NCBI RefSeq assembly: GCF_900187945.1
Contig: NZ_FYEH01000004.1
Span: forward strand, 62,001 to 126,000
Length of the DNA: 64,000 nt
Source of the DNA: Arboricoccus pini
GTDB taxonomy: Bacteria; Pseudomonadota; Alphaproteobacteria; Geminicoccales; Geminicoccaceae
Direction: 5' to 3'
Positions 1 through 64,000 of this stretch are shown piece by piece (position 1 is the stretch's first letter; each line of letters starts with the position of its first letter). The notes below the pieces were generated by a model. That model was not told where the DNA came from. It saw only the letters and a program-made list of their open reading frames with translations, and made no database searches. Both the position numbers and the translations under genes were made by a program.

Positions 1-1
1 G

Positions 2-1018
2 AGCTACCCGCTCCTGGGTTCGCTCGTCGCTGCCCAGGGTCGGATCTTCGGCGTCGATTCCGAGGGGCGGGTCACCGCGCTCGACGGCTCGTCGGGCAAA
101 GAGATCTGGTCGCAGCATATCAGCCGGCTCGGCGACAGTGACCGTGTCGCCGGTGGTGCGGCCGCCTACGACAACGGCCTCCTCTTCGTGACCTATGGCA
201 ATGGCTGGGTCGTGGCGCTGGATGCCAATGACGGCAAGGAGGTCTGGCGCCGGCAATTGAATTCGCCGCTACGCAGCGCGCCCACGGCGGCACCGGGCAA
301 CGTTCTGGTAAGGACCGCCGACAACCAGCTCTACTCGCTCAATCCCACCACGGGCGAGTTGCGCTGGCGGCATGCCGGCGCCTTCGAGCAGGCCGGCATC
401 CTGGGCGGTTCGCCGGCCGCCGTCCTCGGCACCACGGTCATCGTCGCCTATTCCTCGGGTGAGGTCTTCGCTCTTCTCCTGGACGATGGACGCGAGCTCT
501 GGACCGAAACCGTGCTCGGCGGACGCAGCATCCTGGCCCTCGATACGATCACCGACATCACGGCAGCACCCGTTATCGCCGACGGCACGGTCTACATCGC
601 CGGCGGTGCTGGCGAGATGGCGGCCTTGATGCTGGATCGTGGCACCCGCGTCTGGGACAACCAGATCAGCTCCCTGGAAACGCCCGCCCTCGCCGGCAAC
701 GTTCTCTACGTCATCACCGAGGCGGGCGAGTTGGTCTGTCTCCTGCGCCAGAGCGGCGCCGTTCGCTGGGTCCAGCACATCGCGACGCAGGCCGGGCTGA
801 CGAAGCTGCCGTCAAACACCAGCTGGACCGGCCCGCTTTTGGTCGGCGATTCGCTGATCGTGGCCGGCTCATCAGGCGACGTTTTGAGCTTCAGCCCCAA
901 TGATGGCAGCTTTCAGCAGCACTACGCCGGTGGAACGCCCATCCGCCAGCCGCCCATCGTTGCCAACGGTACTGTCTACGTCCTGGACGACAAGTCGCGT
1001 GTGACGGCCCTTCGCTAA
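2..1018 (+). CDS. bamB: Outer membrane assembly lipoprotein BamB, 5' end missing
   Basis: The reading frame is open to the left edge, so the lipoprotein signal and first propeller blades are outside the window; 338 residues remain. The first start codon inside the window (GTG at 188) is internal: the frame upstream already encodes PQQ-like blade motifs such as VTALDGSSGKEIW. Repeats of the form (L/V)xALDxxxGxxxW recur along the protein (VVALDANDGKEVW, LYSLNPTTGELRW), typical of the eight-bladed BamB propeller. BamB is a periplasm-facing lipoprotein that scaffolds the BamA beta-barrel insertion complex. The following gene is der, an adjacency common in alphaproteobacteria and the reason for preferring BamB over other PQQ-repeat proteins. 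High confidence in the fold, slightly lower in the exact role. Confidence 0.88.
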   Translation, partial: SYPLLGSLVAAQGRIFGVDSEGRVTALDGSSGKEIWSQHISRLGDSDRVAGGAAAYDNGLLFVTYGNGWVVALDANDGKEVWRRQLNSPLRSAPTAAPGNVLVRTADNQLYSLNPTTGELRWRHAGAFEQAGILGGSPAAVLGTTVIVAYSSGEVFALLLDDGRELWTETVLGGRSILALDTITDITAAPVIADGTVYIAGGAGEMAALMLDRGTRVWDNQISSLETPALAGNVLYVITEAGELVCLLRQSGAVRWVQHIATQAGLTKLPSNTSWTGPLLVGDSLIVAGSSGDVLSFSPNDGSFQQHYAGGTPIRQPPIVANGTVYVLDDKSRVTALR

Positions 1019-1034
1019 GTCCTGGGGCCGAGCG

Positions 1035-1060
1035 CCTCGCGACGGACTCCCGTCGCGGGG
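1035..1060 (+). terminator. Stem-loop between bamB and der
   Basis: An inverted repeat with arms CGCGACGG (1038-1045) and CCGTCGCG (1050-1057) around a four-base loop, extendable to about 11 pairs including one G-T. No T-run follows, so it could be a weak or Rho-assisted terminator, or an mRNA processing/stability element. Confidence 0.4.
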
Positions 1061-1171
1061 CGGCTTGCTCTAGACTAGGCACTCTTTCAGTCGACGGCCG
1101 CGCCGGCGACGTTCGTCCCACCCGCCTCCTCTCATGTGGGGCGGCACGTCCTGAGGCTGTCTTTCAAAGCC

Positions 1172-2554
1172 ATGCGCACGCTCGCCATCCTGGGCCGACC
1201 AAATGTCGGCAAGTCAACTTTGTTCAATCGCCTGACCGGCAGCAGGCGAGCCCTGGTGCACGACATGCCGGGCGTCACGCGCGATCGGCTGGAGGCCAAG
1301 GGTCGCCTTGGCGAACTCGAGTTCAACGTGATCGACACGGCTGGCATGGACGTGGGCGACACAGGCGGCCTCGAGGCGCGGTTGACGGCTCAAAGCCTGG
1401 CTGGGCTGGCCGAGGCCGATGTTGGCATCCTCCTGGTTGATGCCAAAGGCGGCATCACGGGCCTGGATGCCGATCTTGCTAAAATGCTGCGCTGCAAGGC
1501 GGGCAAGCCGATCCTCTTGGTTGCCAACAAAGCTGAAAGCCGGGCGGCACAGAGCGGCATTGGCGAGGCCTGGAGCCTTGGCCTGGGCGAGCCCATCGCC
1601 ATCTCGGCGGAGCATGGCGATGGCATGCCCGACCTCCTGGCGGCCCTGCGCCCCTATCTGGCACCGCCGCCGACCGAGGCGGAGGACGGGGAAGAAAGAG
1701 CTGTCCTTGGACAGGATGAGGATGAGGCCGACGACGGCGACGATTGGTTTCGCTTAGCCGTGGTCGGCAGACCCAATGTCGGCAAGTCCTCACTCATCAA
1801 TCGCCTGCTGCAGTCGGAACGGCTGCTGACCGGTCCGGAGCCTGGCCTCACCCGTGACTCCGTCCAGGTGATGTTCGAATGGCAGGGCAAACGCATCGAG
1901 TTGGTCGATACAGCCGGGCTCAGGCGTAAGGCCAGGATCGACCATCAGGTGGAGAAACTCTCCGCCTCCTCGACGGTCCGCTCGATCCGGGGCGCTCATG
2001 TGGTCCTCCTCCTGGTTGATGCCACCGCTCCTTTGGAACACCAGGATCTGACCATCGCCAATCTGGCTCTCGACGAGGGCCGGGCGCTGGTCGTGGCCGC
2101 CAATAAATGGGACTTGATCGAGGAGCCGGAGGAAGCGCTGAGCGAGCTTCGCTACAAGATCGAGGAGAAGCTGGCGCAGATCAAAGGAGTCGAGTTAGCC
2201 GTCGTCTCGGCAAAGACCGGGCGCGGCCTGGATCGGCTCCTGGAAGCAGCCACGGTCGCACATGCGCGCTGGCGCAAGCGCATTCCGACCCACAAGCTCA
2301 ATCAATGGCTCCATGCGGCACTCGAGCGTCATCCGCCGCCAATGGCGCAGAACCGGCGCATCAAGATCCGCTTCATGACACAGGTGGCGACAAGGCCGCC
2401 GCGCTTTGCGCTCTTCGCCAACAAGTCCGCCGACATGCTGCCCGAGAGCTATCTGCGCTATCTGGCAGCGGGCCTTCGCGAGGCATTTGACCTCGACGGC
2501 GCGCCCTTGCATCTCATGGTGCGGCACGGCGAAAACCCCTACGACAAGAAATAG
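1172..2554 (+). CDS. der: Ribosome biogenesis GTPase Der (EngA)
   Basis: Tandem-GTPase protein of 460 residues needed for 50S subunit maturation. The first G domain begins at once with GRPNVGKST and has DTAGMD and NKAES; the second has GRPNVGKSS, DTAGLRRKARI and NKWD; the C-terminal ~110 residues form the KH-like domain. An acidic linker (about residues 175-192) separates the G domains. The frame opens at a GTG at 1136, but ATG 1172 places the P-loop eight residues from the N terminus, as in other Der proteins, and is preferred. The downstream FUSC gene starts 10 bp after the stop, suggesting co-transcription. Length and motifs are complete for the family. Confidence 0.97.
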   Translation: MRTLAILGRPNVGKSTLFNRLTGSRRALVHDMPGVTRDRLEAKGRLGELEFNVIDTAGMDVGDTGGLEARLTAQSLAGLAEADVGILLVDAKGGITGLDADLAKMLRCKAGKPILLVANKAESRAAQSGIGEAWSLGLGEPIAISAEHGDGMPDLLAALRPYLAPPPTEAEDGEERAVLGQDEDEADDGDDWFRLAVVGRPNVGKSSLINRLLQSERLLTGPEPGLTRDSVQVMFEWQGKRIELVDTAGLRRKARIDHQVEKLSASSTVRSIRGAHVVLLLVDATAPLEHQDLTIANLALDEGRALVVAANKWDLIEEPEEALSELRYKIEEKLAQIKGVELAVVSAKTGRGLDRLLEAATVAHARWRKRIPTHKLNQWLHAALERHPPPMAQNRRIKIRFMTQVATRPPRFALFANKSADMLPESYLRYLAAGLREAFDLDGAPLHLMVRHGENPYDKK

Positions 2555-2564
2555 GCTCCATGCG

Positions 2565-4607
2565 GTGAAGTTGCCGCCCGGCATCGCCTGGCTCCTTGCG
2601 CCGCGCTGGCCCGCCTTGGCCTTCGCGTTGCGCACGACGGTCACCTCGCTGGTAGCGCTGGCGATCGCCTTCCTCATGGACATGGACGATCCGGGCTGGG
2701 CCGCAACCACGGTCTGGATCGTGGCTCAGCCCGAGCGCGGCATGTCGCTCGCAAAGGCCCGTGCTCGAATTCTGGGTACGCTCACCGGCGCCGCAGTAGC
2801 GCTCGCCCTTGCGGCTACCTGCATTCAGACACCCGAATTATTTTTGAGCGGCCTTGCGATCTGGATCGGCATCTGCACGGGCATTGCCACGCTTCTGCGC
2901 AATTTCCGCGCCTACAGCGCCGTGCTCGCCGGCTATACGGCGGCCATGATAGCCATCGGCGCCGCCAGCCAACCCGAGAATGTTTTCGACATCGCCATCG
3001 CGCGGCTGCTCTACGTCCTGCTGGGCATCCTCTGCGAGACGGTCGCCACCTCGATTCTTACACCCGGAAGTGCGGCGCGCGGTCTGGACCGGAAGATCCG
3101 CCTGGCGCTCAGCCGCGTCGCCGCAGCCAGCAGTCAGGCACTTCGAGGCAAGCTGCAGCCGGGGCCGCAAATGGGCCGGCTCGTGAGCGAGATCAACGCA
3201 TTGGACACCGCGGCCGAGTATGCCGCCGCTGCCTCGAGCGAGATCGACCGTCATTCGGGCCACATCCGTCAGATCATCACGAGCCTTTTGATCCAGCTCT
3301 CCGCCGCGCATTCGACGAGCCGACGCATCGCCCGGACTCCGCTCTATGCCATAACGCATCAGCGAATCGCCCGCGCTCAGGCCGAAGCGAAGCGCCTTTT
3401 CGACGAAATTCCGGGACTTCTGGATCGCCTCGCGGACAAGGAGATCCTGTCACGCGTGAGGACACTTCGGCAAAGTCTCGCCGTCGACCAGCCATTGACC
3501 GACGAGGGGAAAAGCGCCGCTGCCACCCAGACGCGCTTTCTCCTCGACCGGCTGGACGTGATCCTGCGTTCGCTCGAGCAGGAACTTGTGCATCTGATCG
3601 GCCTGAAGGGTGACGTCCTGGCCTCCCGTGGTCGAACAGTTCACCATCGCGACGTTCAGGGGGCATGGATCAACGGCGTGCGCGCCACCTTGTCGGTCTG
3701 CCTTGCATCCTTCCTCTGGATTGCCTCTGCCTGGCAGGATGGCGGCTCGTTTGTGATCATCGTGGCCGTGGTCTGCGCGCTTTTCGCGACCCGCGACAAC
3801 CCGGTGGCCGGTAGCCTGGCCTTCCTCAAGGGAACGGCGGTAGCTGTGCTCCCGGCTGCCGTCGCCACATTCATCATCCTGCCCAAGATGAGTGGGTTCG
3901 CGATGCTGGCTCTGGGCATCGGCCCTTTCCTCTTTCTAGGCGGGCTCGCCTATTTCAGTCCCTATGCCGGGATGGCAGCGGCAGGCTCGATTTTCTTTTG
4001 GAACATGATCGAGCCCGAAAATCTCGCGCGCCAGACCGCCACGGGCTTCTTCAACAGCGCGATTTCCCTCCTGGTCAGCATGGCGTTTGCCAGCCTCTGC
4101 TTTCATCTGTTCCTGCCCGTTAATCCAGCCCGCCGCCGGAAACGCCTCCTTGCCGCCGTCGTCAGGGACTTGGCGCAGCCTCTGACCGACCCCTATCGCT
4201 CGACGCATACTTGGGCGCGACGCATGGCCGACCGGATCGCCCGCGCCGGCCCGACGGTGGTCGACAAGGATCCCGACAGCGAGCGACCGTTTGCCAACCT
4301 CCTGGCAGCCCTCGACCTTGGCATCGGCGGTGCGCGCCTGGCGCGCATCCGCCATGAGCAGGAGCTACCGGCCGCCAGCCTGCAACAGCTCGATGCGACG
4401 ATAAGGCGCCTGCGCGAGATGGCGCAAAGCCCGCAGGCCGCGGTCGATGCCGCCGCCGCGACGGTGGCACTCCTGCGACGCCTGGCACCGAGCCTGCCAC
4501 CTAGGCAGGCCATGGCCAGTGCCAGGGCCCTCGAGGCCACGGAGGAAGTAGCTGAGCGGCTGCTCGATCATCCCGATCTGTTCGACCCGAGCCTGAAGCG
4601 CCCTTGA
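2565..4607 (+). CDS. FUSC-family inner membrane protein (aromatic acid exporter-like)
   Basis: A 680-residue protein with two hydrophobic blocks, each of several membrane segments (about residues 15-165 and 370-530), each followed by a soluble helical region. This duplicated architecture, with motifs such as WAATTVWIVAQPERGMSLAK near the first block, is that of FUSC/YccS/AaeB-type proteins, some of which export hydroxylated aromatic acids. The substrate cannot be told from sequence. The frame extends back into der, but the first sensible start is GTG 2565, 10 bp beyond the der stop; an ATG at 2560 is in another frame and stops at once. Coupling to der is likely positional rather than functional. 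Confidence 0.8.
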   Translation: MKLPPGIAWLLAPRWPALAFALRTTVTSLVALAIAFLMDMDDPGWAATTVWIVAQPERGMSLAKARARILGTLTGAAVALALAATCIQTPELFLSGLAIWIGICTGIATLLRNFRAYSAVLAGYTAAMIAIGAASQPENVFDIAIARLLYVLLGILCETVATSILTPGSAARGLDRKIRLALSRVAAASSQALRGKLQPGPQMGRLVSEINALDTAAEYAAAASSEIDRHSGHIRQIITSLLIQLSAAHSTSRRIARTPLYAITHQRIARAQAEAKRLFDEIPGLLDRLADKEILSRVRTLRQSLAVDQPLTDEGKSAAATQTRFLLDRLDVILRSLEQELVHLIGLKGDVLASRGRTVHHRDVQGAWINGVRATLSVCLASFLWIASAWQDGGSFVIIVAVVCALFATRDNPVAGSLAFLKGTAVAVLPAAVATFIILPKMSGFAMLALGIGPFLFLGGLAYFSPYAGMAAAGSIFFWNMIEPENLARQTATGFFNSAISLLVSMAFASLCFHLFLPVNPARRRKRLLAAVVRDLAQPLTDPYRSTHTWARRMADRIARAGPTVVDKDPDSERPFANLLAALDLGIGGARLARIRHEQELPAASLQQLDATIRRLREMAQSPQAAVDAAAATVALLRRLAPSLPPRQAMASARALEATEEVAERLLDHPDLFDPSLKRP

Positions 4608-5107
4608 GGGTCCAACGCGCTTCCTGCGCCGATCGCCATCCATGCGCGAGGATACGACGAGCCTGTTCGCCTCACCATGAGTGGTGACGGCAGCCGAACC
4701 AGGCCGGCGACCGTTCATCCAGGCGTCTTCGGGAGTTGGACGCGCCAAGATCTGTCGCCAGCGGCGCCGGCCGATCAGACGCTGAGACTGCCGCCCTCTC
4801 GCCGCTCCCGGCTGCGTCAGGCCGACTAGCCCGGCGCTGCTAGCCAGCAATGGCAGGGCCGCACGAAGCGACGGTTTAGTTGCGAGCAGTAAAAGTGGCG
4901 AGCATCAGTGGGGGTCAACAGGAAACGGCGCACCTCGTCTTCATATCACCACACGGACCGACAGCGACATTAACGCCCACCTATCCCTGGCGGTTTATTC
5001 AAAATAACCCGACAAGATCAAAAAAGCGGGCCAGGGCCAGACACGAATAATTCATCAATGATGATAATTATCTAATATTTTCTGCCGCCAGAAAGACAAC
5101 GCGGTTC
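4608..5107. other. 500 bp without a supportable gene, with an AT-rich segment
   Basis: Lies between convergent FUSC and SDR genes. Open frames here are shadows running in from FUSC or lack a plausible start and composition. The last ~130 bp are clearly AT-richer than the surroundings and contain the palindrome GATAATTATC at 5063-5072. No T-tailed hairpin was found. Confidence 0.5.
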
Positions 5108-5818
5108 TTAGCTGCAAAGAGAGATGAGCCGACCGTGAGCGGTGCTGGACGGTGCCAGCAGCTCAGCGATGGCCGCCGCATGCACCGACGGGTCCGGTCG
5201 ATCACCCGCACGTTCACCGGGAAAGGCCCTGCCCCGCAGCCGCGTGTCCATCGGCCCGGGATCGACGAGATTGACCTTGAGGCGAGTCAGGCCCTGTTCC
5301 GCCGCATAAGCCAGGACGAGGGCCTCCAAGGCCGCCTTGGCGGCCGCATAGCCGCCCCAATAGGCGCGCGGCGTCCGCGCTGCCTCACACGTGGCAAAGA
5401 CGGCGCGACCGGCGTCGGACGCCCGCAGCAGCGGATCGAGCGTGCGGATCAGGCGCTGTTGCGCCAGAAGGTCGAGACCCACCGTCCGAGCGAATACGAC
5501 GGGATCCAGCTGTGCGACAGGCGTCAGGACACCGAGGTCGGCCGCAGCCGAAAAGAGACCGTCCAGGCGTGGACAGCGCTCGAAAAGAGCCGGTCCTAAT
5601 TTGTCGACCAGGTCGCCGTTCAGGAGGTCCAACGTTATCAAGATGGGCGGCGGCGCGCCCATCCCCCTTACCTCGTCATCCAGCTCTTCCAGAGCGCCTC
5701 GGGTCCTTGCGACCAGCACTAAGCTGGCGCCTCCACCGGCGCAGGCCAGGGCAACCGCGCGTCCGAGACCACGGCTGGCCCCGGTGACGAGGACAGTCCG
5801 GCCGGTCAGCTTAATCAC
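5108..5818 (-). CDS. Short-chain dehydrogenase/reductase (SDR) family protein
   Basis: A 236-residue Rossmann protein. The nucleotide-binding motif TGASRGLG lies at about residues 13-20 and the catalytic YxxxK is present as YAAAK. The residue 13 positions before the Tyr, normally the catalytic Ser, is Cys (FATCEAARTPRAYWGGY), and the usual NAG motif reads SAAAD, so activity may be altered. The SDR context (YWGGYAAAKAALEAL) resembles the E. coli YciK type. Translation starts at GTG 5818, overlapping the purF stop by four bases (GTGA), so expression is coupled to purF. Substrate unknown. Confidence 0.85.
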   Translation of the reverse strand: MIKLTGRTVLVTGASRGLGRAVALACAGGGASLVLVARTRGALEELDDEVRGMGAPPPILITLDLLNGDLVDKLGPALFERCPRLDGLFSAAADLGVLTPVAQLDPVVFARTVGLDLLAQQRLIRTLDPLLRASDAGRAVFATCEAARTPRAYWGGYAAAKAALEALVLAYAAEQGLTRLKVNLVDPGPMDTRLRGRAFPGERAGDRPDPSVHAAAIAELLAPSSTAHGRLISLCS

Positions 5819-7326
5819 GAAATGGCGGCTTCCTGCAGTAAGCCCGGTAGGGAATTGGCGGGCGCGTTCTCATGGTCGTAGTCGGTGAGCGGTGTCGGAT
5901 AGTCACCAGTGAAGCAGGCATCGCAGAAAGCAAGATTGGCAGGGTCGCGCTTGGCCTCGCCGACGGCCCGGTAGAGGCCGTCGAAGGAGAGAAAACCTAA
6001 AGAATCGACGCCGATGATCCGCGCCATCTCATCCAACGTATGCCGGGCAGCTAGCAATTTCGAGCGCTCGGGCGTGTCGACGCCATAGTAGCAGCCATGC
6101 TGCGTCGGCGGGCTGGCGATCCGCATATGCACCTCGCTGGCGCCAGCTTGGCGCACCATCGCCACGATCTTGGTCGAGGTCGTGCCGCGGACGATCGAAT
6201 CGTCGACGAGAATGACGCGCTTGCCCGCCAGCATGCTGCGATTGGCGTTGTGCTTAAGCTTCACGCCCAGATGGCGGATCTGGTCGGTGGGCTCGATGAA
6301 GGTGCGGCCGACATAATGATTGCGAATGATGCCGAGCTCGAATGGAATGCCCGATTCCTGCGCGTAGCCGATCGCCGCCGGCACGCCGCTGTCGGGCACC
6401 GGCACGATAACGTCGGCCGGGGTCGGCTGCTCGCGCGCCAGTTCCTGGCCGATCCGCTTCCTGATGTCGTAGACGCCCCGTCCCTCGAGTGTGCTGTCCG
6501 GCCGGGCGAAATAGACATATTCAAAGATGCAAAAGCGATGCTCGCGCGGCTTGAACGGCCGCAGGCTCGTCATACCGCGCTTGTCGATGACGACGACCTC
6601 GCCGGGCTCGATGTCACGCACATAGGCAGCCCCCAGGATGTCGAGGGCGCAGGTCTCGGAGGCGAGAACCGAGGCGCCATCCAACTCGCCCAGCACCAGC
6701 GGGCGGATGCCCAGAGGATCGCGCACGCCGATGATGCCGTCATCATACATGGCGGCAAGCGAGTAGGCCCCCTCGCACTGCTCCATCGCCTCGATCAGGC
6801 GATGGACGATCGTCTTCTTCTTTGAGATGGCCATCAGATGAATGATGGTCTCAGTGTCGCTGGTCGACTGGAAGATGCTGCCGCGCTGGACGAGTTCGCG
6901 CCGGAGCTTGCCGGCGTTCGACAGATTGCCGTTATGCGCCAGCGCGAAGCCGCCGAAGGCGAAATCGGCATAGAGCGGCTGAACGTTGCGCATCTCCGAG
7001 GCGCCTGTCGTCGCATAACGATTATGGCCGAGCGCGGCGTTGCCCGGCAGCTGCTCGATGACGCTCTTGCGCGAGAAGCTATCGCCGATCAGACCTTTGG
7101 CGCGATGCTGATGGAAAAGTTTGCCATCGAAGGAAACGATGCCGGCCGCCTCCTGGCCGCGATGCTGAAGCGCGTGCAGGCCAAGGGCCGTGACGGCCGC
7201 GGCATGGCTGGCGCCATAGATCGCGAAGACGCCGCACTCCTCGTGCAGCTTGTCGTCCTCGCCAACCTGCCAGGCCGGCGCTGCCAGGTCTGTCATCGAT
7301 GCTCCATCATCAGGCTTGCTCGACAT
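5815..7326 (-). CDS. purF: Amidophosphoribosyltransferase (first step of purine synthesis)
   Basis: Converts PRPP and glutamine to phosphoribosylamine. An N-terminal Ntn glutaminase domain starts at the would-be nucleophile Cys31 (HEECGVFAIYG), so about 30 residues must be removed to expose it; if translation starts at the internal Met11 the leader is 20 residues. The PRPP loop VILVDDSIVRGTTS is intact. Cysteines matching the four [4Fe-4S] ligands of the Bacillus-type enzyme are present (EHRFCIFEY, QHGCYYG, FCDACF). ATG 7326 shares its A with the cvpA stop (TGATG). The cvpA-purF pairing is widely conserved. Confidence 0.97.
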   Translation of the reverse strand: MSSKPDDGASMTDLAAPAWQVGEDDKLHEECGVFAIYGASHAAAVTALGLHALQHRGQEAAGIVSFDGKLFHQHRAKGLIGDSFSRKSVIEQLPGNAALGHNRYATTGASEMRNVQPLYADFAFGGFALAHNGNLSNAGKLRRELVQRGSIFQSTSDTETIIHLMAISKKKTIVHRLIEAMEQCEGAYSLAAMYDDGIIGVRDPLGIRPLVLGELDGASVLASETCALDILGAAYVRDIEPGEVVVIDKRGMTSLRPFKPREHRFCIFEYVYFARPDSTLEGRGVYDIRKRIGQELAREQPTPADVIVPVPDSGVPAAIGYAQESGIPFELGIIRNHYVGRTFIEPTDQIRHLGVKLKHNANRSMLAGKRVILVDDSIVRGTTSTKIVAMVRQAGASEVHMRIASPPTQHGCYYGVDTPERSKLLAARHTLDEMARIIGVDSLGFLSFDGLYRAVGEAKRDPANLAFCDACFTGDYPTPLTDYDHENAPANSLPGLLQEAAIS

Positions 7327-7973
7327 CACTGACTTTGCCCTCCTTGCGGGAAAAGCTGTTCCAGCTTGCCGCGATCGGTAGCGCTGGGTCCGTCCTTCGA
7401 CTTGCCGTCATCGACAGTAGCACCGTTGCGATAACGTTGCGCTCGTTCCATAGCCTCTTCGCCCGCCTGCTGCCCGCGCTCGCGAATGTCGCCTGGCAGC
7501 CAAGCGCGGATTATCGAGGCCCCTCGTGCGACCGGTGGCTCGAGATAGGCTGTCGTCACCCAAGTCGGAAACTCTCTGCGCTCGAGAATGAGCGTACCTA
7601 ATAGATAGGCAAGGCAGACCAAGAGCGCACCCCGCCCAAAACCATAGACTAGCCCGAACAATTTGTCGGCGGTCGTCAGCCTGGAGCCCTCGACGTTGGC
7701 GGCGATCATGCCAAAGATGATCTTGAGAATGATCAAGGGGATGACAAAGACCAGGGCTGCCGTGCCGAGATCGACAAAGAGTTCCTGGTGCGTGATCTGC
7801 GTCATGATCGGCTTGGCCGGCTCATAGGCGAACCAGGCCACGGCCGCAGCACCGATCCAGCTGAGGAGGCTGGCAATCTCACGCGCTATGCCGCGCGAAA
7901 GCGAGAGAAGCGCCGAGATGACGATAACGGCCACCACCGCGATGTCGAACGCGGTGAAGGGAAGCTGATTCAT
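7326..7973 (-). CDS. cvpA: CvpA family membrane protein
   Basis: A 215-residue inner membrane protein with four hydrophobic segments in the first ~150 residues (AVVAVIVISALLSL; the IASLLSWIGAAAVAWF region; AALVFVIPLIILKIIFG; GALLVCLAYLLGTLI) and a polar C-terminal tail. CvpA was named for colicin V production; its molecular role is not settled. ATG 7973 gives the family N terminus MNQLPFTAFDIAV; the frame extends 11 codons further but that extension is not family-like. It is immediately upstream of and overlaps purF. Confidence 0.92.
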   Translation of the reverse strand: MNQLPFTAFDIAVVAVIVISALLSLSRGIAREIASLLSWIGAAAVAWFAYEPAKPIMTQITHQELFVDLGTAALVFVIPLIILKIIFGMIAANVEGSRLTTADKLFGLVYGFGRGALLVCLAYLLGTLILERREFPTWVTTAYLEPPVARGASIIRAWLPGDIRERGQQAGEEAMERAQRYRNGATVDDGKSKDGPSATDRGKLEQLFPQGGQSQ

Positions 7974-8061
7974 GCCTGCACTCGCAAAGTCCCACGCTCG
8001 GGCCATCGGCCCGTTCTCGAGGACGCTCTAGCCCGTAGCCGGGCAACAGGGCCAGGGATAA

Positions 8062-9462
8062 TCACGGTTCGTCCGGCGACGGCACTGGCCGTCGTCCTTC
8101 GCCCGCCCTGGCGCCGATGATGGTCACAAGATCGGCCAGCCGCCTGATCGGATGGAGCTTCAGGCCGCTGGCCTCGCTGCCGGCCGGCGCCATGGCCCGG
8201 GCAAAGCCCAGCTTGGCGGCTTCCTTCAGCCGACTCGTCGCCTGCGTCACGCCCCGGATCTCGCCTGACAGGCCGATTTCGCCGAAAAGTACGAGACCAG
8301 CGGGCAAAGGCGCATCCAATGCGGCAGAGACGAGGGCGGCGGCCACGGCGAGATCGGCTGCCGGCTCCTGGACCCTGAGGCCGCCGGCGACGTTCAGATA
8401 GACGTCGCGCGGCCCGATCACAAGGCCGCAGCGCGTTTCGAGGACCGCCAGGATCATGGCCAGCCGGTTGCCGTCCCAGCCGACCACGGCCCGGCGCGGC
8501 GTGCCGAGCGCGCTTGGCGCCACCAACGCCTGGACCTCCACCAGGACGGGCCGGCTGCCCTCCATGCCCGCAAAGACGGCGCTGCCGGCGACCTCGGCGT
8601 CGCGCTCGGCCAGGAAAAGTGCCGAGGGATTGGCGACCGGCAGAAGGCCAAGACCATGCATCTCGAAGACACCGATCTCGTTGGCCGGCCCGAAGCGGTT
8701 CTTGACCGCTCGCAGGATGCGGAACTGACCGCCGCGTTCGCCCTCGAAATAAAGGACGGCATCCACCATGTGCTCGAGAACGCGCGGCCCCGCGATCTGG
8801 CCGTCCTTGGTCACATGGCCGATGAACAAGACCGCCGTGTGGCGCCGCTTGGCAAAGCCGATCAGGCTCTGCGCGGCGGCGCGAAGCTGCGTTACCGTGC
8901 CAGGCGCGGAATCGACGGCCTCGCTCCACATCGTCTGAATGGAATCGATGACGAGCAGATCGGGCGCTCGTCCATGCTCCAGCGTCGCCAGGATCTCGGC
9001 CACCGAGGTCGCGGCCGCCAGTCCCAGGCCCGGTGCTTCGAGGCCAAGCCGCGCGGCACGAAGCCGGATCTGATCTGTCGATTCCTCGCCGCTCACATAG
9101 GTGACCTGCCGGCCGGCCGCCGAGAGGGCCGCCGCGGCCTGCAGGGTCAGGGTCGACTTGCCGATGCCAGGATCGCCGCCCACGAGGATGGCTGAGCCCT
9201 GGACGATGCCGCCACCCAGTACCCTGTCCAGTTCCTCGATGCCCGTGCCAAGGCGCGGCGGCGGTTGCTCCAGGGGATCATGAAGGCGCACTACGTCCAG
9301 CCCCGGCGCACCTCGCTTGGGTACCAGGCTGCCCTTGGGCCGACTCGCCTGGATTTCCTCGACGATCGAATTCCAGGCGCCACAGGCCTCGCATCGGCCG
9401 GCCCAGCGCGGCGACGTGGCGCCGCAAGCCTGGCAGACATAGGCAGCGCGCGACCGGGCCAT
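8062..9462 (-). CDS. radA: DNA repair protein RadA (Sms)
   Basis: A 466-residue RecA-like helicase that promotes branch migration and processing of recombination intermediates. In order: an N-terminal C4 zinc finger (CQACG then CEACG), a RecA-type ATPase with Walker A GGDPGIGKST, the RadA-specific KNRFG motif at about residues 258-262, and a Lon-protease-like C-terminal domain (GGLRVQEPAADLAVAAALVS). Only 11 bp separate it from mlaF upstream. Full length for the family. Confidence 0.97.
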   Translation of the reverse strand: MARSRAAYVCQACGATSPRWAGRCEACGAWNSIVEEIQASRPKGSLVPKRGAPGLDVVRLHDPLEQPPPRLGTGIEELDRVLGGGIVQGSAILVGGDPGIGKSTLTLQAAAALSAAGRQVTYVSGEESTDQIRLRAARLGLEAPGLGLAAATSVAEILATLEHGRAPDLLVIDSIQTMWSEAVDSAPGTVTQLRAAAQSLIGFAKRRHTAVLFIGHVTKDGQIAGPRVLEHMVDAVLYFEGERGGQFRILRAVKNRFGPANEIGVFEMHGLGLLPVANPSALFLAERDAEVAGSAVFAGMEGSRPVLVEVQALVAPSALGTPRRAVVGWDGNRLAMILAVLETRCGLVIGPRDVYLNVAGGLRVQEPAADLAVAAALVSAALDAPLPAGLVLFGEIGLSGEIRGVTQATSRLKEAAKLGFARAMAPAGSEASGLKLHPIRRLADLVTIIGARAGEGRRPVPSPDEP

Positions 9463-9473
9463 CAGCGAGCGCC

Positions 9474-10265
9474 CTACCCGGCCCGGCGCTGCGGTGCCTG
9501 GATCGTGGCGATCGGCCCGTCCGCCCGGCCATGCACGAACTGATCGACAAAGGGATTGCCGCTGGCATCAATGTCCTTGGCCGGCCCTTCCCAGATGATG
9601 CGGCCCTCATAGAGCATGGCGACACGATCGGCGATCTTTCGCACCGAGGCCATATCATGGGTGATGGAAAGAGCGGTGGCGCCGAGATCGCTGACGACGC
9701 TGCGGATCAGATCGTTGATGACATCCGCCATGATCGGGTCGAGCCCGGTCGTCGGCTCATCGAAGAAGAGAATGGCCGGACGCGTGGCAATGGCGCGCGC
9801 CAGGCCGACGCGCTTTTGCATGCCGCCCGAGAGTTCGGCTGGAAAAAGATCGGCCACAGGTTCGCCCAGCCCCACGGCTTCCAGCGTCTCGACGGCGCGG
9901 ACCCTGGCCTGGTCGCGAGGTATTTTCGCCTTGGCCATCAGCCCGAACGCGACATTTTCCCAGACGGGCAGGCTGTCGAAGAGAGCCGCACCTTGGAAAA
10001 GCATACCGATCTGCCCGCGCAACGCCTGCGCCTGCCGGCGCGAGGCGGCCAGAACGTCTTGACCATCGATCAGGATCTGCCCGGCATCGGGCTCGACGAT
10101 CCCGAGAATCGACTTGATGAGCACGGACTTGCCCGTGCCCGAGCCGCCGATGACCACGACCGACGTGCCGGCCTCGACCTCGATGTCGAGGCCCCTTAGC
10201 ACATGATTGCGGCCAAAGGCCTTGGCCAGTCCCTTGACGCTGATCTTCGTCTCTCGTGCCGCCAT
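9474..10265 (-). CDS. mlaF: ABC transporter ATPase, MlaF type (phospholipid transport)
   Basis: A 263-residue ABC ATPase: Walker A GGSGTGKS, signature LSGGMQKRVGLARA, Walker B ILFFDEPTTGLDP and the switch His in SITHD. The signature and its pairing with an MlaE-type permease 22 bp upstream identify the Mla lipid-asymmetry transporter. MlaF powers MlaE in moving phospholipid between inner membrane and periplasmic MlaD. No mlaD (MCE domain), mlaB or mlaC lies next to these two genes; radA follows directly. MlaD would need to be encoded elsewhere. Confidence 0.9.
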   Translation of the reverse strand: MAARETKISVKGLAKAFGRNHVLRGLDIEVEAGTSVVVIGGSGTGKSVLIKSILGIVEPDAGQILIDGQDVLAASRRQAQALRGQIGMLFQGAALFDSLPVWENVAFGLMAKAKIPRDQARVRAVETLEAVGLGEPVADLFPAELSGGMQKRVGLARAIATRPAILFFDEPTTGLDPIMADVINDLIRSVVSDLGATALSITHDMASVRKIADRVAMLYEGRIIWEGPAKDIDASGNPFVDQFVHGRADGPIATIQAPQRRAG

Positions 10266-10287
10266 CGCGGTTGCTCCCGGGCTGCCG

Positions 10288-11061
10288 CTAGTGGCTGAAG
10301 AAAATCTCGGTCACGATATAGTCCGAGGTAAGGATCAGGATTGAGGCCGCGACCACGGCCCGGGTCGTGGCCGTACCCACGCCCTGCGCTCCGCCCCGGC
10401 TCATATAGCCCTGATAGCAGCCCATCAGGCAGACGAGGAAACCGAAGACGGCCGCCTTGACGAGGCCCGAGACGACATCGCCCGTCGAGAGGAAGCCAAA
10501 GGTGCTGTTGACGTAGCTGACGGGGTTGAAGCCCAGTTTCACCGTGCTCACGAGCCAGCCACCCATGATGCCGATCACATCTGCCACCAGGACAAGAGCC
10601 GGCAGCATCAAGACTCCGCCCAGAAGGCGGGGAAAGACGAGATAGCGGTAGGGATCGGTCGAAAGGGTCGAGAGCGCGTCGATCTGCTCGGTCACGCGCA
10701 TCGTGCCGAGCTCGGCTGCCATCGAGGCGCCGACGCGCCCAGCCACCATCAGGCCGGCCAGGACCGGGCCGAGCTCGCGCGTCATCGAAAGGACGACGAT
10801 ATTGGGGATGGCGCTTTGGGCCTGAAAGCGGGAAAAGCCGGTATAGCTCTGCAACGCCAGCACCATGCCGGTGAAGATCGCCGTCAGCCCGACGACCGGC
10901 AATGAATAATAGCCGATATCGAGCATCTGCCGGAGAATTTGTCGGGGGTACCAGGGGCCGACGATGCCGCGGGAGAGTGCTCGCAGGGCAAACGTCACGA
11001 GGCCGCCCAAGGTCGAGACGATGCCAAGGACAGCAGCACCGGTCAGCGCCAAGGGGTTCAT
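10288..11061 (-). CDS. mlaE: MlaE-type permease of a lipid ABC transporter
   Basis: A 257-residue permease with about five to six membrane segments and the family motif region around ELGPVLAGLMVAGRVGAS and AAELGTMRVTEQIDAL. ATG 11061 gives the usual MlaE length; the frame extends 21 codons upstream through a polar stretch without membrane or signal character. It lies downstream of dnaB in the same orientation and precedes mlaF. MlaE dimers form the inner-membrane pore for phospholipid transfer. High confidence in family; direction of transport cannot be read from sequence. Confidence 0.9.
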   Translation of the reverse strand: MNPLALTGAAVLGIVSTLGGLVTFALRALSRGIVGPWYPRQILRQMLDIGYYSLPVVGLTAIFTGMVLALQSYTGFSRFQAQSAIPNIVVLSMTRELGPVLAGLMVAGRVGASMAAELGTMRVTEQIDALSTLSTDPYRYLVFPRLLGGVLMLPALVLVADVIGIMGGWLVSTVKLGFNPVSYVNSTFGFLSTGDVVSGLVKAAVFGFLVCLMGCYQGYMSRGGAQGVGTATTRAVVAASILILTSDYIVTEIFFSH

Positions 11062-11132
11062 GCGCGATCCATAGCTAGAGGCATAGCGAGGCTGCGGGTT
11101 AGCAGCCGCTCGGCGGCCCGTCAAACCGGCAA

Positions 11133-12650
11133 TCAGTAAAAGCCTTCCTCATAACCACCCTGCTCAAGGTTGCGGAAGCGGCCGAACGTGGCGTCGAACT
11201 GGAGCTGGACATTGCCGATAGGCCCGTGCCGCTGCTTGGCGATGATGACCTCGGCCTTGTTGTAAGCCTGCTCGCATTTCTGCGACCAGAGATCGTAGCG
11301 CTCGCGGAATTTGTCCGGGCCCTCGTTCTCGCGCTGCGTCGGGATGGCGCGGGAGAGATAATATTCCTCGCGATAAACAAACATGACGACATCCGCGTCC
11401 TGTTCGATCGAGCCCGACTCGCGCAGATCCGAGAGCATCGGCCGCTTGTCCTCGCGGCTCTCGACAGCGCGGCTGAGCTGCGAAAGTGCCAGTACCGGAA
11501 TGTTCAGTTCCTTGGCGATCGCCTTCAGGCCCTGGGTGATCTCGCTCACCTCCTGCACGCGGTTGGCGAGACTGGAGGCGCTGGTGCCGCGCAGAAGCTG
11601 GAGATAATCGACGACCAGGAGATGGAGGCCGTTCGTGCGCATCAGCCGTCGCGCACGGGTGCGCAACGCGGCGATCGAAAGAGCCGGCGTGTCGTCGATA
11701 TAGAGGGCCCGTTCGGCCAGACGCTGCGTGCCCTGAACGAGACGCGGCCAGTCTTCCTCCGAAATCTGGCCGCGACGGAGCTCGTCGGAGGGGATCTGCG
11801 CCTCGGCCGAGAGAAGGCGTGTCGCCAACTGCTCGGCGGACATCTCGAGCGAGAAGACACCGACAGAAAAAGTCGGCGCGCGGCCGGGCTCCACCTGGTC
11901 GTCCCCAATGAGAGCGGTCGCAGCGTTGGCGGCCATGGTCACCGCCAGTGCTGTCTTGCCCATGCTGGGACGGCCGGCCAGGATCAGGAGATCGGAATTC
12001 TGCAGGCCACCCAGCTTCTCATCCAGGCCTTGCAGGCCGGTCGGCACCCCCGTGAGTTGCCCCGCCCGGTGGTAGGCCCGCTCGATGATCTTGACGGCTT
12101 CGGTCAAGACGGTCGGGAAGGCACGGAAATCGCCCTTGACCTCACCTTCCTGGGCCAAGCCGAACAATTCCCGCTCGGCTTCCTCGATCTGCTCCTTGCC
12201 CGACAGTTCCGCGTGCGGATCGAAGGCACGCGCCGTCAGATCCTCGCCCACCCGGATCAGGCCACGCCGCAAAGCCAGGTCATGGATCATGCGGGCATAG
12301 TCGACGGCGTTAGCGACCGGCTCGGCACCCATCAGGAGTTGCTTGAGATAGCGCGAGCCACCCAGTTCCTTGAAGCCCGGATCGGCGTCGAACTGCGGCC
12401 CCAGCGTGTTGGTGTCGGCCAACTGCCCCTTGAGCACCCGCCCCGCTATCGCGTCGAAGAGACGCTGATGGCAGGGATCGTAGAAATGCTCGGCCTTCAA
12501 AAAGTCGGCCACCCTGTGGAAGGCCTCATTATTGCTCAGCATCGAGCCCAGGAGGCTCTGCTCCAGCTCGATGCTGCTGGGCTGGACGCGAAATCCGGCT
12601 GGTCCGGCCGCCTCCATCAATCCGTTCGTACGCGTCGCCAATTCATGCAT
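11133..12650 (-). CDS. dnaB: Replicative DNA helicase
   Basis: A 505-residue hexameric helicase: an N-terminal helical domain (residues ~20-130, SIELEQSLLGSMLSNNEAF) binding primase, a linker, and a RecA-like domain with Walker A GRPSMGKTAL, Walker B LLVVDYLQLL and the SREDKRPMLSDLRESG region. ATG 12650 is followed by a 20-residue variable leader before the first conserved helix. In many alphaproteobacteria dnaB is followed by alr and then radA; here the next genes are mlaE and mlaF and no alr is seen. Complete and confident. Confidence 0.97.
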   Translation of the reverse strand: MHELATRTNGLMEAAGPAGFRVQPSSIELEQSLLGSMLSNNEAFHRVADFLKAEHFYDPCHQRLFDAIAGRVLKGQLADTNTLGPQFDADPGFKELGGSRYLKQLLMGAEPVANAVDYARMIHDLALRRGLIRVGEDLTARAFDPHAELSGKEQIEEAERELFGLAQEGEVKGDFRAFPTVLTEAVKIIERAYHRAGQLTGVPTGLQGLDEKLGGLQNSDLLILAGRPSMGKTALAVTMAANAATALIGDDQVEPGRAPTFSVGVFSLEMSAEQLATRLLSAEAQIPSDELRRGQISEEDWPRLVQGTQRLAERALYIDDTPALSIAALRTRARRLMRTNGLHLLVVDYLQLLRGTSASSLANRVQEVSEITQGLKAIAKELNIPVLALSQLSRAVESREDKRPMLSDLRESGSIEQDADVVMFVYREEYYLSRAIPTQRENEGPDKFRERYDLWSQKCEQAYNKAEVIIAKQRHGPIGNVQLQFDATFGRFRNLEQGGYEEGFY

Positions 12651-13082
12651 GGGTTCGTGTCTATCAAGCTCGGGCCGCTCGCGCGAGCCCGGATAACATC
12701 AATTTTTAGGGGTCTCGCAAAAGGCAGGACATCTTCACCTTGGCAGCCCGTGCTCGCATGGCGAGCACGGGCGCAGATGCTGCCTGTCCCGCCAGGAATG
12801 ACGCGATCAGCATGGTTGACATTGCAGCACCTGCGCGGGCCTCCTTCCTGCCCTTATGCACGAGGCAACGAGACAGAGGCGCATCCGAGCCAGGCTCCGA
12901 AAGGCCAAGCCGGGTGTCGCGCATGGTCGACGCCCTGCACTCGCATGCCGTGGTCAAACTCGATCTGCCGCTCGTTGGCAAGGCGGCCTGAAGACGCCCG
13001 CCACCTGTCGCCGGGTTGGGTTGCGGGCCGCCCGCCGGCCATGGCATTGTTCTTCTTTCGTTCCAGATGACAGGGTCTCGCG
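12651..13082. other. 432 bp non-coding region with a nested stem-loop
   Basis: Between divergent dnaB (-) and mmcB (+). Both strands hold short open frames (for example minus 12706-13047), but compositions are low-complexity Arg/Ala/Pro and no family is recognisable. The notable element is the inverted-repeat structure at 12727-12789. Promoters for dnaB and mmcB presumably lie here, but no convincing -35/-10 pair was identified. Confidence 0.5.
12727..12789. repeat. Nested inverted repeat upstream of dnaB
   Basis: Inner arms GCCCGTGCTCGC (12746-12757) and GCGAGCACGGGC (12761-12772) pair perfectly over 12 bp around a 3-base loop. They are flanked by GGCA (12742-12745)/TGCC (12781-12784) and GGACA (12727-12731)/TGTCC (12785-12789), so the RNA could form three stacked helices with internal loops on either strand. 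It lies about 80-140 bp upstream of the dnaB start and could be a leader structure, terminator or small RNA. Confidence 0.5.
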
Positions 13083-13541
13083 GTGCAGGCTTCAGAGATC
13101 GGACGGCTGACGGCAGCTAAAATCGCTCGCGGCGTCATGCGCCTCATGATCGCCATGGACGTAGCTCCCCTCCAGGAAGTGGGGCTCAAGAGCGGGCGCC
13201 GGCCCGATATTCTGGGCCTGGGCCGTGATGGCAGCCTGACGGCGATCGAGATCAAGAGCAGCAGGGCGGATTTCATGGCGGACGGCAAATGGCATGAATA
13301 TCTGGACCATGCCGATTTCTTCTTCTTCGCCGTCGCCCCTGACTTTCCGACGCGCATCCTGCCGGAGGCCGAGGGACTGATCCTGGCCGATGCCTATGGC
13401 GGCGAAATCATCCGGCCCTCGATCAAACGGCCCCTGCCACCGGCACGGCGGCGTGCCCTCACCTTGCGCTTTGCGCGTCTGGCAGCCATGCGCGCGCAGT
13501 CGCTGGAGGATCCAGAGGGTCGCGCTTGGGAAGGGCTTTAA
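13083..13541 (+). CDS. mmcB: MmcB family DNA repair protein
   Basis: A 152-residue protein of the MmcB family (named from Caulobacter, linked to the LexA/ImuB damage response). It shows a PD-(D/E)XK nuclease-like core: RRPDILGLGRDG followed by LTAIEIKSSRADF, giving the D and ExK positions, then FFFFAVAPDFP and a basic C-terminal region. The start is GTG 13083. It is a single gene; the next gene is convergent. No LexA box was identified upstream. Confidence is high for family, moderate for nuclease activity. Confidence 0.88.
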   Translation: MQASEIGRLTAAKIARGVMRLMIAMDVAPLQEVGLKSGRRPDILGLGRDGSLTAIEIKSSRADFMADGKWHEYLDHADFFFFAVAPDFPTRILPEAEGLILADAYGGEIIRPSIKRPLPPARRRALTLRFARLAAMRAQSLEDPEGRAWEGL

Positions 13542-13547
13542 GCGCTA

Positions 13548-13564
13548 GAGCGGAATATCCGCTC
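13548..13564. repeat. Stem-loop between mmcB and the siderophore reductase
   Basis: GAGCGGA (13548-13554) and TCCGCTC (13558-13564) form a perfect 7-bp stem with a three-base loop, followed by a second small hairpin (CGGGT/ACCCG, starting near 13569). It lies between convergent ends and may act as a bidirectional terminator, but no T-run is present. Confidence 0.4.
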
Positions 13565-13603
13565 CCGTCGGGTCGAACCCGGCCACGGGCGTAAGCGCAG
13601 GGT

Positions 13604-14683
13604 TTAGTTGCCCTTCTCGCCTTCCTTCAAGCCACGACGCCAGAAGGCGCCCACCAAATGCTGCTCCTTGGTCAGGTTCAGCTCGTCGCGGCAATAGCGC
13701 CGGATCGCCTTGAAGGTGTCGAACTCGGCCGCAGCCCAGATAAAGAAACGCCGGTCGCCTGGCAGGGAGACGGCACGCACCGCCTCCTCCAACGACGTGC
13801 CGCGGCCCCGATGCAGCCAGCGCACTTGCACGCCTTCGGGGTACTTGAGCGGCAACTCGTCCGCCGGATCGTTCACCTCGATGATCACCGTGCCCTGCGC
13901 CTCGGGCGATAGCTCTTCGAGCATGCGCGCGATGGCCGGCAGTGCGGTCTCGTCACCGGCCATCAGATACCAATCGGCGGCCGCGAGATCGCCGCCGCCT
14001 GGCCCCATCATGCCCACGGGATCGCCGGGCTTGGCGCGAAGCGCAAAATCCGAACCGACACTGTCCCCGGCGTGCACGACGAAATCGACGTCGATAAGCC
14101 CCGTCGCGACGTCGATCCGGCGAATCGTGTAGGTCCGCGTCTCCGGTCGATCCGGCCCCTGCGGAAAGCTCGGCAGGCCCTTGCTGCCCATGGTAGGCCA
14201 AATGGGATCGGCCACGCCCGCGGGCGGAATGACCAGGCGAACATGCAACCCGCCCGTGGCGAAACGCTCGATATCCGGGCCGTTGAGGGTGAGGCGGCGC
14301 ATGTGTGGCGACAAGGTTTGTGCCGCCGCAACCCGCAATGCCCGGAAATAGGGCAGCGGACCGACGTCACAGCCATCACCTTCCCATGTGAGAGCAGGCG
14401 GCTCCGCCTCGTCCAGCAGCTCCATGTGATGCGCCATGCTGACCCGCAGATAAGCGAGCGAGGCCAGATCGGAGGCAAGCGCCTCGATATGTAACGATCC
14501 GTCGCGATTGGCGAGGTTTGCCGTGCCGAAGGAAAGCTCGATCAGGCCCGCCTCGTCCGACCAGGCGGCCTTGCGGGCGTGCTCCTGGTAATGCTGGCAG
14601 AGGATATCCAGGCCCCGCCCCGGATCCGCCAGCTTGATGCGCGTGGTCGAGCGGAAGGTGCGCTTGAGAGGTGCCATCACCAT
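13604..14683 (-). CDS. Siderophore-interacting protein (FAD-dependent ferric reductase), with N-terminal DUF2218 region
   Basis: A 359-residue cytoplasmic reductase. Residues ~8-95 match a DUF2218-type domain (STTRIKLADPGRGLDILCQH); the rest is the siderophore-interacting fold: a FAD-binding barrel with the RTYTIRRID motif (family RxYTxR) and an NAD(P)H-binding half (WYLMAGDETALPAIARML). Such proteins reduce ferric siderophores after uptake and release Fe(II). The start overlaps the stop of the receptor gene upstream (ATG 14683 or, sharing one base with that stop, ATG 14677), so receptor and reductase are coupled. Iron regulation is inferred from context. Confidence 0.9.
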   Translation of the reverse strand: MVMAPLKRTFRSTTRIKLADPGRGLDILCQHYQEHARKAAWSDEAGLIELSFGTANLANRDGSLHIEALASDLASLAYLRVSMAHHMELLDEAEPPALTWEGDGCDVGPLPYFRALRVAAAQTLSPHMRRLTLNGPDIERFATGGLHVRLVIPPAGVADPIWPTMGSKGLPSFPQGPDRPETRTYTIRRIDVATGLIDVDFVVHAGDSVGSDFALRAKPGDPVGMMGPGGGDLAAADWYLMAGDETALPAIARMLEELSPEAQGTVIIEVNDPADELPLKYPEGVQVRWLHRGRGTSLEEAVRAVSLPGDRRFFIWAAAEFDTFKAIRRYCRDELNLTKEQHLVGAFWRRGLKEGEKGN

Positions 14684-16884
14684 TTGACCGCGGCCGTCAG
14701 CATGGTCCGCCGTCCCTCGCCGTAGAAACAGGAATAGACTCCGTTACATGCGGCCGTGTAGTGCTTGTCCATGATGTTGGTGACGTTGAGCGCCACCCGC
14801 CAGCCGGCGCGCTCGTAGTGAATGGCGGCATCACCCAGCAACGCGTCGTCGACACGATAATCGTTGGCCTCGTCGGCGTAGGACTGACCCTGATAGCGAA
14901 CGCCCAGACCAGCCCCCAGGCCCTTGAAACGGCCGTTCGGGTGCGTGTAGTCGGCCCAAAATGCGCCCAGCACCTGCGGCTGGCCCACCGGTTTCTTGCC
15001 CTTGTCCTCGCCCGTGCTCTTTGTCACCTCGAGATCCATCGCGGTGAAGGAGGCCAGGAGATTGAGGCCCGGCATGGGCGAGGTGACACCTTCGAGCTCG
15101 ACGCCGTTCGAGCGCACCTCGCCTTTCTGGATCTGGTTCAGCGAATTGGTTGGATCGGGCGTCAGGACGTTCTTTCGCGTGAGGCTGAAAACCGACGCCG
15201 TTACCTGGGCATTCAGGTTGGGCGGCAGATATTTGACGCCCGCCTCGTATTGATGGCCCTCCTCCGACTTGAAGGCCTGGCCGTCGGCGTTGACGCCCAC
15301 GGTCGGGTTGAAGAAGGTCGACACCGAGGCATAGGGCGTGATGCCGTTCTCGAAGAGATAGTTCAGGCCGACCTTGCCGCTCCAGTTGTCCTGGTCGCGC
15401 TGGCTGGTGATCGCGGTCAGGCGATTATCCGTCTCGAGCGTCGTCAGGTCGTAGCGCCCGGCCAGCGTGAGGACCAGCTTCTCGGTCAGCTTCGCCTGAT
15501 CTTGCAGATAGAAGCCGACATCGTTCAGCGTCTGCTGGTTGAAAATGTAGCGTTGATAAGTGGCATCCTTGACCGGCTGGTTATAGTCCGGCTTGTCGAT
15601 GCTAAGCGGAAAGCCGACGTCCCATGCTGTCGCTTGATCGTCGGCTATATGATAGCGCTTATAGTCGATGCCCAGCAAAAGCGTGTGGTCGACAGGCCCG
15701 GTCGCGAAATCGGCCTGGACCTGATTGTCGACCGTGAAAAGGTGAACCTCCGGCGAGGTCTTGAAGTTGATGCGGTAGAGCTGCTTTTGCGCCGCGTCAT
15801 TGTAGCCATAGGGATAAAGCGAGCGATAATAAAGGTTGAGATAATTGTAGGCCAGGTTCTGGCGGACCTGCCACGTATCGTCGATGCGATGCTGAAACTC
15901 ATAGCCGACCATCGCCTGATCGCGGTGATATTTGTCGCGGTCCTTGTCGCTTGTGAAGAAGTCGCGCGGGATGCGTTGGCCCGAAACCGTCTGTCGCTCG
16001 ACGCCGTCATAGGGAAGAAAGCCGCCGAGCGGCGCCGTATTGTCCTTTTGATAGAGCGCCATCACGGTAAGCGAGGTGTCGAGATTGGGCTTCCAGGTGA
16101 TAGCAGGCGCGATAAAGACACCCTGATTGTCCACGTGGTCGATCATGGTGCCGCCGGTATGGCCGCGCCCGGTGAGGCGGTAGAGGAAGGTCCCGTCCTT
16201 CGTAGCTTTGCCGCCGAAATCATAGCCGGCCGTGGCCTGGCCGTAATTGTCGACGCCAAATTCCAGATAACGCAGCGGCTCTTCGGTCGGCCGCTTGCTG
16301 ATCAGATTGATCAGGCCGCCCGGTGCCGAGGCGCCGAAACTGGCCGACGCCGGGCCCTTCAACACGTCGATCCGCTCAAGGCCGAAGGGGTCGACCCGCC
16401 AACTGGCGAGGCCCGTCGCGAAGAGTTGGAGGCCGTTACGGTAAAGGCCCGTCTGCGTGACGTCGAAGCCGCGAATATAGAACCAGTCATTGCGGGTATC
16501 CGGGCCGAAGGGCTGAGCCCGTACGCCGGCGGAATAACGCACAGCCTCGTCGACCGTCTGCGCGGCTTGAGCAGTCATCTGCTCCCGGCCGACGACGGAG
16601 ATCGCCTGCGGCACCTCGGCGATGGGCGTGTCGGTCTTGGTGCCAACCGCGCTGCGCCTGGCTACGTAGCCGTTGACCGGCCCGGTGGAGCTACCGGCCT
16701 GGCCACCCGCCCCCTCGACATCCACCGTCGGCAGAATGGAGGTAGCAGGCACCGGAGCTTGTTGTGCTTTAGCGTCTTCAATAGCAAGAACAGCACCTAG
16801 AATGGCAAAGGAAGAACAACCGACCAGTGCAAACGCAGATAACGACCAGCTTTTCGAAGATTTGGCTACCACGACGAGGCCCAC
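14677..16884 (-). CDS. TonB-dependent ferric-siderophore receptor
   Basis: A 735-residue outer membrane receptor. An N-terminal signal sequence (hydrophobic stretch FALVGCSSFAILGAVLAI, Ala-rich end near residue 40) is followed by a plug domain (EVPQAISVVGREQM, FYIRGFDVTQTGLYRNGLQL, RIDVLKGPASASFGASAPGG) and a 22-strand barrel with alternating polar/aromatic strands ending in AVKW. The N-terminal TonB box is not obvious. The start codon is GTG 16884; no ATG precedes the signal sequence. The plug resembles FhuA/FpvA-type siderophore receptors; the ligand cannot be named. It forms an overlapping pair with the reductase downstream. Confidence 0.93.
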   Translation of the reverse strand: MGLVVVAKSSKSWSLSAFALVGCSSFAILGAVLAIEDAKAQQAPVPATSILPTVDVEGAGGQAGSSTGPVNGYVARRSAVGTKTDTPIAEVPQAISVVGREQMTAQAAQTVDEAVRYSAGVRAQPFGPDTRNDWFYIRGFDVTQTGLYRNGLQLFATGLASWRVDPFGLERIDVLKGPASASFGASAPGGLINLISKRPTEEPLRYLEFGVDNYGQATAGYDFGGKATKDGTFLYRLTGRGHTGGTMIDHVDNQGVFIAPAITWKPNLDTSLTVMALYQKDNTAPLGGFLPYDGVERQTVSGQRIPRDFFTSDKDRDKYHRDQAMVGYEFQHRIDDTWQVRQNLAYNYLNLYYRSLYPYGYNDAAQKQLYRINFKTSPEVHLFTVDNQVQADFATGPVDHTLLLGIDYKRYHIADDQATAWDVGFPLSIDKPDYNQPVKDATYQRYIFNQQTLNDVGFYLQDQAKLTEKLVLTLAGRYDLTTLETDNRLTAITSQRDQDNWSGKVGLNYLFENGITPYASVSTFFNPTVGVNADGQAFKSEEGHQYEAGVKYLPPNLNAQVTASVFSLTRKNVLTPDPTNSLNQIQKGEVRSNGVELEGVTSPMPGLNLLASFTAMDLEVTKSTGEDKGKKPVGQPQVLGAFWADYTHPNGRFKGLGAGLGVRYQGQSYADEANDYRVDDALLGDAAIHYERAGWRVALNVTNIMDKHYTAACNGVYSCFYGEGRRTMLTAAVKW

Positions 16885-16940
16885 GTTCTTGATAAAGTGC
16901 GGCGCGCACTCACGGGGTCGGCGTTCAAAGCTTGCCTAAA

Positions 16941-16956
16941 TTGAGATATTTCTCAA
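16941..16956. promoter_or_regulatory. Inverted repeat upstream of the siderophore receptor (candidate iron operator)
   Basis: TTGAGA-N4-TCTCAA lies 57 bp upstream of the receptor start in an AT-rich part of the divergent region. The position suits an iron-responsive operator. The match to known Fur, RirA (TGA-N9-TCA; here the spacer is 8) or Irr motifs is imperfect. Confidence 0.4.
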
Positions 16957-17160
16957 AATTAGAACTAGATTAATGTATTGATGCTTCTTTTCGGCCGTCC
17001 CAACGCGCCATAACAATAAGCCTTGCCCCTCGCAAGCGCGATCTGCACATGTTCTTGAGTATCAGGGATATATACCATTCGGATGCTGGCCGCGGCTCAG
17101 CGGGGCGTTTAAAGCCTTAATGCGATTGAAAGCCGCCCGCGGCAGTATTGAGGAGTAGGC

Positions 17161-19506
17161 ATGAAAACCCGGCCCGCGAGTCGAACGCTCGTCATTTCCG
17201 GCATTCTGATCGCCCTTTTGGGCCTGCTAATCGGTGGAGGCGGTGCTCGCCTCGCCGCCCTGGGTGGCAGCTTTTATTATCTTGCGGCCGGCATCGGCAT
17301 CGTCCTGACCGGGCTGCTCCTGATCGTCCGTTGGCGTGCCGCCTTATGGGTCTATGCCCTCGTCGTCCTGGGCACTCTCGGCTGGGCGGTCTACGAGATC
17401 GGCTTTGACTGGTGGCAATTGGCCCCGCGCGGCGACATCATCTTCCTTTTGGGTGTCTATCTCCTGATGCCCTGGATCACGCGCCGCCTGCCCAGGGGCG
17501 CAAGCCTCCCGCTCGCCGCGACACTCCTGCTCGCGGCGGCGGTGGGCATCGTCGCCCTCCTCACCAATCCGCATGACAAGAGCGGATCGATCGAAGCCGC
17601 CTCGCTCGACCTACCGGCCAATGCCGGAATGCCCGATGACGACTGGCGGCACTATGGCCGCACGCTGGCTGGCGATCGTTACAGTCCGCTCAAGCAGATC
17701 GACGGTGGCAATGCCGGCAAACTCGAGGTCGCGTGGCAATATCAGACCGGCGATGTTCGCGGTCCGAGCGATCCGATCGAGACGACCTATGAGGTGACGC
17801 CGATCAAGGTCGACGATACGCTCTACCTCTGCACGCCGCATAACTACGTGATCGCCCTCGATGCGGAGAGCGGGCAGGAAAAATGGCGCTATGATCCCAA
17901 AGTGCCGATCGTGCCGGGCCTGCAGCATCTGACCTGCCGCGGCGTTGCCTATCACGAGGCGGCCACGGCGACGGGGCAGACCTGCCAGAAGCGGATTTTC
18001 ATGCCTACCGCCGATGCCCGACTCCTCGCCATCGATGCCACCGACGGCCGGCCCTGCCAGGATTTCGGCCAGAACGGCGCGGTCGATCTGACGCAAGGCA
18101 TGCCCAACATGACGCCCGGCTATTACTACTCGACCTCGCCGCCGGTCGTCGCCAACGGCGTGGTCATCGTCTCGGGCAATGTGAGCGACAATGTCTCGAC
18201 GACGGAGCCATCCGGCGTCACGCGCGGCTTCGACGTCAATACAGGCAAACTTCTATGGAACTGGGATTCCGGCAATCCCGAAGCGACGACGCCGCTGCCG
18301 GCCGGCCAGCATTACACAGCGAATTCGCCCAACTCCTGGAGCGTATCCAGCGCCGACGAGAAACTGGGCCTCGTCTATATCCCCATGGGCAACCAGACGC
18401 CCGATCAGTGGGGCGTCCAACGAACACCGCAGGCCGAACTCTATAGTGCCTCGATCGTGGCGCTGGATATCAAGACCGGCAAGCTGCGCTGGGTCTTCCA
18501 AAGCGTGCACCACGACCTTTGGGACATGGATATCGGCGGCCAGCCCAGCCTGGTCGACCTCGACACGTCCACGGGACGCAGGCAGGCCCTGATCGCCTCG
18601 ACCAAACGCGGCGACATCTATGTCCTCGATCGCACCAACGGCCAGCCGATCGTCCCGGTGCATGAGCGGCCCGTCCCTCAAGGCGACATTCCAGACGAGC
18701 GCTATTCTCCGACCCAGCCCTTCTCGGATCTCACCTTCCTGCCGCGCCGCCCGCTGGAGGAGCGCGACATGTGGGGGGCAACGATGCTCGATCAGATGGT
18801 CTGCCGCATCATGTTCAAGAGCGCGCGGTATGAGGGCATCTTCACGCCACCCTCGACGCAAGGCTCGATCGTCTATCCCGGCAATTTCGGCGTCTTCGAC
18901 TGGGGCGGCGTCGCTATCGATCCCGTCCGCCAGTTGATGATCGCCAATCCCGACTACATGGCGTTCTACTCGCGCCTGATCCCTCGTGCCGCGAACGACA
19001 CAGGCGTCGCACCGGGTGAGCAGAAAGCGAATGAGGCAGGCACCAACGAGATGATGGGCACCCCCTATCGAGTTCAGCTCAATGCCTTTCTCTCGCCCCT
19101 GGGCCTTCCCTGCCAGGCCCCCCCCTGGGGTTACATGGCCGGCGTCGACCTCAGGAAATCGGAGATTGTCTGGCAGCATAAGAACGGCACGATCCAAGAC
19201 AGTTCGCCCATCCCGCTGCCCATCAAGATGGGCGTGCCCAGCCTTGGCGGGCCGATCACCACCGGCGGCGGCGTGGCCTTCCTGACCTCGACGCTCGATA
19301 GCTATATCCGGGCCTACGACGTCCTGGACGGCACGCAGCTCTGGCAGGCCCGGCTGCCGGCTGGCGCCCAGACCACCCCCATGACCTATCGCTCGGCCAA
19401 GAGCGGGCGCCAGTTCGTCCTGGTCGTGGCGGGCGGCCATGGCTCGCTCGGCACCAAGGCCGGCGACCACGTGATCGCCTACGCCCTGCCGAAAGCCAGC
19501 AGCTAG
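17161..19506 (+). CDS. gcd: Membrane-bound PQQ-dependent glucose dehydrogenase
   Basis: A 781-residue quinoprotein oxidising aldoses such as glucose to the lactone in the periplasm and passing electrons to ubiquinone. Five hydrophobic segments fill residues ~10-140; the rest is a PQQ beta-propeller with typical phrases (WRHYGRTLAGDRYSPLKQI, CKRIFMPTADARLLAIDA re-read as C-QKRIFMPTADARL, VHHDLWDMDIGGQPSLVD). The start ATG 17161 has a good AGGAG (17151-17155) five bases upstream. It is divergent from the siderophore receptor. PQQ synthesis genes are not in this window. Direct oxidation of this kind acidifies the medium and can aid mineral phosphate release (established for the family). Confidence 0.94.
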   Translation: MKTRPASRTLVISGILIALLGLLIGGGGARLAALGGSFYYLAAGIGIVLTGLLLIVRWRAALWVYALVVLGTLGWAVYEIGFDWWQLAPRGDIIFLLGVYLLMPWITRRLPRGASLPLAATLLLAAAVGIVALLTNPHDKSGSIEAASLDLPANAGMPDDDWRHYGRTLAGDRYSPLKQIDGGNAGKLEVAWQYQTGDVRGPSDPIETTYEVTPIKVDDTLYLCTPHNYVIALDAESGQEKWRYDPKVPIVPGLQHLTCRGVAYHEAATATGQTCQKRIFMPTADARLLAIDATDGRPCQDFGQNGAVDLTQGMPNMTPGYYYSTSPPVVANGVVIVSGNVSDNVSTTEPSGVTRGFDVNTGKLLWNWDSGNPEATTPLPAGQHYTANSPNSWSVSSADEKLGLVYIPMGNQTPDQWGVQRTPQAELYSASIVALDIKTGKLRWVFQSVHHDLWDMDIGGQPSLVDLDTSTGRRQALIASTKRGDIYVLDRTNGQPIVPVHERPVPQGDIPDERYSPTQPFSDLTFLPRRPLEERDMWGATMLDQMVCRIMFKSARYEGIFTPPSTQGSIVYPGNFGVFDWGGVAIDPVRQLMIANPDYMAFYSRLIPRAANDTGVAPGEQKANEAGTNEMMGTPYRVQLNAFLSPLGLPCQAPPWGYMAGVDLRKSEIVWQHKNGTIQDSSPIPLPIKMGVPSLGGPITTGGGVAFLTSTLDSYIRAYDVLDGTQLWQARLPAGAQTTPMTYRSAKSGRQFVLVVAGGHGSLGTKAGDHVIAYALPKASS

Positions 19507-19522
19507 GCCGAATGGCCGGGGC

Positions 19523-20443
19523 TCAGGCCTCGGCCAGCCATTCCTCGATGAGCCAGCGGGCAATGCTGTCCGCATTCGGGAACTGCACCGGCCGGGCATC
19601 CGGATCGCGAAGATCGGCCCGGTCGAACCAGCGCGCATCCTCGATCTCATCGGGCTCGATGTTCAGATCATCGCTCAGGGCCTCGGCGCGAAAGCCCAGC
19701 ATGAGCGATTGCGGAAAAGGCCAGGGCTGCGAGGAGCGGTAGCGCACGTCGCCGATCACGATGCCCACCTCTTCCTGCACCTCGCGACGCACCGCCATCT
19801 CGAGCGTCTCGCCCGGCTCGACGAAGCCGGCCAGCGTCGAGTACATGCCGGTCTTGAAGTGGGCCGAGCGGCCAAGGATGCACTGATCGCCGCGGGTCAC
19901 CAGCATGATCACGGCCGGATCCGTGCGGGGGAACACCAAACGGCCGCAATGCGTGCAGCGCCGGGCGTGGCCGGCCTCGATTGATTCGGTAAGGGCGCCG
20001 TCGGCGCCGCAATGGCGGTGAAGACGGTGCCAGTTGGCGAGTGCCCGGGCATAGGCCAGCATGCCGGACTCGGTCGCCGGCAGCATGGGTCCAACGCTGC
20101 GAAGATCGGCAAAGCGCGCCGTCTCGGTCAAAAGATCCGCGTGATCAATCCCGGTAGCACCGGCGCCGACTGCGAAGATCGCCCGCTCTTCCTCATCCAG
20201 ACCGAGAAAGATCGCGTCGTCGTCCTTGCCAAGATTGATCGCCGTCGGATTGGTCCTGAACGCGCGGGGGCCTTCCGGATGCTCGATGATCGCAACTTCC
20301 AGGTCCTTGAGGACGAGCACCCAGCTCGCGTGGTCACGCCGCCGCGCCTCCAGCCAATCGCTGTCCTTGCGTCGCTCCGAGGCGCGATTGATCCCCACCC
20401 CAGCATAAACGTGCGGCGGCGGATTGGGGGGTTCGCGGGTCAT
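19523..20443 (-). CDS. nudC: NAD(P)H pyrophosphatase NudC (candidate RNA NAD-decapping enzyme)
   Basis: A 306-residue Nudix hydrolase. The Nudix box GFVEPGETLEMAVRREVQEE is intact and is followed by the NudC-specific SQPWPFPQS. The zinc ribbon before it has CTHC as the second pair, but the first pair reads CGAD instead of CxxC, so one ligand is changed to Asp. ATG 20443 gives MTREPPNPPP; the frame runs 17 codons further upstream without support. NudC hydrolyses NADH and removes NAD caps from RNA. Convergent with gcd, divergent from ffs/dnaX. Confidence 0.92.
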   Translation of the reverse strand: MTREPPNPPPHVYAGVGINRASERRKDSDWLEARRRDHASWVLVLKDLEVAIIEHPEGPRAFRTNPTAINLGKDDDAIFLGLDEEERAIFAVGAGATGIDHADLLTETARFADLRSVGPMLPATESGMLAYARALANWHRLHRHCGADGALTESIEAGHARRCTHCGRLVFPRTDPAVIMLVTRGDQCILGRSAHFKTGMYSTLAGFVEPGETLEMAVRREVQEEVGIVIGDVRYRSSQPWPFPQSLMLGFRAEALSDDLNIEPDEIEDARWFDRADLRDPDARPVQFPNADSIARWLIEEWLAEA

Positions 20444-20597
20444 GGCGCAGCTTGATTCCTTGGCACTGGTTAGAAGTGGTTGAAGACCAAGCAACGGTCG
20501 GAGACAAGGCCATTGGCGGTGCAGACGAGGTCATCACGTCGCGCGAACCTCCCCTTGGGGGTTGCGTCGCATGCCGGTTGCGACGATATAAGCGCGC

Positions 20598-20697
20598 GGA
20601 AGGTTGGCGGTGGACGGTGCCCTCGCCAAGTCGGTCAGGTCCGGAAGGAAGCAGCCGTAACGAGTTTCGCGTCGGGTCGCACGTCAGCCTTCCACCC
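20598..20697 (+). ncRNA. ffs: Signal recognition particle RNA (4.5S, bacterial small type)
   Basis: The invariant domain IV sequence GTCAGGTCCGGAAGGAAGCA (20633-20652) is present; it carries the GGAA tetraloop and the asymmetric loop bound by Ffh. The flanks close as a long hairpin: GGAAGG at 20598-20603 pairs with CCTTCC at 20688-20693. The ends are therefore placed at about 20598 and 20697. It stands just before dnaX, the usual place in alphaproteobacteria. An open frame across it (starting 20452) is an artefact of dnaX's frame. Confidence 0.95.
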
Positions 20698-20835
20698 TCC
20701 AAAGGTCGCCCGCCACGCTTTCGACCTCAAATGCGCGTCTTGCCATTTGCCGGTTGGACATGGGTGCCAAAAAAGCCTTTCATCCGACCGGTTGGGTCAG
20801 GATTTCCTCTTGGCGGCTGGGTCGATCTGGAAACC

Positions 20836-22734
20836 ATGGACGAAGATAGCGCACCCGCATTGTTCGCAGGCACTGCCGCGTCATCGGGACCCGCTGGCGC
20901 CTATCGGGTCATCGCGCGCACCTATCGCCCCACACGCATGTCCGAGCTTATCGGCCAGGACATGCTGGTGCGCACGCTGGCCAACGCCCTGGCCTCCGGG
21001 CGGATCGCGCATGCCTTCCTCCTCTGCGGCATTCGCGGCGTCGGCAAGACGACCACGGCCAGGATCATTGCCCGGGCACTCAACTGCACCGGTCCCGACG
21101 GCCAGGGCGGTCCGACGCCCGAGCCCTGCGGCCAGTGTTCCTCATGTCGTTCAATCGCCGCCGACAGTTCGCTCGACGTCATCGAGATGGATGCGGCGAC
21201 GCGGACCGGCATCGACGATATTCGCGAGATCGTGGACAGCGTCCGCTATGCCCCCTCAGCGTCGCGCTACAAGATCTACATCATCGACGAAGTCCACATG
21301 CTCTCGGAAAAGGCCTTCAACGGCCTCCTGAAGACGCTGGAGGAACCGCCGCCGCACGCCAAGTTCGTCTTCGCGACGACCGAAGTCAGGAAGGTGCCGA
21401 TCACCGTCCTGTCGCGCTGCCAGCGATTCGACCTGAAGCGCGTCGAGCCGGACGTCATCGAGGCCCATCTTGCGCGCATCTGTGCCAAGGAAGGCGTTGG
21501 CGCCGAACCGGATGCCCTGGCACTCATCGCCTCCGCGGCAGAGGGATCGGTGCGTGATTCCCTCAGCCTGCTCGACCAGGCCATGGCCCTGGCCCAAGGC
21601 AGCATCAAGGCGCAGAGCGTTCAGGACATGCTGGGTCTGGGCGATCGCACGCGGATCATCGAGATTGCCCAGGCCCTGCTCAACGGTGATGCGCGCCAGG
21701 CCCTCGGGCTGTTCGGCGAGCTCTATGCGGCCGGTGCCGATCCCGTTGCCGTGGCGCAGGATCTGCTCGAGATCGCGCACCGTTTAAGCCGCCTCAAGAC
21801 CGGCGTCGGCATGGGCACCATCGGCCGGCCGCTTTCCGCCGAGCTCGAGGCAAGGCTCGCAGCCCTGGCCGACACCGGCACGATTCCTGTCCTTGCCCGT
21901 CTCTGGCAGATGCTCCTCAAAGGGATCGAGGATATCAGGACCGCGCCCAACGCCGTGGCGGCGGCCGAGATGGTGCTCATGCGCATTGCCTGCGCTGCCG
22001 ACCTACCGCCGCCGGGCGAGTTGGCGCGACTCTTGCGCGAACGCCAGGCCGGCAGTCCGAGCCCCGCGGCAGCGGCCGGCCGCCCCGCCAGCCTGCGCAG
22101 CCCCGCCGTCCCCGATACCGTGCGGGGCGCCTTGCAGCATCAGACCGCGCCTCTGAACATCAAGCTGCCGGGCCCACCGCGCGGTCTGGCCCCGGCCGCG
22201 GGGGCGCCCCCGACGTCGAGGGTTGTGTCAGGACCACGTGCGGCTCCTCCCATGCAGCCCACACGCTCGCCCAACGACGAGAGCGGAAGAAAAGCCTCCG
22301 CTTCGGCCAAAGAGTTACCCAGGACTTTTGCCGACCTCGTCGACTATTTGAGTGAGCATGGCTACCGGCCGCTCGCCGCTTGGCTGGAGCAAGGGGCGCA
22401 TCCAATCCGCTACGAAGCAGGTCGCAGCGTGGAGTTTAGGGTCACTGCCGCTATGCCGGCCGACATCGCGGGCCAGCTCAATGACGCGATCACGGCCCTG
22501 TTCGGCCAGCGCTGGGGCGTCGTGGTCGGCCAAAGCGAGGGCGAACCGACGCTGGCCGAACAGCGCGAGCGTCGACGCCAGGCGCGTATCGAGGAAATTG
22601 GCCGTGAAGGCCGGCTGAAGCGACTGCTCGACGCCTACCCGGGCGCTACGGTAATCGACGTGCGGCCGGTTCGGGTCTTGGCCGAGGAACCCTCCGCCGA
22701 ATTATCCGCCATCAAGGAAGCGAGAGACGCATGA
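20836..22734 (+). CDS. dnaX: DNA polymerase III subunit tau (gamma/tau)
   Basis: A 632-residue clamp-loader ATPase. After a short leader the conserved RTYRPTRMSELIGQD begins; Walker A GIRGVGKTTTARI, the zinc motif with CGQCSSC, Walker B YIIDEVHMLS, sensor and TLEEPPPHAKFVFATTE follow. Domain III is complete and a Pro/Ala-rich linker (about 395-490) leads to a tau-specific C-terminal domain. ATG 20836 is chosen because the frame upstream runs through ffs. No A-rich slippery site with following stem was convincing, so a gamma form by frameshifting is not supported. It overlaps ybaB by four bases (ATGA). Confidence 0.96.
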   Translation: MDEDSAPALFAGTAASSGPAGAYRVIARTYRPTRMSELIGQDMLVRTLANALASGRIAHAFLLCGIRGVGKTTTARIIARALNCTGPDGQGGPTPEPCGQCSSCRSIAADSSLDVIEMDAATRTGIDDIREIVDSVRYAPSASRYKIYIIDEVHMLSEKAFNGLLKTLEEPPPHAKFVFATTEVRKVPITVLSRCQRFDLKRVEPDVIEAHLARICAKEGVGAEPDALALIASAAEGSVRDSLSLLDQAMALAQGSIKAQSVQDMLGLGDRTRIIEIAQALLNGDARQALGLFGELYAAGADPVAVAQDLLEIAHRLSRLKTGVGMGTIGRPLSAELEARLAALADTGTIPVLARLWQMLLKGIEDIRTAPNAVAAAEMVLMRIACAADLPPPGELARLLRERQAGSPSPAAAAGRPASLRSPAVPDTVRGALQHQTAPLNIKLPGPPRGLAPAAGAPPTSRVVSGPRAAPPMQPTRSPNDESGRKASASAKELPRTFADLVDYLSEHGYRPLAAWLEQGAHPIRYEAGRSVEFRVTAAMPADIAGQLNDAITALFGQRWGVVVGQSEGEPTLAEQRERRRQARIEEIGREGRLKRLLDAYPGATVIDVRPVRVLAEEPSAELSAIKEARDA

Positions 22735-23054
22735 AGAATATCGGCAACATGCTCAAGCAGGCGCAGCAACTCCAGGGCAAGATGGCCGAGATGCAGGCCA
22801 AGCTCGCCGAGTCCGAGGTCGACGGCCAGTCGGGCGGCGGCCTGGTCACCGTGACGCTCAATGGCAAGGGCGAAATGCGCAGGATCAAGATCGACAAGTC
22901 GCTGGCCGATCCCGAGGAGATGGAGATCCTTGAGGATCTGGTGGTCGCCGCCACCAATGACGCCAAAGCCAAGGTAGAGGCAGAATTGCAAAGCGAAATG
23001 AGCAAGCTGACGGGTGGCATGTCGCTTCCTGCCGGCTTCAAGATGCCGTTCTAA
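22731..23054 (+). CDS. YbaB/EbfC nucleoid-associated protein
   Basis: A 107-residue protein with the family start MKNIGNMLKQAQQLQGKM, a heptad-rich helix, a central beta region (GGLVTVTLNGKGEMRRIKID) and a C-terminal helix ending in GGMSLPAGFKMPF. YbaB forms dimers that bind DNA without strong specificity. The ATG overlaps the dnaX stop (ATGA) and recR follows 39 bp later, the conserved dnaX-ybaB-recR arrangement. Confidence 0.95.
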   Translation: MKNIGNMLKQAQQLQGKMAEMQAKLAESEVDGQSGGGLVTVTLNGKGEMRRIKIDKSLADPEEMEILEDLVVAATNDAKAKVEAELQSEMSKLTGGMSLPAGFKMPF

Positions 23055-23093
23055 CTAATTGATCTTACGATAATAAAACGCCTCACTTAAACC

Positions 23094-23693
23094 ATGTCGA
23101 CAGCTGAGATCGATCAGCTGGCGCGGCTGCTGGCAAAGCTGCCGGGCTTGGGCGCGCGCTCGTCCAGGCGTGCCGTGCTGGCCCTCTTGAAGCGCCGCGA
23201 GACGTTGGGCGAGCCGCTCGTGCGCGCCCTGCGCGAAGCGTTCGACAAGGTGCGGGCTTGCGGCGTTTGCGGCAATCTCGACAGTATCGATCCTTGCGGC
23301 ATCTGCGCCAGCCAGCGCCGCGACCGCCAAACGATCCTGGTTTGCGAGGAGGTCGAGGATCTGTGGGCCATGGAGCGGGCCCAGAGCTATGGCGGCCTTT
23401 ACCACGTGCTGGGCGGCAAGCTCTCGGCGATCGATGCTGTCGGGCCCGAGGATCTGGGGATCGATCGCCTGATGGCCCGCATCCAGGCCGATGACGTCAA
23501 GGAGGTCATCCTCGCCCTGGGTGCCACGGTGGACGGGCAGACCACGGCGCATTACATCGCCGAGCGGCTGGCCGGCCTCGCGGTCAACGTGTCTCGACTG
23601 GGCCACGGGGTTCCTGTCGGCGGCGAGCTTAACTATCTAGATGAAGGTACACTGCAGGCAGCCTTGCGCGCACGGCAGAAACTCACGCTTTGA
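23094..23693 (+). CDS. recR: Recombination mediator RecR
   Basis: A 199-residue ring-forming DNA-binding protein acting with RecF/RecO to load RecA. In order: helix-hairpin-helix ([20 protein letters not shown]), C4 zinc finger (CGVCG then CGIC), Toprim domain ([34 protein letters not shown]) and a Walker-B-like C-terminal helix region ([16 protein letters not shown]). Length matches the family exactly. Part of the dnaX-ybaB-recR unit, with def just downstream. Confidence 0.97.
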
Positions 23694-23743
23694 CCACCCA
23701 CGGACCCTGGCTTGGCGAGCCCGCCTCCTCTTTGGACCCGACG

Positions 23744-24256
23744 ATGACGCTCCTTTCCATTCTTGAGGTGCCGGATGCACGGCTGAAGGCAAAAGCCAGT
23801 GCCGTCGCTGTCGTGGATGACGATCTACGCCGCTTCATGGATGACATGCTGGAGACCATGTACGCTGCGCCTGGCATCGGCCTCGCGGCGCCGCAGGTCG
23901 GCGTCCTGCGGCGCGTCATCGTACTGGACGTGGCCCGTGAGAGGGAAACGCCCGCGCCGATGCGTCTCGTCAATCCCGAGATCCTCTGGGAATCCGAGGA
24001 AAAGACGATCCAGGAGGAAGGCTGTCTCAGCCTGCCCGAGCAATATGCCGAGGTGCGTCGGCCGGCCGCCGTCAAAGTCTCCTACCTGGATGAGCAGGGT
24101 GTCGCGCGAGAGGTGGAAGCCGAGGGCCTGCTCGCCCGCTGCCTGCAGCACGAGATCGACCATTTGAACGGCATTCTGTTCACCGACCACATCTCGGCGC
24201 TGAAACGCAACATGATCCTGCGCAAACTGGCGAAAGCGCAAAAGCTGCGCGCATGA
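23744..24256 (+). CDS. def: Peptide deformylase
   Basis: A 170-residue metalloenzyme removing the formyl group from nascent N-terminal methionine. All three motifs are present: GIGLAAPQVG, EGCLSLP (metal Cys) and QHEIDHLNG (two metal His and catalytic Glu). ATG 23744 gives the standard N terminus MTLLSILEVPD; the frame also opens at a TTG 18 codons upstream, overlapping the recR end, which is unlikely to be used. The ATGA overlap with fmt couples deformylase to formyltransferase. Confidence 0.97.
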   Translation: MTLLSILEVPDARLKAKASAVAVVDDDLRRFMDDMLETMYAAPGIGLAAPQVGVLRRVIVLDVARERETPAPMRLVNPEILWESEEKTIQEEGCLSLPEQYAEVRRPAAVKVSYLDEQGVAREVEAEGLLARCLQHEIDHLNGILFTDHISALKRNMILRKLAKAQKLRA

Positions 24257-25200
24257 GCATCCGCCCGCCGCTCCGGCTCATCCTGATGGGGACCAGTCCC
24301 TTCGCCGTGCCTGCGCTCCGACGGCTGCACGCGGGTCCCCATCGAATAGAGGCCGTCTACACGCAGCCACCGCGTCCGGCCGGACGTGGTATGAAGGAGC
24401 GCCCATCGCCGGTGCACGAGGCAGCGCTCGAACTCGGCCTGCCGGTCCTGACGCCGGCTTCCTTCAAGACCGAGGCGGCCCTGGCCGAGTTCACGGCCCT
24501 CGCGGCCGATCTCGCCATCGTTGCGGCCTATGGCCTGATCCTGCCCCGTCCGGTCCTGTCGGCGCCGCGCCTGGGCTGCATCAACCTGCACGGCTCAAAC
24601 CTGCCACGCTGGCGGGGGGCCGCCCCCATCCAGCGCGCCATCATGGCCGGCGATGCCACAACCGGCGTCGATATCTTTCAGATGGAGGCGGGCCTGGATA
24701 CCGGCCCCGTCCTCGCCAGCCGTACGGTGACGATCGGCCCGCACGAGACAGCCGGCTTCCTGCATGATCGTCTGGCGGCGATCGCGGCCGACATGCTGCC
24801 TTCCCTTCTGGAGGGCCTGGCGAACGGGACGGCGCAGGCAATCCCGCAGCCATCCCAGGGTGCCACCTATGCCAGCAAGATCCAGAAGGATGAGGGTGCC
24901 ATCGATTTCGGCCAATCGGCCATCGAGATCGATCGGCGCATCCGCGGCCTGACCCCGTGGCCGGGGTGCTTTGCCTATCTGGGCAAGGAGCGCCTCGGTA
25001 TCCTTGCGGCGGAGCCAGTGGCGGGCAGCGGCGAGCCTGGCACCGTCATCGAGCTGCCGTTGACCGTCGCCTGCGGCGAAGGGGCGCTGCGCATCACCAG
25101 CGTCCAGCCGGCCGGCAAGCGGCCCATGCCGGCCGAGGCCTTCGCGCGCGGCAGGCGGCTCGGTGTCAGTGACCGGTTGGCATGCCGCGCTATCGCCTGA
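24253..25200 (+). CDS. fmt: Methionyl-tRNA formyltransferase
   Basis: A 315-residue enzyme formylating initiator Met-tRNA with 10-formyl-THF. The N-terminal formyltransferase domain has LILMGTSPFAVPALRRL and the substrate motif INLHGSNLPRWRGAAPIQRA (catalytic Asn/His; Asp in GLDTGP). The C-terminal OB-like domain begins near residue 205. It overlaps def at its start and truA at its end (19 bp), so def-fmt-truA is one operon. Confidence 0.97.
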   Translation: MSIRPPLRLILMGTSPFAVPALRRLHAGPHRIEAVYTQPPRPAGRGMKERPSPVHEAALELGLPVLTPASFKTEAALAEFTALAADLAIVAAYGLILPRPVLSAPRLGCINLHGSNLPRWRGAAPIQRAIMAGDATTGVDIFQMEAGLDTGPVLASRTVTIGPHETAGFLHDRLAAIAADMLPSLLEGLANGTAQAIPQPSQGATYASKIQKDEGAIDFGQSAIEIDRRIRGLTPWPGCFAYLGKERLGILAAEPVAGSGEPGTVIELPLTVACGEGALRITSVQPAGKRPMPAEAFARGRRLGVSDRLACRAIA

Positions 25201-25931
25201 CCATAGAATATGACGGCATCGGCTTTCACGGCTGGCAGATCCAGGCCGGCCTGCCTACCGTGCAGGCGGCGCTGGAGACAGCACTGTTTGCCATCACCGG
25301 CGACCCCACGCCGGTCACGGGCTCGGGGCGAACCGATACCGGCGTGCACGCGCTGGGCCAGGTCGCCCACCTGGATACAAGACGCGACTGGACGCCAGAC
25401 CGGCTCATGGGCGCCTTGAACGCCCATCTGCGGCCGCAGCCGATCAGCGTCCTGCGCGTCGAGCAGACGCATCCCCAATTCCATGCGCGGTTCGATGCGA
25501 GACGTCGACGCTATCGCTACCGCATCCTCAACCGGCGGGCACCGCCCGCTTTGGCCACGGGTCGGCTGTGGCACCGGCCCCAGCCACTGGCGGCCGACCT
25601 GATGCACGCGGCGGCGCAGGCACTGGTCGGGCGGCACGATTTCACGAGCTTTCGCGCTGCCGAATGCCAGGCCAAGAGTCCCTTGCGCACGCTCGACCTG
25701 ATCCACGTCCATCGCCAGGGCGAAGAGATCCTGATCGACCTCGCCGCCCGTTCCTTCCTCCACCACCAGGTCCGAAACATTGTGGGCACGCTGGTGCCGA
25801 TCGGCCAGCGTCTGCGGCCCGTGGCCCACATGGCGGAGGTTCTGGCGGCACGCAATCGCGTGGCCGCCGGCCAGACGGCGCCGCCCGATGGCCTCTATCT
25901 CGTCGACATCGCCTATGAAGAGCGCACTTAG
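25182..25931 (+). CDS. truA: tRNA pseudouridine(38-40) synthase TruA
   Basis: A 249-residue pseudouridine synthase. The catalytic Asp lies in GSGRTDTGVHALGQVAHL (about residues 46-63), and the ARSFLHHQVRNIVGTL motif near residue 190 is the conserved C-terminal substrate loop. The N terminus MPRYRLTIEYDGIGFHGWQ is standard. The start lies inside the last codons of fmt. The gene ends 21 bp before a convergent EamA transporter. Confidence 0.97.
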   Translation: MPRYRLTIEYDGIGFHGWQIQAGLPTVQAALETALFAITGDPTPVTGSGRTDTGVHALGQVAHLDTRRDWTPDRLMGALNAHLRPQPISVLRVEQTHPQFHARFDARRRRYRYRILNRRAPPALATGRLWHRPQPLAADLMHAAAQALVGRHDFTSFRAAECQAKSPLRTLDLIHVHRQGEEILIDLAARSFLHHQVRNIVGTLVPIGQRLRPVAHMAEVLAARNRVAAGQTAPPDGLYLVDIAYEERT

Positions 25932-25952
25932 TCTGTCGACCACCCGCCCCGC

Positions 25953-26816
25953 CTAGCTGGCATGGCGTCGGGCGGCGGCGACGCAGGCAATGACGGCAAG
26001 CGAGACAGCCAGCATGGGCCAGGTGACGCGTTCGTCCAGTATGAGGGCTGCCAAGGTCAGTCCCATGAAAGGTTGCAAGAGCTGCAACTGGCCGACCGCG
26101 GCAATGCCACCTCGCGCAAGGCCGCGATACCAGAAGAAAAAACCGATCAGCATGCTGAAAAGCGAGACGTAGACAAGGCCGAGCCAGGCGGAGAGACCGA
26201 CCTGCGCGAAGCTGTCGGGCCAGTCGAGGAAAGTCAAAAGCACCATCGGCGGCAGGGAAATGACGAGCGCCCAGGAAATGACCTGCCAGCCACCCAGCCG
26301 GCGGGACAGGTGACCGCCTTCTGCATAGCCGAGCCCGCAGGCGATGACCGCTAGCAGCATCGCCAGATCACCAGTACTTGACCCGCCTTCGCCCTGCGCC
26401 AAGGCGAAGGCCGCGACGAGCAGGCTGCCCAGGCCGGCGAAGAGCCAGAATGCCGGATGCGGCCGCTCGCCGGCGCGCAACACGGCGAACAAAGCCGTGA
26501 CAAGCGGCATCATGCCGATGAAGACGATCGCCCGTGCCGCACTCAGATGCTGAAGGGCCAAGGCCGTCAGCAAAGGAAAACCGACGACCACACCCAAGGC
26601 AACGATCAGAAGCGAGGCCAGATCCGCCCGCCTCGGCAGACGCTGCCGGCAGACGAGCAGGATGCCGGCCGCAAGGAGGCCGGCAATCGACGCCCGCGCC
26701 ACCGTCAGGAAAACAGGATCGAAGCCCGCCACGGCAAGCCTCGTCGCGGGCAGCGAGCCACTGAACACGGCAACACCAAGCATGCCGTAGATAAATCCTT
26801 CAGTAGTCCTGCCCAT
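25953..26816 (-). CDS. EamA/DMT family transporter
   Basis: A 287-residue membrane protein with about ten hydrophobic helices in two related halves, the EamA (drug/metabolite transporter) pattern; the second half has AALILDERVTWPMLAV, a typical final-repeat motif. ATG 26816 gives MGRTTEGFIYGMLG at the first helix; the frame extends 13 polar codons upstream. It is divergent from a MocR-type regulator with only 115 bp between, suggesting regulation by that protein. Amino acid or amine export is a reasonable guess only. Confidence 0.85.
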   Translation of the reverse strand: MGRTTEGFIYGMLGVAVFSGSLPATRLAVAGFDPVFLTVARASIAGLLAAGILLVCRQRLPRRADLASLLIVALGVVVGFPLLTALALQHLSAARAIVFIGMMPLVTALFAVLRAGERPHPAFWLFAGLGSLLVAAFALAQGEGGSSTGDLAMLLAVIACGLGYAEGGHLSRRLGGWQVISWALVISLPPMVLLTFLDWPDSFAQVGLSAWLGLVYVSLFSMLIGFFFWYRGLARGGIAAVGQLQLLQPFMGLTLAALILDERVTWPMLAVSLAVIACVAAARRHAS

Positions 26817-26931
26817 TCGGTCGCTCCGTTGCTGCTTGCCTCCTCCTTGCGACAAACATCGCTGGCGCCGCCAGTCACAATGCCATACAATTTTACCGAA
26901 TCGTTATGATCACTATATCAATACAGTTTGG
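26817..26931. promoter_or_regulatory. Divergent promoter region of EamA transporter and MocR regulator
   Basis: A 115-bp AT-richer region. Read on the minus strand, the related words CTGTATT (26920-26926) and TTGTATG (26884-26890) recur in direct orientation 36 bp apart. MocR proteins usually bind paired direct repeats upstream of their target and themselves, so these are candidate operators. Confidence 0.35.
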
Positions 26932-28341
26932 ATGTTCATGGCGAACAGTGGAACCAGGACGGTAGCAGTGATGACGGCGATACGGCAGCGCATCGCGGCG
27001 CGCAGCCTGCCAGCCGGCGCACGATTGCCCTCCATCAGGGCGCTGGCGCTGAGCATGAGGATCTCGCCCTCGACCGTCGTCGAAGCCTATGAGCGGCTGG
27101 TGGCGGAAGGCGTCATCCGCTCAAGACCCGGCGCCGGCTTCTTCGTCACCGAGCAGCCGGCGCCGCTCACTCTGGCCGCGATCGGGCCGCGTCTGGACCG
27201 TGAGATCGATCCGTTCTGGGTCTCGCGCGCCTCCCTGGAGGCAGTACCGACCCTCCCCATGCCCGGCTGCGGCTGGCTGCCCGCCGACTGGCTGCCGCAG
27301 GATGCCCTGCGCCGCGGCCTGCGCGGCCTCGCGCGGGCCCAGCCGGCAATGCTCGGCGATTATCCTTCGCTGCTGGGACTTTTGCCGCTGCGCCAGTTCC
27401 TGGCTCGCCGTCTTGGCACCGTCGGTGTGGAGGTGCCGCCGCAGCAGGTCATGTTGACCGACAGCGGCACGCAGGCGATCGACGATATCTGCCGGCTTTG
27501 CCTGGAGCCCGGCGACGCCGTCCTGGTCGACGATCCCTGCTATTTCAATTTCCTGGCGCTGCTGCGCGCGCACCGGGCCCGTATTGTAGGCATACCGCGC
27601 ACGCCGGCCGGCCCTGACCTCGAGGCCATGGAGACGGCCATCGCCCGGCACAAGCCGCGCCTCTACATCACGAATTCGGCCCTTCACAATCCGACCGGCG
27701 GCACGCTCTCGCCGGTGATAGCCCACCGCGTCCTGAAGCTTGCGGCCGAGGCCAAGCTCACCATCGTCGAGGATGACATCTTCGCCGATTTCGAGGACGA
27801 GCCCTCGCCGCGCCTTGCCTCCTTCGACGGACTGGAGCGCGTGATCGCCATCGGCAGCTTCTCGAAGACACTATCCGCCTCGATCCGCTGCGGCTACATC
27901 GCCGCCCGTCCAGACTGGATCGAGCGGTTGGCCGACCTCAAGATTGCCACACGGTTCAGCGGCAACGGCGCTTCGGCGGCGCTTGTTCTGACCGTTCTGC
28001 AGGAAGGTGGCTACCGGCGACACGTCGAGGCGCTGCGCGCGCGCCTGCGCCGCGCCATGCAACACACGATCGGGGCCTTGGCCAAGCTCGATATCCAGCC
28101 CTGGCTCGTGCCCAAAGGCGGCATGTTTCTCTGGGCCCTACTGCCGAACGGCATCGATGCCGAAAGCCTTGCGCGAGCTTCGATCGAGGCCGGCATGGTG
28201 CTCGCGCCAGGCAATGTGTTCAGCCCGGGCCTGACCGCTTCCAATCGGATGCGCTTCAACGTCGCTCAGTGCCAGGAACCGCGCGTCTTCGCTCTTCTGG
28301 AGCAGGCCATGGCGCTACAATCGTCGCGGCGGGCCGGATGA
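26932..28341 (+). CDS. MocR-type regulator: GntR DNA-binding domain fused to PLP aminotransferase fold
   Basis: About 469 residues. The N-terminal winged helix (GARLPSIRALALSMRISPST then VVEAYERLVAEGVI) is GntR-like. The rest is an aminotransferase class I fold with the PLP-lysine region GSFSKTLSASIRCGY and the Asp/Tyr-containing sheet TIVEDDIFADFE. MocR regulators sense amino acids or PLP compounds through this domain. The start is ATG 26932 or 26938; the longer frame from 26836 crosses the shared promoter. Divergent from the EamA transporter, its likely target. Confidence 0.88.
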   Translation: MFMANSGTRTVAVMTAIRQRIAARSLPAGARLPSIRALALSMRISPSTVVEAYERLVAEGVIRSRPGAGFFVTEQPAPLTLAAIGPRLDREIDPFWVSRASLEAVPTLPMPGCGWLPADWLPQDALRRGLRGLARAQPAMLGDYPSLLGLLPLRQFLARRLGTVGVEVPPQQVMLTDSGTQAIDDICRLCLEPGDAVLVDDPCYFNFLALLRAHRARIVGIPRTPAGPDLEAMETAIARHKPRLYITNSALHNPTGGTLSPVIAHRVLKLAAEAKLTIVEDDIFADFEDEPSPRLASFDGLERVIAIGSFSKTLSASIRCGYIAARPDWIERLADLKIATRFSGNGASAALVLTVLQEGGYRRHVEALRARLRRAMQHTIGALAKLDIQPWLVPKGGMFLWALLPNGIDAESLARASIEAGMVLAPGNVFSPGLTASNRMRFNVAQCQEPRVFALLEQAMALQSSRRAG

Positions 28342-28369
28342 CGAACGAGGCTGTCGGGCGCGTCGGCCC

Positions 28370-28978
28370 TCAAACGCCAAAGAGCAGCAGCATGACCTGA
28401 GAGAAGATGACGGTCAAAAGAATGTCGGCAATGACGAAGCCCGCGGCGATAAAGCCGGTCGTCTGCAGAGCACTGCGGACAACATGCCATTCATAGAGGA
28501 GAACCAGAAAGACGCTGACGAGCAGGAAGAGGGCACCGCCATTACCCGCTCCCGTGGCCTCGCCCAGCCATCGCGCGCCCATCAGCACGAGCGCCTGGAG
28601 GACGCTGCTCCAATTGGTGGCGACGATCAGCGGGACGTATCGAGATGTCAGGCCCGTCAGACGGGTCAACAGGATGGCCACGAGAGGAAAAACCAGCCAG
28701 CCCGCAACATAGCTGACGGCCTGCGCGAACCCCAGATAGATGCCGTCCATTGGCACGGCCCCGCTTGGTCCCATTACCGTTGGCCAGCCGCCGTGCAGCA
28801 GCGAGCCCACGGCTTGCAGGGCGTAAGCCGGGGCGGTGACGAGGGCGGCCAGGAACGAGCGATAAAAGCCGTCGACGGAAAGATCGAAGCTCTCCATGGC
28901 AGCCGGATCGCGCCGCGCCAGCCTGAAGGCGCCACGAATGCCCTGATCGATCGCCAGCCAGCAGTTTGCCAGGGTCAT
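28370..28978 (-). CDS. Integral membrane protein of unknown function
   Basis: I do not recognise this family. The 202-residue protein has a soluble N-terminal ~45 residues (LANCWLAIDQGIRGAFRLAR) and about five hydrophobic segments, including YLGFAQAVSYVAGWLVFPLV, ALFLLVSVFLVLLYEW and FVIADILLTVIFSQVMLLLF. It could be Yip1-like by topology. ATG 28978 overlaps the dapE stop (ATGA), so it is translated with dapE. The longer frame upstream lies inside dapE. Its placement after dapE suggests only operon membership. Confidence 0.7.
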   Translation of the reverse strand: MTLANCWLAIDQGIRGAFRLARRDPAAMESFDLSVDGFYRSFLAALVTAPAYALQAVGSLLHGGWPTVMGPSGAVPMDGIYLGFAQAVSYVAGWLVFPLVAILLTRLTGLTSRYVPLIVATNWSSVLQALVLMGARWLGEATGAGNGGALFLLVSVFLVLLYEWHVVRSALQTTGFIAAGFVIADILLTVIFSQVMLLLFGV

Positions 28979-30147
28979 GAGCGGGCGAAATAGCGCCTGA
29001 GAAAGACCTCGTAGATCCGCGCAAGGCCAGTAATGTCCTCGAGCGCCACATGCTCGTCGACCTGATGCATGCTGGGACCGGGCAATCCCAGTTCGACCAC
29101 GGGGCAATAATGGCAGATGAAGCGCGCATCCGACGTGCCCCCTGAGGTGCTGAGTACCGGCGTCCGGCCGGTCACCTCGCCGACCGCTGCCGCCAGGGTC
29201 TCGCTCAAGGGTCCGGGCGAAGTGAGGAAGGCATCGCCCGAGGATTTCAATTCGAGATCGTAGCGGCCGCCCACCGCATCGAGACGGTCGCGCACCCAGA
29301 CTTCAAGCGAGCGGGCATTGTGAAGATCATTGTGGCGGATGTTGAAGACCGCGCGGGCCAGCCCCGGCACCACGTTGGTCGCGGCATTGCCGATATCGAT
29401 CGTCGTGACCTGAAGGCTGGAGGGCTCGAAGAACGCATTGCCTGCATCGAGCGGCTGGGCCAGCAGCGATGCCAGCATGGCCACCAGCCGATGCGCCGCA
29501 TTATCCGCTCGGTGCGGATAGCCCACATGGCCCTGACGGCCATACACGCTGAGCCTGCCCGTGAGCGATCCGCGCCGGCCGATCTTCATCATGTCGCCAA
29601 GCTCGCTCTGCGAGGTCGGCTCGCCCACCACGCAGGCATCGAAGCGATGGCCCCTGGCCGTGGCCCATTCGAGGAGCTTGACGGTGCCGTCCACCGCCGG
29701 CCCTTCCTCATCGCCGGTCAAAAGAAGGCTGATCTTGCCCGGCAAGGGATGGGTCGTCTCCCGCCAGTTGGCGACCGCCGCGACAAAAGCCGCAACGCCG
29801 CTTTTCATGTCGGCCGCACCTCGGCCGAACAGCCGGCCATTCACGATCGTGCCGGCGAACGGATCTTGGCCCCAGGCCTTCACATCGCCGGGCGGCACGA
29901 CGTCGACATGCCCGGCGAAGGCCAGATGCAGACCATTGCTGCCGGGTTCACCCAAAGTCGCCAGCATGTTCTCGACCGGCTCCGCGCCCGGACCAGCGAA
30001 GCTCACCCGCTCGACTTCAAAACCCAGGGGCCGAAGCACCTCCTCGAGCAGGTCGAAGCACGCCCCGACCTTTGGTGTGACCGATGGAATACGAACCAGA
30101 TCCTGGGTCAGCCGGACAGGATCGAGGGCCGATGGCGCATCGCCCAT
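28975..30147 (-). CDS. dapE: Succinyl-diaminopimelate desuccinylase
   Basis: A 390-residue M20-family zinc hydrolase in lysine/meso-diaminopimelate synthesis. Metal ligands and catalytic residues are visible: FAGHVDVVPPGD (His and catalytic Asp), GRGAADMKSG (bridging Asp), LLTGDEEGPA (catalytic Glu pair) and a C-terminal His in GPSMHQVDEHV. A dimerisation (lid) domain occupies the middle. ATG 30147 shares its A with the dapD stop (TGATG). Together with dapD it supplies peptidoglycan precursor. Confidence 0.96.
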   Translation of the reverse strand: MGDAPSALDPVRLTQDLVRIPSVTPKVGACFDLLEEVLRPLGFEVERVSFAGPGAEPVENMLATLGEPGSNGLHLAFAGHVDVVPPGDVKAWGQDPFAGTIVNGRLFGRGAADMKSGVAAFVAAVANWRETTHPLPGKISLLLTGDEEGPAVDGTVKLLEWATARGHRFDACVVGEPTSQSELGDMMKIGRRGSLTGRLSVYGRQGHVGYPHRADNAAHRLVAMLASLLAQPLDAGNAFFEPSSLQVTTIDIGNAATNVVPGLARAVFNIRHNDLHNARSLEVWVRDRLDAVGGRYDLELKSSGDAFLTSPGPLSETLAAAVGEVTGRTPVLSTSGGTSDARFICHYCPVVELGLPGPSMHQVDEHVALEDITGLARIYEVFLRRYFARS

Positions 30148-30989
30148 CAGTCGCGGAGCAGATCGTTGATCGAGGTCTTGGCGCGTGTCTGCGCGTCCAC
30201 CCGCTTGACGATCACTGCACAGGAGAGGCCCGGGCCGGGCGACCCGTCCGGCAGCGGCTTGCCCGGCTGGAAGCCGGGCACGACGACGGAATAAGCGGGC
30301 ACGCGACCGCGGAAGACCTCACCGGTCTCGCGATCGATGATCTTGGTGGAGGCGCTGATGAAGACGCCCATGGATAAGACCGAGCCCTCTTCGACAATGA
30401 CACCCTCGACCACTTCCGAGCGTGCGCCGATGAAGCAGTCATCCTCGATGATGACCGGATTCGCCTGCAAGGGCTCCAACACGCCGCCAATGCCGACACC
30501 GCCCGAGAGATGGCAGTTCTTGCCGATCTGCGCGCAGGACCCGACGGTCACCCAGGTATCGACCATCGTGCCCTTATCGACATAGGCGCCCAAATTGACG
30601 AAGGACGGCATGAGCACGACGCCCGGGGCAATGTAGGCGCTGCGACGGACGACACAGTTGGGCACCGCCCTGAAGCCGCCCTCGCGGAACTCGGTCTCGC
30701 CCCAGCCCTCGAACTTGGACGGCACCTTGTCCCACCAGGTGGCATGGCCGGGGCCACCCGGAATCGGCTCCATGTCGTTCAGGCGAAACGACAGCAGGAC
30801 CGCCTTCTTCAACCACTGGTTAACGACCCAGCCGCCCTCGCCTTTCTCGGCGACCCGCAAGGCGCCCCTATCCAGCGCCAGAAGCGCCTCGTTGACGGCC
30901 TCGCGGACCTCGCCTTCGGTCGTGGAACCGATCGTATCTCGAGCGTCGAAGGCACTCTCGATGACGTTTTGCAAGCGGGCCGTGTCCAT
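30147..30989 (-). CDS. dapD: Tetrahydrodipicolinate N-succinyltransferase
   Basis: A 280-residue trimeric acyltransferase with a left-handed beta-helix. N-terminal helices ([16 protein letters not shown]) are followed by hexapeptide repeats (about residues 105-235: [40 protein letters not shown]) and the C-terminal [17 protein letters not shown] 30989 gives the usual MDTARLQ start; the frame upstream (20 codons) lacks similarity. It is the first gene of the dapD-dapE-membrane protein unit and is divergent from an FAD dehydrogenase. Confidence 0.96.
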
Positions 30990-31111
30990 GAGTCTCGTCT
31001 CCAAGCGGGAAAGCGCGCGGCAAGCTAGCGGATGCCGCCCTTCTGTCAACGCGATCTAGGTGCTACCTAAGGCGCCGCCCCCGAACTTATGATGGACGCT
31101 GCGCCCTGGCC

Positions 31112-32542
31112 ATGGCGAAGAACAGCCCGCTACCCCCGTTGCCCGACGCTTTCCTCGCCGGCTGCCGTACCCTCCTTGATGCGAAAGGCGTTGTCGACGA
31201 CCCCGACGAGATTGCCTCTTATACCGTGGATTTCTGGCGGCAATGGCGGGGCCAGAGCCCCCTGGTGCTCAGGCCCGCCAGCACCGCCGAGGTCGCGGGC
31301 ATCGTCGCACTGGCAGCCACATCGGGCGTTGCGCTCGTGCCGCAAAGCGGCAATACGGGCCTCGTGGCCGGCGGCATCCCCGATCCGAGCGGCAGCCAGG
31401 TTGTCTTGAGTCTCGCCCGCCTGAACGCCATCCGCCACGTCGATCCAGCCGGCGATCACCTGATCGTCGAAGCTGGCTGCGTGCTGGAAACTATCCAGGA
31501 AGCCGCCCGCGGCATCGAGCGCTATTTCCCTCTCTCACTCGGTGCGCAGGGCTCCTGCCGAATAGGGGGCAATATCGCGACGAATGCCGGCGGCTTGAAC
31601 GTGCTGCGCTATGGCATGACCCGCAATCTCGTGCTCGGGCTCGAGGTCGTGCTGCCGGATGGGCGCATCTGGAACGGCCTGCGCGCGCTGCGCAAGGACA
31701 ATACCGGCTTCGATCTGAAGCAGATCTTCATCGGCTCGGAGGGCACGCTCGGTATCGTCACGGCGGCGGCACTCCGGCTGGTGCCCCTGCCGCGCGAGAC
31801 GCAGACGCTCTGGCTCGGCATCGACAGTCCCGAATCGGCGGTCGAACTTTTGACGATCTTCGCCCGGGAGCTGGGCGATCTGGTCTCGAGCTTCGAGCTG
31901 CTCTCGGGCTTTGGCGTGGAGACGGCGGTCCGCTTCCTGGAAGGCGTCCGGGCGCCGATCGAGGGCAGCCATCCCTGGCATGTCTTGATCGAGGTCGCCT
32001 GGAATTTCACCGAGGGCCTTGGCCAGCGCGTCGAGACGGCGCTGACCGCCGCCATGGAGAGCGAACTCGTCCGCGACGGCACGATCGCCCAAAGCGAGGC
32101 ACAGCGCGCCAATATGTGGCGAATCCGGGAGGGCCAGAGCGAGGCGACGCGCGAACTCGGTTTCATCGTGCGCAGCGACGTCACGGTCCAGATCAACGAC
32201 ATTCCAGTCCTCTGCAAGCGCGTGCGCGCCTGGACCGAGGCCGAGATGGAAGGTGTCATCCTCGTACCGTTCGGCCATGTGGGCGACGGCAATCTTCACT
32301 TCAACTTCATCATGCCCGAGGCACGCGTCGCCGAGCTCAAACCAATCCTTCTTGGCCGTCTTTATGACGAGGTGACGGCGCTCAATGGATCGATCAGCGC
32401 CGAGCACGGCATCGGTCGATTGAAGCGCGACGATCTGGAGCGCCTCAAGGACCCGGTTGAACTGCAGCTCATGAAGACGCTCAAGGCGACCCTCGACCCC
32501 AAGGGCATCATGAATCCCGGCGCCATCCTTCGCGCCGAGTGA
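31112..32542 (+). CDS. FAD-linked 2-hydroxyacid dehydrogenase (GlcD/D-2-hydroxyglutarate type)
   Basis: A 476-residue vanillyl-alcohol-oxidase-type flavoprotein. The PCMH FAD-binding domain has LVPQSGNTGLVAGGIPD and GGNIATNAGGLNVLRYGMTR; the C-terminal FAD-linked oxidase domain has the metal-site histidines in VPFGHVGDGNLHFN and the ending AEHGIGRLKRD and DPKGIMNPGAIL. This set is shared by D-2-hydroxyglutarate dehydrogenases, GlcD and D-lactate dehydrogenases; substrate preference is not readable here. It ends 62 bp before the convergent his operon. It is transcribed alone, divergent from dapD. Confidence 0.9.
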   Translation: MAKNSPLPPLPDAFLAGCRTLLDAKGVVDDPDEIASYTVDFWRQWRGQSPLVLRPASTAEVAGIVALAATSGVALVPQSGNTGLVAGGIPDPSGSQVVLSLARLNAIRHVDPAGDHLIVEAGCVLETIQEAARGIERYFPLSLGAQGSCRIGGNIATNAGGLNVLRYGMTRNLVLGLEVVLPDGRIWNGLRALRKDNTGFDLKQIFIGSEGTLGIVTAAALRLVPLPRETQTLWLGIDSPESAVELLTIFARELGDLVSSFELLSGFGVETAVRFLEGVRAPIEGSHPWHVLIEVAWNFTEGLGQRVETALTAAMESELVRDGTIAQSEAQRANMWRIREGQSEATRELGFIVRSDVTVQINDIPVLCKRVRAWTEAEMEGVILVPFGHVGDGNLHFNFIMPEARVAELKPILLGRLYDEVTALNGSISAEHGIGRLKRDDLERLKDPVELQLMKTLKATLDPKGIMNPGAILRAE

Positions 32543-32604
32543 TCACCGCGCGCCTCAGCGGTGACGCCTCGCAACCGAGCGGGGTGAAAAGGGCTTTGGG
32601 GACC

Positions 32605-33846
32605 CTAGTCGCGCCTTGTCACCTTGAGTGCCCGCCGATCCAGATGACGCTCGACCTCGGCCAGGTCGATGCCCTCCTTGGCCAGTCGCGTGAGGGTGAA
32701 AAAGATGACGTCGGCTGCTTCCCAGACAACCTCGTCACGCGTGCCGGCGGCGATCAGCTCGGCCGCCTCCTCGGTGGTCTTGGCAGCCAGGAGGGCTGGA
32801 TCGTCGAACAGTCTTGCCGTGTAGGAACCGGCGGGGGCATGCTCACGACGCGCTGCCAAAGTACGCATCAAGCTGCCGAGGCCCTCCTCCTCGCCCCAGC
32901 AGGTGCGGGTGTCCAGATGGCAAAAGCCCTTGCCCGCCTGACGGACGACGAAGCGCGGGCTGTCGCGGTCGCAGTCGAGGTCGATGCGAAGCAGTTCCTG
33001 CACGGCCCCCGAGGTCTCGCCCTTGACCCACAATCCGCGCGTGCGTGACTGGTAGACACCGACCTTGCGCTTGACCGCCTCGCGGATGGATTCCTTGCTT
33101 GAATAGACCAGCCCCAGTGCCAGGCCGCGCTCGTCGGTGACGACGGTCGGATAGAGCCCATCCGGCCGGTCGGTCACCAAGGGTGCAGCAATGGCGTCGC
33201 CAAGATCGAGCCTGCCCGTATAGAGGGCCATGCCCACCTGCGCGTCGGCACCGATGGCGTCGAGCTCGCGGATCTCCTCAGCCGTGGTGACACCGCCGGC
33301 GATCGTCACGCGCGCCGGGCTCGCCGCCGCGACGACCGCCTTGGCCAGCGCCATGTCGGTGCCGCCCATGCGCCCCTCACGCTCGACGAAGGTAACGAGA
33401 AAGCCATCCACGAGATCGCGGAGCTCATCGATGCGATCAAGAAGGGCCGCACCCGTGCCCGTCTTCCAGCCCTCGATCACGACCTCGCCGTCGCGCGCGT
33501 CTAGCGCGGCGATGACCCGGTTCTTGGGCAGCTTCGCCAACAGGTCGGGCTTGGCCATGGTGCCGAGGATGATCTTGGCCGCACCGCGATCCAGCCAGGA
33601 CGTCGCCGTCGCGAGCGAGCGGATGCCGCCGCCGACCCGGCAGGGAAAGCGCTGCACGAGCGGATCGATCAGATGCGCGTTCGATCCGGTGCTCATCGCG
33701 GCATCGAGATCGATCACGGCAATCTCGCCCGCGATCGCGAAACGCTCGGCGATCGGCATCGGGTCGCCAGCATCGATCGCCTTGGCATCGCCGCCGACGA
33801 GCTGGACGGTCTGGCCTCCCTGCAGATCGATCGATGGAACGATCAT
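32605..33846 (-). CDS. Trifunctional histidine enzyme: HisA-HisI-HisE fusion
   Basis: A single 413-residue frame carries three domains. Residues 1-~227 are HisA (ProFAR isomerase): [10 protein letters not shown] with acid/base Asp7, and AALDARDGEVVIEGW with Asp116. Residues ~229-317 are HisI (PRA-CH cyclohydrolase): SRTRGLWVKGETSG, metal motif DLDCDRD and CHLDTRTC, keeping Cys292, Cys309 and Cys316. Residues ~325-410 are HisE (PRA-PH): SYTARLFDD, KTTEEAAEL and VWEAAD. It would catalyse steps 2, 3 and 4 of histidine synthesis. It starts with a four-base overlap with hisF (ATGA). No stop or frameshift interrupts the domains. HisIE fusions are common; attachment to HisA is unusual. Confidence 0.93.
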   Translation of the reverse strand: MIVPSIDLQGGQTVQLVGGDAKAIDAGDPMPIAERFAIAGEIAVIDLDAAMSTGSNAHLIDPLVQRFPCRVGGGIRSLATATSWLDRGAAKIILGTMAKPDLLAKLPKNRVIAALDARDGEVVIEGWKTGTGAALLDRIDELRDLVDGFLVTFVEREGRMGGTDMALAKAVVAAASPARVTIAGGVTTAEEIRELDAIGADAQVGMALYTGRLDLGDAIAAPLVTDRPDGLYPTVVTDERGLALGLVYSSKESIREAVKRKVGVYQSRTRGLWVKGETSGAVQELLRIDLDCDRDSPRFVVRQAGKGFCHLDTRTCWGEEEGLGSLMRTLAARREHAPAGSYTARLFDDPALLAAKTTEEAAELIAAGTRDEVVWEAADVIFFTLTRLAKEGIDLAEVERHLDRRALKVTRRD

Positions 33847-34607
33847 GGCCGTACCCTCACCTGATGCTCGAGAAGATAGGATTTGACGTCGCCTACGGTG
33901 AGGTCGCCGTCATGGAAGATGGAGGCCGCAAGGACGGCGTCCGCGCCGCAATCGAAGGCTTCCTTGATGTGCTTTGCACTGTCGGCACCGCCCGAGGCGA
34001 TGACGGGCACATGCACGGCAGCAGCGACGGCGCCGGTCAGCGCCAGATCGAAACCCTCGCGCGTGCCGTCCCGATCCCAGGAGGTCAGGAGAATCTCCCC
34101 TGCGCCCAGCGCCTCAGCCTCTTTAGCCCAGGCGACGGCGTCCTTGCCCACGGCCTCGCGGCCGCCCTTGATCAGGACCTCAAAGCGCTGCCCCTGGCTG
34201 CGTGCATCGATCGCCAGGACGCAGCATTGACGACCGAAGCGGGTGGCGATGTGGCTGAGAATCTCGGGGGAGAAGACGGCGGCCGTGTTCACCGAGACCT
34301 TGTCCGCACCGGCTTCCAGGAGCTCGAAGGCATCCTCCTCGGTGCGGATGCCGCCGCCCACCGTCAGCGGAATCGAGAGGGCCGCCCGCACGCGGCGCAC
34401 GGTCTCATGCTGGTTGCCGCGCCCCTCGGGCGTGGCCGAGACGTCGAGGATGACGATTTCGTCGGCCCCCTGCGCCTGGTAGAGGGCCGCCCGTTCGGCA
34501 GGATCGCCGGCATCGCGCAGACCCTGGAATTTCACCCCCTTGACGACCCGCCCATGGCTGACGTCCAGGCATGGAATGATCCGATGCGTGAGACCCGTCC
34601 GGCTCAT
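33843..34607 (-). CDS. hisF: Imidazole glycerol phosphate synthase, cyclase subunit
   Basis: A 254-residue (beta/alpha)8 barrel. The N terminus [20 protein letters not shown] carries catalytic Asp (about residue 15); the second Asp lies in [15 protein letters not shown]; phosphate loops are [10 protein letters not shown] and [12 protein letters not shown]. HisF joins HisH to convert PRFAR and ammonia to IGP and AICAR. ATG 34607 overlaps the hisH stop (ATGA); the longer frame upstream is a shadow of hisH. It in turn overlaps hisA/I/E by four bases. Confidence 0.97.
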
Positions 34608-35200
34608 TGGCCAAGCTCCATGAAGCGGGAGAGGATGGCAGCGCCATAATCGGCGGACAGCTCGGGATGAAACTGGCAACTGACGAGGTTGCCGCGCTCC
34701 ATGGCGGCAACGAAGCGTTGGCCGTGGAGAGCTCGCGCCACCTGCCAACCCGGCGCCTCCAAAGCGCGAAACGAATTGGCGAAATAGGCAAAGCCGCTAT
34801 CCAGGACCTGGGCGTCCTCCAGGGCCGTGACCTCGTTCCAGCCAAATTGCGGCGCCCGGACGTCCGTCTCGAAGGCGCCCACATGCGTGGCGATGAGGCC
34901 CAGGCCATCGACGCCGGGACTTTCGTCGCTGCTGGCGAATAGCAGTTGATGGCCAACACAGATGGCGATGGTCGGCCGGTTCGCCAGCATGCGCGCCTTT
35001 AGCGGCCGGTCGAACCCCTGCTCCCTCAGGCGCGCCATCGACGCACCAAACGCACCCACACCCGGCAGCATGACGTGGCTCGCCTGCGCGATCGCCTCGG
35101 CGCTGTCGGCCAGCCGGGTCTCGACCCCGAGCCTCGCAAAGGCCGCTTTCACGCTCGCCATGTTGGCCGTGCCGGTCGGCACGATGGTAATGGCCGGCAT
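34604..35200 (-). CDS. hisH: Imidazole glycerol phosphate synthase, glutaminase subunit
   Basis: A 198-residue class I glutamine amidotransferase. The nucleophile Cys81 lies in AICVGHQLLF (usual form GICLGMQ), and the His/Glu pair in QFHPELS. The loop LPGVGAFG is intact. The N-terminal motif, usually close to DYGxGNLxSV, here reads PTGTANMASV, so Asp and Gly are replaced; the triad is unaffected. ATG 35200 shares a base with the hisB stop (TGATG); a TTG one codon earlier is an alternative. Divergent sequence but operon position makes the call secure. Confidence 0.93.
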   Translation of the reverse strand: MPAITIVPTGTANMASVKAAFARLGVETRLADSAEAIAQASHVMLPGVGAFGASMARLREQGFDRPLKARMLANRPTIAICVGHQLLFASSDESPGVDGLGLIATHVGAFETDVRAPQFGWNEVTALEDAQVLDSGFAYFANSFRALEAPGWQVARALHGQRFVAAMERGNLVSCQFHPELSADYGAAILSRFMELGQ

Positions 35201-35781
35201 CAAAGAACGCCCTTGGTGCTGGGCACGTCGTCGCGGTCGGTCTTACGAACCGCCTGCTTCATGGCCAGCGCCATGGCCTTGAAGGCCGCCTCGGCGCGAT
35301 GATGGTCGTTCTCGCCCTTGAGCACGTCCACATGCAGCGCCATGCGGCCCGTATTGGCGAAGGATTGGAAGAAATGGACGAGATTCTCGGTCGCCACCTC
35401 GCCGATCATCGCCCGCTTGAAACCCATGTCGACCGCGTGCGACGGACGGCCGGACAGATCGACGACGACACGGGCCAGAGCCTCGTCGAGCGGGGCATAG
35501 GCATAGCCGAACCGGCCGATGCCGCGGCGCTCGACCAGGGCCTGGTCGAAGGCGCGGCCCAATGCCAGCGCCACGTCCTCGACGGTGTGATGGTCATCGA
35601 CCTCGAGATCGCCCTCGCAGGAGAGCTCCAGGTCGAAGCCGCCGTGGCGGGCGAACGCCACGAGCATATGGTCGAGGAAGCCCAGGCCAGTCGCGATGTT
35701 GGCTTCGCCCTGGCCATCGAGATAGAGCTGCAGGGTGATGGCCGTTTCATTCGTCCGGCGCTCGATCAGGGCACTGCGCAA
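35200..35781 (-). CDS. hisB: Imidazoleglycerol-phosphate dehydratase
   Basis: A 193-residue enzyme with the paired manganese motifs: GFLDHMLVAFARHGGFDL with DDHHTVEDVALALG, and the second-half DMGFKRAMIGEV with ENDHHRAEAAFKAM. It is the short, single-function form (no HisN phosphatase). The only start compatible with the family N terminus (RSALIERRTNET) is TTG 35781. It is the first gene of hisB-hisH-hisF-hisA/I/E. hisG lies 124 bp upstream across a hairpin, so transcription from hisG may be partly interrupted. Confidence 0.95.
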   Translation of the reverse strand: MRSALIERRTNETAITLQLYLDGQGEANIATGLGFLDHMLVAFARHGGFDLELSCEGDLEVDDHHTVEDVALALGRAFDQALVERRGIGRFGYAYAPLDEALARVVVDLSGRPSHAVDMGFKRAMIGEVATENLVHFFQSFANTGRMALHVDVLKGENDHHRAEAAFKAMALAMKQAVRKTDRDDVPSTKGVL

Positions 35782-35871
35782 GGTGGTCCTGCTCCGTCAG
35801 GTGATAATGAACGCGTCAAGCCGTTGATGTGGACCAAGGGCCGGCCGCTGTCGACGCCCGATTTAACGTTG

Positions 35872-35893
35872 CTGCCAGCCGAAAGGCTGGCGG
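35872..35893 (-). terminator. GAAA-loop hairpin between hisG and hisB
   Basis: GCCAGCC (35874-35880), loop GAAA, GGCTGGC (35885-35891), extendable by two pairs. On the minus strand it follows the hisG stop and is not followed by a T-run, so it is a weak terminator, processing site or regulatory stem before hisB. Confidence 0.45.
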
Positions 35894-35905
35894 CCGGCCC
35901 ATTGG

Positions 35906-36841
35906 CTAGGCCACGATCTGCGCGATCTCGAAGACGACGATATCCGTGCCACCCCGCTCCTTGATCCGGCGGATGATGTCGGGCAGCTCGGCCCGGGGCA
36001 CGGCCGACTTCACTGCGAATCCGATGTCGCCATGCAAGGGGGCCATGGTCGGCTCGCGCATGCAGGGCACGACGGCAATGACGCTCTCGAGGTCCGCCCG
36101 ACCGACATTGAACTCAACCATGACACGCTTGCGCGCATCGAGGACGGACTGCAGCAGCAAGACGAAATGCTCCACCGTCCGTCGCTTCACGGCATCTTCC
36201 ATGGCGCGGGGATGCGCATAGAGCCGGGTCGAGCTCGTCATCACCTCGTCGATGATCGTCAGCCCGTTGGCCTTCAAGGTCGCGCCGGTCGCCGTGTTGT
36301 CGACGATGCAGTCCGCGTCCTCGGGTGGGAAGACCTCGGTTGCGCCGTAAGAGCGGACGACGCGGGCGTCGTACCCGGCACGCTCGATCCAGCCGTGCGT
36401 CAGACGTTCATATTCGGTGGCGACCCTGAAGGGGCGCTTGGGCAGCCGGCCATTCTCCAGGAACTCCGTCGAGGCGGCGCAGACGATGCGTACGGGATCG
36501 AGACCGGTATCCAGGAGCTGGACCAGCTCGACTTCCTTCTCGGCAACCCAGTCCGCGCCGGCAAAGCCGATGTCGCGGGAGCCCGCATGCAGCATCTCAA
36601 CGATGTTCTGTGGCTTCAGGATCTTGGCCTCAAAACCTTCCAGAGAAAGCCTCGGTCGATACCCACGACGATCGAAGGTGAGGTTGATGCCGGCATCGCG
36701 TAGAAGTTTGAGGATGTTCTCCTGCATACGCCCCTTGGGCAGGGCCAGATGCACGAGGCCATTGGCGTGGCCGGCATGCGGCCCCCCATCGGCAATGGTC
36801 CTGGGCCCTGACACTGGCAAAGAAGCGGCGCTCACGTCCAT
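35906..36841 (-). CDS. hisG: ATP phosphoribosyltransferase, long form
   Basis: A 311-residue first enzyme of histidine synthesis. The N-terminal catalytic domain has HLALPKGRMQENIL and the PRPP-loop region ADCIVDNTATGATLKANGL; the last ~80 residues (ESVIAVVPCMREPTMAPLHG to the end) form the PII-like regulatory domain of long-form HisG, giving histidine feedback control without HisZ. ATG 36841 gives MDVSAASLPVSGPRT; the much longer frame upstream runs through non-coding DNA and RTX flank. GAGGA lies just before the start. Confidence 0.94.
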   Translation of the reverse strand: MDVSAASLPVSGPRTIADGGPHAGHANGLVHLALPKGRMQENILKLLRDAGINLTFDRRGYRPRLSLEGFEAKILKPQNIVEMLHAGSRDIGFAGADWVAEKEVELVQLLDTGLDPVRIVCAASTEFLENGRLPKRPFRVATEYERLTHGWIERAGYDARVVRSYGATEVFPPEDADCIVDNTATGATLKANGLTIIDEVMTSSTRLYAHPRAMEDAVKRRTVEHFVLLLQSVLDARKRVMVEFNVGRADLESVIAVVPCMREPTMAPLHGDIGFAVKSAVPRAELPDIIRRIKERGGTDIVVFEIAQIVA

Positions 36842-37001
36842 TGATCCTCGAAAGCTGATCCGCCTCCTATAGAGAGCGGGCGACATTGAGGGCCCGGCTG
36901 GCAAGGTGCCGGTCAGGCCGTTCCGCTGGCCGGTCCGGCCGTGGATCGCGCTTATAGGGTGCGAGTCACCTCGACGTAAAGGCGACGCCGCCGGCGCTAC
37001 T

Positions 37002-40000
37002 TCAGGCGGCCTTATGCAATTCCTCCACATGCGTCGCGGTCTGCGTGGCACCGGTCTCGACCGGATGGAAGAGATCGGTGCTGGTCGAGAGCGTGTGGAC
37101 CGCCGCCGTGTCCAGGACATGGTTAATCGCCGAGACGGCGGCACTGTTGGTCGCATGGCCGCCATTCGCGGCCTCGGTGGAGACGGTCTGCGCCTGGCTC
37201 ACCTCAGCCGTACTGGGCGTGGAGCCGCTCAGAATGTCGCTGCCGGCAGGCGCGGCCGCGGCATGCGTCGCGCTCGAAGTGCCCTGGGTCGTAGTCGTGG
37301 TCAGCTGATCGCCCAGGATGTCGCTGCCGTTCCCCGTGTCCAGCGATGTCGTGGCGCTCAGAAGGGAAACCTTGGCCAGCGAGGCGACGCTGCTGGCCGG
37401 TGTCACGACGAAGTCGTGTTGGCCATCGGCCGTCTCGAGGCCGGTAATGCCGGTCGCACCGCTGCCATAGTCCTTGATGGTGGCGAACTGCTTACCGTCA
37501 TAGCTGAGTGCCAGATCATTGCCGGAGAGCGCGCTGCTGACCTTGCTCCAGGCACCGTCGAAATAGACCTTGTTGAGATCAAGGCCGCTGGTCCCGCGCG
37601 TGTCGATGATAGTGGCGATACCGGAATCGGTGCTCCGCAAATAATAGGAATCGTTGCCGGCGCCGCCCGCCAACACGTCATTGCCGCCACCACCCACGAT
37701 GACGTTGGCACCGCTGTTGCCGACCAGCAGATTGTCGTGCGCGTTGCCCCAGAGGCCAAGATTGTCGGATCCCTTGAGCAGCGCGTGGTCGATACTGGCC
37801 GAACTGACCGGCCATGCGGTGCCCACGAGGCCAGCCGGCGCCGTCCCGGTCGCCCCGGCCAGCTTGATATAGCCGGCGATGCCGAAATTCGCATTGTAGC
37901 TGACGGCATCGACACCGGTGGCGGCCGTGCCGGCGAACGCGGTGGCAAAGCTGGGCGACCAGACATGCGTGCCGGTAAAAAAGCTCGTGATGTCAGCGCT
38001 GCTGGTGGGCAGCGCCGTCGCATCGTGCGGCGCGAAGGACGAGAAGGCCTGGGTGCCGCTGCCGATGTCGATGCCGCTGAAATTCGCCTCGTGCCCGACA
38101 TAGTCCTTGATCGTGGCGATCGTCGTGCCGTCATAGGCCAGCACCATGTCGCTGCCGCCGGCGGTCGCCACCAGCTTGCTGGCATTGATCCCGGTGAGCT
38201 TGAGCAGGTTGACGCCGTCCGTATCGGTGATCGTCGCATTGCCGCCGACGCTGAGGACATAGGTGTCGTTGCCGAGGCCGCCTTTGAGCGTATCCGTGCC
38301 GCCATTGCCCGTGAGCACGTCCTGGCCGGCGCCGCCGACCAGGGTGTCGTCGCCCGTCGTGCCGGTCAGCGACTGGCTGAAGGTCGAGAGCACGCGCGTG
38401 CCCGCGCCGTCACCAAGGTCGATCCCGGCAATGGCCGATGGATGGCTCGCATAGTCGGCCATCGAGGCGATGGCCGTGCCGTCATAGAGGACGGTCAAAG
38501 CGGCACCGGTCAGGGCGATGACCAGCTTGGAGGCATCCCCGCCCGCAAGTTTCAGGACATTGCTGCCCTCGCCGTCGGTGATGGCGACCTTGCCCGAGGC
38601 ATCGAGGATATAGGTGTCGCTACCGGCCCCGCCGACGGCCTGGTCCACACCGCCCTTGCCGTCCAGGATGTCATTGCCGGGGCCGCCCACGAGGCTGTCG
38701 GAGCCGCTCGTGCCGCTCACATACTGGGCAAAGCTCGCGAACGGCTTGACACCGCCGCCGAGATCGAGCCCGGCGAAATTCTCGGTGTGCAGGCCATAAT
38801 TCTTAATCGTCGCGATCGTGCTGCCGTCATAGGAGAGGACGAGGTCATAGCCGTTCATCGCGACCAGCACCTGGCCGGCCTCGCCGCCGGGCAGGCTCAA
38901 AACATTAAGGCCCTGCTGGTCGATGATCGTGGCGTTACCGGCGCTGGAGAGCACATAGGTGTCGCTGCCGTAATCGCCGATGAGCGTATCGGTGCCGCCA
39001 TTGCCAAGAAGCGTGTCATCGCCGCTGCCGCCGGTCAGCGTCTCGTTGCCGGACGTCCCCGCGATCGCCTGGCGGAAGGTTGAGAACGCCACCGTGCCGC
39101 TGCCGAGATCGATGCCCGGAAAGCTCGCAGGCGCGCTCGCATAACCAATGATGGTCGCGATCTTGGCCCCGTCATAGAGGATGGAGAGATCACTGCCCGC
39201 GAGCGAGACCAGGATCTTGCCGGCATCGCCGCCTGCGAGCTTGAGGGTCGAGATGCCCTGCCCGTCCGTGATCGTGACAACCCCCGTCGTCGAGAGAACG
39301 TAGCTGTCCGCCCCGGCCCCGCCCTGGAGCGTGTCGCTGCCGCCCTTGCCGTCCAGGACGTCATTGCCCGCGCCGCCCTGAAGGACATCGTTGCCGGTCG
39401 TGCCCGTCAGCGTCTGGTTGAAGCTGGTGAAATTGGCGACGGTACCGCCATTGACCGTCAGGCCCGGAAACGCCGACGGATGAAGGGCATAGTCCTTGAT
39501 CGTGGCGATCTGCCGTCCGTCATAAGCGATCAGCAGATCGTCGCCGCTCGGGCTGATCATGATCTTGGCGACATCGACGAGGCTGGTCGAGGTGCCGAGC
39601 TTGAGCGTGTTGATGCCTTCCTTGTCGACGATGAGGTCGGCTGCCTGGGTCGTCGGGCTGAGGATATAGGTGTCGTTGCCGGCACCTCCCTGGAGGATGT
39701 CGCCGCCACCCAGGCCGGTTAGGGTATCATTGCCGGCATCGCCCATCAGATTGTCAGCCCCCAGGGTCCCGGTGAGCGACAGATCGCCGACCGGCGGCTT
39801 GCCGAAGCTCGAAAAGGCCACGACGCCGCTGCCGAGGTCGATGCCGGTGAAATTGGCGGCACGATCGGCGAAATCGCGGATCGTCGCGACATGCGCGTCG
39901 CCCACATAGATGTCGAGATCGCTGCTGCCCTGGACGACATAGACCGAGGAGGGCTTGAGATCGCCCAGGAGCCGGATCGTGTTCTGACCGCTCGCATCGT

Positions 40001-42296
40001 CGATGACCCAGGCCGGCGTGGCGGCGTTGCCGGCCTTGAGTATGTAGATATCGTCGCCGACACCACCTTTGAGGACCTGGCCGGTGCCGAGCTGCGTGCC
40101 GCTATCCACCTGGCCGTTCACCGCCGTGGGGTCGATGACGTCATTGCCGTCGCCGCCGGCCAGCGTCGAACCCCATTGCGAAGTGATGTACTGGCCCTCG
40201 ATCGGCGGCTTGGGGAGGCTGGCGATCGATACGACCCCGTTGCCAAGATCGATGCCGACGAAATTCGCCTCGTGGCCGACATAGTCGGAGAGCGTGGCGA
40301 TCGTCTTCTTGACCAAGGCGGCGTTGCCTGCCGGATCGGTGCGCGAGGTGTCGTAATAGGCGTAGCTGATCTCGAGGCCCGTGCCGACCAATTGCGCATA
40401 GAGGCTGGCCGTCGCCGGCAGATTGCTGATCTTGATGGTGTTCAGGCCCTGCGAATCGATGATCGTGTCGATTTCACCCCTGGTGGCGCGCGTCGCGTCC
40501 AGAAGGTAGGTGTCGTTGCCAGCCCCCCCCTGGAGCACGTCGCTGCCGCCATTGCCGTCCAGCGTGTCGTTGCCCGGTCCTCCCGAGAGCGTGTCGCTGT
40601 AGGTGGTGCCGATAACGACCCGGTCGCCGCTCGATGGGGCGGCAAAGCTCGCAAAGCTGCGGACACCCTGGCCGTCGCCAAGGTCGATGCCCGCGAAGTG
40701 GGCGGCGTTGGCGGCGTAATTGTCGATCGTCGCGATGTCGCGGCCATTATAGGCGATGACGAGATCGACGCCGCTGGCGGCGATCGTGACGCGGGCGGCA
40801 TCGCCGCCCGGGAGATAGATCGTGTTCAGGCCTTCAGTATCGAAGATGCGATCCGAGCCGTCCTCGGCCAGGCCCAGGAAAAACCCGTCATCGCCCTCGC
40901 CGCCATAGAGGACGTCATAGCCGCCACCGCCGGCCAGCACGTCGTTGCCGGCGTCGCCATAGAGATAGTCCGTGCCGGCTTCGCCATAGAGGACGTCGTT
41001 GCCGCCGCCGCCATGGACGATATCGTCACCGCCGCCAGCGGCGATCTGATTGGCGCCGTCATTGCCGTAGAGCAGATTCGCCTTGTCGTCGGCCCAGATG
41101 TCGTGATTGTCCGAGCCTTCGAGGCGGAGGTTCTCGATATCGGTCGCGACCTGTTGCGTCGCCGTGTTGAAACCGGCCGGAACTGCCGCCAGGCTGGCAC
41201 CCATCTTGAAGGTGACGGTGCCGTCGCCATAGACCGAGGATGAGAGGCTCGCGGCATTGGCCCGCCAGTCGCCGGCGATGACCAAGGTGTCGTTGCCGGC
41301 ACCGCCATTGACAAGGTCGGTCGGCCCATGACTGTAGAGGACGTCGTCGCCCTCGCCGCCATCCAGGATATTGGTGCCGGAGCCGCCATCCAGGATATCG
41401 GCGCCAGGGCCGCCATGCAGGATGTCGTTACCCTCCTCGCCGAAAAGCTGGTCGTTGCCCTCGCCACCCTCAAGCAGGTCGCGGCCCGCACCGCCATGGA
41501 TGACGTCGTTGCCGTCATCGCCATAAAGCTTGTCGTCGCCATCCTGGCCATAAATAATGTCATTGCCGACATTGCCATGGACGAGATCATCGCCGGCACC
41601 GGCATAGATGATGTCGTCGCCGGCGCCACCATCGAGATTGTCGGCGAGGTCGGTGCCATAGATAACATCGTTGCCATCGCCGCCTACCGTGACATCGCCG
41701 ATGCTCGGCCGGTTGCTGGCATCTGTCGAGCCGTCGATGGTCCCACTTGCATCGTCGAGGGCCAACGTCGTGACATCGGTGTTGGCCGAGGCTGAGAGCT
41801 TGATGCTCATGTCACCCAGATTCTCGCCGAGCGGCAAGGGCGCGAGGGAGTAGCCGGTGTCGATCACGGGCTGCGGCGCGGCCGTCCCATCCGCCTGGCC
41901 GGCGATCATGAAGCCCTGCCCCGAGGCCGTGACGTCGAGCGGCACATCGCCGGAACTGCCGACAAGGAGCGCCCCGGGGACGGCGGGAGCCAAGACAACC
42001 GGCTGGGCCGGCGCCGGAGTCGTCGACATCTCGGCACCGGCCGGGTGTGGAGAAGGCTCATGGTTCGGTGCAGCCGTACTGGCGGCCTCGCCGGCCTCGG
42101 CCGCGGCCCGCGTGGTGAACATCGCCAGGGCCACGCCCAGGAGCGAGACGCCTGCCGGTCCCATGAGATAGGGTCTGCCCGCCGACCGCCTCGGTCGCCG
42201 AGCCTGGCCGGGTGCGGCCGGCACTGTCGGCGCTGTCGGCTGTGAGGGCTCGCCGGCATCGAGGCCGGCCGACATGCTTGCACCAGACTTTGCCAT
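37002..42296 (-). CDS. Large modular RTX (haemolysin-type calcium-binding repeat) protein
   Basis: A 1764-residue acidic protein, probably exported. Residues ~1-43 are Pro/Arg-rich, followed by a hydrophobic segment (YLMGPAGVSLLGVALAMF, ~43-60) ending in Ala-rich residues. After a linker (~65-200), RTX nonapeptides GGxGxDxxx run densely at ~205-340 and again at ~420-475. About nine repeats of a 105-140 residue module follow (~475-1655), each of RTX units plus a beta segment of the form LKLxGGDAxKxxVxxxGxDLxxxYDG, IATIxDY and GIDLGxG. The segment resembles the haemolysin-type calcium-binding related domain (HCBP_related). No enzymatic domain is seen. The Ser/Thr/Ala-rich C terminus could hold a type I secretion signal; no T1SS genes are adjacent. 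Confidence 0.88.
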   Translation of the reverse strand: MAKSGASMSAGLDAGEPSQPTAPTVPAAPGQARRPRRSAGRPYLMGPAGVSLLGVALAMFTTRAAAEAGEAASTAAPNHEPSPHPAGAEMSTTPAPAQPVVLAPAVPGALLVGSSGDVPLDVTASGQGFMIAGQADGTAAPQPVIDTGYSLAPLPLGENLGDMSIKLSASANTDVTTLALDDASGTIDGSTDASNRPSIGDVTVGGDGNDVIYGTDLADNLDGGAGDDIIYAGAGDDLVHGNVGNDIIYGQDGDDKLYGDDGNDVIHGGAGRDLLEGGEGNDQLFGEEGNDILHGGPGADILDGGSGTNILDGGEGDDVLYSHGPTDLVNGGAGNDTLVIAGDWRANAASLSSSVYGDGTVTFKMGASLAAVPAGFNTATQQVATDIENLRLEGSDNHDIWADDKANLLYGNDGANQIAAGGGDDIVHGGGGNDVLYGEAGTDYLYGDAGNDVLAGGGGYDVLYGGEGDDGFFLGLAEDGSDRIFDTEGLNTIYLPGGDAARVTIAASGVDLVIAYNGRDIATIDNYAANAAHFAGIDLGDGQGVRSFASFAAPSSGDRVVIGTTYSDTLSGGPGNDTLDGNGGSDVLQGGAGNDTYLLDATRATRGEIDTIIDSQGLNTIKISNLPATASLYAQLVGTGLEISYAYYDTSRTDPAGNAALVKKTIATLSDYVGHEANFVGIDLGNGVVSIASLPKPPIEGQYITSQWGSTLAGGDGNDVIDPTAVNGQVDSGTQLGTGQVLKGGVGDDIYILKAGNAATPAWVIDDASGQNTIRLLGDLKPSSVYVVQGSSDLDIYVGDAHVATIRDFADRAANFTGIDLGSGVVAFSSFGKPPVGDLSLTGTLGADNLMGDAGNDTLTGLGGGDILQGGAGNDTYILSPTTQAADLIVDKEGINTLKLGTSTSLVDVAKIMISPSGDDLLIAYDGRQIATIKDYALHPSAFPGLTVNGGTVANFTSFNQTLTGTTGNDVLQGGAGNDVLDGKGGSDTLQGGAGADSYVLSTTGVVTITDGQGISTLKLAGGDAGKILVSLAGSDLSILYDGAKIATIIGYASAPASFPGIDLGSGTVAFSTFRQAIAGTSGNETLTGGSGDDTLLGNGGTDTLIGDYGSDTYVLSSAGNATIIDQQGLNVLSLPGGEAGQVLVAMNGYDLVLSYDGSTIATIKNYGLHTENFAGLDLGGGVKPFASFAQYVSGTSGSDSLVGGPGNDILDGKGGVDQAVGGAGSDTYILDASGKVAITDGEGSNVLKLAGGDASKLVIALTGAALTVLYDGTAIASMADYASHPSAIAGIDLGDGAGTRVLSTFSQSLTGTTGDDTLVGGAGQDVLTGNGGTDTLKGGLGNDTYVLSVGGNATITDTDGVNLLKLTGINASKLVATAGGSDMVLAYDGTTIATIKDYVGHEANFSGIDIGSGTQAFSSFAPHDATALPTSSADITSFFTGTHVWSPSFATAFAGTAATGVDAVSYNANFGIAGYIKLAGATGTAPAGLVGTAWPVSSASIDHALLKGSDNLGLWGNAHDNLLVGNSGANVIVGGGGNDVLAGGAGNDSYYLRSTDSGIATIIDTRGTSGLDLNKVYFDGAWSKVSSALSGNDLALSYDGKQFATIKDYGSGATGITGLETADGQHDFVVTPASSVASLAKVSLLSATTSLDTGNGSDILGDQLTTTTTQGTSSATHAAAAPAGSDILSGSTPSTAEVSQAQTVSTEAANGGHATNSAAVSAINHVLDTAAVHTLSTSTDLFHPVETGATQTATHVEELHKAA
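37400..40880 (-). repeat. Coding repeats inside the RTX gene
   Basis: The segment encoding IATIxDY recurs near 40724, 40291, 39883, 39496, 39148, 38812, 38463, 38104 and 37471, giving spacings of about 433, 408, 387, 348, 336, 349, 359 and 633 bp. Copies 5 to 8 are the most regular. Sequence drift between copies shows they are not a recent expansion; the last spacing holds a separate insertion of ~90 residues. Confidence 0.85.
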
Positions 42297-42608
42297 TTAC
42301 CTACCAACCTCTGCTGGACTTGATAAATCCTGCTGTTCCGTCATTCGGCATCGGGCGGCTGGAGCGCTGCGGAATGCGAAGCATTAACTATCTTCGGGAT
42401 TGTCGCCCTCTAGCTTTCTCAACCTATGATAGCAATAAAATTAATTTTTTTGACGAGTACGGGAAACCGATGCGTGCGGGTTGCGACAATCCTGCCGGCC
42501 AAGTCTGCCGGCTGAACGGACCGGGTATGAGGGCTGGACGGGACAAAGGCGGACAGGATGGCCGTCCATGTGCGAGGATGCGGGCCCCGAACCGGATGGA
42601 TCGCTTCG
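42297..42608. promoter_or_regulatory. Divergent region between the RTX gene and cobO
   Basis: 312 bp with an AT-rich core at 42425-42450 and, on the plus strand, TTGACG at 42450-42455 as a possible -35 for cobO (no good -10 seen). I looked for cobalamin riboswitch features before cobO and found none. Confidence 0.4.
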
Positions 42609-43217
42609 ATGACGCTTGAGGAGGCCGATGATCTGCATCGGCAAAAAAAGGCCAAGATCGCGGCCGCTAAGGAAAAGCTCTATGCCGACAAGGTGATCGA
42701 GAAAGGCCTGTTGATCGTCCATACCGGGACGGGCAAGGGCAAGAGCACGGCTGCCTGGGGAATGGCGATGCGCTGCCTGGGCCATGGGCTCAAGCTGGGC
42801 GTCGTGCAGTTCGGCAAGGGCAGCCGCGATTCGGGCGAGCGCGCGCTCTTCACGCGCTTTCCCGACCTCGTCCGCCTCGTCGCCGTGGGCGAAGGCTTCA
42901 CCTGGGAGACGCAGGACAAGGCGGCAGACATCGCAGCCGCGAAGGAGGCCTTCGCCGCTGCTTGCGCCATGCTGCAGGATCCGAGCTTCCACATGGTGAT
43001 CCTGGACGAGCTCAACATCACGCTCCGCTACGAATATCTGCCCCTGGACGAGGTGCTGGCAGCGCTGCGAAGCCGCCATCCCGCCTGTCACGCCGTCGTC
43101 ACCGGGCGCAATGCCAGGCCCGAATTGATCGAGATGGCCGATCTCGCCACCGAGATGACCCTCTTGAAGCATCCCTTTCGCGACGGCGTGAAGGCGCAGA
43201 TCGGCGTCGAGTTCTGA
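42609..43217 (+). CDS. cobO: Cob(I)yrinic acid a,c-diamide adenosyltransferase
   Basis: A 202-residue CobA/CobO/BtuR-type adenosyltransferase placing the adenosyl ligand on cobalt. An N-terminal polar helix precedes the P-loop [19 protein letters not shown]; further family motifs are [22 protein letters not shown] and [20 protein letters not shown] 42609 gives [16 protein letters not shown]. The stop overlaps the cobQ start (TGATG), so adenosylation and amidation steps are coupled. Confidence 0.95.
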
Positions 43218-44701
43218 TGCGCCCCCGGGGTTTGATGATCCAGGGCACCTCCTCCAACGCCGGCAAGTCGCTGCTGGTGGCAGGGCTGGCGCGCGCCTTC
43301 ACCTTGCGCGGCCTGAACGTGCGCCCCTTCAAGCCGCAAAATATGAGCAACAACGCCGCCGCTACCTTGGAGGGTGCCGAGATCGGCAGGGCACAGGCCC
43401 TGCAGGCCAGGGCCGCCAAGGTCGCCCCGCACGCGGACATGAACCCGGTCCTCCTGAAGCCCGAGAGCGAGCGCGGCTCACAGCTCGTCCTCCAGGGCAA
43501 GGTGGTGGGCCGGTTCGATGCGCTGGCCTATCAGGCGAAGAAGGCCTCGCTCCTGCCAGCCGTGCTGGAAAGCTTTCATCGCCTGGCACGATCAGCCGAC
43601 CTCGTCCTCGTCGAGGGTGCGGGCAGCCCGGCCGAGATCAATCTGCGCGGCGGCGACATTGCCAATATGGGCTTTGCCCAAGCGGCCGCCCTACCCGTCA
43701 TCCTGCTGGGCGACATCGAGCGCGGCGGCGTCCTGGCTCAACTGGTGGGCACGGTGGCCCTCCTCGAGCCGGCCGATCGCGCCTGCCTCGTCGGCTGGAT
43801 CGTCAACAAGTTTCGTGGCGATCCCACGCTCTTTGCCAGCGCCGTGCCGATCATCGAGGGCCATACCGGCCTGCCCGGCCTGGGAGTCGTTGCCTGGTGT
43901 GACGCCGCTGCCGATCTGCCCAAGGAGGATGCCCTGGGGCTGGACGAGCTGGCGATCGGCCGCAAGACAGGGGCGAGGCTGCGCATCGCCGTCCTCCGCC
44001 TGCCCCGCATCGCCAATTTCGACGATATCGAGCCCTTGGCGATGGAAGAGGCCGTCGACCTGCGGATCCTCGATCCCGGCCAGGCTTTGCCCGGCGACAT
44101 CGATCTCGTCATCCTGCCCGGCAGCAAGTCGACGCGTGGCGACCTGGCCGCCTTGCGCCGGGCCGGATGGGATATCGATATCAAGGCGCATCATCGACGG
44201 GGCGGCCACGTGCTCGGGCTATGCGGCGGCTACCAGATGCTGGGCAGGACGATCGCCGATCCGCTCGGGCTCGAGGGGCCGGCCGGCAGTGATCCTGGTC
44301 TCGGGCTCCTGGCGATCGACACGGTCCTGGAGGCCACGAAGACCGTGATGCCACGCCAGGCACTGGATGCAGAGGACGGCACACCGCTGCAAGGCTACGA
44401 GATCCATCTGGGGTCCAGCAACGGACCCGATCGCGACCGGCCCATGCTCGTCCTCGAAGGTCGCCCCGAAGGGGCGCGATCGGCGGATGGGCGCGTCTTT
44501 GGCACGTATCTGCACGGCCTTTTCGCCAATGACCGTTTCCGCGCGCGCTGGCTCCAGCGGCTGGCCAAGGGCAGCGCGTCCGAACTCGCCTACGAGGCGC
44601 GCGTGGAGGCTGCCCTCGATGGGCTGGCCGCCCATCTCGAGCGGCATCTCGACCTCGACAGGCTGCTGGCACTGGCCAGCCCCATTCAGCAAAATTCTTG
44701 A
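43217..44701 (+). CDS. cobQ: Cobyric acid synthase
   Basis: A 494-residue glutamine-dependent amidase that amidates side chains of adenosylcobyrinate a,c-diamide. The N-terminal dethiobiotin-synthetase-like domain has [31 protein letters not shown] and [13 protein letters not shown]; the C-terminal glutaminase domain has nucleophile Cys in [12 protein letters not shown] and His in GTYLHGLF. The much longer frame back to 42962 lies inside cobO and is rejected; ATG 43217 starts on the last base of the cobO stop. Ends 42 bp before convergent cobD. Confidence 0.96.
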
Positions 44702-44743
44702 TGCATGCGTGAACGGTCAAATATCAATTTATTTGATTGGTTA

Positions 44744-45736
44744 TTAAGCCGCTGAATTACCAAGAAAAAACAGTATAGCAGCCAGCCCCAACAGGGCAGC
44801 GATCAGGATCAGATAGGCATTGCGGCAGAGGCGAATGGCCCGCTCGATGTCCCCCGGACCGACGTCTGGCGACCCCTCGCCCATCCACCCGTCGACCTCC
44901 ATGCTGCCGTGATAGACGCGCGGGCCGGCCAGCCTGAGGTCGAGCGCCCCTGCGACGGCGGCCTCGGGCCAGCCAGCATTGGGCGAGCGATGCAGGCCGG
45001 CCGTTCGCCGCATGCTTTGCCATGCAGCGTGAAAGCGCCCGCTCAGGAGGCCGCTGACAGCAATCAGGGCGCCGCTGAGTCGAGCAGGCACGAGGTTCAG
45101 ATGATCGTCCAGCCGAGCCGCGGCCCACCCGCAATGAAGATATCGCCGGCTCCGGTGGCCGATCATGCTGTCGGCCGTGTTGACGGCCTTATAGAGAAGG
45201 AGTCCGGGTAGGCCCAGGAGCAGGGCATAGAAGATCGGCGCCACGACGCCGTCGGAAAAATTCTCCGCCAGCGATTCGACCGCGGCCCGGCCGACTCCCG
45301 CCGCGTCGAGCGCCTCGGGGTCGCGACCGACGATGGCGCTCACCGCCCGCCTTCCCTCCGGCAGCCCCTGCAGGAGCCCGCGCCGCACGGCCTCGACATG
45401 CCGGACGAGGCTCCGCCAGGCAATAAGCGTCGCCATCAGGCAGCCCTCGACGATCCAGCCGGACGACCATCCAGCCAGCCCCGCATGGACGAGGCCGCCG
45501 ACCAGCACGCAAGTCGACAGGAGAAGACAGAGCGCCAGGACGCCCGCCAATCGCTGCCGGCCAGGCGAGCGCTCAGGGTCGAAGAGGCGCTGATCCAGCC
45601 AGCCTATCAATCGGCCCAGAAGCACGACCGGATGCGGGAGACGACGCCAGAGCCAGGCGGGCTCCCCCAGTAGGGCGTCGAGGCCGATCGCCAACAGGAG
45701 AGCCAGAAGGCTCGTCAGAGGATCGGCCAGCAGCAT
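44744..45736 (-). CDS. cobD: Adenosylcobinamide-phosphate synthase (CobD/CbiB)
   Basis: A 330-residue membrane enzyme attaching aminopropanol (phosphate) to cobyric acid. It has several hydrophobic segments and the family motifs DALLGEPAWLWRRLPHPVVL, the SAIVGRD region, AVESLAENFSDGVVAPIF and KAVNTADSMIGHRSRRY. It converges on cobQ with 42 bp between; this short gap has only a weak AT-rich inverted repeat. Gene naming follows the aerobic-pathway symbol; the same protein is CbiB in anaerobic-pathway nomenclature. Confidence 0.95.
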   Translation of the reverse strand: MLLADPLTSLLALLLAIGLDALLGEPAWLWRRLPHPVVLLGRLIGWLDQRLFDPERSPGRQRLAGVLALCLLLSTCVLVGGLVHAGLAGWSSGWIVEGCLMATLIAWRSLVRHVEAVRRGLLQGLPEGRRAVSAIVGRDPEALDAAGVGRAAVESLAENFSDGVVAPIFYALLLGLPGLLLYKAVNTADSMIGHRSRRYLHCGWAAARLDDHLNLVPARLSGALIAVSGLLSGRFHAAWQSMRRTAGLHRSPNAGWPEAAVAGALDLRLAGPRVYHGSMEVDGWMGEGSPDVGPGDIERAIRLCRNAYLILIAALLGLAAILFFLGNSAA

Positions 45737-45750
45737 CGACGGATGGTCTC

Positions 45751-45810
45751 GTCAAAATAGCGGGCATGCGAACCCGCATTGTCAAAATACCCGGCATCCC
45801 GGCCGGATGC
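45751..45810. repeat. Two imperfect 30-bp direct repeats upstream of cobD
   Basis: GTCAAAATAGCGGGCAT (45751-45767) and GTCAAAATACCCGGCAT (45781-45797) differ at two positions and are exactly 30 bp apart. Each is followed by or contains a small inverted repeat (GCGGG/CCCGC; GCATCC/GGATGC). They lie 15-75 bp upstream of the cobD start and may be operator half-sites. Confidence 0.45.
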
Positions 45811-45829
45811 ACCCAACGCCGGAACATGG

Positions 45830-45858
45830 AAAAGCCGCGCCCTTGAGGCGCGGCTTTT
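45830..45858. terminator. Bidirectional intrinsic terminator
   Basis: A perfect 12-bp inverted repeat, AAAAGCCGCGCC / GGCGCGGCTTTT, around a five-base loop, with A-tract on one side and T-tract on the other. It ends the NDUFA12 transcript (minus strand) 42 bp after its stop and insulates cobD. Confidence 0.85.
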
Positions 45859-45899
45859 CTGACGATGGCCACGATGGCCAGCCCGGAGCCGAGCAGTCT

Positions 45900-46343
45900 T
45901 TAAGGTCGCCAGGCCTCGTAGTCGCCGGTGGCGGGTGCGCGCTTGCCACCGCGTAACTCGTGGCCGGCCGGGACATAAGCCTGCGGCGTGCCGGTCAGAT
46001 TTGGCAAATAGGGCTTTTCCCACCTTTTATGCGGGAGATTGGCAGCAGTCGGCACTTCCTGGATGCTATGATGCAGCCAGCCATGCCAGCCTGGCGGCAC
46101 CATGCTGGGCTCGATCTCTCCGGCGCCCGCATAAACGACCCAGCGACGCTCCTGGCGCCAGTCGCTCCCACGCGCCTGACGATAATATTTGTTGCCGAAC
46201 TCGTCCTCGCCGACGAACGCGCCGCGAAATCGCGTCATCAGAAAGGTTTGGAGCGCATTATCGCGCAAGAATCTCAGCAAGCCCTCTGCTCCCGTCTTGC
46301 CGCCCGCCGTAAACGCGCGGGCGCGCCTCATCGACCGCCCCAT
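45900..46343 (-). CDS. NADH:ubiquinone oxidoreductase accessory subunit NDUFA12 family
   Basis: A 147-residue protein with the B17.2/NDUFA12 core: VGEDEFGNKYYR, RRWVVYAG, EPSMVPPGWHGWLHH and the C-terminal KPYLPNLTGTPQAYVPAGH. In alphaproteobacteria this is one of the few accessory complex I subunits shared with mitochondria. ATG 46343 gives MGRSMRRARAFT; the longer frame runs into the DnaA-box region. Its start lies 30 bp from the nearest DnaA box. The transcript ends at the strong hairpin at 45830-45858. Confidence 0.92.
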   Translation of the reverse strand: MGRSMRRARAFTAGGKTGAEGLLRFLRDNALQTFLMTRFRGAFVGEDEFGNKYYRQARGSDWRQERRWVVYAGAGEIEPSMVPPGWHGWLHHSIQEVPTAANLPHKRWEKPYLPNLTGTPQAYVPAGHELRGGKRAPATGDYEAWRP

Positions 46344-46373
46344 TATGCCCTGCCGCTCAGCACTCCGCCACCC

Positions 46374-46382
46374 TGTGGATAA
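46374..46382 (-). promoter_or_regulatory. DnaA box 1
   Basis: TGTGGATAA, the exact complement of the consensus TTATCCACA. It lies 30 bp upstream of the NDUFA12 start. A degenerate copy, AGGGGATAA, follows at 46384-46392. Confidence 0.7.
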
Positions 46383-46412
46383 CAGGGGATAACGCCAGGA
46401 CCGCAGGCGAAC

Positions 46413-46421
46413 TGTGGATAA
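46413..46421 (-). promoter_or_regulatory. DnaA box 2
   Basis: A second exact TGTGGATAA in the same orientation, 39 bp from the first. Two exact boxes this close are unlikely by chance in GC-rich DNA. Confidence 0.7.
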
Positions 46422-46690
46422 GAGGGGAAATCTGTGTGCCGTGATAACTCTCAGCAAAAATCAGCGAAACACTGAGATGCGGTCCTGCCGATGCACCAAT
46501 CCGGATTCGGCCATGAGAACAAGACTGAACTCCAGCTCAGCTGACCTCATGCCGATAATTCCACCCTGGCGTGCGTGTTCTGCCTGTCACACCAACCCAC
46601 CCAGGACGCGAAATCCAGCCTTTCAGGCCAAAGAGGGGCTTCACGAAACCCGCGAGAAGGAGGAATGTTCAGGGGCAGCGATATCGCTCG

Positions 46691-46706
46691 GCACCATATA
46701 TTGGTC
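46691..46706 (+). promoter_or_regulatory. nrdJ operator: NrdR box 1
   Basis: The core CCATATATTG matches the NrdR consensus CwAtATaTwG at nine of ten positions. NrdR represses ribonucleotide reductase genes when dATP is high; its boxes are typically paired about three helical turns apart. Confidence 0.8.
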
Positions 46707-46721
46707 CGGAAGGATTCAGGC

Positions 46722-46737
46722 ACTCAATATATAGCGA
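46722..46737 (+). promoter_or_regulatory. nrdJ operator: NrdR box 2
   Basis: The core CAATATATAG matches all ten consensus positions. It starts 31 bp after the core of box 1, placing both on the same DNA face about 190-230 bp upstream of nrdJ. Confidence 0.85.
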
Positions 46738-46927
46738 GCACGCGGAGTGAATGAGCTGCCGTCGCCTTGCCCGGGCGGCGACTGTCAACCTTGTATCAGT
46801 CAACGGTCAGGCATCTATCAGCGTCGCTTGAGTATCAATCTATGGGTACAAAAGGCGGGTTGAATCAGCCGATTTGAATTGACGAACAAGACGAGAACAC
46901 GCATTTTGCGTCGTAAGGAGGAGAACA

Positions 46928-49900
46928 ATGCCGCTGTCGATCACGCGGAAATTCACCAGCGACGGTGAGAGCCCTTACGCGGCCATTCCCTTCCGCACGA
47001 CCTCGAGCGAGATCCGCAATCCGGACGGCTCGGTCGTCTTTAAGCTGGATCGTGCCGACGTCCCTGCCGCGTGGTCGCAGGTTGCCGTCGACGTTCTTGC
47101 CCAGAAATATTTCCGTAAGGCCGGTGTTCCGGCGCGCCTTAAGAGCGTGCCGGAAAAGGGCGTGCCCGCTTGGCTTTGCCGGCGTGTCGCCGACGAAAGT
47201 GCGTTGGCAAAGCTGCCCGAGGACGAGCGCTATGGAAGCGAGACAAGCGCCGCCCAGGTCTTTGATCGCTTGGCCGGTACTTGGGCCTATTGGGGTTGGA
47301 AGGGAGGCTATTTCAGCACCGAGGCGGATGTCCGCGCCTTCTATGACGAATTGCGCTGCATGCTCGCCAGACAGATGGGCGCGCCCAATTCGCCACAATG
47401 GTTTAACACGGGCCTGAACTGGGCTTACGGCATCGATGGGCCGGCGCAGGGCCATTTCTATGTCGACGAGACGAACGGCAGCGTCCTGGCGTCGAGTTCC
47501 GCCTATGAGCGCCCGCAACCGCATGCCTGCTTTATCCAAAGCATCGCCGACGACCTGGTCAATCAGGGCGGCATCATGGATCTCTGGGTGCGCGAGGCCC
47601 GTCTCTTCAAATACGGCTCGGGTACCGGAACTAATTTTTCCGCGCTGCGCGGCATCAACGAGCCGCTCTCCGGTGGCGGTCGTTCGTCGGGCCTGATGAG
47701 CTTTCTCAAGATCGGCGACCGGGCGGCCGGCGCCATCAAGTCGGGCGGAACCACGAGGCGTGCCGCCAAGATGGTGACCGTCGACGTCGATCATCCCGAC
47801 ATCGAGGACTATATTCTCTGGAAAGTGCAAGAGGAGCAGAAGGTGGCCGCCCTCGCCGCGGGCTCCAAGCTGCTCCAGCGGCATGCGCGTGCGGTGATGG
47901 CCGCCTGCCAGACCGACGGCATCGAGGGCGATCGCTTCGATCCCAAGAACAACCCCGCCCTTCGCAAGGCGCTCAAGGAAGCGCGCAAATCCCTGCTGCC
48001 GGATGCCGCCATGCAGCAGGTCCTGTTTTATGCGCGACAGGGCTACAAGGACATCGAGATCCGTACCTACGACACGGATTGGGACAGCGACGCCTACCTC
48101 ACCGTTTCCGGCCAGAACTCGAATAATTCGGTGCGGCTGTCAGATGATTTCGTCCGAGCGGTGCTGGCCGATCGTGACTGGCGGTTGATCCGCCGAACGG
48201 ACGGCAAGCTCGCCAAGTCGATCAAGGCCAAGACGCTGTTCGACAAGATCGCCTATGCCGCCTGGGCCAGCGCCGATCCCGGCGTGCAGTACGACACGAC
48301 AATCAATGATTGGCACACCTGCCCCAGTGCCGGGCGGATCAATGCGTCCAATCCTTGCTCGGAATACATGTTTCTGGACGATACGGCCTGCAATCTGGCC
48401 AGCTTGAACCTGATGATGTTCAAGCAGACGGATGGTCGCTTCGCGGTCGATGACTTCATCCATGCGGTGAGGATCTGGACGATCGTGCTTGAGATCTCGG
48501 TCTTGATGGCGCAGTTCCCGAGCGAAAAGATAGCCGAGCTGTCCTTTCGGTTCCGCACCCTGGGCCTTGGCTTTGCCAATCTGGGCGGTCTCCTGATGGC
48601 CTCGGGCCTGGGTTATGATAGTGATGGCGGCCGAGCCTTCTGCGCGGCGATCACGGCGCTGATGACCGGTACCGCCTATGCCGTCTCGGCGGAGATGGCG
48701 GCGGCTCTCGGACCGTTCCCAGGCTTTGCGCCGGATCGTGAAAATGCGCTGCGCGTGCTGCGCAACCACAAGCGGGCCGCGTTCGGCGAGGCCACAGGGT
48801 ACGAGTCGCTGAATACCCCGCCCGTCCCTCTGGATGCTGCCATCTGTCCCGACCCCGATCTGGCGCAAGCGGCCCGGCAGGCCTGGGAGCAGGCCGTTGT
48901 GGCAGCCGAACAACACGGGCTGCGCAACGCCCAGGTCTCAGTCATAGCGCCGACGGGTACGATTGGCCTCGTCATGGATTGCGATACCACCGGCATCGAG
49001 CCCGACTTCGCTCTGGTGAAGTTTAAGAAGCTGGCGGGCGGCGGCTATTTCAAGATCATCAATCGGATGGTCCCGGACGCACTTCGCACACTGGGCTACG
49101 GCACGGCTGAGATCGAGGCGATCACGCTCTATGCCGTCGGTCGCGGTACCCTCAAGGACGCCCCAGGCATCAATCACGAAACCTTGAAAATCAAAGGTTT
49201 CACGATGGAAGCTCTGGAAAAGCTTGAACAGAGCTTGCCGGCCGCCTTTGACATCAAATATGCCTTTAATCGCTTCACTCTGGGCGAGGACCTCTGCAAG
49301 GACGTCCTGGGCTTCACCGATGCGCAACTGGCCGAGCCAGGTTTTGACATGCTAAAAGCCCTCGGCTTTACCAAGGCGGAAATCGAGGCAGCCAATAATT
49401 ACTGCTGCGGCACTATGACGATCGAAGGTGCGCCGCATTTGAAGCCCGAGCATTATGAAGTCTTCGATTGCGCCAATCCTTGTGGGCGACTGGGAAAACG
49501 CTTCCTGAGCACATCCAGTCATATTCGCATGATGGCGGCAGCTCAGCCATTTATTAGCGGCGCCATCTCGAAGACAATCAACATGCCGGCCAATGCCGGA
49601 ATCGAAGATTGTGCCGAGGCTTATCTCGAAGGTTGGAAGCTCGGCCTCAAGGCCTTGGCCCTCTATCGCGATGGCTCGAAGCTCTCGCAGCCGCTTTCCT
49701 CACAACTGATTGAGGAATTGGATGACGAGGAGGACGATGTCGAGCCGGTTGTCTTGAGCCAGGTCGACCGGGTCAAGGAAGTAACGGAGCGTATTGTCGA
49801 GCGCTTGATTGGTGAACGGCGACGTCTACCCTCCCGCCGCAAGGGCTACACGCAAAAGGCTGTCGTCGGCGGACATAAGGTCTATTTGCGTACCGGCGAA

Positions 49901-50551
49901 TACGAAGATGGCACGCTCGGCGAGATCTTCGTCGACATGCATAAAGAGGGGGCTGCCTTCCGCTCATTGATGAACAGCTTCGCGATCGCTGTTTCCATCG
50001 GCCTTCAATATGGCGTGCCGCTTGAGGAGTTTGTCGAAGCTTTTTCGTATACGCGGTTCGAACCGTCGGGAATCGTTAGCGGAAACGATACGATAAAGCT
50101 TGCAACTTCAGTTCTGGATTACATTTTTCGTGAGTTGGCTATATCTTATCTTGGACGAACCGACCTAGCTAATGTAGAACCAGCCGATGTACGGCATGAT
50201 GCGATTGGAAAGGGTTTGCGTGAGGGCGAGCGAATCGAACAGCCGGCGACGGCCTTTGCCAGTTCGGGCTTCGTTCGCGCCAATCTTCGGCTCCTGGCCG
50301 GTGGCGGCCAGTCCGGGGTCAATACTGTGGCAGAGAAGTCATCTGTCATGAAGAGATCAGGTCACAGCGGCTCTCAAGGCCTTGCCGAGCCAGCTGCGAC
50401 CTTTACCAATAGTCGCACCGAGCAGGTGCAGATCGCCAAGCTGAAAGGCTATGTGGGTGATCCCTGCTCGACTTGCGGCAACTTCACGCTGGTGCGGAAT
50501 GGCACCTGCCTGAAATGCGATACCTGCGGCTCCACCACTGGGTGCAGCTAG
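46928..50551 (+). CDS. nrdJ: Adenosylcobalamin-dependent (class II) ribonucleoside-diphosphate reductase
   Basis: A 1207-residue reductase of the long class II type. The N-terminal part has [16 protein letters not shown]; the 10-stranded barrel includes [34 protein letters not shown] and [20 protein letters not shown]; the C terminus holds a zinc-ribbon-like Cys cluster ([20 protein letters not shown]) after a TSCPD-like region, thought to re-reduce the active site. It needs no oxygen and no NrdB, but needs cobalamin, matching the cob genes nearby. The ATG has AAGGAGGAG five bases upstream. Two NrdR boxes and two DnaA boxes lie upstream, and a strong terminator follows. Confidence 0.97.
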
Positions 50552-50922
50552 GGTACGCATAGCGTCCCGTCGGGCAAGCGGGGCGTTTCTCTTGTATTCT
50601 CCTCCAACATGCTTAGGCCCGGGGTTTCCCCGGGCCTCTTTTTTTGTCCCCGGCCGAGAGCGATCGCTGCCGGCTCATCGATAGACGAAACAGCCACCTC
50701 ACGATCCTGACCGCAGCCAGAGATCAAGATGGCTGATCCCACGTCAGTCTTCTCTCATCCCCCCGAATAATCCCCAGGCCTGCCCCAAGGCGCGGATTTT
50801 ACCCACGCTTCATCCACAAGGCGGTGGGGATAGGACGCTGCGTCGGCAATGAGTTCGGAAAAGCCACCGACGACCTCCACAGTATGCTTGTGATCGCCAG
50901 CGTTGCCCGGCAAAAAGCTGCG
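50552..50922. other. 371 bp between nrdJ and the flavoprotein gene
   Basis: Contains the nrdJ terminator and, at 50766-50832, several DnaA-box-like words (TCATCCACA at 50810-50818 with one mismatch; TAATCCCCA and TGGGGATAG with two). No gene is supported. Confidence 0.45.
50615..50645 (+). terminator. Intrinsic terminator of nrdJ
   Basis: AGGCCCGGGG (50615-50624), loop TTT, CCCCGGGCCT (50628-50637), then C and seven T residues. A textbook Rho-independent terminator 64 bp beyond the nrdJ stop. Confidence 0.93.
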
Positions 50923-52185
50923 ATGAACGATCCTGTTGTAAGACCGAACTCTCTTGATTTGCTGGTCGTCGGCGCCGGTCCGGCCGGGTTGATGGCAGCC
51001 GAGATCGTCAGCGCCCAGGGCTATCGGGTGGCGGTGGTCGATCGCATGCCCTCGCCGGGGCGGAAGTTTCTAATGGCCGGCCTGGGTGGCTTGAACATCA
51101 CCCATTCCGAGCCCTTGGCGGCTTTCATCGAACGGTACGGCAACGCACGCCCCTTTCTCGAGCCGGCAATCCGCCGCTTCCCACCGGCGGCGGTGCGTGA
51201 ATGGGCGATGGAGCTTGGTGAGGAAACCTTTGTCGGCTCCAGTGGCCGAGTGTTTCCGAGATCCCTCAAGGCCTCACCATTATTGCGCGCCTGGTTGCGG
51301 CGCCTTGGAAGCTTGGGCGTAACCTTTCTCCCGAATGTCAAATGGGATGGTTGCACCTATGGCAATGTACATAAGTTGCGAACATCGACTGGGCGATTGG
51401 ATGAGGTTTCACCCAGGGCAACAATTCTCGCTCTTGGTGGTGGAAGCTGGGGGCGCCTTGGCAGTGATGGGAGTTGGCTTGAGACCCTGGAAACGCTGGG
51501 TATAGGTTGCGCCGCATTCCGGCCAAGCAATTGTGGTTTCGGCATGGCCTGGAGTGACTCTTTTCGTCAGCGCTTTGCCGGAACGCCACTCAAACGTTTG
51601 CGCCTACGTTTCGCGCAATGGGAGAGTCAGGGCGAGTTGGTTGTAACGCAGGCAGGGCTGGAGGGAGGCGCGCTCTATGCTCTAAGCGGGCCGATCCGTG
51701 ATCAGGCGGCCCTGACAGGCAGCGCTTCGGTCACGCTCGACCTCCTGCCCGATCGGGACGAGGCGGCATTGACACAAAGACTGGCGAAGCAGCCGACGCA
51801 GCAATCGCTCAGCAACCGGTTACGCAAGGCGACCAGCCTGCCACCGGTCGCCATTAATCTGCTGCGTGAGGTCAGGGGCTCGGATTTGCCGCGTGAGCCA
51901 GCGGCTTTGGCAGCACTGATTAAGAATCTACCTTTGCGCCTGTCCGGGCCTATCGGCCTGGAGAGGGCGATTTCGACGGCCGGTGGCGTACGGTGGGAGG
52001 AAATCGATCCCTCGTTCATGCTCAGGCGCCTGCCGGGCGTCTTCGTGGCGGGCGAGATGATCGACTGGGAAGCGCCGACGGGTGGCTACCTGCTGCAAGC
52101 CTGTATGGCGACCGGCGCCGCGGCAGGTGAAGGCGCGCTGCAATATCTGGCGCGTTCGCCAGAAAATCCCCAGCATGCCCCATGA
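50923..52185 (+). CDS. HI0933-like flavoprotein, TIGR03862-type oxidoreductase
   Basis: A 420-residue FAD protein: dinucleotide-binding LLVVGAGPAGLMAAEIV, the family motif GRKFLMAGLGGLNITHSE, RVFPRSLKASPLLRAWL, and the C-terminal FAD loop GVFVAGEMIDWEAPTGGYLL. This pattern is that of the BaiN/HI0933 group, subfamily TIGR03862; the reaction is not firmly known. ATG 50923 (MNDPVVRPNSLDL) is preferred over the frame's first start at 50824 and over an ATG at 50884. It is convergent with ecfG; its stop abuts the ecfG terminator. Confidence 0.87.
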   Translation: MNDPVVRPNSLDLLVVGAGPAGLMAAEIVSAQGYRVAVVDRMPSPGRKFLMAGLGGLNITHSEPLAAFIERYGNARPFLEPAIRRFPPAAVREWAMELGEETFVGSSGRVFPRSLKASPLLRAWLRRLGSLGVTFLPNVKWDGCTYGNVHKLRTSTGRLDEVSPRATILALGGGSWGRLGSDGSWLETLETLGIGCAAFRPSNCGFGMAWSDSFRQRFAGTPLKRLRLRFAQWESQGELVVTQAGLEGGALYALSGPIRDQAALTGSASVTLDLLPDRDEAALTQRLAKQPTQQSLSNRLRKATSLPPVAINLLREVRGSDLPREPAALAALIKNLPLRLSGPIGLERAISTAGGVRWEEIDPSFMLRRLPGVFVAGEMIDWEAPTGGYLLQACMATGAAAGEGALQYLARSPENPQHAP

Positions 52186-52211
52186 AAAAGGCGCCAGTCG
52201 ACTTTGGCGCC
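52185..52211 (-). terminator. Intrinsic terminator of ecfG
   Basis: On the minus strand, GGCGCCA, an 8-base loop, TGGCGCC, then TTTTT. It begins 24 bp beyond the ecfG stop and ends at the stop codon of the convergent flavoprotein gene. Confidence 0.85.
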
Positions 52212-52235
52212 CCGTTCTGCTGGCCGTGCTAGGGA

Positions 52236-52790
52236 TCAGGCGTAGAGACGATACTCCGGCGCGATCCTCACTCGCCCCAGCTTGGACGCCTCAGTGCGAC
52301 TATCGATCTCGGCCTCGTCGTCGAGGAGCATGGCTTTGAGCAGATTACGGGCGCGATTAACCCGGCTCTTCACCGTGCCAACCTCGCAGCCGCAGATATC
52401 GGCGATATGCTCGTAGGAATAGCCATGGATCACGGCAAGTACGAGGACCTCCCGATGGGCGGGACTGAGCTTCACGAATGCCTTCTTGAAGGCCATGACC
52501 TCGATCCGGCTTTCCTGGTGCGCCGGAACGGTGGACAGCCGCTCGAGATCGTCGTCACCGATTTCCGATTTGACATGTTTGCGCGCTATAAGACTGCGGA
52601 AGCGATTGCGCAGGATGGTAAAGAGCCAGGCCTTCAGGTTCGAGCCTTCCTCGAACTGCGACTGCGCCTGCAGGGCGTTGACCACGGTGTCCTGGACGAG
52701 ATCGTCAGCGAAATGTGGATCGCCATTCGTCAATGTCCGCGCAAATGCGCGCAGATGGGGCACGATCTGAAGAATGTCTTCGCGGAACAT
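52236..52790 (-). CDS. ecfG: EcfG-type sigma factor of the general stress response
   Basis: A 184-residue ECF sigma factor. Region 2 (HLRAFARTLTNGDPHFADDL, then NLKAWLFTILRN) and region 4 (LSPAHREVLVLAVIHGYSYE, ADICGCEVGTVKSRVNRAR) match the EcfG (ECF15) group. It is held inactive by NepR until PhyR is phosphorylated. ATG 52790 is preceded by AAGGA; the frame extends 27 codons upstream. A candidate EcfG promoter at 52870-52894 suggests autoregulation. It is the last gene of the nepR-phyR-kinase-ecfG block and ends in a strong terminator. Confidence 0.92.
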   Translation of the reverse strand: MFREDILQIVPHLRAFARTLTNGDPHFADDLVQDTVVNALQAQSQFEEGSNLKAWLFTILRNRFRSLIARKHVKSEIGDDDLERLSTVPAHQESRIEVMAFKKAFVKLSPAHREVLVLAVIHGYSYEHIADICGCEVGTVKSRVNRARNLLKAMLLDDEAEIDSRTEASKLGRVRIAPEYRLYA

Positions 52791-52869
52791 GCTCGTCCTT
52801 CTTTCCTCGTCGAGGGGTGCCTCGCCCCTCTTATCTAGTGGCCCAGGACATGGCCCTGGCAATTGCATC

Positions 52870-52894
52870 AACCGTCGAGGCCAATCTACGTTCC
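52870..52894 (-). promoter_or_regulatory. Candidate EcfG promoter of ecfG
   Basis: Minus strand GGAAC, 16 bases, GGTT, close to the EcfG consensus GGAAC-N16/17-CGTT. It lies about 80 bp upstream of the ecfG start, between the kinase gene and ecfG. Confidence 0.7.
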
Positions 52895-52938
52895 CGGAGA
52901 TACATCACCATTTTGATATTCGTCGCGGATCGCAGAAA

Positions 52939-54678
52939 TCAAGCAGCCCTGACGAGACTTGTTGCCTCGCGTCGCAGGACGAAATCGATCCGCAAGCGCG
53001 TGCCCGCCCCCTCCTCGATCTCGAGCTTGCCCCCCATCTGCTTGGCCAACAACGAGATCAAGGTCAGGCCGATCCCCGCCCTCTCGCGCGCAGCCCCTCG
53101 CGCGCGGCCGGCCGCTAGGCCGATCCCGTCATCGCTGATGAGCAGCCTTGCCTTGTTGTCACCCTCGTGCGTGAGTTCGACCTTGACTTGGCCACTGGTC
53201 CGATCGGGAAAGCCATGCTGGAAGGCGTTGCTCACGGCTTCCGTCACGAGGAGTGCCATGGGTATCGCCTGATCGGTCGAGATCGAGCCCGTCGGTGCCT
53301 CGACGCGAAGGTCGATCCCGCCATCGCCCTCACGCCTGAACTCCCGCAACATCTCCCCCAGTTCGCCAAGGAACTTTCCGAGTTGCACCGTGCCGACATC
53401 GTCATGCTCGTAGAGATTGCGATGCACGAGCGCCATCGCCTTGATGCGCAACTGCGCGTCCAGCATCGCTTCGCTGGCAGCCGGCGTCACCTGAGCACGC
53501 GCGCGGAGATTGAGAAGACTGGTGACGATCTGGAGATTGTTCTTCACCCGATGGTGGATCTCCTTGAGCAGCGCATCCTTCTGCCGCAGTGAGGTTTCGA
53601 GCTCTGTCTCGCGACGCTGCACGCGTTCGGCCATGCGTGCCAGCGTGGCACCCAACTCGCGCAGCTCGGTCGGCGCATGCCGCAGTGAGACCGGCATGTT
53701 CAGCTGGCCGCGACTATAGGCGCGCGCGGTGATGGCCAGCGCGCGAATATGTCGATTGATGAGGAGATCGGTCACGACCCAGATCGCAACGATCGCCAGC
53801 ATGAGCGTCGAGGTTGGCGCAAAGATGCCGATGACGAGGTCGCTCTCCAGCCAAGACCAACGCGGACTGGGCAGACCGACCACGACATACATGCGCCCAC
53901 CCAACACCGGCTCGGCGACAAAGAGCCGCCTTGGCTGATCCTCCATCTGCAGCGAACTCGGCCGGCCGGGCTCCTTTAGCAGCGTTGCTAGAGCGCCTTG
54001 CTGCAACTTGTCGGGATTGGCCGCCGCCAACCCCGACAGCAGATTGCCGCCGGAATCGAGAAGATAGAGCAGCGCGCCATCCGGCAGGTCCAGGGCCGGT
54101 AGCGCAGCGTTGAAATGATCGGCGGGCACCGCCCCGAGAACGGCACCTGACCGCCCCTGACGCAGTCCTACCGCCAGCTTGACTGCCTTCCCCCCTGGTA
54201 GCAGCGCGTCGTCCTCGAGTTTACCAACGACGAAGGTGGCGCCCTGTTCCAGCGCCCCGAGATAGGCATGGGCACCAGGGTCGCGCGTCAAAAGTTCCGC
54301 ATTGCTGGAGCAACGCACGCGCCCCGCTCCATCGACGATGACGAGCCAGGAAAAATCCTCAAGACCCGTCAAGCCGTGCGCTATCTGGTCACTGCAGGCC
54401 AGCGAATCACCGATGTCCAGGCCAGGAGCTGCCGCAACGCGCTCCAACGTTGCTCGCTGACGGTCGAGAATGGCGGCATCGGCGGTAGCGATTGCCCTGG
54501 CACTGCGTTGCAGCGTCGCCTTGATACCGGCCGACTGGTCCAGATAGGCCTGAACGGCCTTGATCACGGCATAGGTCGCGGGTGCGACCAGGACGAGCCC
54601 CATGAGCAGCGCCATGCGCGCCTTTAGACTATTGATCCGCTCATAGAAATCGGCCAGTCGTCGCGCCGTGGCCGACAC
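52939..54678 (-). CDS. Membrane sensor histidine kinase (HisKA_2 type), probable PhyR kinase
   Basis: A 579-residue kinase. A first membrane segment (ALLMGLVLVAPATYAVI, ~23-39) and a second (~280-305, LVIGIFAPTSTLMLAIVAIW) enclose a ~235-residue periplasmic sensor of Cache-like length; a HAMP-like linker follows. The phosphoacceptor motif KEIHHRVKNNLQIVTSLLNL is HisKA_2, and the ATPase has EAVSNAFQHGFPD and LLISDDGIGL. HisKA_2/HWE kinases phosphorylate PhyR in general stress signalling. The start is GTG 54678, four bases after the phyR stop. Its stimulus is unknown. Confidence 0.9.
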   Translation of the reverse strand: MSATARRLADFYERINSLKARMALLMGLVLVAPATYAVIKAVQAYLDQSAGIKATLQRSARAIATADAAILDRQRATLERVAAAPGLDIGDSLACSDQIAHGLTGLEDFSWLVIVDGAGRVRCSSNAELLTRDPGAHAYLGALEQGATFVVGKLEDDALLPGGKAVKLAVGLRQGRSGAVLGAVPADHFNAALPALDLPDGALLYLLDSGGNLLSGLAAANPDKLQQGALATLLKEPGRPSSLQMEDQPRRLFVAEPVLGGRMYVVVGLPSPRWSWLESDLVIGIFAPTSTLMLAIVAIWVVTDLLINRHIRALAITARAYSRGQLNMPVSLRHAPTELRELGATLARMAERVQRRETELETSLRQKDALLKEIHHRVKNNLQIVTSLLNLRARAQVTPAASEAMLDAQLRIKAMALVHRNLYEHDDVGTVQLGKFLGELGEMLREFRREGDGGIDLRVEAPTGSISTDQAIPMALLVTEAVSNAFQHGFPDRTSGQVKVELTHEGDNKARLLISDDGIGLAAGRARGAARERAGIGLTLISLLAKQMGGKLEIEEGAGTRLRIDFVLRREATSLVRAA

Positions 54679-54682
54679 GGAT

Positions 54683-55486
54683 CTATGACTTTCCCTGGAG
54701 ACTCGCGGTCGTCAGCGCCTGCGCGATCGTCACATTCAGCGTGACGTCATCGAAGGGTTTGGTGATGAGGAAGGCGGGCTCGGGCCTCTCGCCCGTCAGC
54801 AACCGCTCGGGATAGGCGGTCACGAAAATGACCGGCAACGTAACCTCACTCAGGATCTCCTGGACCGCTTCCAGTCCAGAGCTGTCATCGGCCAGCTGAA
54901 TGTCGGCAAGGACCAGGCCCGGATTGCCGCTCCGCGCCATCTCGACCGCCTCCTTGTGGGTCGTGGCGATACCAACGACGGTGTGGCCGCTTTGGCTGAC
55001 CGTGGAGGAGATATCGAGCGCAATCACGGGCTCGTCCTCGATGATCAAGATACGCGTCGCCGGTTGGCGGCGAAGCGATTCCTTGGCTTCCCCCAGGATC
55101 AGGCCCGCATCCTCCAGCGACAGATCGACGATTTGGGCGGCATCCCCGAGGCTGAAGCCCTCCAACGTCGTCAAGAGGAGAAGATGTCGACCCAACGGCA
55201 AGAGGCCGCTCAGCCTGGAATCCAGAACCGCGTGTCCCTCGGTCCGGTACGTGGTCTGGCTGTTCGATGGCGCGCAAGCTAATTTGAGCGTCGCATTCAA
55301 CGCCCGAAACAACGCGACCTTGACGCCCAGGCGTTCGATCGGTTCACGTTCATTCAGCAGCCGTTGCAGCGCCTCCTTGACCTGGTCGTCGGCGATCGCC
55401 TGGCTGCCCAGCACGGCACGGGCGAACCGCCTCATGAACGGCACCTCGCTTGCGATCTCCCGTGTCACGTCATGCATCGAGGACAT
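54683..55486 (-). CDS. phyR: Response regulator PhyR (sigma-mimic anti-anti-sigma factor)
   Basis: A 267-residue protein. The N-terminal ~140 residues are a degenerate EcfG-like sigma mimic (MRRFARAVLGSQAIADDQV, TTLEGFSLGDAAQIVDLSLE); the C-terminal receiver has RILIIEDEPVIALDI, phosphoacceptor Asp in VLADIQLADDSSG, and FVTAYPERLL with the FATGUY-type Thr-x-Tyr motif, then Lys in LITKPF. On phosphorylation it binds NepR and frees EcfG. Forty-four bp separate it from nepR upstream; the kinase follows immediately. Confidence 0.94.
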   Translation of the reverse strand: MSSMHDVTREIASEVPFMRRFARAVLGSQAIADDQVKEALQRLLNEREPIERLGVKVALFRALNATLKLACAPSNSQTTYRTEGHAVLDSRLSGLLPLGRHLLLLTTLEGFSLGDAAQIVDLSLEDAGLILGEAKESLRRQPATRILIIEDEPVIALDISSTVSQSGHTVVGIATTHKEAVEMARSGNPGLVLADIQLADDSSGLEAVQEILSEVTLPVIFVTAYPERLLTGERPEPAFLITKPFDDVTLNVTIAQALTTASLQGKS

Positions 55487-55530
55487 GTTTGCTCCAGCCT
55501 GGCCACCCGCGCCAACTCCCGATTTGGAAG

Positions 55531-55749
55531 CTAGTCTTTTTGCCCGTCCTTCTTCGCCGGCTCGCGCTCGCGAAAACCTTCGATCAGCCTGGCGATCTCG
55601 TCCGGCACGGCCTCGTTCAGGACCGGATCATAAAGCCCGTGCAATTGCTTGCCCAACCAGCGTTCAAAAGCGGGGTCGGCCTTCTTATTGCTCTGGCCGC
55701 TTGGCTCTGGCACTGGCTTTGGCCCTTTCGCATGTCGGTTCGACGTCAT
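55531..55749 (-). CDS. nepR: Anti-sigma factor NepR
   Basis: A 72-residue protein with the NepR core: WLGKQLHGLYDPVLNEAVPD followed by EIARLIEGF. The flanks are charged and disordered, as is usual. NepR sequesters EcfG in unstressed cells and is titrated by phosphorylated PhyR. ATG 55749 is the start; a candidate EcfG promoter lies 44 bp upstream. It is the first gene of the stress locus, all on one strand, unlike the frequent layout in which phyR is divergent from nepR-ecfG. Confidence 0.92.
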   Translation of the reverse strand: MTSNRHAKGPKPVPEPSGQSNKKADPAFERWLGKQLHGLYDPVLNEAVPDEIARLIEGFREREPAKKDGQKD

Positions 55750-55792
55750 TCGACCAGCAGGTCCATTCTGGATCGAGCAGCTTCCACCAACG

Positions 55793-55817
55793 AACGGGAC
55801 ATGTGATCAAAGGTTCG
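55793..55817 (-). promoter_or_regulatory. Candidate EcfG promoter of nepR-phyR
   Basis: Minus strand CGAAC, 16 bases, CGTT: one mismatch from GGAAC-N16/17-CGTT. It ends 44 bp before the nepR start, in a short region that has no other purpose apparent. Confidence 0.6.
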
Positions 55818-55903
55818 ATCCGTGCGGCAATTTAAACCGCAGCGTGGCATCACGCTTCGTCCGAGCGACCGGACGCAGCGCCCTTTGAACCTGAGGAACG
55901 GTC

Positions 55904-56857
55904 TCAAGAGCCGGGCTGCCGCAAGCCGCGCGCGGCAGCCTGCGCCACCTCGTCCATGACGCGCGCCACCGCCGGTACGCGCGCCGCCCAATGCAGACAG
56001 CCATGCGTCAGCCCGCGCCAACGCCTATAGTCGACATCGCCCCCGGCCTCGATAAGGCGGACAGCCAACGCCACGCTATCGTCGGCTAAGGGGTCGCAAG
56101 TGGCGGCACCGACCAAGAGCGGCGGCAGGCCGGTGAAATCCGCATCTCCTTCCAGAGGGGCGAGAAAGGGATCGTCTGAGCCGGTCGAGCCGGCATAAAG
56201 GCCCCAAAACCACCGCATAGCCGCAACCGAGAGGCCATAGGCGTCGCTGCCATAGCGTTGATACGAAGCGGTTTCGAAGTGACGACCATAGGCCCCGTAG
56301 AGGAGGCCCAGCCAGTCGACATTGCGTTGCCCTTGGGCGCGCAGTCGCAATGACGCGGCAAGCGCCAGGGTGGCGCCAGCGGAATCGCCTGCCACGCCCA
56401 GGGCGCCCGGCGCGAATTGCCTTCCCTCACCGCGCAGCCAGTCGATCGTCGTCAACACGTCGTCGAGGGCAGCTGGATAGGGGTGTTCGGGTGCCAGCCG
56501 ATAGTCGAGGCTGACGAGCCGGAAGCCGCCGGCGGCGGCTAGGCGGCGGCAGATGCCGTCATGCGATTCGATCGACCCCAGGACCCAGCCGCCACCATGC
56601 AGATAGAGCAGCGTACCCGTGGCGGCGGCGTCCTTCGCATAGAGGCGCAGCCGGAGCGGCGCTCCGTCGGTCGGCACCAGATGGTCCTCGACCAGCGGCA
56701 GTGCGGGGGCAGTGGCGTTCCAAGGTGCGTTGCGCTCCAAGGTCAGCTTTCGCGCCAGCACGGGATCGTCCGAGGCGCCCACCCGCCGTTCGGCCAGAAT
56801 CGACCGGATCGCCGGATCGACCTCCGCCATGGAATCTTCAAGATCTGGATCGATCAT
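55904..56857 (-). CDS. Alpha/beta hydrolase, hormone-sensitive-lipase-like (fold-3) family
   Basis: A 317-residue esterase-like enzyme. The oxyanion motif HGGGWVLGSIESHD, nucleophile GDSAG, acid in TCDPLADDSV and His in GLTHGCLHW are all in place. ATG 56857 gives MIDPDLEDSM; the frame upstream runs into the neighbouring hydrolase. It sits 11 bp downstream of a second alpha/beta hydrolase and is co-transcribed with it. Substrate unknown; this family cleaves short-chain esters. Confidence 0.88.
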   Translation of the reverse strand: MIDPDLEDSMAEVDPAIRSILAERRVGASDDPVLARKLTLERNAPWNATAPALPLVEDHLVPTDGAPLRLRLYAKDAAATGTLLYLHGGGWVLGSIESHDGICRRLAAAGGFRLVSLDYRLAPEHPYPAALDDVLTTIDWLRGEGRQFAPGALGVAGDSAGATLALAASLRLRAQGQRNVDWLGLLYGAYGRHFETASYQRYGSDAYGLSVAAMRWFWGLYAGSTGSDDPFLAPLEGDADFTGLPPLLVGAATCDPLADDSVALAVRLIEAGGDVDYRRWRGLTHGCLHWAARVPAVARVMDEVAQAAARGLRQPGS

Positions 56858-56868
56858 GGGCAACGGGC

Positions 56869-57747
56869 TCAGTCCCAGGCGCCGGACGCGATCCGTTCGG
56901 CGTGATTGATTACGAGCGAAATGTGGGTCTCGTCGGGAAGGACGAGATGACGCGCATCCGGCAAATGCCGGCGCCACCAAGCCCCCTGTCCCGCCCCGAC
57001 GACATTGTCGGCACCGCCCTCGAGAATCAAGGTCGGCGCGGCAATCTTCGCAAGGTCGAAATCCCAGGCCGTGGTCAAGGTCGCTATGTCGATGACGAGG
57101 CCGGCAGTGCCGTTGCGCGTGCCTTCGCGGTAGGAGGCGAACAGCCGTTCGGCAACCTTGTCTGGGTCGGCGGCGCGGATCGGCCCGAGGTCGCGGCGAA
57201 TGGCCATGCGACCAAGTCGCTGATCGAGGCCGCTCCGGCGTACGCGCCGAAGAAGATGGGGCATGAAAACGCGCAAGAGGCGGAGATGGCGGCGCGCGCG
57301 CAAGATCAGCCCTGCCCGGCCGTCGCCGATGGCGCTGGGATCGGCTAGCGCGCAGACCAGCGAGAGATGCGCCACGCGATCACCGAGGACGGCAGCAGCG
57401 GCAGCGGCGAAAGGGCCGCCGGCGGAGACGCCCACCAAGCGGCAGGCGGTGATGCCAAGGCGGTCTAGCGCCAAGGCGATGCGCTCGCCAAAATCGGTGA
57501 GACTTAAAGGATCGGCCGCCGCCGTGGACCCGCCATAGCCAATACGGTCGAAGGCCACAATATTGCCGAGCGGCCGCATCGCGGCCCGTGGTTCCAGTCT
57601 GGAGCCCATAAAGCCGTGCAGGTAGACCGTCGGCAACTGCTCTCTGGTGCCGTACTCCGCCGCCAGCAACTGGCCTTTTGGGCCGAGATCGATCTGGTGC
57701 TGGGCGAAGTCGTCGCCCGAACGCATCGTCCGCAGCATTATATCCAT
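56869..57747 (-). CDS. Alpha/beta fold hydrolase
   Basis: A 292-residue hydrolase with HGFMGSRLEPR (oxyanion region), FDRIGYGGST, nucleophile Ser in LVGVSAGGPFA, candidate acid in LEGGADNVVG and His in DETHISLV. The order and spacing fit the classic alpha/beta hydrolase fold (epoxide hydrolase/proline iminopeptidase group); the reaction cannot be named. It starts at ATG 57747, 84 bp after rlpA-like, with a hairpin between. Confidence 0.85.
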   Translation of the reverse strand: MDIMLRTMRSGDDFAQHQIDLGPKGQLLAAEYGTREQLPTVYLHGFMGSRLEPRAAMRPLGNIVAFDRIGYGGSTAAADPLSLTDFGERIALALDRLGITACRLVGVSAGGPFAAAAAAVLGDRVAHLSLVCALADPSAIGDGRAGLILRARRHLRLLRVFMPHLLRRVRRSGLDQRLGRMAIRRDLGPIRAADPDKVAERLFASYREGTRNGTAGLVIDIATLTTAWDFDLAKIAAPTLILEGGADNVVGAGQGAWWRRHLPDARHLVLPDETHISLVINHAERIASGAWD

Positions 57748-57757
57748 GAGCAGGCTC

Positions 57758-57778
57758 TCCTTGTCACGACGACAAGGA
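57758..57778 (-). terminator. Hairpin after the RlpA-like gene
   Basis: TCCTTGTC and GACAAGGA form an 8-bp stem with a five-base loop (57758-57765 and 57771-57778). Without a T-run it is a weak terminator candidate. Confidence 0.4.
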
Positions 57779-57830
57779 CTGGCCTCGATACCTAGCCGAG
57801 ACGATTGAAGGTTTGAAGATCCGGCGGGTT

Positions 57831-58298
57831 CTAGAAAGCTGGCAGATTGCCCGCATCGTTGGTGTTCGACGCATCTGCGGTGGTGTCGTCCGAACTCGGC
57901 TCGTCGACGCGCTCGATCCGCACACGGGCCACACCCGATCGCGTCATGCCGAGGTCGCGGGCGGCGGCACGCGAGAGATCGATGACCCGGCCGGGAACGA
58001 AGGGCCCTCGATCATTGATGAGAACAGTTACCGAGCGACCGTTCTGTAGGTTGGTCACCATCACGGTGGACCCTAGCGGCAACCGCCGATGGGCCGCTGT
58101 CAGCGCGTTCTGGTCGAAGGAATCACCACTTGCCGTCTGTCGACCATGGAGCCCGGGGCCATACCAGGAGGCCTTACCTACCTGTGAAAAGCCGTCATTA
58201 TCCGCGTTTCTGTCACCACTTGCGGTTTCCGCAAAAGAGGGCGTGATCAAGATACCGGACAAGACCGCAACCATACTCATAGTCGCGATCGGGTTCAT
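57831..58298 (-). CDS. RlpA-like double-psi beta-barrel protein
   Basis: A 155-residue exported protein. A signal sequence (MNPIATMSMVAVLSGILITPSFA, cleavage after ~23, shown here only to describe its position) precedes the barrel with GKASWYGPGLHGRQTASG, LPLGSTVMVTNL, VLINDRGPFVPGRVIDLS and AARDLGM. The catalytic-type Asp in NDRGPF is kept. RlpA proteins bind or cleave denuded septal glycan. The SPOR domain is absent. No lipobox Cys is seen, so it is probably periplasmic rather than a lipoprotein. Confidence 0.9.
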   Translation of the reverse strand: MNPIATMSMVAVLSGILITPSFAETASGDRNADNDGFSQVGKASWYGPGLHGRQTASGDSFDQNALTAAHRRLPLGSTVMVTNLQNGRSVTVLINDRGPFVPGRVIDLSRAAARDLGMTRSGVARVRIERVDEPSSDDTTADASNTNDAGNLPAF

Positions 58299-58696
58299 TG
58301 GCGTTCCTCAAATCATTCTTGCTGCCTGCGATAAACACGATCTCAGTCGAATGGGCCACCCCCTTTTTGCAGATCATGTTTTTACCAAGCCCACATGACA
58401 CGTCTTTTACGAAGCCTGCATGCTGGATTCGCAATGCCTGGAGATAAGAAATTCTACTTGGATATTTACTTCAGTATTCTTGTTTTTATCTTTTCAACCA
58501 AGGTCAGCTTAGTCATATGCCGGCGCTGGGCCGAGAGAGCCGGCAAGCTGTGGCGGGCCGCATTTGGGCGAATTTTTAATTCGTGGCGCGCATGGATTTT
58601 CACCACATGGTGGATAATATTCACGTTTTATCTCGCCTTGCGCTAGTCGAACCGCTGGCCGGGGGGTCGTCCGGCGGCTCGGCCCCCAGGTCTGGA
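58299..58696. other. 398-bp AT-richer stretch upstream of the RlpA-like gene
   Basis: Composition drops clearly below the rest of the window, especially 58440-58520. It holds only the doubtful small open frame at 58395-58646. No repeat or RNA signature was recognised. Confidence 0.4.
58395..58646 (+). CDS. Doubtful small membrane protein
   Basis: An 83-codon frame encoding two hydrophobic stretches (LDIYFSILVFIFSTKVSLVI and WIFTTWWIIFTFYLAL) with basic flanks. No good ribosome-binding site precedes the ATG and I do not recognise a family. The AT-rich DNA would produce hydrophobic residues by chance. Listed as a possible gene of unknown function only. Confidence 0.22.
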   Translation: MTRLLRSLHAGFAMPGDKKFYLDIYFSILVFIFSTKVSLVICRRWAERAGKLWRAAFGRIFNSWRAWIFTTWWIIFTFYLALR

Positions 58697-60292
58697 CTAG
58701 GCGACTTTGTCGATGTTCCAAAAATGCGGTGCTGTACCCGGCAGCACGCCGCTCAGCCGCTGATGGATCGCCATCGGCAATTTGTACTGGCCGAGATAGG
58801 CGTGCGTGCCCAACTCCTGCAGGGCATAGAGTTGGATGGCGCGCGCTTGTTCCTGCTCAGCCGCAAGATCGGGCGCCTCGACGAAACGCCGCTTCATCTC
58901 CTCAAGCCGCGGATCATCGAACCAGCCGTCATAGCCGGTCTCGCCCGTGGCATTCAGCGTGGCCGTGCTGATGGGATCGAGGGCGTCGACCGAATTGGCC
59001 GTACCGAGGAAGATCGACCATCCTCCGGCGGTGGGTGCTGCCTTGGAATGGCGGCGATCGAGATAGGCCTGCCAGCCGAGGGGGACCATCTGTACCTTGA
59101 AGCCGCCGCGCTCGAGGAGTTGCCGTGCCACCGGCGCCAACTGGCTGAGGACGGGTTGGTCCAGGGGGTGGAGCAGGACGATAGGCGCTCCGGCATAGCC
59201 GACCTCGCGCAAAAGGCGCTTGCACCGCTCGAAATCCGATTTCAACAGCGACACACCGCCTTCCGGGGTGGCAAGAGGCGTGTCACAGACGAACATGGCC
59301 GGGCAGGACTCGTAATAGAGCGGATCGCCGATAGCGCTCTTAAGAAAATCCTCCTGATTGAGGCATGCGATCGCCGCTTGGCGCAGGCGGGGATCGGCAA
59401 AGGGCGGCCATAGCGGATTGAAGCGCAGGAAAAGCTGGTTGCCTAAGGCATTTTGCTCGAGCAGCACCGTCTCGGCATCATCCTTGAGAACGTCGAGCTG
59501 GTCGATTGGCGGCTGCTCGATCATGTCGAGCTCGCCCGCCAGGAGCGCATTGACGGCCGATTGCGGGTCGGCGGCAAAAACGCACTCCACCCGATCCAGA
59601 TGGACGACCTTGCCACCCGCCTCCCATGAGGGCGCCTCGGGGCGCGGCGAATAGCCGGCAAAGCGGTCATAGACGGCGATGGTGCCTGGCTTCCAGCGGG
59701 CGGCATCGAAGGTGAAGGGGCCGGAACCCACCTGCTCGGCCACGGCCTGGTCGGGCGGCGTTTCCGCCAGCCGCTCGGGCATGATGAAAAGCACGCGCGT
59801 CGAGGGACCGCCCAAGGCGTGAAGCACCAGGCCGAAGCGCCGCTCGAGAACGATCTCGAAGCTGACACTGTCCAGGACCGTCATGCGACGGACCGCGCGC
59901 AGCAGCATCTGCCCCAGGGTATCGCGAGCAGCCCAGCGCCTGATCGAGGCCACGGCATCGGCGGCGGTGACGGGCCGATCGTCGTGGAACAGCAGCCCCT
60001 CGCGCAGGGTGAAGCGATAGACGAGCCCGTCCTCACTGACTTCGTAACGCTCCACCATCTGCGGCTGAATATGGCCGTCGGCATCCATGGCAAAGAGCGT
60101 GTCGTAGATCATGTAGGCATGGTTGCGCGTGGCATAGCTGCCGCTCTGCACGGGATCGAGCGAGCGCAACTCGTTCAGCATGGCGGCACGCAGGACTTTG
60201 CGCTTGCGGGCCTGTGCCGGACGAAACCCGAAAAGGGCGCCGCCCAGAAGGCTGGCACCGGTCGCTTGCAGGGCCAGGCGGCGCGAAATCAT
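58697..60292 (-). CDS. Substrate-binding protein of a peptide/nickel-type ABC transporter (SBP family 5)
   Basis: A 531-residue periplasmic binding protein. The twin-Arg-like signal MISRRLALQATGASLLGGA is followed by the family 5 pattern: RAAMLNELRSLDPVQSGSYA, YDTLFAMDADGHIQPQMVER, YRFTLREGLLFHDDRPVTAA, and C-terminal AYLGQYKLPMAIHQRL. Family members bind oligopeptides, nickel, opines or haem. No permease or ATPase genes are adjacent, so it is an orphan here. ATG 60292 starts the signal. Confidence 0.88.
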   Translation of the reverse strand: MISRRLALQATGASLLGGALFGFRPAQARKRKVLRAAMLNELRSLDPVQSGSYATRNHAYMIYDTLFAMDADGHIQPQMVERYEVSEDGLVYRFTLREGLLFHDDRPVTAADAVASIRRWAARDTLGQMLLRAVRRMTVLDSVSFEIVLERRFGLVLHALGGPSTRVLFIMPERLAETPPDQAVAEQVGSGPFTFDAARWKPGTIAVYDRFAGYSPRPEAPSWEAGGKVVHLDRVECVFAADPQSAVNALLAGELDMIEQPPIDQLDVLKDDAETVLLEQNALGNQLFLRFNPLWPPFADPRLRQAAIACLNQEDFLKSAIGDPLYYESCPAMFVCDTPLATPEGGVSLLKSDFERCKRLLREVGYAGAPIVLLHPLDQPVLSQLAPVARQLLERGGFKVQMVPLGWQAYLDRRHSKAAPTAGGWSIFLGTANSVDALDPISTATLNATGETGYDGWFDDPRLEEMKRRFVEAPDLAAEQEQARAIQLYALQELGTHAYLGQYKLPMAIHQRLSGVLPGTAPHFWNIDKVA

Positions 60293-60388
60293 CGACGCTC
60301 CATCTGCCGGGCCGCTTGCGGCCCTTGGACTACGTCAGTTCAGGAAACCAAAAGTCGCAGGCGTGGTCCAATGACCCAGAGCCGGCAA

Positions 60389-60404
60389 ATGGTCCAGGGA
60401 CCAT
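60389..60404. terminator. Hairpin downstream of tRNA-Leu
   Basis: ATGGTCC/GGACCAT with a two-base gap, inside a looser GCC/GGC pairing. On the minus strand it lies 24 bp beyond the tRNA 3' end and could end its transcript; there is no T-run. Confidence 0.35.
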
Positions 60405-60427
60405 GGGCTGGCAAGATGCCTTCAATA

Positions 60428-60514
60428 TGGTGCGGTCGAGAAGACTCGAACTTCCACGCCCTTGCGGGCGCCAGCCCCTCAAGCTGGTGCGTCTACCAAT
60501 TCCGCCACGACCGC
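60428..60514 (-). tRNA. tRNA-Leu, anticodon GAG
   Basis: On the minus strand the acceptor arms GCGGTCG and CGACCGC pair over seven bases, followed by A and encoded CCA. The D arm has TGGCGGAATTGGTAGACGC, the anticodon stem CCAGC/GCTGG encloses TTGAGGG (GAG), a long variable arm with CGCCC/GGGCG is present, and the T loop is TTCGAGT. Length 87 including CCA. Long variable arm and anticodon agree on leucine. Confidence 0.96.
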
Positions 60515-60604
60515 ACGCGACTGAAACCGCGTGGTTCCACGCGAGGGCCGTGAGGTAGCAAAAGCCTTGCTGACTTGCAAGCGGCTGCCAGACGTGATCT
60601 TCAA

Positions 60605-61321
60605 ATGCGCATCATGTGCGCTGAACGCTCCTTACCGGCCGACGCGGCCTCGGCCACCAATCTGGCGGATTGGGAGGTGGCCCAAGCACCCGTCCCCTAT
60701 CCTCAGGCCCTGGCCCGTATGGAGGCGCATGCCGACGCCATTCGCGCCGGCACCGCCTCGGATCTCGTCTGGCTGCTTGAGCACGAGCCGGTCTACACGG
60801 CCGGGACGAGTGCTGATCCCAGGGAGTTGATCGGTCGGCCCGACATTCCCGTCTTCGAAGCAGGACGCGGCGGCCGTTACACCTATCACGGGCCCGGCCA
60901 GCGGGTTGCCTATCTGATCCTCGACCTCAAACCCTATGGCAGCGACCTTAGGCGGCATGTGTGGCGGCTGGAAGAAATGGTGATCCGCACACTGGCCGAG
61001 TTCGATATCAAGGCGGAGCGACGCCAAGGCAGGATCGGCGTGTGGGTCGAGACGCAAGAAGGCGAGATGAAGATTGCCGCCATCGGCGTGCGCGTGCGCC
61101 GCTGGGTCGCCTTTCACGGACTCTCCTTGAATGTCGATCCGGCGCTGGCGGACTTCGCCGGCATCGTGCCCTGCGGCATTGCCGAGTTCGGTGTCACCTC
61201 CATGGCGGCCCTTGGCAGGCCCGCCCCCATGACCGCCGTCGACGCTGCGCTGCTTCGTCATTTCAAGGCGGTGTTCGGCCAGGATCGGCAAGCTGGCAAC
61301 GTTGCCGCCCTCTCGCTATGA
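60605..61321 (+). CDS. lipB: Lipoyl(octanoyl) transferase
   Basis: A 238-residue enzyme transferring octanoate from acyl carrier protein to lipoyl domains. Motifs: VWLLEHEPVYTAGTSAD, GRGGRYTYHGPGQRVAYLI, the catalytic Lys in KIAAIGVRVRRW, FHGLSLNV and the catalytic Cys in GIVPCGIAEFGVTS. Starts at ATG 60605 or 60614 are equally possible. It is divergent from tRNA-Leu and is followed by a DUF1192 gene 37 bp later. Confidence 0.95.
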   Translation: MRIMCAERSLPADAASATNLADWEVAQAPVPYPQALARMEAHADAIRAGTASDLVWLLEHEPVYTAGTSADPRELIGRPDIPVFEAGRGGRYTYHGPGQRVAYLILDLKPYGSDLRRHVWRLEEMVIRTLAEFDIKAERRQGRIGVWVETQEGEMKIAAIGVRVRRWVAFHGLSLNVDPALADFAGIVPCGIAEFGVTSMAALGRPAPMTAVDAALLRHFKAVFGQDRQAGNVAALSL

Positions 61322-61358
61322 GCAAAGGCCAGGGTTTGCATGATCGAGGAGGCGCGCC

Positions 61359-61553
61359 ATGGACGAGGAAGACATGCCGAGCAAGACGGCGGTGGGGCCG
61401 GGCTTGCCACGCCCGCTGAACGGGCTGTCAGTTGAGGAGCTCGAGAAATACCTGACCACGCTGAAGCAGGAAATCGGCCGCGTCGACGTCGAGATAGCCC
61501 GGCGGCGCGATGTGCGCGGCGCCGCCGAGGCGCTCTTCAAGCGACCTGGCTAG
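61359..61553 (+). CDS. DUF1192 family small protein
   Basis: A 64-residue acidic-start protein with the family pattern: acidic N terminus (MDEEDMPSK), then LSVEELEKYLTTLKQEIGRV and DVEIARRRDVRGAAEALFK. A single predicted coiled coil covers residues ~23-52. DUF1192 is found in alphaproteobacteria and has no assigned function. GAGGAGG lies about nine bases upstream of the ATG. Confidence 0.85.
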   Translation: MDEEDMPSKTAVGPGLPRPLNGLSVEELEKYLTTLKQEIGRVDVEIARRRDVRGAAEALFKRPG

Positions 61554-61585
61554 CGCGCGCGGCTTGAAGGGTTAGCGAAAAAGCC

Positions 61586-62092
61586 ATGCGCTTTTGCTCC
61601 TCCTGCGGCCAGCCCGTGGCCAAGATGATCCCCAAGGGTGACGAACGCGAGCGCTTCGTCTGCCTCGGCTGCGCGACCATCCACTACGTCAATCCCAAGA
61701 TCGTCGTAGGCGCGCTTTGCGTCCATGAGGACCGTATTCTTCTCTGTCGCCGGGCGATCGAGCCGCGCGTCGGTTTTTGGACCCTGCCAGCCGGCTTCAT
61801 GGAGTTGGGTGAGACGGCCGAGGAAGGGGCCGTGCGCGAGGCCATGGAAGAGGCCAATGCGAAGATCGCCATCGATGGTCTGCTTGCCATCTACAGTATC
61901 AAGCGCATCGATCAGGTGCAGATCTTCTATCACGCCCGCCTGCTCGATCCGGCGGTCAGTCCAGGCGTCGAGAGCCAGGCCGTCATGCTGGTGGGCTTTG
62001 ATGCCATTCCTTGGGACGAATTGGCCTTTCCCTCGGTCGAATGGGCGCTCAGACGCGCGATCGAGCTACGCCAGCAAGCACGTGCCGGCTGA
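61586..62092 (+). CDS. Nudix hydrolase with N-terminal zinc ribbon
   Basis: A 168-residue hydrolase. A C4 zinc ribbon (CSSCG and CLGC, residues ~4-29) precedes a Nudix domain with the box GFMELGETAEEGAVREAMEE ending in EEANA instead of the common EExG. The arrangement matches the group of zinc-ribbon Nudix proteins distinct from NudC; the SQPWPFP motif is absent. Substrate unknown. Thirty-two bp after DUF1192. Confidence 0.9.
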   Translation: MRFCSSCGQPVAKMIPKGDERERFVCLGCATIHYVNPKIVVGALCVHEDRILLCRRAIEPRVGFWTLPAGFMELGETAEEGAVREAMEEANAKIAIDGLLAIYSIKRIDQVQIFYHARLLDPAVSPGVESQAVMLVGFDAIPWDELAFPSVEWALRRAIELRQQARAG

Positions 62093-62184
62093 TGCCGGGC
62101 AGGCGCTCCCCGCGCCCGCATCCCTTGATGAAGACCGAATGCTGTGAGGAAGGATTGACAAGCCTCGGGTGGGCCCTCATCAAG

Positions 62185-62209
62185 CCTACACCATGAAGGA
62201 TGGTGTAGG
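62185..62209. repeat. Perfect 10-bp stem-loop in the Nudix-GNAT gap
   Basis: CCTACACCAT and ATGGTGTAGG flank GAAGG. It lies 93 bp after the Nudix stop in a 284-bp gap with no supportable gene. No T-run on either strand. It may be an extragenic palindrome. Confidence 0.5.
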
Positions 62210-62376
62210 GATGACGTTGGTGCGGAGCGACATGCGACGACGACGCGGGATGTACCGTCCAGCGCTTCTTCGCTGGCGTCTCGCCGGCTCTTCCTTCGCC
62301 TAGCACCGCGATCTTAAACGGGCATGGGCGAGGAAGGCGACGACGCCTCAGGTCTCGCCCCTCCTGGTAGCCCGCC

Positions 62377-62988
62377 ATGTATGACCTCACCCTCGAACGG
62401 CCCGAAGACGCACTCGCGATCGAGGACATCCTAGACCGCGCCTTCGGTCCCGACCGGCAAAAAAAGGTCTCCTATCGCTATCGCGTCGGCGTGGCGCCGA
62501 TTGCTGCCTATTGCATGGTCGCCCGCGACCAGGATCGGATCGTGGCCACCATCCGTTACTGGCCGATCCGTCTCAGCCGCCGCAAGGCATTGCTGCTCGG
62601 GCCCGTGGCCGTCGACCCGGCCCTGCAATCGCAGGGCATCGGCCGCGCCCTAATCCACGCGACGCTGGCGCGCGTGCGCGCCGCCGGCCCCTGCCTCGTC
62701 TTCCTGGTGGGCGATCCGGCCTATTACGGGCAGTTCGGTTTCAACGTCGTGCCGCCCCGGATCGTCATGCCGGACGAGGATCCCGGCCGACTCCAATGCC
62801 TGAGCCTGCGCGGCGCCAGCCTACCCGACCATGGCGCCCGCCTCTACCGCGATGCCCTGCCCCTCAGCGCCACACCCAGCCTCGAGGGCAGCCCGCCGAT
62901 CGAGCCAGGGCAGGACGAGCGGCAGGACAGCCATGAGATTCTTGTAGCGCAGCATCGATTCGGGCATCTCGCGCAGGCGGGCAGCTAG
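62377..62988 (+). CDS. GNAT family N-acetyltransferase (YhbS-like), tail overlapping the next gene antisense
   Basis: A 203-codon frame. Residues ~1-155 are a GNAT domain: LTLERPEDALAIEDILDRAF, LLLGPVAVDPALQSQGIGRA (acetyl-CoA loop QxxGxGxA type) and LVFLVGDPAYYGQFGFNVV, close to YhbS. The last ~56 codons run antisense over the 3' end of the DUF3445 gene and show no family pattern, so the tail is probably incidental to a lost earlier stop. Acceptor substrate unknown. Confidence 0.85.
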   Translation: MYDLTLERPEDALAIEDILDRAFGPDRQKKVSYRYRVGVAPIAAYCMVARDQDRIVATIRYWPIRLSRRKALLLGPVAVDPALQSQGIGRALIHATLARVRAAGPCLVFLVGDPAYYGQFGFNVVPPRIVMPDEDPGRLQCLSLRGASLPDHGARLYRDALPLSATPSLEGSPPIEPGQDERQDSHEILVAQHRFGHLAQAGS

Positions 62989-63774
62989 CGCGGCACAGGC
63001 TCCGGTCACCGTCGAGATCTCGTCGAGGCTGCAAACATAAGTATGCACGCCGAAAGCGACGAAGTGGCTCTCCGGCAGGCGGCGCAGGGTCTGCTTTTCG
63101 ACCCTAAGGTGCAAGGAGGTGCCCAGCGTCGCCGCTTCCAGCTCCATCTCCTTCCTGCGCGTATCGGGCTGAAAGAGCGTAGGATCGTCCGTGAAGGACC
63201 AGTTAGCCCGCCAGACGGGTCGCTCGGGCGTCACGCTCGCAAAGAAGCGATCGACCGGGTTGCTCAGCCGTTCGGCATAGCCGGGCACGGGCTGGTGGAT
63301 CGCGCGCATCGGCTGGAGGAACTTCTCGCGCAGACGCCAACGCATGGGAAAGCAGAGAAAGGCCGACTCCAGCACGTAGCTGCCCTCGGCATTTTTGGAG
63401 AGGAGGATGAAATCCTCCTGGACCAGCAGGCCGGCCGTAACGAGCGGCGCCGGCGCGTCCTTGCGCACCTCCTCACCCGTGCGCCGTACGCGCAGGCCGG
63501 TCGGGATGGCCTCAAACTGCGCCTCGTGATAGCGGCCTAAATGATCGATGAGGAGGGAGAGGAGTTCCCGCGCGGCCAGGTCGGCCTTGGGGTCATGGAC
63601 AAAGACGGCCTCGGGCCTCGCTCCCAGCAGGTCGCGCTTGAGCTCGATCTCGTGATCGTAATGCCGGTCGATGTCGATCCATTCGCTAGGCTCCAGCTTG
63701 TTCAGGCCCATCGCCAACTGCCAGGGTCGGTCCATGAAGACCAGGGGAAAGCTCGGGCGGGTCATGCGCGGCAA
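62821..63774 (-). CDS. DUF3445 protein (haem-dependent oxidative N-demethylase-like)
   Basis: A 317-residue protein of the DUF3445 family, some members of which are haem-dependent oxidative N-demethylases. Features: WIDIDRHYDHEIELKRDLL, a central domain with LLVQEDFILLSKNAEGSYVL and FPMRWRLREKFLQPMRAIHQ (PVPGY follows), FASVTPERPVWRANWSF, and the late LRVEKQTLRRLPESHFVAFG. Family-like sequence continues to about residue 295 (LRYKNLMAV), so part of the overlap with the GNAT frame (62821-62988) is true coding DNA. Activity on any substrate is inferred only. Confidence 0.85.
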   Translation of the reverse strand: MPRMTRPSFPLVFMDRPWQLAMGLNKLEPSEWIDIDRHYDHEIELKRDLLGARPEAVFVHDPKADLAARELLSLLIDHLGRYHEAQFEAIPTGLRVRRTGEEVRKDAPAPLVTAGLLVQEDFILLSKNAEGSYVLESAFLCFPMRWRLREKFLQPMRAIHQPVPGYAERLSNPVDRFFASVTPERPVWRANWSFTDDPTLFQPDTRRKEMELEAATLGTSLHLRVEKQTLRRLPESHFVAFGVHTYVCSLDEISTVTGACAALAARLREMPESMLRYKNLMAVLPLVLPWLDRRAALEAGCGAEGQGIAVEAGAMVG

Positions 63775-63921
63775 GGTCCTCTTAAGGCATCGACCGACCT
63801 CCTACACGCAGAAATCGGGCCAACCAGCAAGCGCACAAGGAGCGCAATCCTGGCGAGGTCGCACGCTTTCGCCCTCCTTCCAGTTGCGCCGTCGCGACAG
63901 CTGGCCTAGATGGACCCCGTC

Positions 63922-63998
63922 CGGGGCGTAGCTCAGCTTGGTAGAGCGCCAGCTTTGGGAGCTGGATGTCGCGAGTTCGAATCCCGCCGCCCCGACCA
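63922..63998 (+). tRNA. tRNA-Pro, anticodon TGG
   Basis: Acceptor arms CGGGGCG and CGCCCCG pair fully, then A and encoded CCA. The D arm is GCTCAGCTTGGTAGAGC, the anticodon stem CCAGC/GCTGG encloses TTTGGGA (TGG), and the T loop is TTCGAAT. The T stem GCGAG/CCCGC has one A-C mismatch. Length 77 including CCA; the gene ends two bases from the window edge. Confidence 0.95.
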
Positions 63999-64000
63999 TG

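Follow-up and report, generated by a model that had tools for sequence, protein, structure and literature searches.

DnaA regulates the nrdAB operon of E. coli, and DnaA boxes, among them a double box, are described upstream of this class Ia ribonucleotide reductase (RNR) operon (PMC8203912, PMC11317965). E. coli DnaA prefers box pairs separated by gaps of 2–3 bp, corresponding to offsets of 11 or 12; of 32 single boxes that match the consensus, it bound no more than 13 (PMC11317965). DnaA control of nrdAB has also been proposed in Caulobacter crescentus, as stated in the cited part of PMC8203912, and in this alphaproteobacterium the promoters of the DnaA-regulated genes gcrA, ftsZ, mipZ and hdaA contain one to several DnaA boxes; nrdJ is absent from these four in the portion of the study used here (PMC3193534). 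Clusters of DnaA boxes located outside the origin, in intergenic DNA, are represented by E. coli datA and DARS. The titles, abstracts and selected passages covered by a partial literature search made no mention of nrdJ being controlled by DnaA, and nothing in them links LexA or DnaA to nrdJ in alphaproteobacteria.

The window considered here (the whole stretch of 64,000 nucleotides that was analysed) belongs to an alphaproteobacterium of the family Geminicoccaceae with a genome of 4.07 Mb in 28 contigs, and the closest relatives of its nrdJ are also found in Geminicoccaceae. The boxes lie between NDUFA12 and nrdJ, gene names that were already given in the earlier note and that agree with the profile matches. 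The two genes are divergent neighbours, NDUFA12 on the minus and nrdJ on the plus strand, in nearly all genomes of the family where both can be placed, and the following features were recognized in and around their intergenic region:

45900–46331, minus strand: NDUFA12 gene (Pfam PF05071, E 9.5e-26; NF006040)
46342–46370, minus strand: putative NDUFA12 promoter read from the sequence, -35 TGGCGG (46365–46370), 17 bp, -10 CATAAT (46342–46347); relatives have comparable elements in the corresponding position
46374–46382, minus strand: predicted DnaA box 1, TTATCCACA, exact match, conserved in the family
46384–46392, minus strand: weak partner of box 1, TTATCCCCT, 7/9, 10 bp start to start; phased element conserved over 31 boxes
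46413–46421, minus strand: predicted DnaA box 2, TTATCCACA, exact match
46423–46431, minus strand: degenerate partner of box 2, AGGGGAAAT, a sequence match of 5/9, itself weak
46692–46707, plus strand: NrdR-like box 1 (sequence match); most relatives have similar boxes about 230–420 bp ahead of nrdJ
46723–46738, plus strand: NrdR-like box 2, 31 bp from NrdR-like box 1
46879–46907, plus strand: putative nrdJ promoter read from the sequence, TTGACG (46879–46884), 17 bp, CATTTT (46902–46907); TTGACGAACA conserved in the family
46884–46898, plus strand: LexA-type operator with the motif GAAC-N7-GAAC, which overlaps the spacer of the putative nrdJ promoter and the end of its -35 element
46928–50551, plus strand: nrdJ, vitamin B12-dependent class II RNR (NF005736, 2080 bits)

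The likely NDUFA12 start is the ATG at 46331–46329, placed from the promoter position; a consensus promoter scan detected neither the putative NDUFA12 promoter nor that of nrdJ. Like E. coli nrdAB, the locus has DnaA boxes upstream of an RNR gene, but in comparison with the cited descriptions of that system the enzyme is of class II, the gap within the pair is mostly 1 bp, the boxes are farther from the start, NDUFA12 is a divergent neighbour, and a predicted LexA operator is present. It resembles the Caulobacter promoters in the number of boxes. With the NrdR-box-controlled RNR promoters, as far as these are covered by the cited part of PMC9110341, it shares the presence of two NrdR-like boxes, spaced by 31 bp and here located ahead of nrdJ, to which it adds the DnaA boxes and the LexA-type operator.

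Two exact copies of TGTGGATAA occupy 46374–46382 and 46413–46421, 39 bp apart from start to start, precisely as the earlier note had it, and each of them is embedded in a 17-nt direct repeat, CTGTGGATAA(C/G)AGGGGA. The genome as a whole contains 11 copies of this 9-mer against 12 of the reversed control, so that the 9-mer as such is not enriched, which would suit a reading of the boxes as chance or neutral 9-mers. Within the window, however, two copies are found where 0.07 are expected (0 of 100 shuffles reach two), and the location of 2 of the genome's 11 copies within 39 bp of each other is unlikely to be accidental (p ~0.001). The recurrence of the boxes throughout the family also speaks against chance. 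The earlier note had named a lack of conservation in orthologous regions as the refuting outcome, and the boxes proved to be conserved: the exact pattern TTRTCCACA, which TTGTCCACA joined after the relatives were inspected, occurs in 17 of the 25 orthologous intergenic regions, that of the window genome included, and in 12 of 15 genera (24 boxes in total; dinucleotide shuffle mean 0.10 genomes). The form TTGTCCACA is the DnaA box of G+C-rich bacteria, such as Streptomyces. For comparison, the pattern is present in 9 of 2709 fetched 700-bp tiles (0.33%), which are mostly coding; the binomial values for the recurrence ignore relatedness and indicate no more than that it is far above background. 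A de novo 9-mer search of the intergenic regions ranks TGTGGATAA first (9 of 15 genera against 0 expected), with the LexA/promoter 9-mer GTTCGTCAA emerging beside it. The exact box is missing from 8 of the 25 family regions, and near copies, for example CTGTGGACAG, are found in some of the genomes without it. One orientation is shared by 27 of 31 boxes. Outside the family the signal is weak, a DnaA box being found in 3 of 72 nrdJ upstream regions against 0.4 expected.

When 31 boxes are aligned, a further conserved element, GGA-N-AA, is seen to follow the first at a distance of exactly 10 bp. The partner score has a mean of 2.45 and reaches 4.63 at this offset (z 4.6 over offsets); the test is partly circular, since these very boxes had first drawn attention to the offset. 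At the other DnaA boxes of the window genome there is no partner signal at offset 10, and upstream of rsmH the partner peak is at offset 11. It is due to this element, conserved at the same phase across the family, that the weak copy AGGGGATAA at 46384–46392 (7/9, one helical turn after box 1), pointed out in the earlier note, appears to be meaningful. The other weak copy proposed there, CCGTGATAA at 46439–46447, matches at 5/9 only and was rejected as a DnaA box. The arrangement upstream of nrdJ thus resembles the double DnaA boxes, composed of a strong and a weak site, with a slightly tighter spacing (a 10 bp step, that is, a gap of mostly 1 bp). The phased partner, together with the recurrence, makes the chance reading very improbable, and the boxes upstream of nrdJ are, judging by their sequence, very probably functional DnaA sites.

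The intergenic region with the boxes is long and, at a GC of 0.56, richer in A+T than the genome (~0.64), a setting that would also be appropriate for a chromosomal replication origin, and the earlier note, which raised this alternative, had suggested a GC-skew check. Calculated from contigs and samples, the skew stays below or close to zero over 340 kb of contig C9 and does not flip at 108 kb, where the boxes are situated; in the complete genome of a relative, G005, it is positive on both nrdJ flanks. An origin at this place is therefore unlikely, and it was rejected. The skews of G003 and G018 were too noisy or weak to use. Counted as an oriC-type cluster, the nrdJ locus offers two strong boxes only, and a better candidate exists on contig C8, where a gap of ~310 bp beside parB-parA-rsmG-mnmG (L030:9850-10170; G000:C8 253.85-254.17 kb) contains two exact boxes and a near-exact one; the cumulative skew has a broad minimum close by, and hemE is 17 kb away. 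In G005 the skew, judged from sparse samples, changes sign near parB at 503 kb. The control loci around dnaA or parB in the relatives contain essentially no boxes, and for the lack of boxes beside parB there the contig C8 site is a candidate only. We consider it extremely improbable that the boxes at nrdJ are the origin.

The boxes could alternatively constitute a datA/DARS-like titration or reactivation site, which would bind DnaA and tune initiation whatever genes happen to be adjacent. The position of the boxes within the intergenic region varies among relatives while the boxes themselves persist, and as many as four or five are present in some of these genomes, both of which are consistent with such a role. 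The window genome, however, has only two strong boxes, in contrast to datA and DARS, and the adjacent gene, nrdJ, is the same across the family, a constancy that a titrator would not need. We therefore regard titration as quite unlikely.

If the boxes serve to control transcription, there are two possible targets. Box 1 starts 4 bp upstream of the putative NDUFA12 -35 element, and in most relatives the boxes are in the NDUFA12-proximal half of the region; in the window genome they are 506–546 bp upstream of the nrdJ start and thus promoter-proximal to NDUFA12 and not close to the RNR promoter. DnaA might accordingly activate or repress NDUFA12, a complex I subunit gene, from just upstream of its -35 element, alone or with nrdJ. 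The coupling of complex I to DnaA is possible because the boxes adjoin this promoter. Against it, however, the 16 NDUFA12 loci of other families yielded two boxes only, one of which is inside the NDUFA12 gene, and in several relatives the sole box is near nrdJ. In G003, G009, G010, G018, G019 and G024 a box lies ~90–130 bp from the nrdJ start. A rearranged genome, G006, provides a further comparison. There NDUFA12 is downstream of nrdJ on the same strand, as judged from two contigs each with part of nrdJ (L255, L256), and four boxes (two TTGTCCACA, one TTATCCACA and one TTTTCCACA) are found ~500–630 bp upstream of nrdJ, with none upstream of the relocated NDUFA12. The boxes stayed with nrdJ after NDUFA12 had moved and did not follow it, which favours nrdJ as the target, this being the evidence of one fragmented draft genome. 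We consider control of NDUFA12 rather unlikely.

Control of the class II nrdJ by DnaA is the best-supported reading, and we give it slightly better than an even chance. The coupling of DnaA to a class II reductase, which the earlier note had advanced, is best supported by the conservation of the boxes and their retention in G006, while the choice of nrdJ rather than, or besides, NDUFA12 as the target is one that we infer, as is the sign of the effect. Against DnaA control of nrdJ stand the distance of more than 500 bp in the window genome, the gap of mostly 1 bp where E. coli DnaA prefers 2–3 bp, the 8 family regions lacking an exact box and the weak signal outside the family. Among the possible roles of the boxes, control of nrdJ nevertheless ranks first, ahead of control of NDUFA12 and titration. 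No DnaA boxes were found at the class I nrdA of the window genome. The second reductase of this genome is class I-like, with an ATP-cone and a barrel domain (L315:2593-5544; G000:C12 159.6-162.5 kb), and it has an NrdR-like box and no DnaA box upstream.

Under DnaA control of nrdJ, the strong box and the weaker box one helical turn further on would bind DnaA in the upstream control region of the gene, and the bound protein would adjust nrdJ transcription so as to match the supply of dNTPs to the state of the replication initiator. From ~520 bp upstream, DnaA would need looping or an undetected upstream promoter to do so. It would act alongside NrdR, responding to the nucleotide state through the boxes at 46692–46738, and LexA, responding to DNA damage through the operator at 46884–46898. 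Were this true, the coupling of the initiator to dNTP synthesis, which in E. coli concerns class I (and class III) reductase genes, would also include the B12-dependent class II enzyme, and the link would have arisen or persisted whichever class of enzyme was involved.

The motif GAAC-N7-GAAC is the alphaproteobacterial type of LexA operator, and its position over the putative nrdJ promoter is that expected of an operator in a LexA regulon. Of the 25 family genomes, 17 have a predicted LexA-type site 44–59 bp ahead of nrdJ; the 72 nrdJ upstream regions from outside the family contain none. In the window genome the lexA match, too, is preceded by this motif, at a distance of 64 bp; none was found at recA of this genome. 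From these predicted sites, nrdJ looks to be SOS-regulated in Geminicoccaceae only. We suggest tentatively, as a possible rather than a probable picture, that the nrdJ of Geminicoccaceae may integrate DnaA (replication), NrdR (nucleotides) and LexA (damage) at a single control region, with NDUFA12 possibly sharing the DnaA site.

Paired boxes recur upstream of both nrdJ and rsmH, the latter belonging to the dcw cluster. In 23 of 29 family genomes boxes are present upstream of rsmH, typically ~465 and/or 25 bp from the gene (L344 (G000:C23); loci L316-L345), and in the three loci checked they lie in the rnpB-rsmH gap. This suggests that the nrdJ and rsmH boxes may form a small DnaA regulon, and it singles out nrdJ and rsmH/dcw as probable targets of DnaA in a little-studied alphaproteobacterial family. 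The extended motif TGTGGAYAANNGGGRA, derived from the nrdJ locus, was tried as a genome-wide regulon motif and rejected, with 6 matches in 31 genomes, four of them at the nrdJ locus itself.

Elsewhere in the window, positions 37002–42296 of the minus strand encode a repetitive protein of 1764 aa with many repeats of the GGxGxDxx type (RTX-like, calcium-binding).
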